A model generated the notes under the pieces. The model saw only the letters and a list, made by a program, of their open reading frames with translations. It made no database searches and was not told the origin of the DNA. From the IMG/VR virus record IMGVR_UViG_3300032287_001726, positions 1 to 33,856 of that record: a DNA stretch of 33,856 bases; one strand, 5' to 3'. Both the position numbers and the translations under genes were made by a program. Positions 1-33,856 of this stretch are shown here, piece by piece. Source of the DNA: a virus. The first letter of the stretch is position 1. Every line of letters starts with the position of its first letter.

Positions 1-2
1 AA

Positions 3-164
3 GACGATTACCTGCAAAGGTGCATGGGAAGTAATGAAATGCAGAAGTACGATCCTGAGCAACGCTACGCCGTTTGTAATTCGTATTGGAAGGAAGAAAA
101 GTTAAGGAATATATTTAGTAAAGAAGCTAAAACAGTATTTGATAATGGAAAGGGAACTAAATGA
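3..164 (+). CDS. C-terminal end of a phage protein with a short Cys/Trp motif (5' truncated)
   Basis: The frame is open from the window edge to a TGA at 162-164, giving 53 residues. It carries DDYLQRCMGSNEMQKYDP followed by QRYAVCNSYW. I recognise this pattern (two Cys, QRYAVC, terminal Trp) as a short motif found at the ends of phage head-related proteins, including proheads and portals. Its function is unknown to me. It overlaps the start of the terminase small subunit by about 20 bases, which suggests translational coupling in the packaging operon. The N-terminus lies outside the window. Confidence 0.6.
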   Translation, partial: DDYLQRCMGSNEMQKYDPEQRYAVCNSYWKEEKLRNIFSKEAKTVFDNGKGTK

Positions 165-573
165 AAAGCAAAATCTTTTCTGTAAATATTACGTGAGTAA
201 AGAGTTTTTTGGTAGCGGCGTGGAAAGCTATGCCGCTGCTTATGGTTTGGATTTGACAAACCAAAAAGATTATAATAGTGCAAAGGTATTAGCGAGTAAG
301 TTATTAACAAATGTGAACATTCTTTCACGTATCAATGAGGAGCTGGATGCCGCCGGGCTGAATGATAATTTTGTTGATAAACAATTGCTTTTTGCCATTA
401 CTCAAAATGCGGATTTAAGTTCAAAGGTTAGGGCGATTCAGGAATATAACAAGTTGAAGCAAAGGATTATTGAAAAACTTGAAACCAAAAACAATAACAA
501 AATAACCGTCGAATATGTTAGTGCGACTTCCGGAGCTTCACACGAATCAGAAGAAAATAAGGCTGGAGTCTAA
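145..573 (+). CDS. terS: Terminase small subunit
   Basis: This 142-residue protein should recognise the packaging site and load the large terminase onto concatemeric DNA. The N-terminal part (residues 1-50) has the LNEKQNLFCKYYV helix, then a Y-A-A-Y segment and KVLASKLLTNVNILSRI, the usual helical DNA-binding layout of phage TerS proteins. The C-terminal part is helical and charged. I chose ATG at 145; a TTG two codons upstream (139) is possible. It overlaps the large subunit by 59 bases in another frame, so the two are probably translationally coupled. Size and position next to TerL support the call. Confidence 0.8.
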   Translation: MERELNEKQNLFCKYYVSKEFFGSGVESYAAAYGLDLTNQKDYNSAKVLASKLLTNVNILSRINEELDAAGLNDNFVDKQLLFAITQNADLSSKVRAIQEYNKLKQRIIEKLETKNNNKITVEYVSATSGASHESEENKAGV

Positions 574-1678
574 GCGCTTTAACGTGCTCGATTGCGGTCG
601 GCGGTGGGGCAAGTCGAAGTTGAGCGTTAATCTTTTGGTTGAGGGCGCATTAGAGGGCTATCCTGTTGGGTACTTTGCCCCGACATATAAATTATTGGAG
701 GGTACTTTTAAAGAGTGCTATAATGCCTTAGAACAGGTAATAAAGCGAAAGCATGACCAGCAGTTTATTGAATTGGTTACGGGTGGGATTATTGAGTTTT
801 GGAGTTTGGATAACCCGAACGCTGGCAGGTCGCGAAAATACAAGGTGGCGATTGTGGACGAGGCGGCATTTGTGAAAGACCTTTGGGATGCGTGGACACA
901 AAGCATTAGACCTACCTTAACGGACTTAAAGGGTGGGGCGTGGTTTATGAGTACGCCGAAAGGAAAGAACGATTTTTACAAGCTGTGGATGCGTGGGCAA
1001 ACGGGCGAAGAGGGGTGGGCAAGCTGGCAGATGCCGACAAGCACTAACCCTTTTATTGATATTTCGGAGATATGGTCCGCTGAAAAGGATTTGCCGGCAC
1101 TTGCATTTAAGCAGGAGTACCTTGCGGAGTTTAACGATAACGTGGCTAATCCCTTCGGCTTCCAATTCATTAAACAATGTACGATTCCAATGAGTACCGA
1201 GCCGCCTGTTTGCTTTGGTGTGGATTTGGCGAAGTCGTTTGACTGGACGGTGATTATCGGTCTTGACAGATTTGGGCAAGTCAGCTATTTAGAGCGGTTT
1301 CAAAAAGATTGGAATATTACGAAGCAGATAGTAACGCAATTACCGAAAGCACCGATTAAAGTCGATAGTACGGGCGTGGGCGACCCGATTGTGGAAGACC
1401 TGCAAAGGCAGCGGCCCAATGTGTTCGGGTTTAAATATTCTGCAAGCTCGAAACAGCAACTTATGGAGGGGCTTCAATCCGCAATTCATCAACGGAAGGT
1501 TGGTTTCCCGGAGGGGGTTATTACAAAGGAATTGGAGAGCTTTGAGTATGAGTACACACGAACGGGGGTAAGGTTCAATGCACCTACCGGGATGCATGAT
1601 GACTGCGTGAATGCCTTAGCCTTAGCATGGGCTCAGTTTATGGAAAGGAAGCACGATGTAAAATATGTTTTTATATGA
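515..1678 (+). CDS. terL: Terminase large subunit (packaging ATPase and nuclease)
   Basis: This 387-residue motor drives DNA into the prohead and cuts concatemers. Walker A is GRRWGKS at residues 28-34. Walker B is VAIVDEAA with the acidic pair at 115-116. The coupling motif MSTPKGK is at 145-151. The C-terminal RNase H-like nuclease shows FGVDLAKSFDW (first Asp, about residue 238), VDSTGVGDPIV in the middle, and GMHDDCVNALALAW near the end with its paired Asp. All expected catalytic elements are present, so the gene looks intact although it is at the short end for the family. It shares a 4-base ATGA overlap with the next gene. Confidence 0.92.
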   Translation: MLVRLPELHTNQKKIRLESKRFNVLDCGRRWGKSKLSVNLLVEGALEGYPVGYFAPTYKLLEGTFKECYNALEQVIKRKHDQQFIELVTGGIIEFWSLDNPNAGRSRKYKVAIVDEAAFVKDLWDAWTQSIRPTLTDLKGGAWFMSTPKGKNDFYKLWMRGQTGEEGWASWQMPTSTNPFIDISEIWSAEKDLPALAFKQEYLAEFNDNVANPFGFQFIKQCTIPMSTEPPVCFGVDLAKSFDWTVIIGLDRFGQVSYLERFQKDWNITKQIVTQLPKAPIKVDSTGVGDPIVEDLQRQRPNVFGFKYSASSKQQLMEGLQSAIHQRKVGFPEGVITKELESFEYEYTRTGVRFNAPTGMHDDCVNALALAWAQFMERKHDVKYVFI

Positions 1679-2301
1679 CATGGAATGATTTAACGGTGGG
1701 GCAATATCAGAGGCTCTACGGAATATTAAAGCAAACGGATAAAACTAATTTGGACATCCTTACTGAAATAATATCCGTTTGTGAGGGTTATGCCATTGAT
1801 GAAATAGACAGCTGGCAATTCAGCAAACTGATTGAAAAGGAAAAGGAATACAAATTTTTGGAGGCATTGGACTTTGATAAAACGGCAAAAAAATATATCA
1901 ATATCGGGAAGAAGCGTTACAAGTTTGTACATAAGATTCAGGAGATACCCGCCGCCAGGTATATAGAGGCTAAGCATTTTTTGAAAGAAGATTTTATCGA
2001 CAACCTTCACAGTATTATGGCTTCATGTGTTATGCCTATGCGAAAAACGTGGCGGGGGTGGGTTGAGGAGAAATACGATGCTAAGTTACACAGCCATTAT
2101 GCGAACGATTTAAGGCAGGCGAAGTTTGTGGAGGTTTACAATTGCACGCTTTTTTTTTGTCAATTATACGTGGAATTGATAAAAGGTTTGCAGCCTTATT
2201 TGACAAAGGAGTTGAGGAAGATAACGACAGCGGACAAGGTAGCGGAGGTTCAAACAGCTTTGCAGCTAATTACGGATGGATTTACAGCACAGAGCAAGTA
2301 G
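1675..2301 (+). CDS. Tail assembly chaperone, upstream (zero-frame) product
   Basis: The start is set by the ATGA overlap with the terminase stop and gives MTWNDLTVGQYQRLYGILK and 208 residues in total. I recognise this N-terminus from Bacteroidota phages. It is mostly helical with no catalytic motif. At codon 159 it crosses a run of nine T (2150-2158), and a second frame (-1) that remains open past 2301 begins to look coding. This is the arrangement of gpG/gpGT-type tail chaperones, where most ribosomes make the short form and a few make a longer fusion that binds the tail tube and tape measure. The function is inferred from architecture; the position beside terminase is unusual for such genes. 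Confidence 0.6.
   Translation: MTWNDLTVGQYQRLYGILKQTDKTNLDILTEIISVCEGYAIDEIDSWQFSKLIEKEKEYKFLEALDFDKTAKKYINIGKKRYKFVHKIQEIPAARYIEAKHFLKEDFIDNLHSIMASCVMPMRKTWRGWVEEKYDAKLHSHYANDLRQAKFVEVYNCTLFFCQLYVELIKGLQPYLTKELRKITTADKVAEVQTALQLITDGFTAQSK
2150..2158 (+). promoter_or_regulatory. Candidate -1 ribosomal frameshift site (T9 tract)
   Basis: The zero frame reads CTT TTT TTT TGT, so positions 2151-2157 form T TTT TTT, a perfect X-XXY-YYZ slippery heptamer. Slipping back one base joins the upstream chaperone frame to the downstream frame, which stays open to 2438. A run of nine T could also cause transcriptional slippage with the same result. Confidence 0.55.
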
Positions 2302-2438
2302 CGGAGTTGGAGCGGATTAGTTTGGATGCCGCTTACGATATGAACATTTTACAATATTTGAGCGATTTGGTTTACATAAAAGAAAAGCAAAAGAATGAGC
2401 GTAAAATGATGGAAGATATAAAAAGGAATTATAAATGA
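2157..2438 (+). CDS. Tail assembly chaperone, -1 frame C-terminal extension
   Basis: After a -1 slip on the T tract, reading continues from TTG at 2157 for 93 residues to the TGA at 2436-2438. The predicted fusion with the 1675 gene is 254 residues. The extension has an acidic, Gly/Ser-rich linker followed by NYGWIYSTEQVAELERI and LYLSDLVYIKEKQKNERK-like helices (NILQYLSDLVYIKEKQKNER), resembling the Trp-containing C-terminal domains of other tail chaperones. There is no convincing ATG for independent translation; a TTG at 2142 is the nearest. An independent overlapping gene is the alternative. Confidence 0.55.
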   Translation: MSIIRGIDKRFAALFDKGVEEDNDSGQGSGGSNSFAANYGWIYSTEQVAELERISLDAAYDMNILQYLSDLVYIKEKQKNERKMMEDIKRNYK

Positions 2439-2462
2439 TGTTGATGTTTCATGGCAAGCAAT

Positions 2463-2498
2463 CCCCCCGGCTTATTCTTAGGCAGGGGTTTTCTTTTT
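2463..2498 (+). terminator. Probable intrinsic terminator after the packaging/chaperone genes
   Basis: A C-rich 5' arm (CCCCCCGG) and a GGCAGGGG 3' arm enclose the loop CTTATTCTTA and are followed by TTTTCTTTTT. The stem is short and bulged (four strong outer pairs, two inner ones). Its loop resembles that of the terminator at 12503, and both are followed by the same downstream box. Confidence 0.5.
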
Positions 2499-2500
2499 CA

Positions 2501-2510
2501 GGTATTTATT
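2501..2510 (+). promoter_or_regulatory. GGTATWTATW box, copy A (possible late promoter)
   Basis: GGTATTTATT lies between a terminator and the ATG at 2516. Similar boxes occupy the same position at 10314 and 12541. No TAnnTTTG box is visible here. A promoter role is inferred only from the repeated context. Confidence 0.35.
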
Positions 2511-2515
2511 AAAGT

Positions 2516-3169
2516 ATGCCGACAATAGCACAAGCGCAAGCGAAATTAGGGGGAAGAGCCACGGCGGGGCTGGGTATGTCAAAAGGCGTGTTCGTTCCGA
2601 AAGAAGATATGCCGCTGGCGTTGCAGTTGGTAGCGGATTACGTGGCGGCATTTGAGAAAAAGGTAGCAGAAGAATTGAATAGGCTGGATAAGGTTGATAC
2701 TGGCGGGCTTGCAAGTTCTATAAGATTTGAAACTGCTGAAACGGCAAATGGTTTAATAATTCAGGTGTTTGTAAATGATTATTACAAGTTTGTGGATAGC
2801 GGGGTTAGGGGCGTTGGTCGAAATAATATTAACACTACTTCGCCCTATAAGTTCAGATATGCCAACCCTTCGAAAAGCCATGTAGCGGCAATCAGAAAGT
2901 GGATAGCCCGCAATGGCATAAAGTCGAGGGCAGCGGACGTGCAAAAGTATGGTGCGGTTGGCAGGGAAAATAGGCAGCCTGAAGATGTGCGGCTGGCAAA
3001 GATTATCGCCCGGTCGATAAAAAAGAAGGGATTAAGGAGAACAGGCTTTTGGACTGATTCGATTAATGAAACCTTCAAAGATTTCGACGTAAAGATGTCG
3101 CAGGCTTTGGGTATTGATATTAGGGTTAATTTGGAGAATATGGTTAAAGAGATTAAAACGAAAAAATAA
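2516..3169 (+). CDS. HK97-gp10-like head-tail or minor tail protein
   Basis: This 217-residue protein should act at the head-tail joint or tail end. Residues 35-105 carry a long helix (VADYVAAFEKKVAEELNRL), then DTGGLASSIRF and FVNDYYKFVDSGVRG. This 'VDTGxLxxSI ... YxxxVDxGxxG' pattern is typical of HK97-gp10-type proteins. The C-terminal half is basic, with RLAKIIARSIKKKG and a Trp-containing WTDSINETF helix. The ATG follows a terminator and box, and the stop overlaps the next start as TAATG. Catalytic residues are not expected or seen. Confidence 0.6.
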   Translation: MPTIAQAQAKLGGRATAGLGMSKGVFVPKEDMPLALQLVADYVAAFEKKVAEELNRLDKVDTGGLASSIRFETAETANGLIIQVFVNDYYKFVDSGVRGVGRNNINTTSPYKFRYANPSKSHVAAIRKWIARNGIKSRAADVQKYGAVGRENRQPEDVRLAKIIARSIKKKGLRRTGFWTDSINETFKDFDVKMSQALGIDIRVNLENMVKEIKTKK

Positions 3170-4284
3170 TGGCAATCACTATTAAGAGCGCACCGTCCGG
3201 GTTTACCTCCGCAAATGAAGAGGTTTGGCACGTTGTGGATAGCACGAATAAGAATGTTATCGGGTTTAAATACCTTTACGATATTTACAAGGGTGCGACC
3301 TTACAGACCCGGATAACGAACAGCCCCTACGGATCGGACGATTACGGCGTGTTGAATGTAGGTAATATTGTGAGGGCGGGCGTAGCGGTTGATAATATTG
3401 GCGACGTGGATACGGCAACGGCTTACAGCGGCACGTTCGGGGTTTTGAACGGTGGTGCGGATTATTGGTTCACGGAATACAATGTAAGGTTTGGGGAGAT
3501 TTGCGGGGTTACTACAACTGAAAACATGGCATCCGGCACGTACCGGGTTTACAATACCTACAACCGCCACCCGATGCATAAGGCGGGTGCGGCATTAAGC
3601 ACAGGCACGGTATTTTTAACGAACAGACCAGATGAAAGTTATTACTACAATGGCGAGCCGGTGGTGCTAAGCATAAACGGCAAAAGAATAACGGCGGGGC
3701 AAAGTTTACTTATTAAGGTTTTGGGCTCAACACGAACGATTACGGCGGCGGATGCTTTTCACTATTTCAGTCTTAATGGTATGGCTTCGGATGCGACGGT
3801 ATCAATAGAAACGACGGGGTCGGTACTTGCAACTAAGCAGATAAAATCTAAATGCTCAAAATACACGCCTTACACTTTGATATTTTTGAATGCTTATGGG
3901 GCGTGGGATAGCTTTACTTTTGTCAATGGCAATATCCTTACTGATAATCAAAAGAAGAAATTTGAGCGGAGCGAATGGCAGTTGAGCGGGTTTAACATGG
4001 TCGATAAAACGGGAAAGGTAAAGTATGAGGGCATGAAAACATACGGCGTGGATTTTACTACTAAGATGAAATTGACAACGGATATTTTGGGGAGCGAAGA
4101 GTACAAATGGCTATTTGAGTTAATTGTTTCGCCGCTTGTTTATTTGTGGGATAAAACAAATGATTTGTTCCATCCGGTGCAAATAACGGATAGCAATTAT
4201 GAGATAAAAAACAGCTTGCAGAATAAGACCGAAACGCTGGAGGTGAATATCGATGTTTACAAACAAAATACCCAATACCGATGA
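3169..4284 (+). CDS. Tail/baseplate structural protein
   Basis: The 371-residue product is rich in beta-strand-type sequence. Residues 15-110 read as one or more beta-sandwich modules (VVDSTNKNVIGFKYLYDIY). The C-terminus (WLFELIVSPLVYLWDK and then ...ETLEVNIDVYKQN) resembles the tail-end domains of Bacteroidota phage structural proteins. There is no signal peptide and no enzyme motif. It starts by TAATG coupling and overlaps the next tail gene by 4 bases. Location upstream of a large tail protein and the tape measure suggests a distal-tail or baseplate hub role, which is inference. Confidence 0.5.
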   Translation: MAITIKSAPSGFTSANEEVWHVVDSTNKNVIGFKYLYDIYKGATLQTRITNSPYGSDDYGVLNVGNIVRAGVAVDNIGDVDTATAYSGTFGVLNGGADYWFTEYNVRFGEICGVTTTENMASGTYRVYNTYNRHPMHKAGAALSTGTVFLTNRPDESYYYNGEPVVLSINGKRITAGQSLLIKVLGSTRTITAADAFHYFSLNGMASDATVSIETTGSVLATKQIKSKCSKYTPYTLIFLNAYGAWDSFTFVNGNILTDNQKKKFERSEWQLSGFNMVDKTGKVKYEGMKTYGVDFTTKMKLTTDILGSEEYKWLFELIVSPLVYLWDKTNDLFHPVQITDSNYEIKNSLQNKTETLEVNIDVYKQNTQYR

Positions 4285-6596
4285 TTTACGAACTTTTTTT
4301 AGAGGGGCAGTTAGCGGATATACGGCAGGACTTAGGGATGCAGTTGAGCTATGCGATTGACGATGTTAATAAGTACGGCAGCCGGGAGACTTCATTCAGC
4401 AAAACGATAGTGCTACCGGGTACGGCAAACAATAATAAGATTTTCGGATTTGTGGGTGAGTTAGGGAGCAATAACCTATATGCTCCCGGTGCTGCTAATG
4501 TCTTTTCCAATTTCAACCCTGCCCAAACTACAAAAGCGGAGTTGAGGGCGAACGGGCTTTTGCTTTTAAAGGGCGTTTTTAGACTCACGGGGATAATGCA
4601 AGACAAGGGGCACATAGAGTATGAGGGTAATTTGTTTGGCGAATTAGGGGGCTTCATTTCAGCGATAGGGGATGGGAAATTGCAGGATTTGAATTTTAGC
4701 GAATACAACCATCAATATACGGTATCGGCAATAACGAAGAGTTGGGATGGGAGGGTAAAAAAAGATGTTTCAGGTGCTTTTTTTACTTTAGGAGACACTA
4801 TATTTATCAATGGTACTTACAATTTGAATTTAAAGGTAGGTGACGAAATAATTATTACCAATGCGGCAATAGCGAATAACAATGATACTTATTTAGTACA
4901 ATCCTTTACTTATACAAGCGGAGGAACAAATATAATATCAGTAAATAAAAATTTAACTAATGATTTATCGGATACTTTCACAATAGAATACCCATCGGGC
5001 GAAGCGGTAGGCACTGGCTTTTTTTACCCTTTGATAGATTACGGCAGGTATTCGGCGGCGAAATTAAATTACGATTACAGAACTTTTCGCCCGGCGTTAT
5101 TTGTCAAAGAGTATATCGACAAAATGTTTGCACCTGCAACAAGCGGTTATACTTATGAAAGTGAGTTTATCAATAGTGAGTTTTTTAGGAGGTTGGTGAT
5201 ACCGAGTAATACGAAGCAATTGACAAAAATTGTAAGTGAGTTATTAGATGCTGAAAGTTTAAATGGCACTACAGAATTTGGCGAACTTCCACATGAGTTT
5301 CAAATAATAAATTTAATTGATAATTTTACTGGTGATGGCGATCCTGATTTTATTTATACTGGACCTGCAACAGAGATAAAAATAAATTTAAAAATTATTG
5401 GTCAAGTACAAAAAAATTTACAAGGTTTTTTTGATATTTTTTTATTAAAAAATAATGATACTGAAAATCCAATTTTTTATGCATCTTATATATTTAATCA
5501 AAATGATGTTGTTAGTATAGATGTTAATATAGATATTGAAAAAATAATACCAATAAATACTAATGATACAATAAAATTAATGTATGTTGGTCAATTAAAT
5601 TACTATAATCTCATTTCTTTAAAAATCCAATCCACAAATCCTGTAACCGCTCCTATTGAATTAAACGATGATATTATTTTTTCTGAAATTCTCCCCCGCA
5701 ACATTCTCCAAAAGGATTTCTTCACGTGGATTTTGAAGATGTTTAACCTTTACGTCACCGAAGATAAATTAAAGGAAAAGCATTTGATTATTGAGCCTTA
5801 TAAGGATTATTGGAATTTAGATCAACCGATTGATTGGACTTACAAGGTGGCACGTGACAAACCGTGGCAAATTAAACCGATGGGGATGTTGAACGGTAGG
5901 TTCTTTGAGTACAAGTACAAAGAGGATAACGATTTTTATAATGAGGGTTATAAAAAGAAATACAACCTACCTTATGGCTCAAATTTACAGGATACCTTTT
6001 TCCAGTTTGCAAAAGACAAGCAAACGACGGAGGTCGGCTTTTCTCCGACGGTGCTTGTAAAATATGCAGGTGAAGCGAAAGTCGTTTCCGCTATTTACAA
6101 AAAGTCGCAGGGTAATGAAGTAGATCAGGAGGAGCAGATGGATAGCAATATCAGAATCCTAATGGTTAAAAAAATTACGGGCGTTGCATCTTGGTACATA
6201 ACCAATAACGGAGCGGACTTAAAGCAAACGCCGACAAATATAAGCAGCGCATTAACGGTTTATGGCTATGCCGGACATTTTGATGATCCTACAAATCCGA
6301 CGATTGATATTAACTTCGGGGCAGCGGAAGAGATTTATTGCGAACCGAATAGCTACCCGGGTAATAATCTTTTCAACACTTATTGGAGTCCGTTTATTGG
6401 AGAGATAGCGGACAAAGATAGTAAGATACTTACCTGCCATGTTTATTTGACGGAGTTAGATATTGCGAAACTTGATTTCAGCAAACCTGTATTTATTGAC
6501 GGGGTGTTGTGGCGGATTAATAAAATAATTGATTACGATGCCTCGAGTGGCGAATTAACAAAAGTTGAATTATTAAAAGTTATAAATAATGGCTAA
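4281..6596 (+). CDS. Large tail-tip/baseplate protein with AT-rich inserted modules
   Basis: This 771-residue protein begins with a conserved block, IYELFLEGQLADI, then SRETSFSKTIVLPGTANNNKIF (split here: SRETSFSKT and IVLPGTANNNKIF). I know this 'SFSKTxxLPGT.NN' block from tail proteins of Bacteroidota phages. The middle contains at least two beta-rich segments (about residues 165-240 and 330-460). The second is encoded by strikingly AT-rich DNA (5341-5580 has 44 G+C in 240 bases), against 28 in 60 at 5821-5880. These are probably exchanged surface or receptor-contact modules. The C-terminus returns to conserved beta-rich sequence. It overlaps the tape measure gene by 8 bases. Confidence 0.55.
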   Translation: MIYELFLEGQLADIRQDLGMQLSYAIDDVNKYGSRETSFSKTIVLPGTANNNKIFGFVGELGSNNLYAPGAANVFSNFNPAQTTKAELRANGLLLLKGVFRLTGIMQDKGHIEYEGNLFGELGGFISAIGDGKLQDLNFSEYNHQYTVSAITKSWDGRVKKDVSGAFFTLGDTIFINGTYNLNLKVGDEIIITNAAIANNNDTYLVQSFTYTSGGTNIISVNKNLTNDLSDTFTIEYPSGEAVGTGFFYPLIDYGRYSAAKLNYDYRTFRPALFVKEYIDKMFAPATSGYTYESEFINSEFFRRLVIPSNTKQLTKIVSELLDAESLNGTTEFGELPHEFQIINLIDNFTGDGDPDFIYTGPATEIKINLKIIGQVQKNLQGFFDIFLLKNNDTENPIFYASYIFNQNDVVSIDVNIDIEKIIPINTNDTIKLMYVGQLNYYNLISLKIQSTNPVTAPIELNDDIIFSEILPRNILQKDFFTWILKMFNLYVTEDKLKEKHLIIEPYKDYWNLDQPIDWTYKVARDKPWQIKPMGMLNGRFFEYKYKEDNDFYNEGYKKKYNLPYGSNLQDTFFQFAKDKQTTEVGFSPTVLVKYAGEAKVVSAIYKKSQGNEVDQEEQMDSNIRILMVKKITGVASWYITNNGADLKQTPTNISSALTVYGYAGHFDDPTNPTIDINFGAAEEIYCEPNSYPGNNLFNTYWSPFIGEIADKDSKILTCHVYLTELDIAKLDFSKPVFIDGVLWRINKIIDYDASSGELTKVELLKVINNG

Positions 6597-8286
6597 GCAA
6601 GAGGTTGGTTTAAAGATTGATGTTGATGTTTCTTCGGTAGGTAATATGAAGCAGCAGTTGCGGGCGGCGACTAATGAGCTGGTGGCGATGAATGAGAAGT
6701 TTGGCAGTTCATCAAAGGAGGCTACTCAGGCGGCTCAAAGGGTTGCTAAATTAAAAGATGCTATTGGGGACGCGAAGGCGCTTGCAGATACATTCAACCC
6801 CGATAAAAAGTTTGTAGCATTGGGCGGAGCGGTGCAAGGAGCGGTTGCAGGCTTTTCCGCTTTGCAGGGTGCTATGGGTTTATTTGCGGATAAAAATAAA
6901 GAGGTTGAACAATTGCTTTTAAAGGTTCAATCTGCAATGGCATTGCAGCAGGGTTTAAGCGGTATTGCAGGCTCGATAGATTCTTTTAAACTTTTAGCAG
7001 GTACTATTAAGACCCAAGTCGTTGCGGCGTTCACTACTTTGAGGGGTGCGATGATGGCAACGGGTATCGGATTGATTACGTCCGCTGTTGCATTTTTAGT
7101 TACCAATTTTGATGCCGTTAAAAATAAATTGGGCGAATTGTTCCCGGCATTGAAAGGGGCGGGTGATTTGATGGATAGGCTTAAGCAAATAGCGATGGGC
7201 GTTGGTAATGCTTTATTGCAGTTTTTAGCCGCTCCGATTAGTGCAATAGTAAAAGCGGTGCAAGGGGATTTCAAAGGTGCTTTTGAGGCTTTGAAAAATG
7301 GTGTTGCATTTACTAAGAATTTCAGAGCGGGCGAACAAAAGGAAATAAAAGATCAGGCAGATGAGCGGGAGCGATTAAGGCAGGAGGAACTTAAAAAAGA
7401 ACAGGAAGCTAATAAGAAAAAACTTGAAGAGCAAAAAAGGGCGGCAGCGGAATTAAGAAAAGAAAGAATGCAAGCCGAAATGGAATACACGCAATGGCTT
7501 GCTCAAGAAAGAGAACGGCAGTTAAAATTATCAATGACTAATAATGAAAAAGAATTATTTGAATTTGATAAAAAATATAAAAAGCAGTACGAACTTGCTA
7601 AAAAATACAATTTAGATACTAAGCAATTAGATGAATTAAAATTTCAGGAAGGATTAACTTTAATAAATAAAGATGTAGAAGAAAATACTAAAGCAACAAA
7701 TTTAAAGTTAGATAATTTTGGCGCAATGGTGCCTAAGATGGCAACACTTACAACCACATTAACGGCTAATGAAGCAACCGAAGCAAATACACGAAAACAA
7801 ATAGCAACTGATGAAGCTAATAATAGGATACAACTTGCTCAAGCAGTCGGCGGTACTTTAAGCGCTTTGAGTGATGTGGTTGGAAAAGAAACAGCTGCCG
7901 GCAAAGCTTTAGCAATTGCACAAGCTACTATTAATACTTATTTAGGTATTACTGAAGTATGGAAAGCAAAAGCAGTATTACCTGAGCCTTTTAATACTGC
8001 TACTAAAATAGCAGCAACGATAACGACGGCAGCGGGCGGTTTTGCAGCTGTTAGGAATATTGCAAAAACACAAGTTCCTGGCGGCGGTGGCGGTGGTGGC
8101 GGAGTCGGCAATCTAAATGCTCCCATAACCCCGCAGTTAACCCCACAGGTTACGGCAACGGCGGTAAATACGGCGGCGGTCAATCAGATGGGCAATCAGG
8201 CAACGAGGGCGTATGTATTGAATAGCGACATTCAGAATAATGACCAAAGAAATGCGTATATAGATAGGAACGCATCTATTGGATAA
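6589..8286 (+). CDS. Tail tape measure protein
   Basis: This 565-residue protein should set tail length and be ejected with the DNA. The N-terminus (residues 1-60) is a heptad-like helix (MKQQLRAATNELVAMNEKFG). Hydrophobic membrane-type segments follow around residues 80-115 and 150-172. A strongly charged coiled coil runs from about 255 to 350 (RERLRQEELKKEQEANKKKL). The last 70 residues contain a run of eight Gly and an Asn/Gln-rich tail. At roughly 1.5 angstrom per residue the tail would be about 85 nm. A pseudo-repetitive Ala/Gln composition and adjacency to tail proteins support the call. Confidence 0.75.
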   Translation: MAKQEVGLKIDVDVSSVGNMKQQLRAATNELVAMNEKFGSSSKEATQAAQRVAKLKDAIGDAKALADTFNPDKKFVALGGAVQGAVAGFSALQGAMGLFADKNKEVEQLLLKVQSAMALQQGLSGIAGSIDSFKLLAGTIKTQVVAAFTTLRGAMMATGIGLITSAVAFLVTNFDAVKNKLGELFPALKGAGDLMDRLKQIAMGVGNALLQFLAAPISAIVKAVQGDFKGAFEALKNGVAFTKNFRAGEQKEIKDQADERERLRQEELKKEQEANKKKLEEQKRAAAELRKERMQAEMEYTQWLAQERERQLKLSMTNNEKELFEFDKKYKKQYELAKKYNLDTKQLDELKFQEGLTLINKDVEENTKATNLKLDNFGAMVPKMATLTTTLTANEATEANTRKQIATDEANNRIQLAQAVGGTLSALSDVVGKETAAGKALAIAQATINTYLGITEVWKAKAVLPEPFNTATKIAATITTAAGGFAAVRNIAKTQVPGGGGGGGGVGNLNAPITPQLTPQVTATAVNTAAVNQMGNQATRAYVLNSDIQNNDQRNAYIDRNASIG

Positions 8287-8304
8287 ATATTAACTTTACA
8301 GAAT

Positions 8305-9213
8305 ATGGAAAAAGAATTACCGGTTTATAAATTGACAATTAAAGAAGATATTGAAAGCGGCGTTGAGGTTGATGCCGTTGCCTTAGTGGACGTGCCTGCC
8401 ATAGGAGTTGGGTTTTATGCTTTTAGTGAACAGCATTTTGAAAGCTATTCTGATTACCCGAAGGCTGCAAGCGATAACGCTAAGATAGCTTTGAGATGGG
8501 CTGAAGAGAATGGTTGGGGCGATTGCGGTACGGCGGTTGGTAAACAAAGGGCGAACCAATTAGCAAAAGGCGAAACAATAAGTAGGGACACGATTGCACG
8601 CATGGCAGCATTTGAGAGGCATAGGCAAAATTCAGATAAAGAGTTGGGCGACGGGTGCGGGCGGCTTATGTGGCTTGCGTGGGGCGGTGATGCGGGTATT
8701 GAATGGGCACAAAGAAAACTTGAGCAAATAGATAGGGAAAAGATGCAAGCCTTTGCAGTTATCAATGAAGAGGAGCGCATTGTAGTAGGTCCCGCAATGA
8801 TACCGGATAAAAGGATTTTCAGACGTGATGAAGATGGCACGGAATACGAAGTATTTTTCACAAAGGGAACTATCCGCATCATTGCTGAAAAGTTTTTTAA
8901 AAAGGGCTTCCAGAATAACGGCAATGAAATGCACGATCCTAAAAAGCCTGTTGATATGGTTTTCTTTCAATCGTGGATATCAGATGAAAGTAAAGGCATC
9001 CCGAAAATGAAGCAATTTGAAAGCCTCCCGGATGGAACGTGGTTTTTAGGTGCGAAGGTTAATTCAGACGATGCGTGGGCAAAGGTGAAAGACGGAACAT
9101 TCAAAGGATTTAGCGTGGAGGGTATGTTCGATATGCTTCCGGTTAAAATGTCGGATCAGGTAGCGGCAAAGGATATAATTGACAAACTGAAAGAACTTTT
9201 GATAAATATTTAA
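8305..9213 (+). CDS. XkdF-like prohead protease with an inserted conserved domain
   Basis: The 302-residue protein probably processes head proteins. The N-terminus (VYKLTIKEDIESGVEVDAVALVDVPAI) and the C-terminal half (VVGPAMIPDKRIFR, FFQSWISDESKGIP, GTWFLGAKVNSDDAWAKVKD, KGFSVEGMF) match the layout of XkdF-type phage serine proteases as I know it. Residues 50-142 hold a separate module beginning YPKAASDNAKIALRWAEENG and containing CGRLMWLAWGGDAGIEWAQ. It recurs in many phage head proteins and has a function I cannot state. Position before scaffold and capsid genes fits. I cannot assign the catalytic triad securely by eye. Confidence 0.65.
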   Translation: MEKELPVYKLTIKEDIESGVEVDAVALVDVPAIGVGFYAFSEQHFESYSDYPKAASDNAKIALRWAEENGWGDCGTAVGKQRANQLAKGETISRDTIARMAAFERHRQNSDKELGDGCGRLMWLAWGGDAGIEWAQRKLEQIDREKMQAFAVINEEERIVVGPAMIPDKRIFRRDEDGTEYEVFFTKGTIRIIAEKFFKKGFQNNGNEMHDPKKPVDMVFFQSWISDESKGIPKMKQFESLPDGTWFLGAKVNSDDAWAKVKDGTFKGFSVEGMFDMLPVKMSDQVAAKDIIDKLKELLINI

Positions 9214-9232
9214 TCACAATTAAACCAAACAA

Positions 9233-10228
9233 ATGAAAATTTTAGTATTAACGCAATCCTTCAGCGGTTGCGGTTATCATCGTTTAATGCTGCCGGTATC
9301 AATGATGAAAAAAGAAAAGGCACGAATAACCGATACCATCCCGGAGGAGTTCGATTACGACATTGTGAATATCAATAGGATTTGGGCAAAGGACAATATT
9401 TTCGAGCTACGTAAAAAGCACGGTTTTAAATTGGTAGTTGATGTTGATGACTTTTGGATTTTGGATAATTATCATTTGGACTTCGATACCTACAACAAGC
9501 ATAATGTTGATGTAAAAATAGTAAGGCATTTAAAGGAAGCGGATTTAGTTACCTGTACCCATGAGCGGTTAGCGGAAAAGGTTTATTACCATAACAAAAA
9601 TGTGGAGATTTTACCGAATGCTATTCCGTATGGTCAAAATCAATTCACAAATGAGCGCAACCCATCGGATGCGGTTAGGCTATTTTGGGCGGGCGGCATA
9701 TCGCATGAAAATGATTTGAAGATACTAAAGCCTGTAATGAAAAAGGTTTTGAATAGCGATTTAAAGGATAAAATTAAAATGGTTTTGGGGGGTTATTCAG
9801 ATAGCAATCCAACAGAGGAATATTATTGGAAAAGGATGGCAGCGTACTTTACGGCGGATACTTTGCTGCCAAACATGGCATATAGGGGGCTTCCGGTGTT
9901 TGAATACTACCAGATGTATTTGGAGAGCGATATAAAGTTAATCCCACTCCGCAAAACGGAGTTTAATGGGTACAAAAGCAATTTGAAGATACTTGAGGCG
10001 GCGGGCAAAGGCATCCCGGTCATTGCTTCAAAGGTCAATCCTTATTTGGGATTTCCCGAAGATATTGTCTATTATGAAAACTGGAATGAGAATATCCGTA
10101 CCCTTGTTGAAGACGAAGATTTGAGGAAAGAAAAAGGCAAAATGCTTTTTGAATATTGCGCTAAAAATTATAACTTTGAGGCAATCAATCAAAAAAGGTT
10201 TGATTTGTTTAATCGCCTAATAAATTGA
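9233..10228 (+). CDS. GT4-like glycosyltransferase inside the head module
   Basis: The 331-residue protein has a GT-B layout. It starts with a Rossmann strand (MKILVLTQSFSGCGYHRL), and has VVDVDDFWILDNYHLD in the first domain, then VEILPNAIP and RLFWAGGISHENDLKIL opening the second domain. The nucleotide-sugar site NLKILEAAGKGIPVIAS near residue 255-272 contains the E of the usual E-x7-E-type motif. There is no signal peptide, so it acts in the cytoplasm. It lies between protease and scaffold genes in the same orientation and ends at an intrinsic terminator. Substrate is unknown; capsid or tail protein glycosylation, or modification of a small molecule, are possible. Confidence 0.75.
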   Translation: MKILVLTQSFSGCGYHRLMLPVSMMKKEKARITDTIPEEFDYDIVNINRIWAKDNIFELRKKHGFKLVVDVDDFWILDNYHLDFDTYNKHNVDVKIVRHLKEADLVTCTHERLAEKVYYHNKNVEILPNAIPYGQNQFTNERNPSDAVRLFWAGGISHENDLKILKPVMKKVLNSDLKDKIKMVLGGYSDSNPTEEYYWKRMAAYFTADTLLPNMAYRGLPVFEYYQMYLESDIKLIPLRKTEFNGYKSNLKILEAAGKGIPVIASKVNPYLGFPEDIVYYENWNENIRTLVEDEDLRKEKGKMLFEYCAKNYNFEAINQKRFDLFNRLIN

Positions 10229-10248
10229 GTTTGTTTGTTGCAATACCG

Positions 10249-10274
10249 ACCCCCGTTTTTACGGGGGTTTTTTT
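10249..10274 (+). terminator. Intrinsic terminator after the glycosyltransferase
   Basis: ACCCCCGT (10249-10256), loop TTTT, ACGGGGGT (10261-10268) form a perfect 8-base-pair stem followed by six further T. This is the cleanest terminator in the late region and separates the tail/protease unit from the scaffold and capsid unit. Confidence 0.85.
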
Positions 10275-10313
10275 ATGCCTTTCATTGGGGAAAGTCCTAT
10301 TTTTTCAGGTATC

Positions 10314-10323
10314 GGTATATATT
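10314..10323 (+). promoter_or_regulatory. GGTATWTATW box, copy B (possible late promoter)
   Basis: GGTATATATT sits 14 bases before the ATG at 10328 and downstream of a strong terminator, so a new transcript must begin nearby if the capsid genes are expressed well. The preceding TTTTTTCAGGTAT is shared with copy A. Confidence 0.4.
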
Positions 10324-10327
10324 GGAT

Positions 10328-10906
10328 ATGAATCCGATCGAATTATTACAAAAAGTTAAAGCGCTGGTATTTGAAGAGCAAATGCCTGCTGCCCCTGCGG
10401 TTGAGCCTACTGCTCCCGAAAAGAAAGAATTTAGCGGATATATGCTGAAAGATGGAACGGAAGTTTACATCGACAAATTAGAGGTTGGAGGTGTGGTTTC
10501 TGTTGAAAAGGAAACAATGGCACCCGCTCCCGCCGGTGAGCATGAGCTTGCAGACGGTACGATAATTGTACTCGGTGAGGGGGGTGTAATTAGCGAAATC
10601 AAACCCGCCGCCGCTCCCGAAGCCGAAGCACCCGCCGAAGCTGAAGACATGGGCAAAAAGTACGATGAAAAATTTGCTGCTTATGATGCTAAATTTTCAG
10701 CATTAGAAACTGAAAACGTGAATTTAAAAGCCGCTTTCGCTAAGTCCGAAGAAGCTATTAAAGGATTATTTGAGTTAGTTGAAAAGCTTGTAAAAGAGCC
10801 TACAACTGAACCCAGTGAGCCTGTTAAAAGCGGATTCAAATTTGGTAAGCAGATTGAAAACAAAGAAGAAAAATTAAATAGTATTATTAACCTTTTTAAA
10901 CAATAA
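10328..10906 (+). CDS. Scaffold-like protein preceding the capsid gene
   Basis: The 192-residue protein starts at the ATG after the GGTATATATT box; an upstream in-frame start at 10235 would run through the terminator and is rejected. Residues 1-20 form a short helix. Residues 35-105 are two beta-type repeats (GYMLKDGTEVYIDKLEVGG and LADGTIIVLGEGGVISEI). An Ala/Pro/Glu-rich linker follows, then a coiled coil (about 110-160, FAAYDAKFSALETENVNLKA). Coiled coil, acidity and position immediately upstream of the major capsid gene fit an internal scaffold; this is inference. The capsid start follows 6 bases after the stop. Confidence 0.5.
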   Translation: MNPIELLQKVKALVFEEQMPAAPAVEPTAPEKKEFSGYMLKDGTEVYIDKLEVGGVVSVEKETMAPAPAGEHELADGTIIVLGEGGVISEIKPAAAPEAEAPAEAEDMGKKYDEKFAAYDAKFSALETENVNLKAAFAKSEEAIKGLFELVEKLVKEPTTEPSEPVKSGFKFGKQIENKEEKLNSIINLFKQ

Positions 10907-10912
10907 GTAAAA

Positions 10913-11893
10913 ATGGCATACAATGTAACGGGCTTAGCCGCATATACTAAGCAAAACGTGGATCTGCTGGTTAAGAACTCAGTATTTGAAGCCAGAACAC
11001 AAAAGGAAATCCTTGCGATGGGTAATGTTCGCGTAGGTGTTAAATCTTCTGAAGCAATCGGTCGTATGGATACCGATGTGTTTTTTCAAGATGATAGTGC
11101 TTGCGGGTTTAACGCATCGGGCGTCACGACCTTTACTCAGCGCAGTTTAGTGGTCGGCAAAGTGAAGATAAACGAAATCCTTTGCGACAAAGACCTCGAG
11201 CCTTATTACACTCAACAAGCTCTGAAAGCTGGTGGTGAGTACACTACTGCTGCTTTCGCTGCTGATTATACGGACCAAAAAGCTAAGAAAATAGCTGAAG
11301 CTCTTGAAGTAGCTTTGTGGACTGCTAACGCAACAGGAAGCGCAGGCACTAACGGACTTTTGAATAAGTTTGACGGTATCAAAACCTTAATTACTGCCGC
11401 TGGTGGGTCAGTTGCAAATGCAAACACTACCGGATTCTACGGTACGCCTGCAACTACTATCAATAGTGCTGCAATCGCAAAGAACGCTGTTCTTGCAGTT
11501 ATTAAAGCGTTACCCGCTAAAGTACAAGGGAAAGATGATGTTCGCATATTCTGCGGATGGACTACATTCTCTTATTTGATTCAGGCGTATGTAGATCAAA
11601 ATTTGTTCCACTACGCTCCCGATGCAAAATGGGATGATAACGCTGCGGTGTTTACCGTACCGGGTACAAACTACAAAGTAATCCCCGTACACGGTTTGGA
11701 TAGTGCTGATGCTGATGCTTGTTTGTACGCTTTCAGAATGAGCAATATCTTCTTAGGTACTGACTTACTCGACGAAGAGAATAAGTTCTGGATTCGTTGG
11801 AGCGAAGATGATGAGAACATCAAATTCACAGCTCGCATGAAGATTGGTGTTCAGTTCGCCTTTGTTGATGAGATTGTGAAGTTCGAAGCCTAA
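10913..11893 (+). CDS. Major capsid protein
   Basis: The 326-residue protein is a HK97-fold-type capsid candidate. It has an N-terminal arm (TKQNVDLLVKNSVFEARTQ), a long helical spine near residues 100-145 and a C-terminal KFTARMKIGVQFAFVDEIVKF strand, which matches the end of many major capsid proteins. Codons are visibly more uniform (GCT, GAA, GGT, TTC/CGT) than in neighbouring genes, as expected of the most expressed virion protein. It follows the scaffold gene by 6 bases and is closed by a strong hairpin at 11899. No processing site is obvious. Confidence 0.75.
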   Translation: MAYNVTGLAAYTKQNVDLLVKNSVFEARTQKEILAMGNVRVGVKSSEAIGRMDTDVFFQDDSACGFNASGVTTFTQRSLVVGKVKINEILCDKDLEPYYTQQALKAGGEYTTAAFAADYTDQKAKKIAEALEVALWTANATGSAGTNGLLNKFDGIKTLITAAGGSVANANTTGFYGTPATTINSAAIAKNAVLAVIKALPAKVQGKDDVRIFCGWTTFSYLIQAYVDQNLFHYAPDAKWDDNAAVFTVPGTNYKVIPVHGLDSADADACLYAFRMSNIFLGTDLLDEENKFWIRWSEDDENIKFTARMKIGVQFAFVDEIVKFEA

Positions 11894-11898
11894 TTTAT

Positions 11899-11927
11899 AA
11901 GGGGGGCGTAAAAACCCCCCTTTCATT
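11899..11927 (+). terminator. Intrinsic terminator after the capsid gene
   Basis: AAGGGGGG (11899-11906) and CCCCCCTT (11915-11922) form an 8-base-pair stem around an 8-base loop, followed by TTTCATTTAT. It lies 6 bases beyond the capsid stop codon. Confidence 0.8.
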
Positions 11928-11951
11928 TATAAAAATTTAAAATTAATAGTC

Positions 11952-12470
11952 ATGCCGTGTGCACTCACTTCCGGATATACATTGGATTGCAAAGACTCTT
12001 CGGGCGGTATAGTAGAGGTTTATTTTATCGAGAAAGGTAATGTAACTTCTATTGTTGATGCTAGCGGGGTTGTAACAGGAATTACAAAAGCAGCCGGGAA
12101 AAGATTTTGGAAATATGAATTACCAAAAGAGACTGGTTCACTTACTGAAACTTTGACCGGGAACGTACAAAATGGAACGGTATTCTACGCCTCCGAGGTT
12201 AAAGTAGTGGTTAATAAATTAATCGTTGCAGTCCGCAATGAAATCAAATTGTTAGCTCAAAATACCCTTATTGCCGTTGCTAAAGATAACAATGGAAAAT
12301 ATTGGTTAGTCGGAAGGCAAAACGGTATTGACTTGACAACCGGAACTATGGGCACTGGAACTGCATTCGGAGACCGTAGCGGATTCGATTTGACTTTTGC
12401 AGGTAGTGAACCCGAACCAATGGTTGAGGTTAATAGCACCGTTGCAAATGCTTTGCAGACTGCTGGATAG
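11952..12470 (+). CDS. Putative major tail (tube) protein
   Basis: This 172-residue beta-rich protein starts MPCALTSGYTLDCKDSSGG and contains IVEVYFIEKGNVTSI, WKYELPKETGSLTETL and a C-terminal GFDLTFAGSEPEPMVEV. The 'ltxxGxExEPmv' ending and size resemble tail tube proteins of Bacteroidota phages as I know them. It has its own unit between the capsid terminator (11899) and a second terminator (12503), consistent with high expression. No promoter box is evident in the AT-rich 24-base leader. The role is inferred; a head decoration protein is the alternative. Confidence 0.45.
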   Translation: MPCALTSGYTLDCKDSSGGIVEVYFIEKGNVTSIVDASGVVTGITKAAGKRFWKYELPKETGSLTETLTGNVQNGTVFYASEVKVVVNKLIVAVRNEIKLLAQNTLIAVAKDNNGKYWLVGRQNGIDLTTGTMGTGTAFGDRSGFDLTFAGSEPEPMVEVNSTVANALQTAG

Positions 12471-12502
12471 TTTAAGTTTTGTTTGTTTGGTTTAAATGTG
12501 TG

Positions 12503-12535
12503 CCCTGCCCTTATTCTTTTGGGCGGGGTTTTTGT
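12503..12535 (+). terminator. Intrinsic terminator after the putative tail tube gene
   Basis: CCCTGCCC (12503-12510), loop TTATTCTTTT, GGGCGGGG (12521-12528) form an 8-pair stem with one G-T wobble, followed by TTTTTGTTT. The loop and following box resemble those at 2463-2510. Confidence 0.75.
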
Positions 12536-12540
12536 TTATC

Positions 12541-12550
12541 GGTATTTATA
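12541..12550 (+). promoter_or_regulatory. GGTATWTATW box, copy C (possible late promoter)
   Basis: GGTATTTATA lies 17 bases before the ATG at 12558 and directly after a terminator T tract. Its core TATTTATA is the reverse complement of the T4 late -10 sequence TATAAATA, which may be coincidence in AT-rich DNA. Confidence 0.35.
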
Positions 12551-12557
12551 ATCAGAT

Positions 12558-12941
12558 ATGTTTAAATTTGTAAAAGGAACGACGGCGACAATTATCTGCA
12601 CTCTAACAGAAAAGCAGACTATTGAAAGCCCTTATTATTTATTTGTTTTCACAAACAGGGGAACTAATGATATTGTTATTTTTATCAAAGGCTATTTACT
12701 TGATGTATCGACGAATAAAGAAAGATGGAATGAATTTACCATTCCGGTAAATACTCATTTCGGGAATTACAAAGAAGGATGGTGGCGTTACGATATTTAT
12801 GAGCAAACAAGCTCCACGAATGTAAACCCGGCGGGTTTGGCATTACTTGAAAGCGGATTGATGTTTTTAGATGACAACACGAACATAAGCTATACGCAAT
12901 ATTCACAGGACGTTAAATTTAAAATGTACGATGCATCCTAA
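12558..12941 (+). CDS. Small structural protein of unknown function
   Basis: The 127-residue product begins MFKFVKGTTATIICTLTEKQ and contains YYLFVFTNRGTNDIVIFIKG, GWWRYDIYEQTSS and LLESGLMFL. The pattern is an all-beta, probably immunoglobulin-like protein without signal peptide or enzyme motif. I recognise similar small proteins next to portals in Bacteroidota phages, but no role is established. It begins the transcription unit after the 12503 terminator and overlaps the portal start by 11 bases. Confidence 0.5.
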   Translation: MFKFVKGTTATIICTLTEKQTIESPYYLFVFTNRGTNDIVIFIKGYLLDVSTNKERWNEFTIPVNTHFGNYKEGWWRYDIYEQTSSTNVNPAGLALLESGLMFLDDNTNISYTQYSQDVKFKMYDAS

Positions 12942-14883
12942 TATAAGTTTTATAAAGTTCGCAGATGTAAAGCTGCCTGAGATGGTTGAGCTACCCGGCA
13001 AAGGTTACGTTCAATTTGGGGAGGATAATCTTTACCCTAATATGCTTTTGGAGAAATTGAATAAAAGCAGTAAGCATAATGGGATTGTTTTGGGAAAGGT
13101 CAATTACATTATTGGCAATGGCATATCGTATAAAGATGACAGCGCAAAGGAGTTAGTACCTAATAAGAATGAAACGATAAATGACTTACTCAAAAAAGTT
13201 TCTACGGATATTGAAATTTTTGGCGGTGTGTATCTTGAGCTGCATTATAACGCTCTGGGCAATGTTGGTGCGGTTTATCATATTCCTTATCATAAGGTTC
13301 GCACGAATAAGGACAACACGCAATACTACATTAAAGACTGGACGCAATCGACACGGACGCAGCCGGAGGTTGTGGCGGCTTACAACCCGGCGGTGAAAGA
13401 AGGGAAGCAGATTTTATTTTATAAGGAATATAGACCGGGATTAGAGTCTTATTCCTATCCGGGTTATATTGGTGCACTCAACTGGATTGAGATTGATATA
13501 GAGCTTTCTAAGTACCATTTAAGCACTATCAAAAATGGTATGTTTAGCAGTAAGCTAATAAATTTTAATGAGGGTAAGCCTTCGCCGGAAGAGCAGCAGG
13601 TTGTTGAAACGAAATTCAAAAAGAAATTTACAGGCAGCGAAAATGCGGGCGGTATTGTTTTATCATTTAGTGATGACCCTGCAAAAGCGCCGACCGTTTT
13701 AGATTTATCGAATACTGATTTAGATAAGCATTTTGACATTCTGAATAAGACAACCGAGCAGCAGATATTTGTAGGGCATCAAATTACAAGCCCCATTTTG
13801 TTTGGTATTAAAAGCGAAGGGCAATTAGGCGGGCGTACTGAAATGCGGGACAGCTTCGAGATTTTTAAAACGACCTACGTAAACGACAAACAAAGGGCGT
13901 TAGAAACTTTGTTTACTGAAATAAGTGATTTGTTTGGGATGCAAGGAGAAATGGTGATTGCTCCGATTGAACCGATTGCTTTTGAATTTAGTGAAGCTAC
14001 GATAAAAGAATTTGCTCCGAAGGCGTGGATACTTGAAAAGCTGGGTATTGATTTGGCAAAATATCCGGAAGCCGTGCAACCCGCTGGACAGCAAGTAGCA
14101 GCGCAACCGTCCGCAACCGTTAATGAGAATTTGAAAAACCTTACCGGGCGGCAATGGCAGGGGGTTAATCGTATTATCCGCAATTTTGAGAAAGGTCGTA
14201 TCAATAAGGAGCAGGCTAAGTTATTGCTTAAATCTTCATTGGGATTATCCGATGATGAAATTAATGTAATGCTATCTATTGATAACGATATGGAGTTTAG
14301 CGCACAGGATCATGATGAATTATTACTTGCAGAATTTGCGGCGCATGGGGAGAGCAAAGATAACTTTAATGTAATTGCATCCCGCCCCCGTTTCAATTTT
14401 CAGGAAGAGCTTACACAAAAGGAGGTTAATATTTTAGACCTTATAAAAAAGGATAAAAGGATTACTCCGGAAGTGATTGCAAAGGCTTTAAAAATGCCTG
14501 TTGATGAAGTTTCGGATATTATTGAGAGCCTTGCAGAAGGTGGGTTGATAGTTGCAGCCGTTAAAAGGATAGGCGTTGATGAAATCATTGAGCGCACCAT
14601 GCCCGAGCCTTTGAGCGAGCTTACCGATAAAAAGCCACGTACCTACGAGCAAAAAATAATGTATAGTTATGAAGGACCCAAAGACAGCCGTAATCGTGAT
14701 TTTTGCCGTAGGCTTTTAGATATGGATAAATTCTTTTCACGTGCCGATATTGAAACAATGAGCATGAGATTAGGTTATAGCGTTTGGGATAGGCGTGGCG
14801 GTTGGTGGACTAAGCCCGATGGGCAGCGGTCGCCGTCATGCAGACATCGCTGGGTGCAAAATTTCGTTATTCGTAAAAAATAA
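12931..14883 (+). CDS. Portal protein with C-terminal minor-head-type extension
   Basis: The 650-residue protein should form the dodecameric portal. The N-terminal two thirds (1-390) have portal features: YVQFGEDNLYPNMLLEKLN, GIVLGKVNYIIGNGI, DIEIFGGVYLELHY and a stem-type helix ending near GRTEMRDSFEIFKTTY. After a Gln/Ala linker (about 385-400) comes a second part. It has GRQWQGVNRIIRNFEKGRI, a winged-helix-like stretch (about 490-550) and a C-terminus with DFCRRLLDMDKFFSRADIE and WDRRGGWWTKPDG. That ending is one I know from phage minor head/morphogenesis proteins, so this looks like a fusion. It overlaps its upstream neighbour and is followed after 3 bases by the connector gene. Confidence 0.7.
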   Translation: MHPNISFIKFADVKLPEMVELPGKGYVQFGEDNLYPNMLLEKLNKSSKHNGIVLGKVNYIIGNGISYKDDSAKELVPNKNETINDLLKKVSTDIEIFGGVYLELHYNALGNVGAVYHIPYHKVRTNKDNTQYYIKDWTQSTRTQPEVVAAYNPAVKEGKQILFYKEYRPGLESYSYPGYIGALNWIEIDIELSKYHLSTIKNGMFSSKLINFNEGKPSPEEQQVVETKFKKKFTGSENAGGIVLSFSDDPAKAPTVLDLSNTDLDKHFDILNKTTEQQIFVGHQITSPILFGIKSEGQLGGRTEMRDSFEIFKTTYVNDKQRALETLFTEISDLFGMQGEMVIAPIEPIAFEFSEATIKEFAPKAWILEKLGIDLAKYPEAVQPAGQQVAAQPSATVNENLKNLTGRQWQGVNRIIRNFEKGRINKEQAKLLLKSSLGLSDDEINVMLSIDNDMEFSAQDHDELLLAEFAAHGESKDNFNVIASRPRFNFQEELTQKEVNILDLIKKDKRITPEVIAKALKMPVDEVSDIIESLAEGGLIVAAVKRIGVDEIIERTMPEPLSELTDKKPRTYEQKIMYSYEGPKDSRNRDFCRRLLDMDKFFSRADIETMSMRLGYSVWDRRGGWWTKPDGQRSPSCRHRWVQNFVIRKK

Positions 14884-14886
14884 AAA

Positions 14887-15459
14887 ATGAGAGATACTTT
14901 ATTCATAAGCCCTGAGAATATTTATGAGCGGACGCAAATACACTCCAATATTGATAGCAAAATGATTGTGCCCGAAATAAAGGTTTGTCAGGATATGTAT
15001 ATTTTGCCATTATTAGGCTCAGGATTGTACGAACGCTTACAGGTTGGTATCGAAGATAATAATTTAACAGCGGACGAAATAACGCTCCTAAAAAGCTATG
15101 TGAGGGACTGCCTTATTTATTACGTGGTGGCGGAGCTTACCGATACCCTCACGCATCAATATTGGAATAAGGGTGTTTTGAAAAAAACAAATGAAGGGAG
15201 CGAAAATGTAAGCATGAGCGAACTTATTGACTTAAAAAATAAGTTCAAAAGCCGTGCGGAATATTACGGGCAAAGGTTGGTGAAGTATTTAGTTGAGGAA
15301 AGCAATAACGCTAAGTTCCCTTTATATATCAACCCCGGCAGCCGTGCCGATACGGTAGTGCCGAAGCGTGACGCTTACTTTCCCGGTATTTATTTAGGAA
15401 TGCCTTATGATGAATTTAAGAACTGCGAAGATTGCCAAAAACCGTTTAAAAATGTATAG
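14887..15459 (+). CDS. Head-tail connector-like protein (DUF6712-type)
   Basis: The 190-residue helical protein contains KMIVPEIKVCQDMYILPLLG, GLYERLQVGI and LLKSYVRDCLIYYVVAELTD, then a basic, Tyr-rich C-terminus ending in EDCQKPFKNV with two Cys. This matches a family of Bacteroidota phage proteins I associate with DUF6712. Helical packing like gp6/gp15 connectors and a position directly after the portal suggest a head-completion role. I have not verified the family by search. It overlaps a small basic frame at 15452. Confidence 0.5.
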   Translation: MRDTLFISPENIYERTQIHSNIDSKMIVPEIKVCQDMYILPLLGSGLYERLQVGIEDNNLTADEITLLKSYVRDCLIYYVVAELTDTLTHQYWNKGVLKKTNEGSENVSMSELIDLKNKFKSRAEYYGQRLVKYLVEESNNAKFPLYINPGSRADTVVPKRDAYFPGIYLGMPYDEFKNCEDCQKPFKNV

Positions 15460-15586
15460 TAAAAAGACTATTAAAAAATTAAAAGATTATTTCGCAAAGC
15501 ATGACCAGAAACCAAATAGCAATACAACTAAAAAAGATAGCAACCGACCATCGGCAAATAAGGACGGCAAAGGTCGTAAATGCTGA
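15452..15586 (+). CDS. Small basic protein overlapping the tail terminator gene
   Basis: ATG at 15452 opens a 44-codon frame, beginning MYSKKTIKKLKDYFAKHDQK and ending GKGRKC, with many Lys and few hydrophobic residues. It overlaps the connector stop by 8 bases and the next gene by 86 bases in another frame. Tight spacing and Lys-rich composition allow a real small protein, but long overlap with 15501 and lack of recognisable similarity keep confidence low. Confidence 0.3.
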   Translation: MYSKKTIKKLKDYFAKHDQKPNSNTTKKDSNRPSANKDGKGRKC

Positions 15587-16202
15587 TTACTTTTTGCATA
15601 ATGAGATAAAAGATGTTACCTACCCGGCGGTGTTTATGACTATGGGTAATAGCACAACGGAGAGTAAAATAAAGACTCACACGGTGCTTGTAACGGTTGC
15701 GGATATTGTGCTGCATACAACGGAGTTAGAGGTACAAAGCGATATGGAGCAGGTGGCGAATGATTTGTTAGGTCAAATAGGATGGGAAAAGCAGCCGTGG
15801 CGGTTTACCCGCTCCACTACCTTTGAATTTTTCGAGGATAAATTTGAGGACATTGTGGCGGGGGTTACATTCAGCATTGATTTAGAAGTGCCATTCCTTT
15901 ATGATGTTTGCGACTTACCGAGTAACTATGAGCTACCTGAAAATGATACGATATTTATAAACCCAAGTCGAATGAGTAAAATAATAGATTTTATAGTAGG
16001 TAATGGTGAGCCGATGGAACAGGACGATACCGACTTTACAAATAATAGCCTTGTAGTGCCACCTTTGGTATTTATAGATGGGTTAATTTTGACATATCAG
16101 GTAAGGGATGACAGGCGTTATATTTCATTTAATTCAGGAACTAAAACAATTACAATCCATGGCGGCGTTAATGAAGGAGAGAATGTGCAAATTTATATTT
16201 AG
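15501..16202 (+). CDS. Putative tail terminator protein with extra C-terminal beta module
   Basis: The first 145 residues have the alternating strand-helix pattern of tail terminators (YPAVFMTMGNSTTES, VLVTVADIVLHTTELE, VQSDMEQVANDLLGQI, VAGVTFSIDLEVPF). They are followed by CDLPSNYELPEN. The remaining 85 residues are all-beta and end VNEGENVQIYI. This could be a surface or docking module. It lies after the portal and connector genes, where tail completion proteins are usual. There is no signal peptide. The next gene starts inside its 3' end. Confidence 0.5.
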   Translation: MTRNQIAIQLKKIATDHRQIRTAKVVNADYFLHNEIKDVTYPAVFMTMGNSTTESKIKTHTVLVTVADIVLHTTELEVQSDMEQVANDLLGQIGWEKQPWRFTRSTTFEFFEDKFEDIVAGVTFSIDLEVPFLYDVCDLPSNYELPENDTIFINPSRMSKIIDFIVGNGEPMEQDDTDFTNNSLVVPPLVFIDGLILTYQVRDDRRYISFNSGTKTITIHGGVNEGENVQIYI

Positions 16203-17826
16203 TGCTTTATTGGTTTTGCTATCCTTTACAGGCAAAGGGCAAACCGTTGATGGGAAGCTTTACACTATATTTAACAACTGGTATCAGTGGAGCGGAGGGA
16301 AGTTTAATACTAATTTGAATATCCCGAAGGTTACAGCCACAACCGGGCGTGATACCGGCGGCATCCGTTACAACCTTACAGACAGCTCGATGTATATTTG
16401 GACTGGCAGTCAATGGCGAAAAGTTGGCGACGGTGGTACAACCCCCACCTTGCAGCAGGTTACAACGGCGGGGAATAGTACAACGGATACTATTAAAATA
16501 AAAGATTATTTGAATAATAATTTGATAAATTTAGGCGTATATCAAAATTCAGGTAATCCGAATTCGAGAGCGGGTTTTTTAGATATAAGAAATAATCAAA
16601 ATACAAACAGAGCACAATATAATTTTCAAGATATAGAATTTAGAAGTGATAATAAATATTTAAGATTACAAGCATCTATATCTGATAATTTAAATAATGT
16701 CGTAACATTAGATTTACCCGATACATCTGGCACTTTATCCGCAGGCGTAAAAGTCAATGGCACTATCTATATGGCAGGCACAAACGGTATTTCAGACTTA
16801 GGTACTATTTCAAGCGATACAACTTCATTAAGTAGTCGTATTAATGAGCGTGTAAAATATACCGATACGCCGGCAATGCTTACGCCTTACCTTCGCAAAA
16901 TAGATACTACAAATGCTTTTTTAATATCAGTATCGCAGCCTAATGATTCCACTTTACGATTTGCAAAAGGTGCAACACAAACTGATTATATTATCAGATC
17001 AGCGGTAGCGGGTAGTGCAACAAGATTAACGACAACCGTTTATAATAATAGCGGAACGACAATATCAAAAGGAGCGGTCGTTTATATAAATGGCAGGCAT
17101 TCAAGCAACCTTCCCACCATTGCGCTAGCGCAAGCTAACAATGAGGCTAACAGTTACACTACATTTGCGCTTGTAGAAACGAATATCGCTAATGGGTCAT
17201 CAGGTATTGTGATTCAGGTTGGTAATATTGGGAATCTGAATTTGCCTACTTCATCATATACAGATGGCGAGGTGCTTTATTTAAGCCCTACCGTTCCGGG
17301 CGGTTATACAACTACAAAACCGCTTGCGCCTAATCATATTACTAAATTGGGAACGGTTACAAGGGCGCATCCAACACAAGGCAGCATTCAAATTAAGATA
17401 GAAAACGGATGGCAATTAGATGAGCTTTCAGACGTGCAGATTGCAGCCGTACCAAATGATTCTACAATACTACAATTTAGCCGGGTTGATAGTTTATGGA
17501 AAGCGGTCGATCCAACTACGGCAATGGGTAACAGATTTGTTAAAGTAGTTGATAAAACTATTTTCGCTTACACGGCGCAAACTACAACATACAATGCCCT
17601 TGCATCTGATTATGTTATTCATTGCACGAGCGGAACATTTACCGTGAACCTGCCAACGGCGGTGGGGGTGCAAGGTAAGGTATATATAGTTAAGAACAGC
17701 GGAAGCGGACTGATAACAATCGACCCGAACGGAACGCAAACAATAGACGGAGCTTTGACATATAAGATAGGCGGCAATGAGTCGCTAAAATTAATGAGTA
17801 CAGGCACAAACTGGATAACATTATGA
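16171..17826 (+). CDS. Tail fibre/adhesin-like protein with an N-terminal signal-like segment
   Basis: About 551 residues. The N-terminus MKERMCKFIFSALLVLLSF, followed by TGKGQTVDG, resembles a Sec signal peptide with a Gly/Gln cleavage region. ATG at 16183 is another possible start and has AAGGAG just upstream. The body is beta-rich. Residues 30-90 read as a short domain with WTGSQWRKVGDGG. Residues 90-220 are Asn-rich and AT-rich. A module around 290-420 (GAVVYINGRHSSNLPTIALA, LVETNIANGSSGIVIQVGN) is of a kind I recognise in phage tail proteins. The C-terminus ends KLMSTGTNWITL, typical of fibre tips. It overlaps the preceding gene by 32 bases and the following one by ATGA. Confidence 0.6.
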   Translation: MKERMCKFIFSALLVLLSFTGKGQTVDGKLYTIFNNWYQWSGGKFNTNLNIPKVTATTGRDTGGIRYNLTDSSMYIWTGSQWRKVGDGGTTPTLQQVTTAGNSTTDTIKIKDYLNNNLINLGVYQNSGNPNSRAGFLDIRNNQNTNRAQYNFQDIEFRSDNKYLRLQASISDNLNNVVTLDLPDTSGTLSAGVKVNGTIYMAGTNGISDLGTISSDTTSLSSRINERVKYTDTPAMLTPYLRKIDTTNAFLISVSQPNDSTLRFAKGATQTDYIIRSAVAGSATRLTTTVYNNSGTTISKGAVVYINGRHSSNLPTIALAQANNEANSYTTFALVETNIANGSSGIVIQVGNIGNLNLPTSSYTDGEVLYLSPTVPGGYTTTKPLAPNHITKLGTVTRAHPTQGSIQIKIENGWQLDELSDVQIAAVPNDSTILQFSRVDSLWKAVDPTTAMGNRFVKVVDKTIFAYTAQTTTYNALASDYVIHCTSGTFTVNLPTAVGVQGKVYIVKNSGSGLITIDPNGTQTIDGALTYKIGGNESLKLMSTGTNWITL

Positions 17827-18014
17827 CAATAGCAAAAATTAGATACGGGGCAGGATTGCCGGATAGTTCAGTAGGATTTGATGGAGATTTTTATTTAGAT
17901 ACTTTGAACGGTGATTTGTATCAAAGGGAATTAGGTAGCTATCAGATTGTAGCCTTAGGAGGCTCAACGGTTAGCTCCATAGGATCTGATTTATATTTAT
18001 TCAATAACTATTAA
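17823..18014 (+). CDS. Short fibre-associated protein
   Basis: The 63-residue protein has GLPDSSVGFDGDFYLDTLNG, then DLYQRELGSYQIV. This 'GxxGDFYxDTxxGDLY' motif is common at the base of phage tail-fibre domains, where it precedes a collagen-like or beta domain. Here the protein ends soon afterwards (FNNY), so it is either a stand-alone adaptor or the remnant of a longer fibre. It starts by ATGA overlap with the 16171 gene. Confidence 0.5.
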   Translation: MTIAKIRYGAGLPDSSVGFDGDFYLDTLNGDLYQRELGSYQIVALGGSTVSSIGSDLYLFNNY

Positions 18015-18025
18015 AATAAAAAAAG

Positions 18026-18427
18026 ATGGCACAAAATACAAAGCCAGTTTTCGCATTATTACCTGAAACGACAAGGGCGGTTATTACAACTGCAACCACT
18101 GATAAAAGCGGTGCAACGACTACTAACTTAGTAGAATTGGTGGCGGCTGCTACTGATGGCACTAAGGTAACACGTATCGTTTATAAACACGTAGGTACAT
18201 CAACAGCGGGTATCTTTATGGTGTTTATTACAGATACAAGCGGAGCGAATTTAAGGCTTTATGACGAGCAGATTTATTCAGCAGTTACATCATCAACTAC
18301 GGTTGCAGCGGCTGGCGGTACTTTGATTTATCCAGATTTGCAATTAAAGTCAGGGCAAAAAATCTTTGTAGGAGCTACAACAGCAAATACTAACATTCAC
18401 GCTTTCGCATCAAAAGGAGATTTTTAA
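18026..18427 (+). CDS. Small virion-associated beta protein
   Basis: The 133-residue protein (MAQNTKPVFALLPETTRAVI...) is Thr/Ala-rich and beta-type, with VTRIVYKHVGTSTAGIFMVF and LKSGQKIFVGATTANTNIHA. The pattern resembles small beta-sandwich proteins encoded among tail fibre genes in many phages. No signal peptide or catalytic motif is seen. It is spaced 11 bases from its upstream gene and 1 base from the lectin-like gene. It may be a fibre partner or a decoration protein. Confidence 0.45.
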   Translation: MAQNTKPVFALLPETTRAVITTATTDKSGATTTNLVELVAAATDGTKVTRIVYKHVGTSTAGIFMVFITDTSGANLRLYDEQIYSAVTSSTTVAAAGGTLIYPDLQLKSGQKIFVGATTANTNIHAFASKGDF

Positions 18428-18428
18428 T

Positions 18429-19139
18429 ATGTTTAAAGGATTTAACAATAGGCAGCAGAATGGCTTTCCAAATTTGTCATTTTTTGGCGATAGAACAGCT
18501 TATGGACAAGGCGGTTGTAATTTTTGGCTGAGAGCTGATTTTGGATTGAATACACAAACAAATTTAGGTGCAGTTTCATCTTGGACGGATTATGTTAGTG
18601 GAATAAATTTTGCACAAGCTACGGCGGCTAACCAACCAAGATTATTAACTTCAAGTGCATCATATAATAATTTGCCTATTGTTGAGTTCCAAGATAATCA
18701 GAGGGTTTTAGAAAGAATAAGTACTATATCCGGATTTAGAAGCATTGCTTTTATAGCAAATTATGATTTCTTAAATAGTAGGAATACAATTATGGGGTCT
18801 GGTACTCTTTCTGCAATAGTTTTAGGAGGAACTATTACAAATATTAATGGTGTATCTGTATTATCCTCCTCTACAATAACATCCGGAACGACAGAAAATA
18901 CCAATGTTAAAATATGTGTAATATCTGAAAATTTTATCATGGTTAATGGTATATCTGAAAATACATCTTCAAATAATTTACAGAATATATCTTATGATAA
19001 AATAGGCGCTGGTGATATTTCAGGTGCAAATAGATTAATAGGAAAAGTAGCTGAAATTATAGGCTACTCAACAGCAATCACAACCGACCAAGCGCTCGCA
19101 TTATCTAATAATATAAATTCAAAATATGCTATCTATTAA
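18429..19139 (+). CDS. Lectin-like (LamG/ConA-type) receptor-binding candidate
   Basis: The 236-residue protein begins near a Gly-rich stretch. It contains CNFWLRADFGLNTQTNLG and VSSWTDYVSGINFAQATAA, the 'WLRADxG ... VSSWxD.SG' signature of concanavalin-like jelly rolls that bind sugars. The C-terminus IGKVAEIIGYSTAITTDQAL, followed by LSNNINSKYAIY, also matches that fold's final strand and helix. The DNA is AT-rich relative to neighbours such as the 19126 gene. A receptor-binding role on the tail is inferred. It overlaps the next start by 14 bases. Confidence 0.6.
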   Translation: MFKGFNNRQQNGFPNLSFFGDRTAYGQGGCNFWLRADFGLNTQTNLGAVSSWTDYVSGINFAQATAANQPRLLTSSASYNNLPIVEFQDNQRVLERISTISGFRSIAFIANYDFLNSRNTIMGSGTLSAIVLGGTITNINGVSVLSSSTITSGTTENTNVKICVISENFIMVNGISENTSSNNLQNISYDKIGAGDISGANRLIGKVAEIIGYSTAITTDQALALSNNINSKYAIY

Positions 19140-19581
19140 ATTCAAAACATACGAAGAGGCATGGCAACTGAATGAAAGAGTTACGGCTGATTGCATTAAA
19201 AATGGGCAGTGGAGCGATGGTACTAATAACTATTGCAACCCTACGCAAAACGTAAACGGACAATGGGAAGTGCCAATACTCGATGGGTATGAAAAATATT
19301 TTACCCTTGCTGAAATAAGCAGGGCGCAAGCTCCTGAGTGGTATAGCGTACCAACGTGGAGGCTGCGTGCTATCCTTGCCGTTGATGGGTTGGAGGCGAA
19401 TGTAACGAATGCCCTTGCAACGCTACCAGAGCCGAATAAAACCTATGCTGAAAGGGCGTGGAATAATGGAAGCACAACGGAAAGAAACAGCCCTACGGTT
19501 ACAATGATTAAGGCTATTCTTACTTTGAATGATAGCGAAGTTGATGATATTTTTCAACGTGCTGCAAATATTGTAATATGA
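19126..19581 (+). CDS. Fibre-module accessory protein
   Basis: The 151-residue protein carries Trp-rich segments (EEAWQLNERV, EWYSVPTWRLRAILAVDGLE) and a helical C-terminus (PTVTMIKAILTLNDSEVDDI). I recognise the 'VPTWRxRAxLxxxGL ... P.pxKtyAexAW' type from phage genes next to fibres and lysis genes, with unknown function; a tail-fibre chaperone is possible. It is coupled to the next gene by ATGA. There is no membrane segment. Confidence 0.5.
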   Translation: MLSIKFKTYEEAWQLNERVTADCIKNGQWSDGTNNYCNPTQNVNGQWEVPILDGYEKYFTLAEISRAQAPEWYSVPTWRLRAILAVDGLEANVTNALATLPEPNKTYAERAWNNGSTTERNSPTVTMIKAILTLNDSEVDDIFQRAANIVI

Positions 19582-19772
19582 ATGCAAAATTTGAATTTTT
19601 GAGCGTATGGGTTTTGGGTTTATTTGCAATGGTTACAAAACACGATATGCTAATTTATATTGCAATTGGTTACAACGTAATTGCAACTATTAAAAACCTC
19701 CCCGGAGCGATTAAAAATATTAAAGAATTTAAAAACAAAGTATATGCCAGAATGGTTAAAAAGGATAACTAA
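19578..19772 (+). CDS. Small membrane protein, holin candidate
   Basis: The 64-residue protein has two hydrophobic stretches (LSVWVLGLFAMV and MLIYIAIGYNVIATI) and a Lys-rich cytoplasmic tail (IKEFKNKVYARMVKKDN). Size, topology and position between fibre and lysis genes fit a class II/III-type holin. A second membrane protein overlaps its 3' end by 29 bases. Either or both could form the membrane lesion; the assignment is by context. Confidence 0.45.
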   Translation: MNAKFEFLSVWVLGLFAMVTKHDMLIYIAIGYNVIATIKNLPGAIKNIKEFKNKVYARMVKKDN

Positions 19773-19980
19773 AACGGACATTCGCAATATCCTCGCAATT
19801 ATTATCGTAATCGGTAGTTTTTTACTTTTGTATTTATTGCAGGTGCGACCCATCCCGGAGCAAAACCATGATCTTGTATTAACCGCCGGCGGCTTCATTT
19901 TTGGCGGTGCGCTGGCAGGTGTGGTGGGCTTTTATTTCGGAGCTACAAAAGGAGAGAAAAAAGGGAGTGATGTTGAATAA
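19744..19980 (+). CDS. Second small membrane protein, holin or antiholin candidate
   Basis: Starting at ATG 19744 the protein is 78 residues, MPEWLKRITKTDIRNILAII. It has two membrane spans: about residues 16-36 (ILAIIIVIGSFLLLYLLQV) and 44-66 (LTAGGFIFGGALAGVVGFYF), and a charged KGEKKGSDVE tail. The longer frame that begins at TTG 19681 is unlikely because it lies inside the preceding gene. Gly-rich second span and position before spanin and endolysin genes support a holin role. Confidence 0.5.
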   Translation: MPEWLKRITKTDIRNILAIIIVIGSFLLLYLLQVRPIPEQNHDLVLTAGGFIFGGALAGVVGFYFGATKGEKKGSDVE

Positions 19981-20479
19981 ATACATATTGATATTGTGCC
20001 TTTTCGCATCATGCGCTACTCCTAAAACGCTTGAGCGGTTGATGAATAAGCTACCAGAAGCGGCGGCGAAGGAGTGCGCTGAAAGGTATCCTGTAAAGGA
20101 AAGTATTGATAGTATTATTGTAGTGGATTCCGCTGCCATTCAGAATTACCAGAATGAGTTATTTCTATTGTGGAAACAACTCGATAGCGTTTTATCAATC
20201 GGTTGCGATACCATTACAAAAGTCAAGATAAACGAAATAATCAAAACCCTCCCGGCGAAGACTGAAACGAAGGTGATTACCCGCACCATCGAGAATACGG
20301 CGCAGGTTCAGGTATTAAGGGATTCCATCCAAACGCTAACCAAAACCGCTATGGAAAGCCAAATAAAAGCGGACAATTTAGATGTTAGGATAAAACTTTA
20401 CAAAAGGCAAATAGGTTGGATGTGGATCGTCTTATTGCTTTTGGCTATTATTATTGGTCGTAGTTTTTATAAGTTATGA
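19970..20479 (+). CDS. Candidate unimolecular spanin (lipoprotein with C-terminal membrane anchor)
   Basis: ATG 19970 follows AAGGGAG and gives 169 residues. The N-terminus LNKYILILCLFASC has a lipoprotein-type signal with Cys15 as the lipidation candidate (F-A-S-C is a weak lipobox). The middle (25-145) is a long charged helix, partly coiled coil. The C-terminus IGWMWIVLLLLAIIIGRSF (about 147-165) is a membrane span. Lipoprotein plus C-terminal span in one chain is the u-spanin layout of phage T1 gp11, which links and fuses inner and outer membranes. It overlaps both neighbours in the lysis cassette. Confidence 0.65.
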   Translation: MLNKYILILCLFASCATPKTLERLMNKLPEAAAKECAERYPVKESIDSIIVVDSAAIQNYQNELFLLWKQLDSVLSIGCDTITKVKINEIIKTLPAKTETKVITRTIENTAQVQVLRDSIQTLTKTAMESQIKADNLDVRIKLYKRQIGWMWIVLLLLAIIIGRSFYKL

Positions 20480-20916
20480 ACAGAGGAATTGCAATCATTC
20501 GCAAATATGAAGGCTTAAGGCTGCAAGCCTATATTTGCCCATCAGGACTGCCAACAATCGGTTTTGGTGCGACCTTCTATGAGAATGGGTCAAAGGTGCA
20601 GATGGGCGATAAAATAACAATGGAACGAGCTGACCAACTTTTATTCTTTCAGGTTAGTTTGTTTGCAGGCGAAGTAAGGCGTACCGTTAAATCGACCCTA
20701 AACGATAATCAACTGGGGGCACTTGTATCCTTTTGCTTTAATGTCGGTGGCGGTGCTTTTAGCCGCTCAACCCTTGCAAAAAAAGCAAACGCAAACCCCA
20801 ACGATCCTACCATACGCAATGAATTTATGAGATGGACACGTGGCGGTGGTAAGGTGCTTCCGGGGCTTGTTAAGCGGAGGGAAGAGGAAGCTTCTTTGTA
20901 CTATGCACCTCTCTAA
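20476..20916 (+). CDS. GH24 endolysin (T4/R21-type lysozyme)
   Basis: The 146-residue muramidase should cut the peptidoglycan glycan chain at lysis. The active site pattern E-x8-[DC]-x5-T is present as Glu12, Cys21 and Thr27 (KYEGLRLQAYICPSGLPTIG). Cys in place of Asp is known in this family. The remaining helices, including QLGALVSFCFNVGGGAFSRS and LPGLVKRREEEASLY, match it. There is no signal peptide or SAR anchor, so release depends on a holin. It begins with ATGA overlap and its 3' end overlaps a convergent gene on the other strand by 47 bases. Confidence 0.88.
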   Translation: MNRGIAIIRKYEGLRLQAYICPSGLPTIGFGATFYENGSKVQMGDKITMERADQLLFFQVSLFAGEVRRTVKSTLNDNQLGALVSFCFNVGGGAFSRSTLAKKANANPNDPTIRNEFMRWTRGGGKVLPGLVKRREEEASLYYAPL

Positions 20917-21334
20917 ATTGCCGCTTCCCTTTTCTCGGGAACGGAGGGTAAATGCAAGGCGTTTTACTTTTATCCCGAGCGTGGATAATAGTGGCGTGGC
21001 TAAGGTTTAAAAACCTCCCTAAATCTGCAACCGTTACATATTTATACGATAAAAAAATATGACGTACAAAATGAGTCCTTGCCATTACTTTTCCTAATTG
21101 CCTGCCTTTTTTAGATTTTGTAGAATTAACGCCATGCTTTTCACATAACGCCTCCCACTCCTTTTGCAGGTCGGGTTTTTCGTCTTTATGATCTTGTAAA
21201 ATAATTTCTTTTTCCACTACCTTCTTTGCGCTCAAAATAATATCGTGGATCTTTTTTAAAAGCTTTTCAGGTACTTCATCCATGTAACCTTTCAGATGCG
21301 ATTCGATCGCATTCACCGCCTGCTCGATAGTCAT
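20870..21334 (-). CDS. DnaA domain IV-like helix-turn-helix protein
   Basis: This 154-residue protein has a helical, acidic first half (residues 1-60). Residues about 70-125 resemble the DNA-binding domain of DnaA: ARTHFVRHIFLSYKYVTVAD followed by LGRFLNLSHATIIHARDKS. The 'LGRFLnxSHATIIHA' segment corresponds to DnaA's helix-turn-helix signature. There is no AAA+ part. It could be a replication regulator or a repressor using DnaA boxes. The gene overlaps its upstream partner by ATGA and runs convergently into the endolysin. The terminal Lys/Arg-rich tail lies antisense to the lysozyme gene. Confidence 0.55.
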   Translation of the reverse strand: MTIEQAVNAIESHLKGYMDEVPEKLLKKIHDIILSAKKVVEKEIILQDHKDEKPDLQKEWEALCEKHGVNSTKSKKGRQLGKVMARTHFVRHIFLSYKYVTVADLGRFLNLSHATIIHARDKSKTPCIYPPFPRKGKRQFREVHSTKKLPLPSA

Positions 21335-21474
21335 TGTTCATTTTCGTTTTTATCGTTTAAAAAATCTTCTCCTTTGTATTCCGGATGGTTTTCATTCATC
21401 CAGTCAATATGCCTTACCCACATCCAAGATAGGATGGCTAAAAAGCAAAAAAATATGAATCCAAAATAAATCAT
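21331..21474 (-). CDS. Micro-membrane protein (47 residues)
   Basis: A short frame from ATG (21472-21474 on the minus strand) encodes MIYFGFIFFCFLAILSWMWV, then a polar tail rich in Asn, Asp and Glu ending NENEQ. One membrane span fills residues 2-20. The start overlaps the stop of the OmpR-type gene by ATGA and its stop overlaps the next start by ATGA, strong evidence for a real translated gene despite the size. Function unknown. Confidence 0.6.
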   Translation of the reverse strand: MIYFGFIFFCFLAILSWMWVRHIDWMNENHPEYKGEDFLNDKNENEQ

Positions 21475-21716
21475 GGCTGATAAATGAAGCCGAATCCGCT
21501 TCGGTTTTTTATTGGTAAATTAGGTATCTTTTTTCGGAGGTTGAAGAGTTGCACGTCTAAAACCTTTAAATTCGTTTTTTGGTTTCCCCAAATGTTTGCA
21601 ACCGCCTCCTGCCGGGTTATAATTACATCGGGGTTTTTTATGAAGTAGGTTAATACTTCAAATTCAACTCTCGTTAATTTGATTCCGTTGTAGGTTTTTG
21701 TTGTGTTATCTATCAT
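21471..21716 (-). CDS. OmpR/PhoB-type winged helix protein without receiver domain
   Basis: From ATG at 21716 the protein is 81 residues: MIDNTTKTYNGIKLTRVEFE, then TYFIKNPDVIITRQEAVANI and VLDVQLFNLRKKIPN ending RSGFGFIYQP. This is the full effector domain of response regulators (LT..E..vL..l....g.vvtRe.l....W, ...vdv.i..LRkki, and G.GY-like hairpin). No phosphoacceptor domain precedes it. It should bind direct repeats and touch RNA polymerase; host-promoter mimicry or phage gene control are both possible. It overlaps the 51-residue membrane gene by 11 bases. Confidence 0.7.
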   Translation of the reverse strand: MIDNTTKTYNGIKLTRVEFEVLTYFIKNPDVIITRQEAVANIWGNQKTNLKVLDVQLFNLRKKIPNLPIKNRSGFGFIYQP

Positions 21717-21861
21717 AATCATCATTTTTAAATTCCATAATATAAGCCCTCCACCATTTGGAGAACTTGTCATTCGGATAGCTCATTGCATACGTTTCGC
21801 ACGCTACTATCGTAAGCAGCAAAACAATAACGATTGACATAATTAAAATAATTGGAAGCAT
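21706..21861 (-). CDS. Micro-membrane protein (51 residues)
   Basis: The frame MLPIILIMSIVIVLLLTIVA continues with CETYAMSYPNDKFSKWWRAY and ends EFKNDDYDR. Residues 2-20 form a membrane span. Cys21 in a I-V-A-C setting resembles a lipobox but there is no basic N-terminal region. It lies 10 bases after the VRR-NUC gene and overlaps the winged helix gene by 11 bases. Function unknown. Confidence 0.6.
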   Translation of the reverse strand: MLPIILIMSIVIVLLLTIVACETYAMSYPNDKFSKWWRAYIMEFKNDDYDR

Positions 21862-21871
21862 GGTTACTTTT

Positions 21872-22123
21872 TTAAATTATTAAATCTTTTTCGCTTGTTA
21901 ATGTAAAGACCTGAAAGCCGCTTTGAATGAGCTGGGTATGTCTGAACCTTTGCAGGTCGGTCGGCTCACGCCCCGGCTGCTTGACCTCAACGAATACCGT
22001 TTGCCCATTCTTCAGGCACATGAGATCCGGGATGCCGTTGAAGTTGGTTTGGATTAGCTTTATTACTATCCACCCCGCCCGCTCAAATCGGGCTTTAATG
22101 TTTGCTTGAATTTTGGATTCCAT
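21872..22123 (-). CDS. VRR-NUC domain nuclease
   Basis: The 83-residue protein is a minimal PD-(D/E)XK nuclease of the VRR-NUC type. Residues 30-33 are GIPD with Asp33, then FVEVKQPG gives Glu46 and Lys48, and QRFRHTQLIQSGFQVFTLTS supplies the Gln-helix and last strand. Such stand-alone VRR-NUC proteins are widespread in phage replication modules with SNF2-type helicases and are thought to act as structure-specific nucleases. It is 2 bases downstream of a 31-residue membrane gene. Confidence 0.85.
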   Translation of the reverse strand: MESKIQANIKARFERAGWIVIKLIQTNFNGIPDLMCLKNGQTVFVEVKQPGREPTDLQRFRHTQLIQSGFQVFTLTSEKDLII

Positions 22124-22125
22124 AA

Positions 22126-22221
22126 TTAAAAATTATGCCCGATTAATAAAAGGATTACAACTATCGCAATAAAAATGTGCGATTGCATTGGAGTCAAATC
22201 GTCTGATTGTTTTCTGTTCAT
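22126..22221 (-). CDS. Micro-membrane protein (31 residues)
   Basis: A 31-codon frame reads MNRKQSDDLTPMQSHIFIAI followed by VVILLLIGHNF. Residues 15-30 form a single membrane span after a polar start. It begins just after the hairpin at 22236-22265 and ends 2 bases before the VRR-NUC start. Length is too short for similarity-based calls; tight spacing supports translation. Function unknown. Confidence 0.5.
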   Translation of the reverse strand: MNRKQSDDLTPMQSHIFIAIVVILLLIGHNF

Positions 22222-22235
22222 GGCTGTTGATTTTA

Positions 22236-22265
22236 AAAAGGGGGCAAAGCCCCCGGGGGTTAATT
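22236..22265 (-). terminator. Intrinsic terminator, repeat copy 1
   Basis: On the minus strand GGGGGC-TTT-GCCCCC is followed by TTTTTAAAA, directly after the stop codon of the 22260-22466 gene. The 30-base sequence is identical to that at 22549-22578. Confidence 0.8.
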
Positions 22266-22466
22266 TAATTTATTGTTTTCGTTTTCTATTCTGCACATTT
22301 CATTTGCTAAATACAAACATAACATTGCTTTATTTTCGTTCCACTCTTTTGCTGTGATTCCTAATTTTTTTGCAGCGTTAATACATAATTTTCTGAATTC
22401 TACATTTTCAACTAAATCAGTTCTTCTTTTCATTTCTGATTCGATTGTGATAGTTTGATTTGTCAT
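22260..22466 (-). CDS. Small protein of unknown function (68 residues)
   Basis: The protein MTNQTITIESEMKRRTDLVE, continuing NVEFRKLCINAAKKLGITAK, is hydrophilic and helical with two Cys. ITAKEWNENKAMLCLYLANE near the end looks like a short helix pair. I do not recognise a family. It sits between a TATCTTTG promoter-like box and a terminator, so it is probably transcribed alone; the same cassette carries the 22577 gene. The coding sequences themselves share little beyond their first residues (MTN/MTT). Confidence 0.6.
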   Translation of the reverse strand: MTNQTITIESEMKRRTDLVENVEFRKLCINAAKKLGITAKEWNENKAMLCLYLANEMCRIENENNKLN

Positions 22467-22549
22467 GGCTTTTTTGTTTTGTTACACAAAGATAAATTAA
22501 ATTTTAATAAAAAAAACTTTTTTACTAATTTTTTTTAAAAATATTTTTA
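22464..22549 (-). promoter_or_regulatory. Promoter-leader repeat, copy 1
   Basis: Reading towards the gene, this 86-base AT-rich stretch has a TATCTTTG box (22487-22494) matching the Bacteroidota -7 consensus TAnnTTTG, followed by GTAACAAAACAAAAAAGCC and ATG. It is almost identical to 22898-22985. A clear -33 TTTG box is not visible; poly-T lies in that position. Confidence 0.65.
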
Positions 22550-22578
22550 AAAGGGGGCAAAGCCCCCGGGGGTTAATT
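22549..22578 (-). terminator. Intrinsic terminator, repeat copy 2
   Basis: Identical 30-base hairpin to 22236-22265, here directly following the stop of the 22577-22900 gene and feeding into the promoter region of the next cassette. Confidence 0.8.
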
Positions 22579-22900
22579 ATAAATATTGATTATAAGCGTC
22601 AGGATATTCATCATAAAAACTATCTGATGTACATACGCTTTTAACTTTGCTTATTTTTTTCAAATTAGCAATTATATCATCAGATTTTTTTTCTGAATTT
22701 ACTTCCCTATTAAGGGAAGCTAATGAAAAATATTCGTAACCTTTAGATTCCATACTATCAATAAAAAATTCAGATACGCAAATAATTTCATTAAAATTAT
22801 TTTTTTGCATAAAATAATCCCCGCATCCTGAATTAAATGCAGCTTCTAATTTACTTGAAATTGACTTCTGAAATTCGTTTGTAATTTGTTTTGTTGTCAT
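22577..22900 (-). CDS. Small protein of unknown function (107 residues)
   Basis: MTTKQITNEFQKSISSKLEA begins a protein with SGCGDYFMQKNNFNEIICVS and FFIDSMESKGYEYFSLASLN, then a Lys/Ser-rich region with KKISKVKSVCTSDSF. It has three Cys, a short helical start and no membrane segment. The pattern SxKLExAFNxGxGxYF is unfamiliar to me as a named family. It is a single-gene unit bounded by the second promoter-leader copy and a terminator, hence likely to be separately regulated. Confidence 0.6.
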   Translation of the reverse strand: MTTKQITNEFQKSISSKLEAAFNSGCGDYFMQKNNFNEIICVSEFFIDSMESKGYEYFSLASLNREVNSEKKSDDIIANLKKISKVKSVCTSDSFYDEYPDAYNQYL

Positions 22901-22985
22901 GGCTTTTTTGTTTTGTTACACAAAGATAAACTAATTTTTAATAAAAAAAACTTTTTTAGTAATTTTTTTTAAAAATATTTTTTTA
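22898..22985 (-). promoter_or_regulatory. Promoter-leader repeat, copy 2
   Basis: TATCTTTG (22921-22928 on the minus strand) and the same downstream leader and start codon context as copy 1. The A/T tracts upstream are also shared. Only a few bases differ, so the duplication is probably recent or kept by selection. Confidence 0.65.
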
Positions 22986-22995
22986 CCCGCAATCA

Positions 22996-23010
22996 TTCGG
23001 AATTTCCGAA
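22996..23010. promoter_or_regulatory. Palindromic operator-like site
   Basis: TTCGGAA-T-TTCCGAA is a perfect 7-1-7 inverted repeat, too tight for a hairpin. It lies about 70 bases upstream of the TATCTTTG box of copy 2 and is flanked by two direct copies of TTTTTTACCC (22979-22988 and 23019-23028). A regulator-binding role is inferred. Confidence 0.4.
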
Positions 23011-23022
23011 CAATTGGATTTT

Positions 23023-23235
23023 TTACCCACGTAGCAACCGTTTAATGGCTCGTAAATCTTCTGCTTTTTTTCGCAGCAGTTCAATGACTTTACTTTTATC
23101 TTGCAATTTCTCGCTTTCATATTCTAATAACAAATCTTTTGTCATTTTACGAAGCTGTTTATCTGTCAATGTTTTGTCTTTGTATAAGCGAAAAATCTTA
23201 GTCGCCATTATACCTGTTGTGTCTTTGTATATCAT
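23023..23235 (-). CDS. Small basic helical protein
   Basis: The 70-residue frame reads MIYKDTTGIMATKIFRLYKD, then KTLTDKQLRKMTKDLLLEYE and IELLRKKAEDLRAIKRLLRG. It is strongly helical with alternating charge, perhaps a coiled coil. The true start may be the internal ATG at 23208. It follows helicase 1 by 11 bases and probably ends that operon. No function is recognised. Confidence 0.55.
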   Translation of the reverse strand: MIYKDTTGIMATKIFRLYKDKTLTDKQLRKMTKDLLLEYESEKLQDKSKVIELLRKKAEDLRAIKRLLRG

Positions 23236-23246
23236 ATAATTTATTT

Positions 23247-24482
23247 TTACTCAATCCCATACTCATTCTTAAAATAGCTCAAAGTATAATCTTTTTTATC
23301 CTTTACAGCCTTGTATATCTTCTCCTCAATCCCGCCTTCGGCAAATAGCCAGTACACCTTTGATGCCTCCTCCCGGTCTTTATTCTGCATCCGTGCTCTT
23401 GCCTGCCAGTACGATACGGCGCTGAAGTCAATATTAAGCATAATAAGGGCGTCGGCGGTGCTTAAGTTAATACCTTCACGCCCGGATTGAATTTGCGAAA
23501 GAAACCACTTATTATCACTCCCGGCGAACTCCTGCGGGTCGGTCGTGAATTTATCATATCCAAAAGTTAAATGAAGCATAAGCTCTTCGGCTTTGTATTT
23601 ATAAAAGATAGCTATCTTTTTACCTTTAAAATTCTCCTTAATCCAGTAAGCCTTTGAGCGGTCGAATATTACGCCCTCTTCTTTTTCATCTATTACCGTT
23701 CCGGTATAAACCTGATGCAGCTTGCTGAGTAACTTTGCCCCGGTATCCGCTAAAATTACGTTCCCATCCCGCCCGGTGTAAACCCGCTCCTTTTTCAATT
23801 TATCCGCTAAGTAATAGGTTGCACCTTGCATCTTTATTCCGATAGTTATTTCATCAACCTCCGCCATGAACCCCGCCTCCTGCTGGGTGAAAGGGATAAT
23901 TAAATGATCCGTCATTTGTTTGATTTTTGTTTGGTTTGCGTTTGAGTAATCGTTTACTTTTAAGCCTTTAAAATATTTGAGCTGAATATCCACATAATCC
24001 TTTGCCCATTTGTAAAAGTTCACATAATCTTTGAACGGACTAAATGAACTAATATAAAACTGGTGAAATATCTGGGAGTAACTCTCCGGCGTTGGGGTGC
24101 CGCTTAAATAGATAATCGACTTGCCTTTACATAATTCTTTCAGCTTTTTAACCCTTTGCGCTGGCTTAGGATATTGCCCCAACCCATGCGCTTCGTCGCA
24201 AATCACAATATCAAAAGGCTGCTTTACGTGGTGGATATTCTCATAGTTTGTTACGATAATATCCGCTTTTAATCCTAACTGCTTATGGTCTTCCAATATG
24301 CCGCTTATTACCTTTTTCTTAGTCAAAAATAAAATAACGCCTGCCCCTATTTTATCTGCAGTTAATAAAGCCGTGACGGTCTTGCCACAACGTACCTGCA
24401 TGGCTAAATAAACTAAGCCGTGTTGCTTAATGATGTCGGCGGCTTTGTCGCTTATTGATATTTGGTAGGGGCGGGGTTGCAT
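23247..24482 (-). CDS. SF2 helicase 1 (DEAH)
   Basis: The 411-residue ATPase has an N-terminal RPYQ motif (residues 4-7), Walker A QVRCGKT (29-35), DEAH (96-99), SGTPTP motif III (127-132), and C-terminal GREGINLSTADALIM plus YWQARARMQNKDRE as motifs V and VI. This is a compact phage SF2/SNF2-like helicase. It probably remodels or unwinds replication intermediates with the nucleases encoded nearby. The DNA is G+C-richer (30 of 60 bases at 23341-23400) than the two upstream genes. Start and the MTase stop share TAATG (24480-24484). Confidence 0.85.
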   Translation of the reverse strand: MQPRPYQISISDKAADIIKQHGLVYLAMQVRCGKTVTALLTADKIGAGVILFLTKKKVISGILEDHKQLGLKADIIVTNYENIHHVKQPFDIVICDEAHGLGQYPKPAQRVKKLKELCKGKSIIYLSGTPTPESYSQIFHQFYISSFSPFKDYVNFYKWAKDYVDIQLKYFKGLKVNDYSNANQTKIKQMTDHLIIPFTQQEAGFMAEVDEITIGIKMQGATYYLADKLKKERVYTGRDGNVILADTGAKLLSKLHQVYTGTVIDEKEEGVIFDRSKAYWIKENFKGKKIAIFYKYKAEELMLHLTFGYDKFTTDPQEFAGSDNKWFLSQIQSGREGINLSTADALIMLNIDFSAVSYWQARARMQNKDREEASKVYWLFAEGGIEEKIYKAVKDKKDYTLSYFKNEYGIE

Positions 24483-25480
24483 TATAATAGCGTTAGTTGC
24501 TGATTTTTATTTTGAAATCTTTTCTCAGCTTCTTTTAAATTCAAAATAGCCTGCTTATAATAACTATCTTTTAGCTCAATACCTATGGCTTTACGACCTA
24601 ATGAAACAGGACTATAAACCTCACTACCTACGCCCATAAAAGGCGTTAATACAACCTCGCCGGGGTTTGTGTAAAGATATACAAGCCTATCAATTACATC
24701 CAATTGCAGCGGGTGTACGTGCTTTTCATCATCTTCCTCCCTGCTATCTTTGTATGATAGTACATTTTTTCCTCTAATATCATCCCAAACACTTGAAGCG
24801 TACCTTTGCCATGTTATATGCGCCAATTTATTTGTTGCGGCATCACCTTTATAACCTTCCCACTTTTTCTTAAAAAATTCGTATTTGCCGTACTGTTCTT
24901 CATGCATAGGCAAAAAGGGAGTTTCACCAAAATAATCAAAATCAGTTAATCCGTTGTCATGTGTAACTGGCACTTTGTTTTCCCCTGCCTTTCTGAAAAT
25001 CAAAACATAATCAGGAATAGCTGTAAAACATCTTGTACTATCTTCAACAATATTCTTATGAGTTAAAGATTGTACCATTGTGCGCATCCTAACCTCTAAT
25101 GGCTCCTTCCAAATTGTAATACGGTTATTATAAGTAAAACCATGTCTCAAATGAAGTTTAATTATTTCATGTGGAAAATCCCATAAATTGTGCTTTGTAG
25201 TTTGGGTAATTACATCTTGACAATGTACGGCAACAATCCTTCCGGGTTTTATAACTCTTGACATTTGTTCAATTAAAAACTCATAATGAGCTAAAAATGA
25301 TTCAGGACTTTCGTTGTTGCTCATATCCCTTTGATCGCTTGAATAAATGTAAAGTCCGGCAAATGGAGGAGAATAAATAGAAAAATCGATACTATCATTC
25401 GGTAACTCTGTAATAACATCCATACAATCGCCGTTATAAATGCTAAATTTTTCGTTATGTAGTTGATCTTTTACTTTCAT
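24482..25480 (-). CDS. DNA N6-adenine or N4-cytosine methyltransferase
   Basis: The 332-residue enzyme has the catalytic motif SPPF (residues 37-40, after DSIDFSIY) and a C-terminal SAM-binding motif in LTPFMGVGSEVY (Phe281, Gly283, Gly285), followed by KAIGIELKDSYYKQA. Catalytic motif first and SAM motif last is the beta-class order. SPPF fits m4C or m6A transfer. An inserted target-recognition region lies between (about 90-250). No restriction endonuclease is adjacent, so self-protection or hiding from host restriction is plausible. It is coupled to helicase 2 by ATGA and to helicase 1 by TAATG. Confidence 0.85.
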   Translation of the reverse strand: MKVKDQLHNEKFSIYNGDCMDVITELPNDSIDFSIYSPPFAGLYIYSSDQRDMSNNESPESFLAHYEFLIEQMSRVIKPGRIVAVHCQDVITQTTKHNLWDFPHEIIKLHLRHGFTYNNRITIWKEPLEVRMRTMVQSLTHKNIVEDSTRCFTAIPDYVLIFRKAGENKVPVTHDNGLTDFDYFGETPFLPMHEEQYGKYEFFKKKWEGYKGDAATNKLAHITWQRYASSVWDDIRGKNVLSYKDSREEDDEKHVHPLQLDVIDRLVYLYTNPGEVVLTPFMGVGSEVYSPVSLGRKAIGIELKDSYYKQAILNLKEAEKRFQNKNQQLTLL

Positions 25481-26847
25481 GGTTTTAAGTTTAAAAATGA
25501 TGGGATGTTTATGTTTTCTGAAAACTGTTTTACTGATAAATCAATTTGTTTATTTACGGCCTTGTTGATTGTTTCTGAAAATTCTTTTGCTTTGTTGGTT
25601 TTGTAAAGTAGTGTATCAATAACTCTTTTTTGACCGTCTGAAATTACTAAATCCACATTAACGGGATTCTTTTGACCGAACCTCCAAAAACGTCTAATAG
25701 CTTGATAATACTGTTCGTAACTCCATGTAGGAAAGTAAACCGTCTGATTACAATGTTGCCAGTTCAATCCAAAAGAAGTTATTTTTGGCTTAGTAATTAA
25801 TCTTTTAATGTTGCCGTTTGCGAAATTTAAAAGTATATCTTCTTTTTTTTCTAACTGCATTGAGCCTTTAATTTGAACGGCATCTTTATCTAATTCATCT
25901 AAAAGGTCGCCTTCGTCATTAAAGTTGCACCAATATACACAAACATCAGAACTTAACTCAATAGCTTTTTCGCATCTTTCTTTTACGGTTTGTTGTTGCT
26001 CAACCCTTACTTCGCTCATTGTTTTAGCAATAGAGTTAAAAAGCATACACTGACCATTTATAACCCAATTGCTTTTATTGTAAACTTTATGCACGGTTTC
26101 GGTTAATTCTGGCAAATTATGAAGCTCATCTGAAAACCCTAAATTAGAAGGTTTTTTCATGTGAATACTCCATAATGAAAGCCAAGAAAAAAAATTATCT
26201 TTTGCGTGGGGTTTCAGATACCATTTGCTTCCAATGTCTTGAGGTCTTATGTTGTTTTCATTATTACGGAAAAACCTTTGCAGCATATCCATATAAGGCA
26301 AATAACCCAATGCCTCACTACTTGTTCCAAATTCAATATAATCATTCGGAGCAGGGGTTGCAGTAAACAAAAATCTATACTTTACTTTTTTTAGAAAAGA
26401 TGTAATATGGTTTTTTATTGCACCTTCAAAGTTTTTTAAAATACTACTTTCATCTAATAATATACAATCGAAATCATTTGAATTAAAATGCTCTAATCTT
26501 TCATAATTGCATACTACTATTTTAGATTTGTATTTACCATCCTTTGAATAGCTTATGTCATCTATTCCGAACTTTTCAGCCTCCTTAATAAATTGAAAAG
26601 CAACAGCAAGCGGCGTAATAATTAATACAGATTTGTTAGTGTGTTGAATATAATTCTTTGCGATTGTTAATTGAATTATTGTCTTACCCAAACCTGTATC
26701 TAAAAATACAGCGCACCTGCCTTTTTTAATTGCGTATTGTGTAATATGCTTTTGGAAGTCAAACATAGCATCAGGAATAAAATTTGGCTCAATACCATAA
26801 TCTATACCTGTATGTTTTTTAGATTGTAAAAAATCTTGATATTTCAT
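25477..26847 (-). CDS. SNF2-like SF2 helicase 2
   Basis: The 456-residue protein has Walker A TGLGKT (51-56), motif Ia LIITPLAVAFQFIKE, motif II DESS (132-135), motif III TATPAP (162-167) and motif VI IRRFWRFGQKNPV, the arginine-finger region of SNF2-type remodelers and phage helicases. It differs from helicase 1 in motif II and composition, so it is not a simple duplicate. The AT-rich DNA (14 G+C in 60 bases at 26461-26520) resembles that of the MTase gene. It is the first gene of a unit starting after the hairpin at 26881. Confidence 0.85.
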   Translation of the reverse strand: MKYQDFLQSKKHTGIDYGIEPNFIPDAMFDFQKHITQYAIKKGRCAVFLDTGLGKTIIQLTIAKNYIQHTNKSVLIITPLAVAFQFIKEAEKFGIDDISYSKDGKYKSKIVVCNYERLEHFNSNDFDCILLDESSILKNFEGAIKNHITSFLKKVKYRFLFTATPAPNDYIEFGTSSEALGYLPYMDMLQRFFRNNENNIRPQDIGSKWYLKPHAKDNFFSWLSLWSIHMKKPSNLGFSDELHNLPELTETVHKVYNKSNWVINGQCMLFNSIAKTMSEVRVEQQQTVKERCEKAIELSSDVCVYWCNFNDEGDLLDELDKDAVQIKGSMQLEKKEDILLNFANGNIKRLITKPKITSFGLNWQHCNQTVYFPTWSYEQYYQAIRRFWRFGQKNPVNVDLVISDGQKRVIDTLLYKTNKAKEFSETINKAVNKQIDLSVKQFSENINIPSFLNLKP

Positions 26848-26880
26848 ACTTTAATTTTTAATAAGCTCGTTTAAAAATAT

Positions 26881-26942
26881 CCCCCCTGCCCACTTTAACA
26901 TTTATTCATCAATAACCTTTTAAATAAATATTAACAGGGGGG
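26881..26942 (-). terminator. Long stem-loop between SSB and helicase 2 genes
   Basis: On the minus strand CCCCCCTG and CAGGGGGG pair perfectly, and inside them TTAATATTTATT pairs with AATAAATGTTAA with one wobble, leaving a 6-base bulge and a 16-base loop. ATATTTTTAAA follows. It could terminate or attenuate transcription from the SSB gene, or protect mRNA. Confidence 0.5.
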
Positions 26943-26956
26943 AATGATTTTTGGGT

Positions 26957-27502
26957 TTAGAATGGCACGTCTTCGTCAATGGTTACTAAAGCGGCGGCGG
27001 GCTTAGTTAGTAAGGCATTCCAGAACTTTTCAAAGAACTCGAGCTGCTTACTATTATCATAAACCATTTGACCCTTTACCTTTACCTTTTCCAACTCAGG
27101 TAATTCGCCGGGGTTGTCCTTTGACCATTTCCATTTCATTGCCTTTCCGTTTTGATTGACAAAGATGGTCGTTTGCGGTTTGCCGTTGTCGCCGACCTTA
27201 CTCGATGCAATCAGCTTAACAGGCTGCTTAATATCAGCGTTTGCAATGGCATTGGTAAGCCCACGGTAATAACCGGAATCCGTACGAACCTGTACAAGGT
27301 ACTTTTGCCCTTCCTCTTCCAAAACAAGTTTCAGCTTGCGGAACTTCGTACCATTGTACTCATCATCTTGAAACTCGATGCTGGTAATTAACCCCTCAAC
27401 CGCATCAAATAACTCGATGTCGCCATTGGCACTTTTGCGGGCGAATTTGCCCTCTTTCAAATTCAGGTAGGTAATCCCTCCCGATGTATTGGATAAGCCC
27501 AT
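26957..27502 (-). CDS. ssb: Single-stranded DNA-binding protein with acidic SSB-type tail
   Basis: The 181-residue protein is beta-rich in residues 8-125 (GITYLNLKEGKFARK, KFRKLKLVLEEEGQKYLVQV, KPQTTIFVNQNGKAMKWKW), as expected of an OB-fold. It ends in TIDEDVPF, matching the conserved SSB C-terminal peptide (D-D-D-I-P-F) that recruits replication and repair proteins. Size and position beside exonuclease, helicases and primase fit a phage SSB. The preceding 38 bases contain overlapping short hairpins that might control its translation. Confidence 0.75.
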   Translation of the reverse strand: MGLSNTSGGITYLNLKEGKFARKSANGDIELFDAVEGLITSIEFQDDEYNGTKFRKLKLVLEEEGQKYLVQVRTDSGYYRGLTNAIANADIKQPVKLIASSKVGDNGKPQTTIFVNQNGKAMKWKWSKDNPGELPELEKVKVKGQMVYDNSKQLEFFEKFWNALLTKPAAALVTIDEDVPF

Positions 27503-27508
27503 AGTTTG

Positions 27509-27534
27509 CCGGGTAACCGTTCCCCGGTGCGGTT
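27509..27534 (-). other. Leader hairpins upstream of the SSB gene
   Basis: CCGGG/CCCGG (27509-27513 and 27523-27527) and AACCG/CGGTT (27515-27519 and 27530-27534) are mutually exclusive short stems immediately before the SSB start codon (27502). They may be chance; no known riboswitch is recognised. Confidence 0.25.
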
Positions 27535-27540
27535 AAAAGT

Positions 27541-27762
27541 TTAATGTGGTAAAAAATAATTAGCGAAATTTTTATCATATTCCCCTAAATATTTCGCAGC
27601 CAAAAAAGAAAGATCAGTCAAAACAAAATATCTAAGTCGAGTATAATAAAATTCTTTTTCCAATTCTTCTTTTAACTCATCTCCAGAAACCGGATAATTT
27701 TTATAATATTCAATAAATGCCGCTTTTAGCTCGGGTTTGAGCCGTTCCCATAAATTTGTCAT
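27541..27762 (-). CDS. Small protein of unknown function (73 residues)
   Basis: The product MTNLWERLKPELKAAFIEYY continues SGDELKEELEKEFYYTRLRY and ends NFANYFLPH. It is helical and acidic with a Tyr-rich stretch; no family is recognised. It sits in the exonuclease-SSB operon, 5 bases from the upstream gene stop, so an auxiliary role in replication or recombination is possible. Confidence 0.6.
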   Translation of the reverse strand: MTNLWERLKPELKAAFIEYYKNYPVSGDELKEELEKEFYYTRLRYFVLTDLSFLAAKYLGEYDKNFANYFLPH

Positions 27763-27767
27763 AATGT

Positions 27768-28001
27768 TTAGTTTAATATTTTTTTATCAATTTGTAAGCG
27801 CCCCACTTCTTTGCGAATCTCATTATTTTCCGCATCCGTGTAAAGATGGTAATCCCAATAAACCTCCCCATCAATAACCGGATATTCCTCATACATATCG
27901 TTGTGATTAAGATTATCCTCATAATGTACATCCGCATAAAAAGTAACTTCCTCTACTTTGTCATCGAACTCTATAACGTGGGTTAATTCTAAAGTGCTCA
28001 T
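27768..28001 (-). CDS. Small acidic protein of unknown function (77 residues)
   Basis: ATG at 28001 overlaps the exonuclease stop by ATGA, which sets this start over an in-frame one 63 bases upstream. The product MSTLELTHVIEFDDKVEEVT is followed by a very acidic, Tyr/His-rich stretch (FYADVHYEDNLNHNDMYEEY) and a helical C-terminus. Acidic DNA mimics have such composition but no evidence proves that role. No family recognised. Confidence 0.6.
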   Translation of the reverse strand: MSTLELTHVIEFDDKVEEVTFYADVHYEDNLNHNDMYEEYPVIDGEVYWDYHLYTDAENNEIRKEVGRLQIDKKILN

Positions 28002-28726
28002 AATTTGTGGCTGATTTGGTAGGTTAATGATTTTGGTTTGCTTGTGCCATTCTCCGCCTGCCATAGTTGATGCGTGGCGTTAAATAACTCCAGTTCCTTT
28101 GCGGTATCGTCTTTCGTTATTAACTGCCATCCAATCCCCTGAATATCGCCTTTTTTACCTTCCGTGCGGGTTTTGGCGTTGAGCCAAAGGATTGCAACTT
28201 TATCAACCCTTGCACCATTCTCATTCATTAAAAGGCTGCGATACGCTGCAAGCTGCAACCAGTATGATGGGTAAATAGCGTTGGAGGTTTTAATGTCGAG
28301 TAATATCTTTTCGCCACCCATCTCGATTACCCGGTCAATAGTACCGGCATAGCCTAATTCTTTGCTAATAATATTTAACTCGATGCAGTTGGTTACAAAT
28401 TGAAACCGTCTGCGAACCTCGACATAACGCTCGAACATTGCCCACTCATTCAGTTTGTAGTCAATGCCGCCGTTGGCATTCACCAGTTGAACCTCCTTAC
28501 CGGAATCATAATCCTCAGTAAGTTTGTGAACGACCGATCCACGCCGCCCGGCTTCATCTCTGATTTCGTCGGCATCTTTGCCGTTCTCTTTTAACCAGTT
28601 GAAATAGGCAGCGCCCTTAGGGTACGCCTCTAAAATAGTTGTTACCGACGGAACGAAGCCGCCGCCTTCTGTCGAGTAGAATCTCGAGTCGAGGAAGGTT
28701 AATTGTTTGTTGTTAATTTGATACAT
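27998..28726 (-). CDS. PD-(D/E)XK exonuclease (RecB/Cas4-like)
   Basis: The 242-residue nuclease has a RecB-family motif set: Ser/Thr-rich VPSVTTILEAYP at the start, the His motif GSVVHKLTE (His67), the GTIDRVIE Asp (Asp131), DIKTS with Asp144 and Lys146, and QLAAY (Gln158 to Tyr162). This order matches phage RecB/Cas4-type 5'-3' exonucleases used in recombination with an SSB. It is the first gene of the minus-strand operon, with a TATATTTG box 20 bases upstream of its start. No Fe-S cysteines are visible, so Cas4 proper is unlikely. Confidence 0.8.
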   Translation of the reverse strand: MYQINNKQLTFLDSRFYSTEGGGFVPSVTTILEAYPKGAAYFNWLKENGKDADEIRDEAGRRGSVVHKLTEDYDSGKEVQLVNANGGIDYKLNEWAMFERYVEVRRRFQFVTNCIELNIISKELGYAGTIDRVIEMGGEKILLDIKTSNAIYPSYWLQLAAYRSLLMNENGARVDKVAILWLNAKTRTEGKKGDIQGIGWQLITKDDTAKELELFNATHQLWQAENGTSKPKSLTYQISHKL

Positions 28727-28745
28727 GACTTAACGATTTAGAATG

Positions 28746-28753
28746 CAAATATA
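28746..28753 (-). promoter_or_regulatory. Promoter -7 box for the minus-strand operon
   Basis: TATATTTG on the minus strand matches the Bacteroidota consensus TAnnTTTG and lies 20 bases before the exonuclease start codon. No clear -33 box is seen in the surrounding A/T tracts. Confidence 0.6.
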
Positions 28754-28784
28754 TTATTTCTTTTTAAATAAAAAAATTATTTTG

Positions 28785-28792
28785 TATATTTG
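28785..28792 (+). promoter_or_regulatory. Promoter -7 box for the plus-strand operon
   Basis: TATATTTG matches TAnnTTTG and lies 17 bases before the ATG at 28809. With the box at 28746 it forms a compact divergent promoter pair, the likely early control region of the phage. Confidence 0.65.
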
Positions 28793-28808
28793 TCGAAAAT
28801 ATATTTTT

Positions 28809-28949
28809 ATGCAATTAGTAAAGAAAACAAGAGGTCGCCCAAAAATGGCAGCAAAAGACAAACGAGTTCCAGTTACCATAATGGTAAAGGCTACAAAGGC
28901 AAAGGAACTTAGACAACTGTTTATTAAACTATCAAAAGAAAATGAATGA
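28809..28949 (+). CDS. Small basic DNA-binding protein (AT-hook/ribbon-helix-helix-like)
   Basis: ATG 28809 gives 46 residues. KKTRGRPKMAAKDKR contains an AT-hook-like GRPK core and is followed by RVPVTIMVKATKAKELRQLF, which has the strand-then-helix look of a ribbon-helix-helix protein. It is the first gene after the divergent promoter, a place where phage regulators are common. An upstream in-frame start at 28743 would precede the promoter and is rejected. It couples to the next gene by ATGA. A repressor role is inference. Confidence 0.6.
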   Translation: MQLVKKTRGRPKMAAKDKRVPVTIMVKATKAKELRQLFIKLSKENE

Positions 28950-29146
28950 TCAAGTTAATACAAGTGCATCCTTTAACAAGTGATAAAATAATTTATATTA
29001 ATACAGATCATATTGTTATGATAAAACAAAAAGATAGTATATGTAAATTAATATTAACAAATGGAGAATCTTTTGATATTGAAGAATGTATCCATGATTT
29101 ATTTTTAAAATTAGAAACACTTATTAAAAAAGAAAAACATGATTAA
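28946..29146 (+). CDS. FlbD-like small protein
   Basis: The 66-residue protein MIKLIQVHPLTSDKIIYINT, then DHIVMIKQKDSICKLILTNG and ESFDIEECIHDLFLK, resembles the short beta-barrel of FlbD-type proteins (IkLtrl...i.iN.d.I..ie...d..i.LtnGe.f.V.e). Known FlbD function is flagellar; here a regulatory or structural role is unknown. It starts by ATGA and overlaps the primase by 8 bases. Confidence 0.5.
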   Translation: MIKLIQVHPLTSDKIIYINTDHIVMIKQKDSICKLILTNGESFDIEECIHDLFLKLETLIKKEKHD

Positions 29147-31640
29147 ACTACATTACCAAACAGCGGAGGAGTTAGGTCACCATCCTGTTCCGCTGGTTTG
29201 GAATACGCAAACAAACGCCCCAATGGCGCACGTGCACGGATGGGAAGCAATGCAGCCGTATCCAATAACAAATGAGCATAACGCTATGGCGGTGCGAACC
29301 TGCGAAGCATTTACATTTATAGACGTGGATACAAAAAACAGCTCAACGCTATCCGCATCCGACCTTAGAACATACATATTGATAATGCTTCAGGAAAAGC
29401 TAAGTGAAGACATTTATAAAAAGTTATTCATTGAGCAAAGCCGCAACGGTGGGCTGCATATATTTTTGAAAATGCCAGCACCGGAGCAAAAGTTACCTAT
29501 TGCAACAAACTCAAAAGGAAACGAACTCATTGCGCTATATCCTAAAAATAAACTTTGTTACACCCACCCGACCCCCGGATGCCAGATAATATACGGTGAG
29601 CGTGATGAAATGGAGGATATAACGCAAAGCGAACTGGAGCAGATAATTGATTTGCTTAAAGCCTTAGACGAACCAAAAGAATCTAAAATAATAGAGGCAA
29701 CGCCTAAGCAAAATTTCAACCGCCCCGACAAATGGAAATTCTTTGACCGCAAAATACCAGGCGAATACTTTGCGGAATTACTGCATGAAATAGGGCTTTC
29801 ACCATGCAGATTGCAGCCCCGCTTCGGTAAGGATTCAATCATTTATGAAGCATGGAGGCGAACAGAATCAGCTGCTCAAACTATGTCGGCAAAAGTGTTT
29901 TTCGGTAGTGAGCCAAAAGTATTGTTATTCACTTCTTCACTCCCGCAATTCCCATCCTATCAGTCGCACTCCCGCAAAGCAGACTGGACACTAACAGCAT
30001 CGAAACTTATTTATTATAAAAACGGTCAGGATGCTGAAAGGACTGAAAACGAAATAAATGAAATAGCAGACCGCTATCAAATAAATCTGAGCTTCATTGT
30101 AACCCGATCCGGTAGCTTAATTAATGAAGGCACATTCTGGAAAATACATGAGAAAACAGGAACTGTAATTCTTTTAGAAGATGCCATGCTCGAAGTGATT
30201 ACCAATTGCGGATTCAGAAGGTATAAAGAAGACTTTATTCGTATTGACGATAACATTGTAACCATTTGCCAAATAGGGGATATTATCAGAACCCTAACGG
30301 ATATCGTTACAAAAGTTGATAAAGAAATTTACAATCCCGTTTCTAAGCGCCTAAAGTCTATTTTAAACAATTCTACAATATTAGATGACCTTTTAGAATG
30401 GGATGCCGGAAACCTCCTTAAAGACGATATAAATACTGTTTGGCGTTATTTTAAAAATTGTGCCGTAAAGATTACAAAGGAGGGTGCTGAAATTGTAAAC
30501 TATTACGAACTACCAAAACAAATATGGAAGTCCGATATTATTGAAAGGAATTTCCAAATGAATGATTTTGCAGGATGCGACTCCGAAGAGTTTATTAAAC
30601 TTTTAGCAGGCGAAAATATTACAGAACTTAAAGCCATGATAGGTTACAACCTAACCCGCTACAATAACCCCGCTAAACCTGAAATGACTTTGTTTCTCGA
30701 AAATATTGACGAAGATCAGGAAGGTAGCAGCGTCGGCGGTTCTGGTAAGTCTTTAATTGCTCAAATGATTAAAAACGCATCCGGTAATATGGTATTTATT
30801 AACGGGAGAGATCCAAGGTCAATATTTTCTGATTTCGCATGGAGCCGGATTAACCATGACACCCGCACCGTTTTTATTGATGACGCTTACAAAGGTTTTA
30901 AAGTGGATGCGCTTTACACGGTAGCATCAGGCGACATGATTATTAATAAAAAGAATAAACCTGAGTTTACTATTGAAAACCAAAACCGCCCTAAAATAAT
31001 AATCACATCGAATTATGCAATGGGTAACGGTGATGAATCAGATACCCGGAGGCTTTGGACTTTTGCCATTGAAAAGTATTTTAATCTTTCCAGAACTCCG
31101 CTCGATCACTTTGGGCGTAAATTCTTTGAGGATTGGGATGCAGAAGAATGGCTAAAATTTGACAATTGGGCTACTGATTGTATCAAAACATTCATGGCAT
31201 TTAAAAGGACGGCAAAGGTTACTAACATTGATTTGAAGCGCCGTATGCTTATTAATTCAACAGACCGTGGGTTTGTGGAATACATGGATAACTTATTTGA
31301 GCAAAAATTTTATTCGTGGTTTCCTCAAGTGCTTAAAACGCAAAGGCGTGAAGAAAATGGCATATTACAAGTGCAGGCGGTTGATTTTATCAGGTGGTAT
31401 GGTAATAGGAATAAAAATGAATACGCTGCAAAAATAGCCAAAAGCGAACTTTTAGATACCGTTAATTCGCTACTAAAAAATAAGCTATCACAAACAATGC
31501 TTACCCAATGGCTTCAAAAATGGGCAGATACAAAGGATGGTTTGGTTATAAATTCTAAGTATCGAATGGCAAATAATAACGGTTTGTTTTATCAAATTTT
31601 AGACCTTCCGGGGGTTTTAGATGAGAATGTTCCATTTTAA
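29139..31640 (+). CDS. Primase-polymerase/helicase fusion with SSB-like C-terminal tail
   Basis: The 833-residue protein joins two replication activities. Residues 1-190 are a primase-polymerase (AEP) domain with the metal pair FIDVDTKN (Asp62, Asp64) and the His motif NGGLHIF (His107). The C-terminal half is a helicase/ATPase of SF3/D5 type: Walker A GGSGKS (533-538), TVFIDDAYKG as Walker B, ITSNYAMGNGDES as sensor 1 and DTRRLWTF as arginine finger. It ends GVLDENVPF, very like the SSB tail peptide. It is the main replication protein and sits directly upstream of a candidate origin. Confidence 0.88.
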   Translation: MIKLHYQTAEELGHHPVPLVWNTQTNAPMAHVHGWEAMQPYPITNEHNAMAVRTCEAFTFIDVDTKNSSTLSASDLRTYILIMLQEKLSEDIYKKLFIEQSRNGGLHIFLKMPAPEQKLPIATNSKGNELIALYPKNKLCYTHPTPGCQIIYGERDEMEDITQSELEQIIDLLKALDEPKESKIIEATPKQNFNRPDKWKFFDRKIPGEYFAELLHEIGLSPCRLQPRFGKDSIIYEAWRRTESAAQTMSAKVFFGSEPKVLLFTSSLPQFPSYQSHSRKADWTLTASKLIYYKNGQDAERTENEINEIADRYQINLSFIVTRSGSLINEGTFWKIHEKTGTVILLEDAMLEVITNCGFRRYKEDFIRIDDNIVTICQIGDIIRTLTDIVTKVDKEIYNPVSKRLKSILNNSTILDDLLEWDAGNLLKDDINTVWRYFKNCAVKITKEGAEIVNYYELPKQIWKSDIIERNFQMNDFAGCDSEEFIKLLAGENITELKAMIGYNLTRYNNPAKPEMTLFLENIDEDQEGSSVGGSGKSLIAQMIKNASGNMVFINGRDPRSIFSDFAWSRINHDTRTVFIDDAYKGFKVDALYTVASGDMIINKKNKPEFTIENQNRPKIIITSNYAMGNGDESDTRRLWTFAIEKYFNLSRTPLDHFGRKFFEDWDAEEWLKFDNWATDCIKTFMAFKRTAKVTNIDLKRRMLINSTDRGFVEYMDNLFEQKFYSWFPQVLKTQRREENGILQVQAVDFIRWYGNRNKNEYAAKIAKSELLDTVNSLLKNKLSQTMLTQWLQKWADTKDGLVINSKYRMANNNGLFYQILDLPGVLDENVPF

Positions 31641-31906
31641 AAAGTGTGCAAACAGGGCGATGAAAGTGTGTAAAAGTGAAAAATGTAAAAAAAATGATGC
31701 ACGGTTTTCATTGCCATGCAACACATTTAAAAAGGCTAAAATTCGGAAAGTGTGCATTTGTAACAAATTAATAATCAATCATTTAGACCTTATATACATA
31801 CTTTTTCACTTTTTTTCTACTTATAATAATAATAATAATAATATATATATATATAAGAGAATATAGAAAAAAGTAACGGGGTAAGGAAAATAGTAAAAAG
31901 TGTGCA
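31641..31906. other. Candidate replication origin: iterons in an AT-rich gap
   Basis: This 266-base region has no convincing gene. AAAGTGTGCA occurs exactly at 31641, 31747 and 31897, with AAAGTGTGTA at 31663. A 12-base inverted pair, AAAAGTGAAAAA (31672-31683) and TTTTTCACTTTT (31802-31813), spans the middle. An (AAT)n then (AT)n stretch (31822-31855) could melt easily. Iterons plus AT tract next to the helicase-primase gene is the classical layout of a theta-type origin. The last iteron abuts the ATG of the next gene, so it may also regulate it. An 81-codon frame through here is low-complexity and was not called. Confidence 0.55.
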
Positions 31907-32149
31907 ATGGAAAAGCAATGCAGAAATTGCGTTTTTTGGATTATGGCAGCGGAGAGGGTTAAAAGCCTTGTTGATGGGGTACATTACAAAACAATGCTGG
32001 GTTATTGCCGTAACCCGGTCGTGATGGATCAGGTTTTTAATGTTGTAAAGGGCGAAGAAAATGTTTTATATTTAAACCATAAAAATATCGAGTTCGATGA
32101 ATCTTTTGGGTGCATCTACCAAAAATCAAATATTGACCGACCTGTTTAA
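31907..32149 (+). CDS. Small Cys-rich (putative zinc-binding) protein
   Basis: The 80-residue protein has CRNC at residues 5-8, Cys34 in GYCRNPV and Cys69 in FGCIYQ, a plausible C-x2-C...C...C zinc site. The rest is mixed beta. I recognise this 'CxxCxFW...GyCr...FGCixf' pattern from small phage proteins; no role is known. It starts 1 base after the last iteron and overlaps the sigma-like gene by 53 bases. Confidence 0.6.
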   Translation: MEKQCRNCVFWIMAAERVKSLVDGVHYKTMLGYCRNPVVMDQVFNVVKGEENVLYLNHKNIEFDESFGCIYQKSNIDRPV

Positions 32150-32810
32150 AAGCAGGGAGTTAGCGGATATGCTTTGCAAGTTCGATGCCGGGGCGGGTAA
32201 TGAAGATTTGAAATCTGAACTATTTTTGGTACTTTGCAATCAGCCAGAAGCCAAAATCATTGAACTGAACGGAAACAGGCAGCTTATGTACTTTGCTACC
32301 GGCATAGTGCAAAAGATGATATTTCAGAAGGGGAAGTTTTTTAGGACTTATAGAACCATTACTACTGAATTTAGCAATAACATTGAAATTGAAGAAGAGG
32401 AATACAATAGGGAAAAAGATGTTATGCTGAATAGGGTTGAGGCAAGTCTTGAAGCTGATTTGCACTGGGTGGAGCGGGCAATGGTTTCTTTGTATTTAGA
32501 CAAGGGCAGCATGACCAAAATAAGCGAAGATGTCAAGATGCCTTTTAAGCAGGTGCAAAAGATTATGAAAGCAGCAAGGACAAAGGTAAAGGATGCCATA
32601 AACGGAAAAGCAATAGGCAATTACGTTATTGCAAGTATGGATATTGTTTTCGACATAAATGAATCTGTTTGTCCGGATAATATCAATGACATTTTGGAAG
32701 AGGCATGGGAGTATATCAACTACCGAGTAACTGGAACTAAAGTACCTTCAAATTCGATTGACACTTTCATAAAAGAAATTAAACCAATTAAACTAAAAAG
32801 GATTGTATGA
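32097..32810 (+). CDS. Sigma-70-like phage transcription factor
   Basis: The 237-residue protein is helical. Residues 1-65 (KNQILTDLFKSRELADMLC) and the YFATGIVQKMIFQKGKFFR stretch resemble the core-binding region of small phage sigma-like factors. Residues about 115-165 (VERAMVSLYLDKGSMTKISE, then DVKMPFKQVQKIMKAARTKV) have the region-4 helix-turn-helix layout 'l..ylek.s.tkIAee.gip...v...l..a...lk'. The acidic linker EIEEEEYNREKD lies between. A role in recruiting RNA polymerase to phage late promoters is inferred; candidate boxes exist at 2501, 10314 and 12541. Confidence 0.5.
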   Translation: MNLLGASTKNQILTDLFKSRELADMLCKFDAGAGNEDLKSELFLVLCNQPEAKIIELNGNRQLMYFATGIVQKMIFQKGKFFRTYRTITTEFSNNIEIEEEEYNREKDVMLNRVEASLEADLHWVERAMVSLYLDKGSMTKISEDVKMPFKQVQKIMKAARTKVKDAINGKAIGNYVIASMDIVFDINESVCPDNINDILEEAWEYINYRVTGTKVPSNSIDTFIKEIKPIKLKRIV

Positions 32811-33037
32811 TTTTAATCATTCCGATAACGGCTGCCCTGTTTGCTTTTCACTTTATTGACGTGCTTCGCATTTCAGAGCGGTGGCGGGTGCTATATCGCA
32901 AACCTTTCAACTGCAATCTTTGTTTATCCTTTTGGGTGGCTTTGCTTTTGTGGGTTGTGCCTCCTATCTTTGTCAAAGTATTATTCACAAGCTTTGCAGC
33001 TTCAATCCTATCAGTATGGGGAACAAAGAAAGCATAA
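32807..33037 (+). CDS. Small membrane protein, DUF1360-like
   Basis: The 76-residue protein has membrane spans at about 1-20 (MILIIPITAALFAFHFIDVL) and 40-70 (FWVALLLWVVPPIFVKVLFT), with CNLCLSFW between them. The 'C..C.sFW' motif at the start of the second span is typical of DUF1360-type proteins found in phages. Function unknown. It starts by ATGA and overlaps the acyltransferase gene by 22 bases, which suggests a membrane-linked partner. Confidence 0.55.
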   Translation: MILIIPITAALFAFHFIDVLRISERWRVLYRKPFNCNLCLSFWVALLLWVVPPIFVKVLFTSFAASILSVWGTKKA

Positions 33038-33525
33038 TCCATCCTACTGCTATCATTTACGATAATGTGATTATCGAAGATGGCGTTTATATTGGGGCTT
33101 ATTGCGTAATAGGTGCTGAACCTGAATGGAAAGGAAAGGAAGGCGAAGGTAAGGGAGTTATAATAAGAGCGGGGACAAGGCTCACAGGATTTGTTACAAT
33201 AGACAGCGGAGCGGAAGGCGTTACATATATCGGGGAGAATTGTTACATCATGAAGCATACCTATATTGCGCACGATGTTACTTTAAAAGATAACGTGACC
33301 ATATCGGCTGGCGTGAGTATTGGAGGGTTATGTTTGATAGGAGAAAATACAAATATCGGAATGAATGCAGCTATTCATCAAAAGGTAAAAGTACCTGAAG
33401 GATGCATGATAGGGATGGGCGCTGTTATTACAAAAAGAACTGAAATGGAAAGGTATTGTAAATATGCGGGTGTACCTGCAAAATTCATAGGTTACAATGA
33501 CAGGCATAATATTTCTAAATTATAA
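33016..33525 (+). CDS. LpxA-like hexapeptide-repeat acyltransferase
   Basis: ATG 33016 gives 169 residues. MGNKESIIHPTAIIYDNVII, then EDGVYIGAYCVIG is the start of a left-handed beta-helix with IHPTA as in LpxA and serine-type acetyltransferases. Further hexapeptide repeats run through VTISAGVSIGGLCLIGENTN, with a His in MKHTYIAHDVT as the catalytic candidate. The C-terminus (YAGVPAKFIG) matches the AGVPAK ending of acetyltransferases. It probably acylates a sugar or nucleotide-sugar. It overlaps the membrane gene and the following glycosyltransferase. Confidence 0.8.
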   Translation: MGNKESIIHPTAIIYDNVIIEDGVYIGAYCVIGAEPEWKGKEGEGKGVIIRAGTRLTGFVTIDSGAEGVTYIGENCYIMKHTYIAHDVTLKDNVTISAGVSIGGLCLIGENTNIGMNAAIHQKVKVPEGCMIGMGAVITKRTEMERYCKYAGVPAKFIGYNDRHNISKL

Positions 33526-33856
33526 GCGTAAAGACTATTCAATAAACGTATTGCACTCTATTAAGCAAATAGGATGCGAATATGAATTATTGGAGGTTGA
33601 AATGTTTGGCATTGCGGCGGCTATCAATTACGGCTTTAAATATTTCTTTGAAGAGAAAGGATATGATAAAGTTGCTATATGTGCAAACGATATTATGATG
33701 CCTGTAGGGTGGCTTGATGCTATGGTTACGGCGGCGGATGCGATACCTGAAACGGGTACGAGTGCTATTTATTGCGTGGAGCATTTGCCTGCAGTTCAAA
33801 ACATAAACGGCGTTAATGTACATCCGGCGTGGGGAGTTTTCGGGTGTAGCTTAGTA
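33497..33856 (+). CDS. GT2-like (GT-A fold) glycosyltransferase, N-terminal part
   Basis: ATG 33497 opens a frame that runs off the window (120 codons seen). MTGIIFLNYKRKDYSINVLH and EMFGIAAAINYGFKYFFEEK look like the first GT-A strands and helices. The segment YDKVAICANDIMMPVGWLDA holds the Asp-Ile dyad-like metal region in 'NDDxxPxGWL' form (here NDIMMP). Sequence then reads into the acceptor domain. It overlaps the acyltransferase by 29 bases, so the two likely act on the same glycan. The C-terminus is outside the window. Confidence 0.65.
   Translation, partial: MTGIIFLNYKRKDYSINVLHSIKQIGCEYELLEVEMFGIAAAINYGFKYFFEEKGYDKVAICANDIMMPVGWLDAMVTAADAIPETGTSAIYCVEHLPAVQNINGVNVHPAWGVFGCSLV

Follow-up and report, generated by a model that had tools for sequence, protein, structure and literature searches.

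A putative slot for the exchange of single-gene expression cassettes in a virus of Bacteroidota-phage type

Two small-gene cassettes lie in tandem in the virus record analysed here (the window, a single record of 33,856 bases). They most probably occupy an exchange slot for single-gene expression cassettes of a Bacteroidota phage, a reading to which we assign a probability of roughly 0.83. The cassette unit would consist of a TAnnTTTG promoter, an A-rich untranslated leader of about 20 nt ending in AGCC-ATG-ACA, a small open reading frame (ORF) and, in most cases, a strong hairpin terminator. Direct evidence of exchange comes from the cargo genes, whose identity in related viruses is far above that of their flanks; this supports the swap-in cassette suggested in a preliminary description of this DNA. 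A Bacteroidota host is suggested by the promoter class as well as by the phages that carry relatives of one of the two cargo proteins.

Anatomy of the two cassettes

The plus strand of the window carries the structural genes (terminase, portal, tape-measure-like), and a minus-strand gene group harbors helicase, methylase and exonuclease genes together with small genes, both cassettes among them. The terminase bears only a distant likeness to any phage record, the nearest being those of non-T4 phages. The coordinates first given for repeats and cassettes proved correct, all elements being located on the minus strand:

23247..24482, minus strand: SNF2/ResIII-type helicase gene, conserved anchor on the upstream side of the slot
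23023..23235, minus strand: 70-aa ORF between the helicase gene and cassette A
22901..22985, minus strand: promoter-leader of cassette A, putative -7 element TATCTTTG at 22928-22921, 5' untranslated region A-rich and without Shine-Dalgarno sequence
22577..22900, minus strand: cargo A, 107-aa ORF, predicted alpha/beta fold (AF2, pLDDT 76)
22549..22578, minus strand: putative terminator hairpin for cassette A, forming a composite terminator-promoter junction with the directly adjoining promoter of cassette B
22467..22549, minus strand: promoter-leader of cassette B, putative -7 element TATCTTTG at 22494-22487
22260..22466, minus strand: cargo B, 68-aa ORF, predicted three-helix fold (AF2, pLDDT 88)
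22236..22265, minus strand: putative terminator hairpin of cassette B, with the same sequence as in cassette A
22126..22221, minus strand: conserved 31-aa single-transmembrane ORF (MNRKQSDDLTPMQSHIFIAIVVILLLIGHNF), the cassette being inserted directly 5' of its start codon
21872..22123, minus strand: VRR-NUC nuclease gene, conserved anchor on the downstream side of the slot

The repetition is evident as a direct repeat of 110 nt (22439-22548 and 22873-22982, 90% identical) and as a second repeat of 49 nt, which contains the terminator (22230-22278 and 22543-22591, 88%). The 30-base terminator sequence occurs twice, as described before, and in identical form (22236-22265 and 22549-22578, AATTAACCCCCGGGGGCTTTGCCCCCTTTT). 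For the two leaders of about 85 nt the earlier wording was nearly or fully identical, of which the former holds and the latter does not: the copies differ by few substitutions and in length, both confined to the A+T-rich upstream half, and share an identical 3' part of 31 nt, TATCTTTGTGTAACAAAACAAAAAAGCCATG. The longest exact repeat in the window measures 37 nt; in 100 first-order Markov simulations it averaged 15.4 nt and never exceeded 19. The leader used as query retrieves its second copy at E = 3e-39. Two leader copies are present in the window and none to two in each related contig. The G+C content is 25–27% in ORFs A and B, 41% and 46% in the two anchor genes next to them, and 31–35% in some further genes nearby.

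TAnnTTTG is the -7 element recognized by the housekeeping sigma factor of Bacteroidota (PMC6847099), and TATCTTTG, located 20 nt 5' of each ATG, fits this consensus. A -33 TTTG is visible in promoter allele 2 only and is missing from allele 1 of the window; in F. johnsoniae the -33 element is generally weak (PMC6847099). The A-rich leader AACAAAACAAAAAAGCC-ATG is unsurprising, since Bacteroidota mRNAs are devoid of Shine-Dalgarno sequences and favour certain A residues 5' of the start codon (PMC6847099). The match to a host-type promoter would suggest early transcription by the host RNA polymerase.

Downstream of each cargo ORF, GGGGGC-TTT-GCCCCC followed by TTTT would fold into a hairpin with a 6-bp stem, a 3-nt loop and a U-rich 3' side (-12.6 kcal/mol), which has the shape of an intrinsic terminator. 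Its z-score is only -1.4 to -1.5, a modest value since shuffles of an equally G+C-rich stretch fold as well. In the relatives the loop (TTT, AAA, AAT, TTA or ACT) and the arm lengths vary while pairing is maintained; the hairpin of contig L030 is longer (GGGGGGCAATTTGTCCCCCCC). The hairpin alone was rejected as a marker, as a terminator-plus-CCATG scan of viral contigs matched only unrelated phages outside the group. Rfam matched no element around the cassettes.

Further downstream on the minus strand (21471-21773), a 100-aa ORF without receiver domain matches Trans_reg_C (E 9e-12), the DNA-binding domain at the C-terminus of response regulators, and is a candidate regulator of the minus-strand gene group.

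The slot in related viruses

Relatives were located by the helicase (32 loci), the nuclease (17) and a 23-mer of the leader (22 stretches), and the stretch between the anchors, or its available part, was compared across 29 contigs belonging to this virus group. Leader matches in L048, L051, L052 and L053 differ in the upstream half of the promoter and were left out of the slot count. In 84,980 bacterial and archaeal genomes the 23-mer hit one contig, L054, filed as a scaffold of Nostoc linckia z4. This 5-kb scaffold of a cyanobacterial assembly combines the Bacteroidota-type leader with an ORF of virus contig L051 in a different context and is probably a contaminant.

The distance from helicase to VRR-NUC gene ranges from 164 nt (L033) to 2.3 kb. 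At empty sites (L033, L025, L024 and L021/L023) a promoter with an A-rich leader is positioned directly 5' of a 30–31-aa ORF with a single membrane span, followed by the nuclease gene. Filled sites comprise leader, ATG, cargo, usually a terminator, and a new ribosome-binding stretch (e.g. ACAGCC or CCTAAACC) in front of the 30–31-aa ORF. The 31-aa ORF adjoins the VRR-NUC gene in nearly all relatives, whether a cassette is present or absent. Leaders of empty sites differ from each other, except for L021/L023, whereas those of filled sites are almost invariant, which argues that the leader travels with the cargo.

The preliminary description regarded cargo and repeats invariant in all relatives as evidence against exchange. 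Instead, at least 14 small-gene families without mutual similarity at E < 0.001 are found at this site in the 29 contigs, nearly all behind the common leader (some cargo of L030 and L019 follows a different one) and most before the common type of terminator (the filled sites of L031 and L057 lack a clear one):

Families A and B: window
Family C: L004, L010, L011 and L031
Family D: L017, L018 and L027
Family E: L019 and L020
Family F: L026 and L028
Family G: L035
Family H: L036
Family I: L038
Family J: L012 and L044
Family K: L010
Single families: L057, L058 and L064

The similarity of families I and J is borderline (E 0.002–0.003), so that the count could drop to 13. The observed richness is a lower bound, with a Chao1 estimate of about 22 families (8 singletons, 4 doubletons). 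Tandem promoter-ORF-terminator units are observed in the window (A, B), in L010 (K, C) and in L058, and the terminator abutting the next promoter (22467-22578 in the window) recurs in the latter two.

Comparison of nucleotide identities reveals a consistent discrepancy between cargo and flanks. Cargo D is 99.6% identical between L017 and L027, versus 76.7% each for helicase and VRR-NUC genes; the corresponding values are 95.5% versus 71.5 and 71.1% for cargo F, 90.6% versus 75.1 and 71.1% for cargo J, 99.0% versus 86.5 and 74.7% for cargo E and 94.4% versus 85.6 and 79.9% for cargo C. On the upstream side the alignments end within the leader or immediately 5' of it, on the downstream side within the terminator or immediately 3' of it. 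Cargo C is preceded by promoter allele 1 in L004 and L010 and by allele 2 in L011, and cargo E is found behind two different promoters. Every cargo pair tested has a dN/dS of 0.12–0.25 (pooled pN/pS 0.28, codon-aligned), and this purifying selection indicates that the cargo ORFs encode real proteins.

In the best surviving alternative, which retains a small chance of being correct, there is no exchange of cassettes: leader and terminator would be kept for regulation at an old operon position and the cargo would turn over by unrelated illegitimate recombination. Some breakpoints indeed lie near the start codon, away from the leader's outer ends; the upstream half of the slot also acquires unrelated ORFs and a tRNA-like RNA without any leader. 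This reading is difficult to reconcile with leaders that diverge at empty sites and are near-identical at filled sites across backbones of 70–77% identity, or with the leader-plus-cargo block that L017 and L027 share in nearly identical form.

Movement of the cassettes by a dedicated mobile element or site-specific recombinase, integron- or homing-like, appears improbable. It would account for the constant insertion position immediately 5' of the ATG of the 31-aa ORF, and a nuclease gene, VRR-NUC, is the immediate neighbour. That gene is, however, present at empty sites too, no integrase, transposase or homing endonuclease was found among the slot proteins scanned, and the hairpins vary in loop and arm length as terminators do.

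Slightly less credible still is the suggestion that the discordant combinations of cargo and backbone are chimeric metagenome assemblies, joined at leader and terminator, which are repeats of 30–90 nt. All slot relatives are metagenome contigs, as this explanation needs. Yet six of the cargo families are each found in more than one backbone, and contigs sharing a cargo come for the most part from separate metagenomes. Within one family, the cargo diverges by as much as about 30% from backbone to backbone, as expected for real lineages, and the tandem arrangement is seen in three contigs with different cargo. A general artefact of this kind is unlikely given the recurrence across metagenomes; individual joins may still be chimeric.

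According to the preferred reading, an exchange slot, incoming cassettes would be acquired by homologous recombination with the shared leader and terminator as homology arms, and the repeated ribosome-binding site and ATG of the downstream 31-aa membrane-peptide gene could provide a further arm. On arrival, any cargo would thus be under a promoter that the host RNA polymerase can use without modification, and would be insulated from the surrounding operon. Unequal exchange between copies would generate tandem arrays such as the A-B pair of the window.

The upstream part of the gap between helicase and VRR-NUC genes is variable in the relatives, with other ORFs, methyltransferase-like ORFs and a tRNA-like RNA. 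Larger ORFs, which by eye look DNA methyltransferase-like, are located before or after the cassette in L011, L018, L028, L031, L032/L034, L036 and L038; their presence beside the small-gene cassette suggests that the whole gap is an accessory hotspot. A second position just 3' of the terminator harbors small hydrophobic, probably membrane proteins after a copy of the ribosome-binding site and ATG (ACAGCCATG), namely in L004, L010 and L064 (MPTIIPIPTSG..., 85 aa) and in L019 (MPKYIHLS..., 79 aa).

The tRNA-like RNA of about 90 nt is found 3' of the helicase gene in L027 (7246-7335), L019 (1763-1853), L011 (1680-1768) and nine more contigs, and is not present in the window. It displays a 7-bp acceptor stem, a canonical T arm, a long variable arm and an odd D/anticodon part, in which a 4-bp arm (GTGG/CCAC or CCGG/CCGG, compensatory) encloses the loop GAATRAATA. 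ARAGORN proposes a two-base anticodon, Lys(CTT) or Leu(CAA), and Rfam accepts solely the copy of L019. It is possibly a tRNA decoy or a non-canonical tRNA.

Cargo proteins and their possible role

For cargo A, searches of viral contigs, phage records, Pfam and PHROGs detected no relatives (the best PHROG match has an E of 0.029), and PDB fold searches with the predicted structures of A and B gave no match. Pfam and PHROGs provided no usable assignment for cargo B or for 10 other cargo proteins. The L057 cargo has a weak PHROG match (E 3e-4) to a family without known function, and it also accounts for the single weak match of the concatenated cargo to phage records.

Relatives of cargo B, in contrast to A, are found in 22 viral contigs, including L030, as well as in Tenacibaculum phage pT24 and Cellulophaga phage phi46:1, where the B-like region is the C-terminal part of the 134-aa protein gp50; identities in other phages are 34–70%. 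A TAnnTTTG motif is located no more than 60 nt upstream in 13 of 14 distinct B-relative contexts (the slot of L030 being one of them) as opposed to 6 of 106 other ORFs from nine of these loci (Fisher P 4e-12). Contexts from one phage group are only partly independent, and these same upstream stretches had given rise to the idea. B relatives would thus repeatedly occupy the first position after a promoter of host type, which fits an early gene. A hairpin directly follows most of them. In L093 the leader-ATG stretch is repeated 5' of the gene after the B relative, and in L101/L102 the B relative precedes a small membrane-span ORF resembling that of the window.

The least probable alternative, named in the preliminary description as a second reading that would count against a swap-in cassette, is that A and B are one gene duplicated together with its control regions and then diverged. 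It could explain the tandem control regions and the common MT[TN] start of both proteins, but it is already largely refuted by the complete lack of a BLASTP alignment between them, the differing predicted folds, the relatives found for B and not for A, and the many further unrelated cargo genes behind the same leader.

A more tentative extension of the exchange-slot reading is that the cargo may comprise early host-directed proteins, e.g. counter-defence or takeover factors, and that the diversifying pressure of variable hosts may keep the slot polymorphic. A role in counter-defence is plausible, with about even odds. We consider it somewhat doubtful, though worth stating, that a cassette format of TAnnTTTG promoter, A-rich leader, small ORF and hairpin is general among Bacteroidota phages and serves them in trading early genes for counter-defence. 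The B family, whose 13 promoter-proximal contexts span several phage groups, would then be a widespread early host-takeover or counter-defence protein.

Relation to known systems and implications

Promoter-early/stem-loop composite motifs (PeSLs) were reportedly described in T4-type phages by Arbiol et al. 2010 and Comeau et al. 2014. PeSLs are repeated units of early promoter and terminator stem-loop between small ORFans and are described as a means of gene shuffling between related phages (PMC4503421). The window resembles them in its composite of promoter and stem-loop between small genes, terminator A abutting promoter B at 22467-22578, and in the exchange of cargo between related phages, here with breakpoints that fall within the leader at one end and within the terminator or immediately 3' of it at the other. 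It differs from PeSLs in being a non-T4 record of about 34 kb and of Bacteroidota type with a TAnnTTTG promoter, in using one locus with one or two copies instead of many, and in its insertion point, the start codon of a conserved gene for a 31-aa membrane peptide. The cassettes thus appear to work like a PeSL without being classed as one, given the T4-type, many-copy setting of PeSLs.

Morons of lambdoid and other temperate phages are extra genes with their own promoter and terminator, situated between genes that are neighbours in relatives, and have an aberrant base composition. The moron-like character proposed earlier for the cassettes is borne out at the sequence level: a promoter and terminator of their own are recognizable, they are inserted between genes that adjoin at the empty sites described above, and the G+C content of ORFs A and B deviates from that of the anchor genes. 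Unlike in morons, the control regions are common to many cargo genes and the site is a recurrent slot.

In archaeal viruses many small unrelated genes are each preceded by a near-identical strong promoter; two anti-defence genes among them have been validated, and the early regulatory sequence has been proposed as bait for finding more of that kind (PMC11065993). A common promoter in front of many unrelated small genes is likewise seen here, across the relatives and twice in the window. The archaeal copies, however, are scattered over one genome and contain TATA/BRE promoters (PMC11065993), whereas here the diversity lies between relatives at one slot and a terminator is included. The SAS/ESAS of cluster K mycobacteriophages, a 13-bp element in 11–19 copies per genome, is thought to act in translation initiation (PMC3203893); it is similar as a conserved short sequence just 5' of the start codons of different non-structural genes, and dissimilar in that SAS carries neither promoter nor terminator.

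PeSL- and moron-like anatomy is therefore already known; what is new is the Bacteroidota promoter, the non-T4 phage, the single locus and the insertion at the start codon of a mini-gene. With its breakpoints, the arrangement is evidence from natural sequences that gene exchange between non-T4 phages goes along with short shared control regions. Little is known of the counter-defence genes in Bacteroidota phages, which are too small and diverse for detection by homology. A constant leader with changing cargo permits a homology-free listing of candidates, and the 23-mer scan together with two anchor genes yielded 14 ORFan families. If the general cassette format holds true, the remaining cargo genes could be collected with each phage group's own leader as bait. 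The slot has the appearance of a ready-made socket in which these phages may trade early-acting genes.
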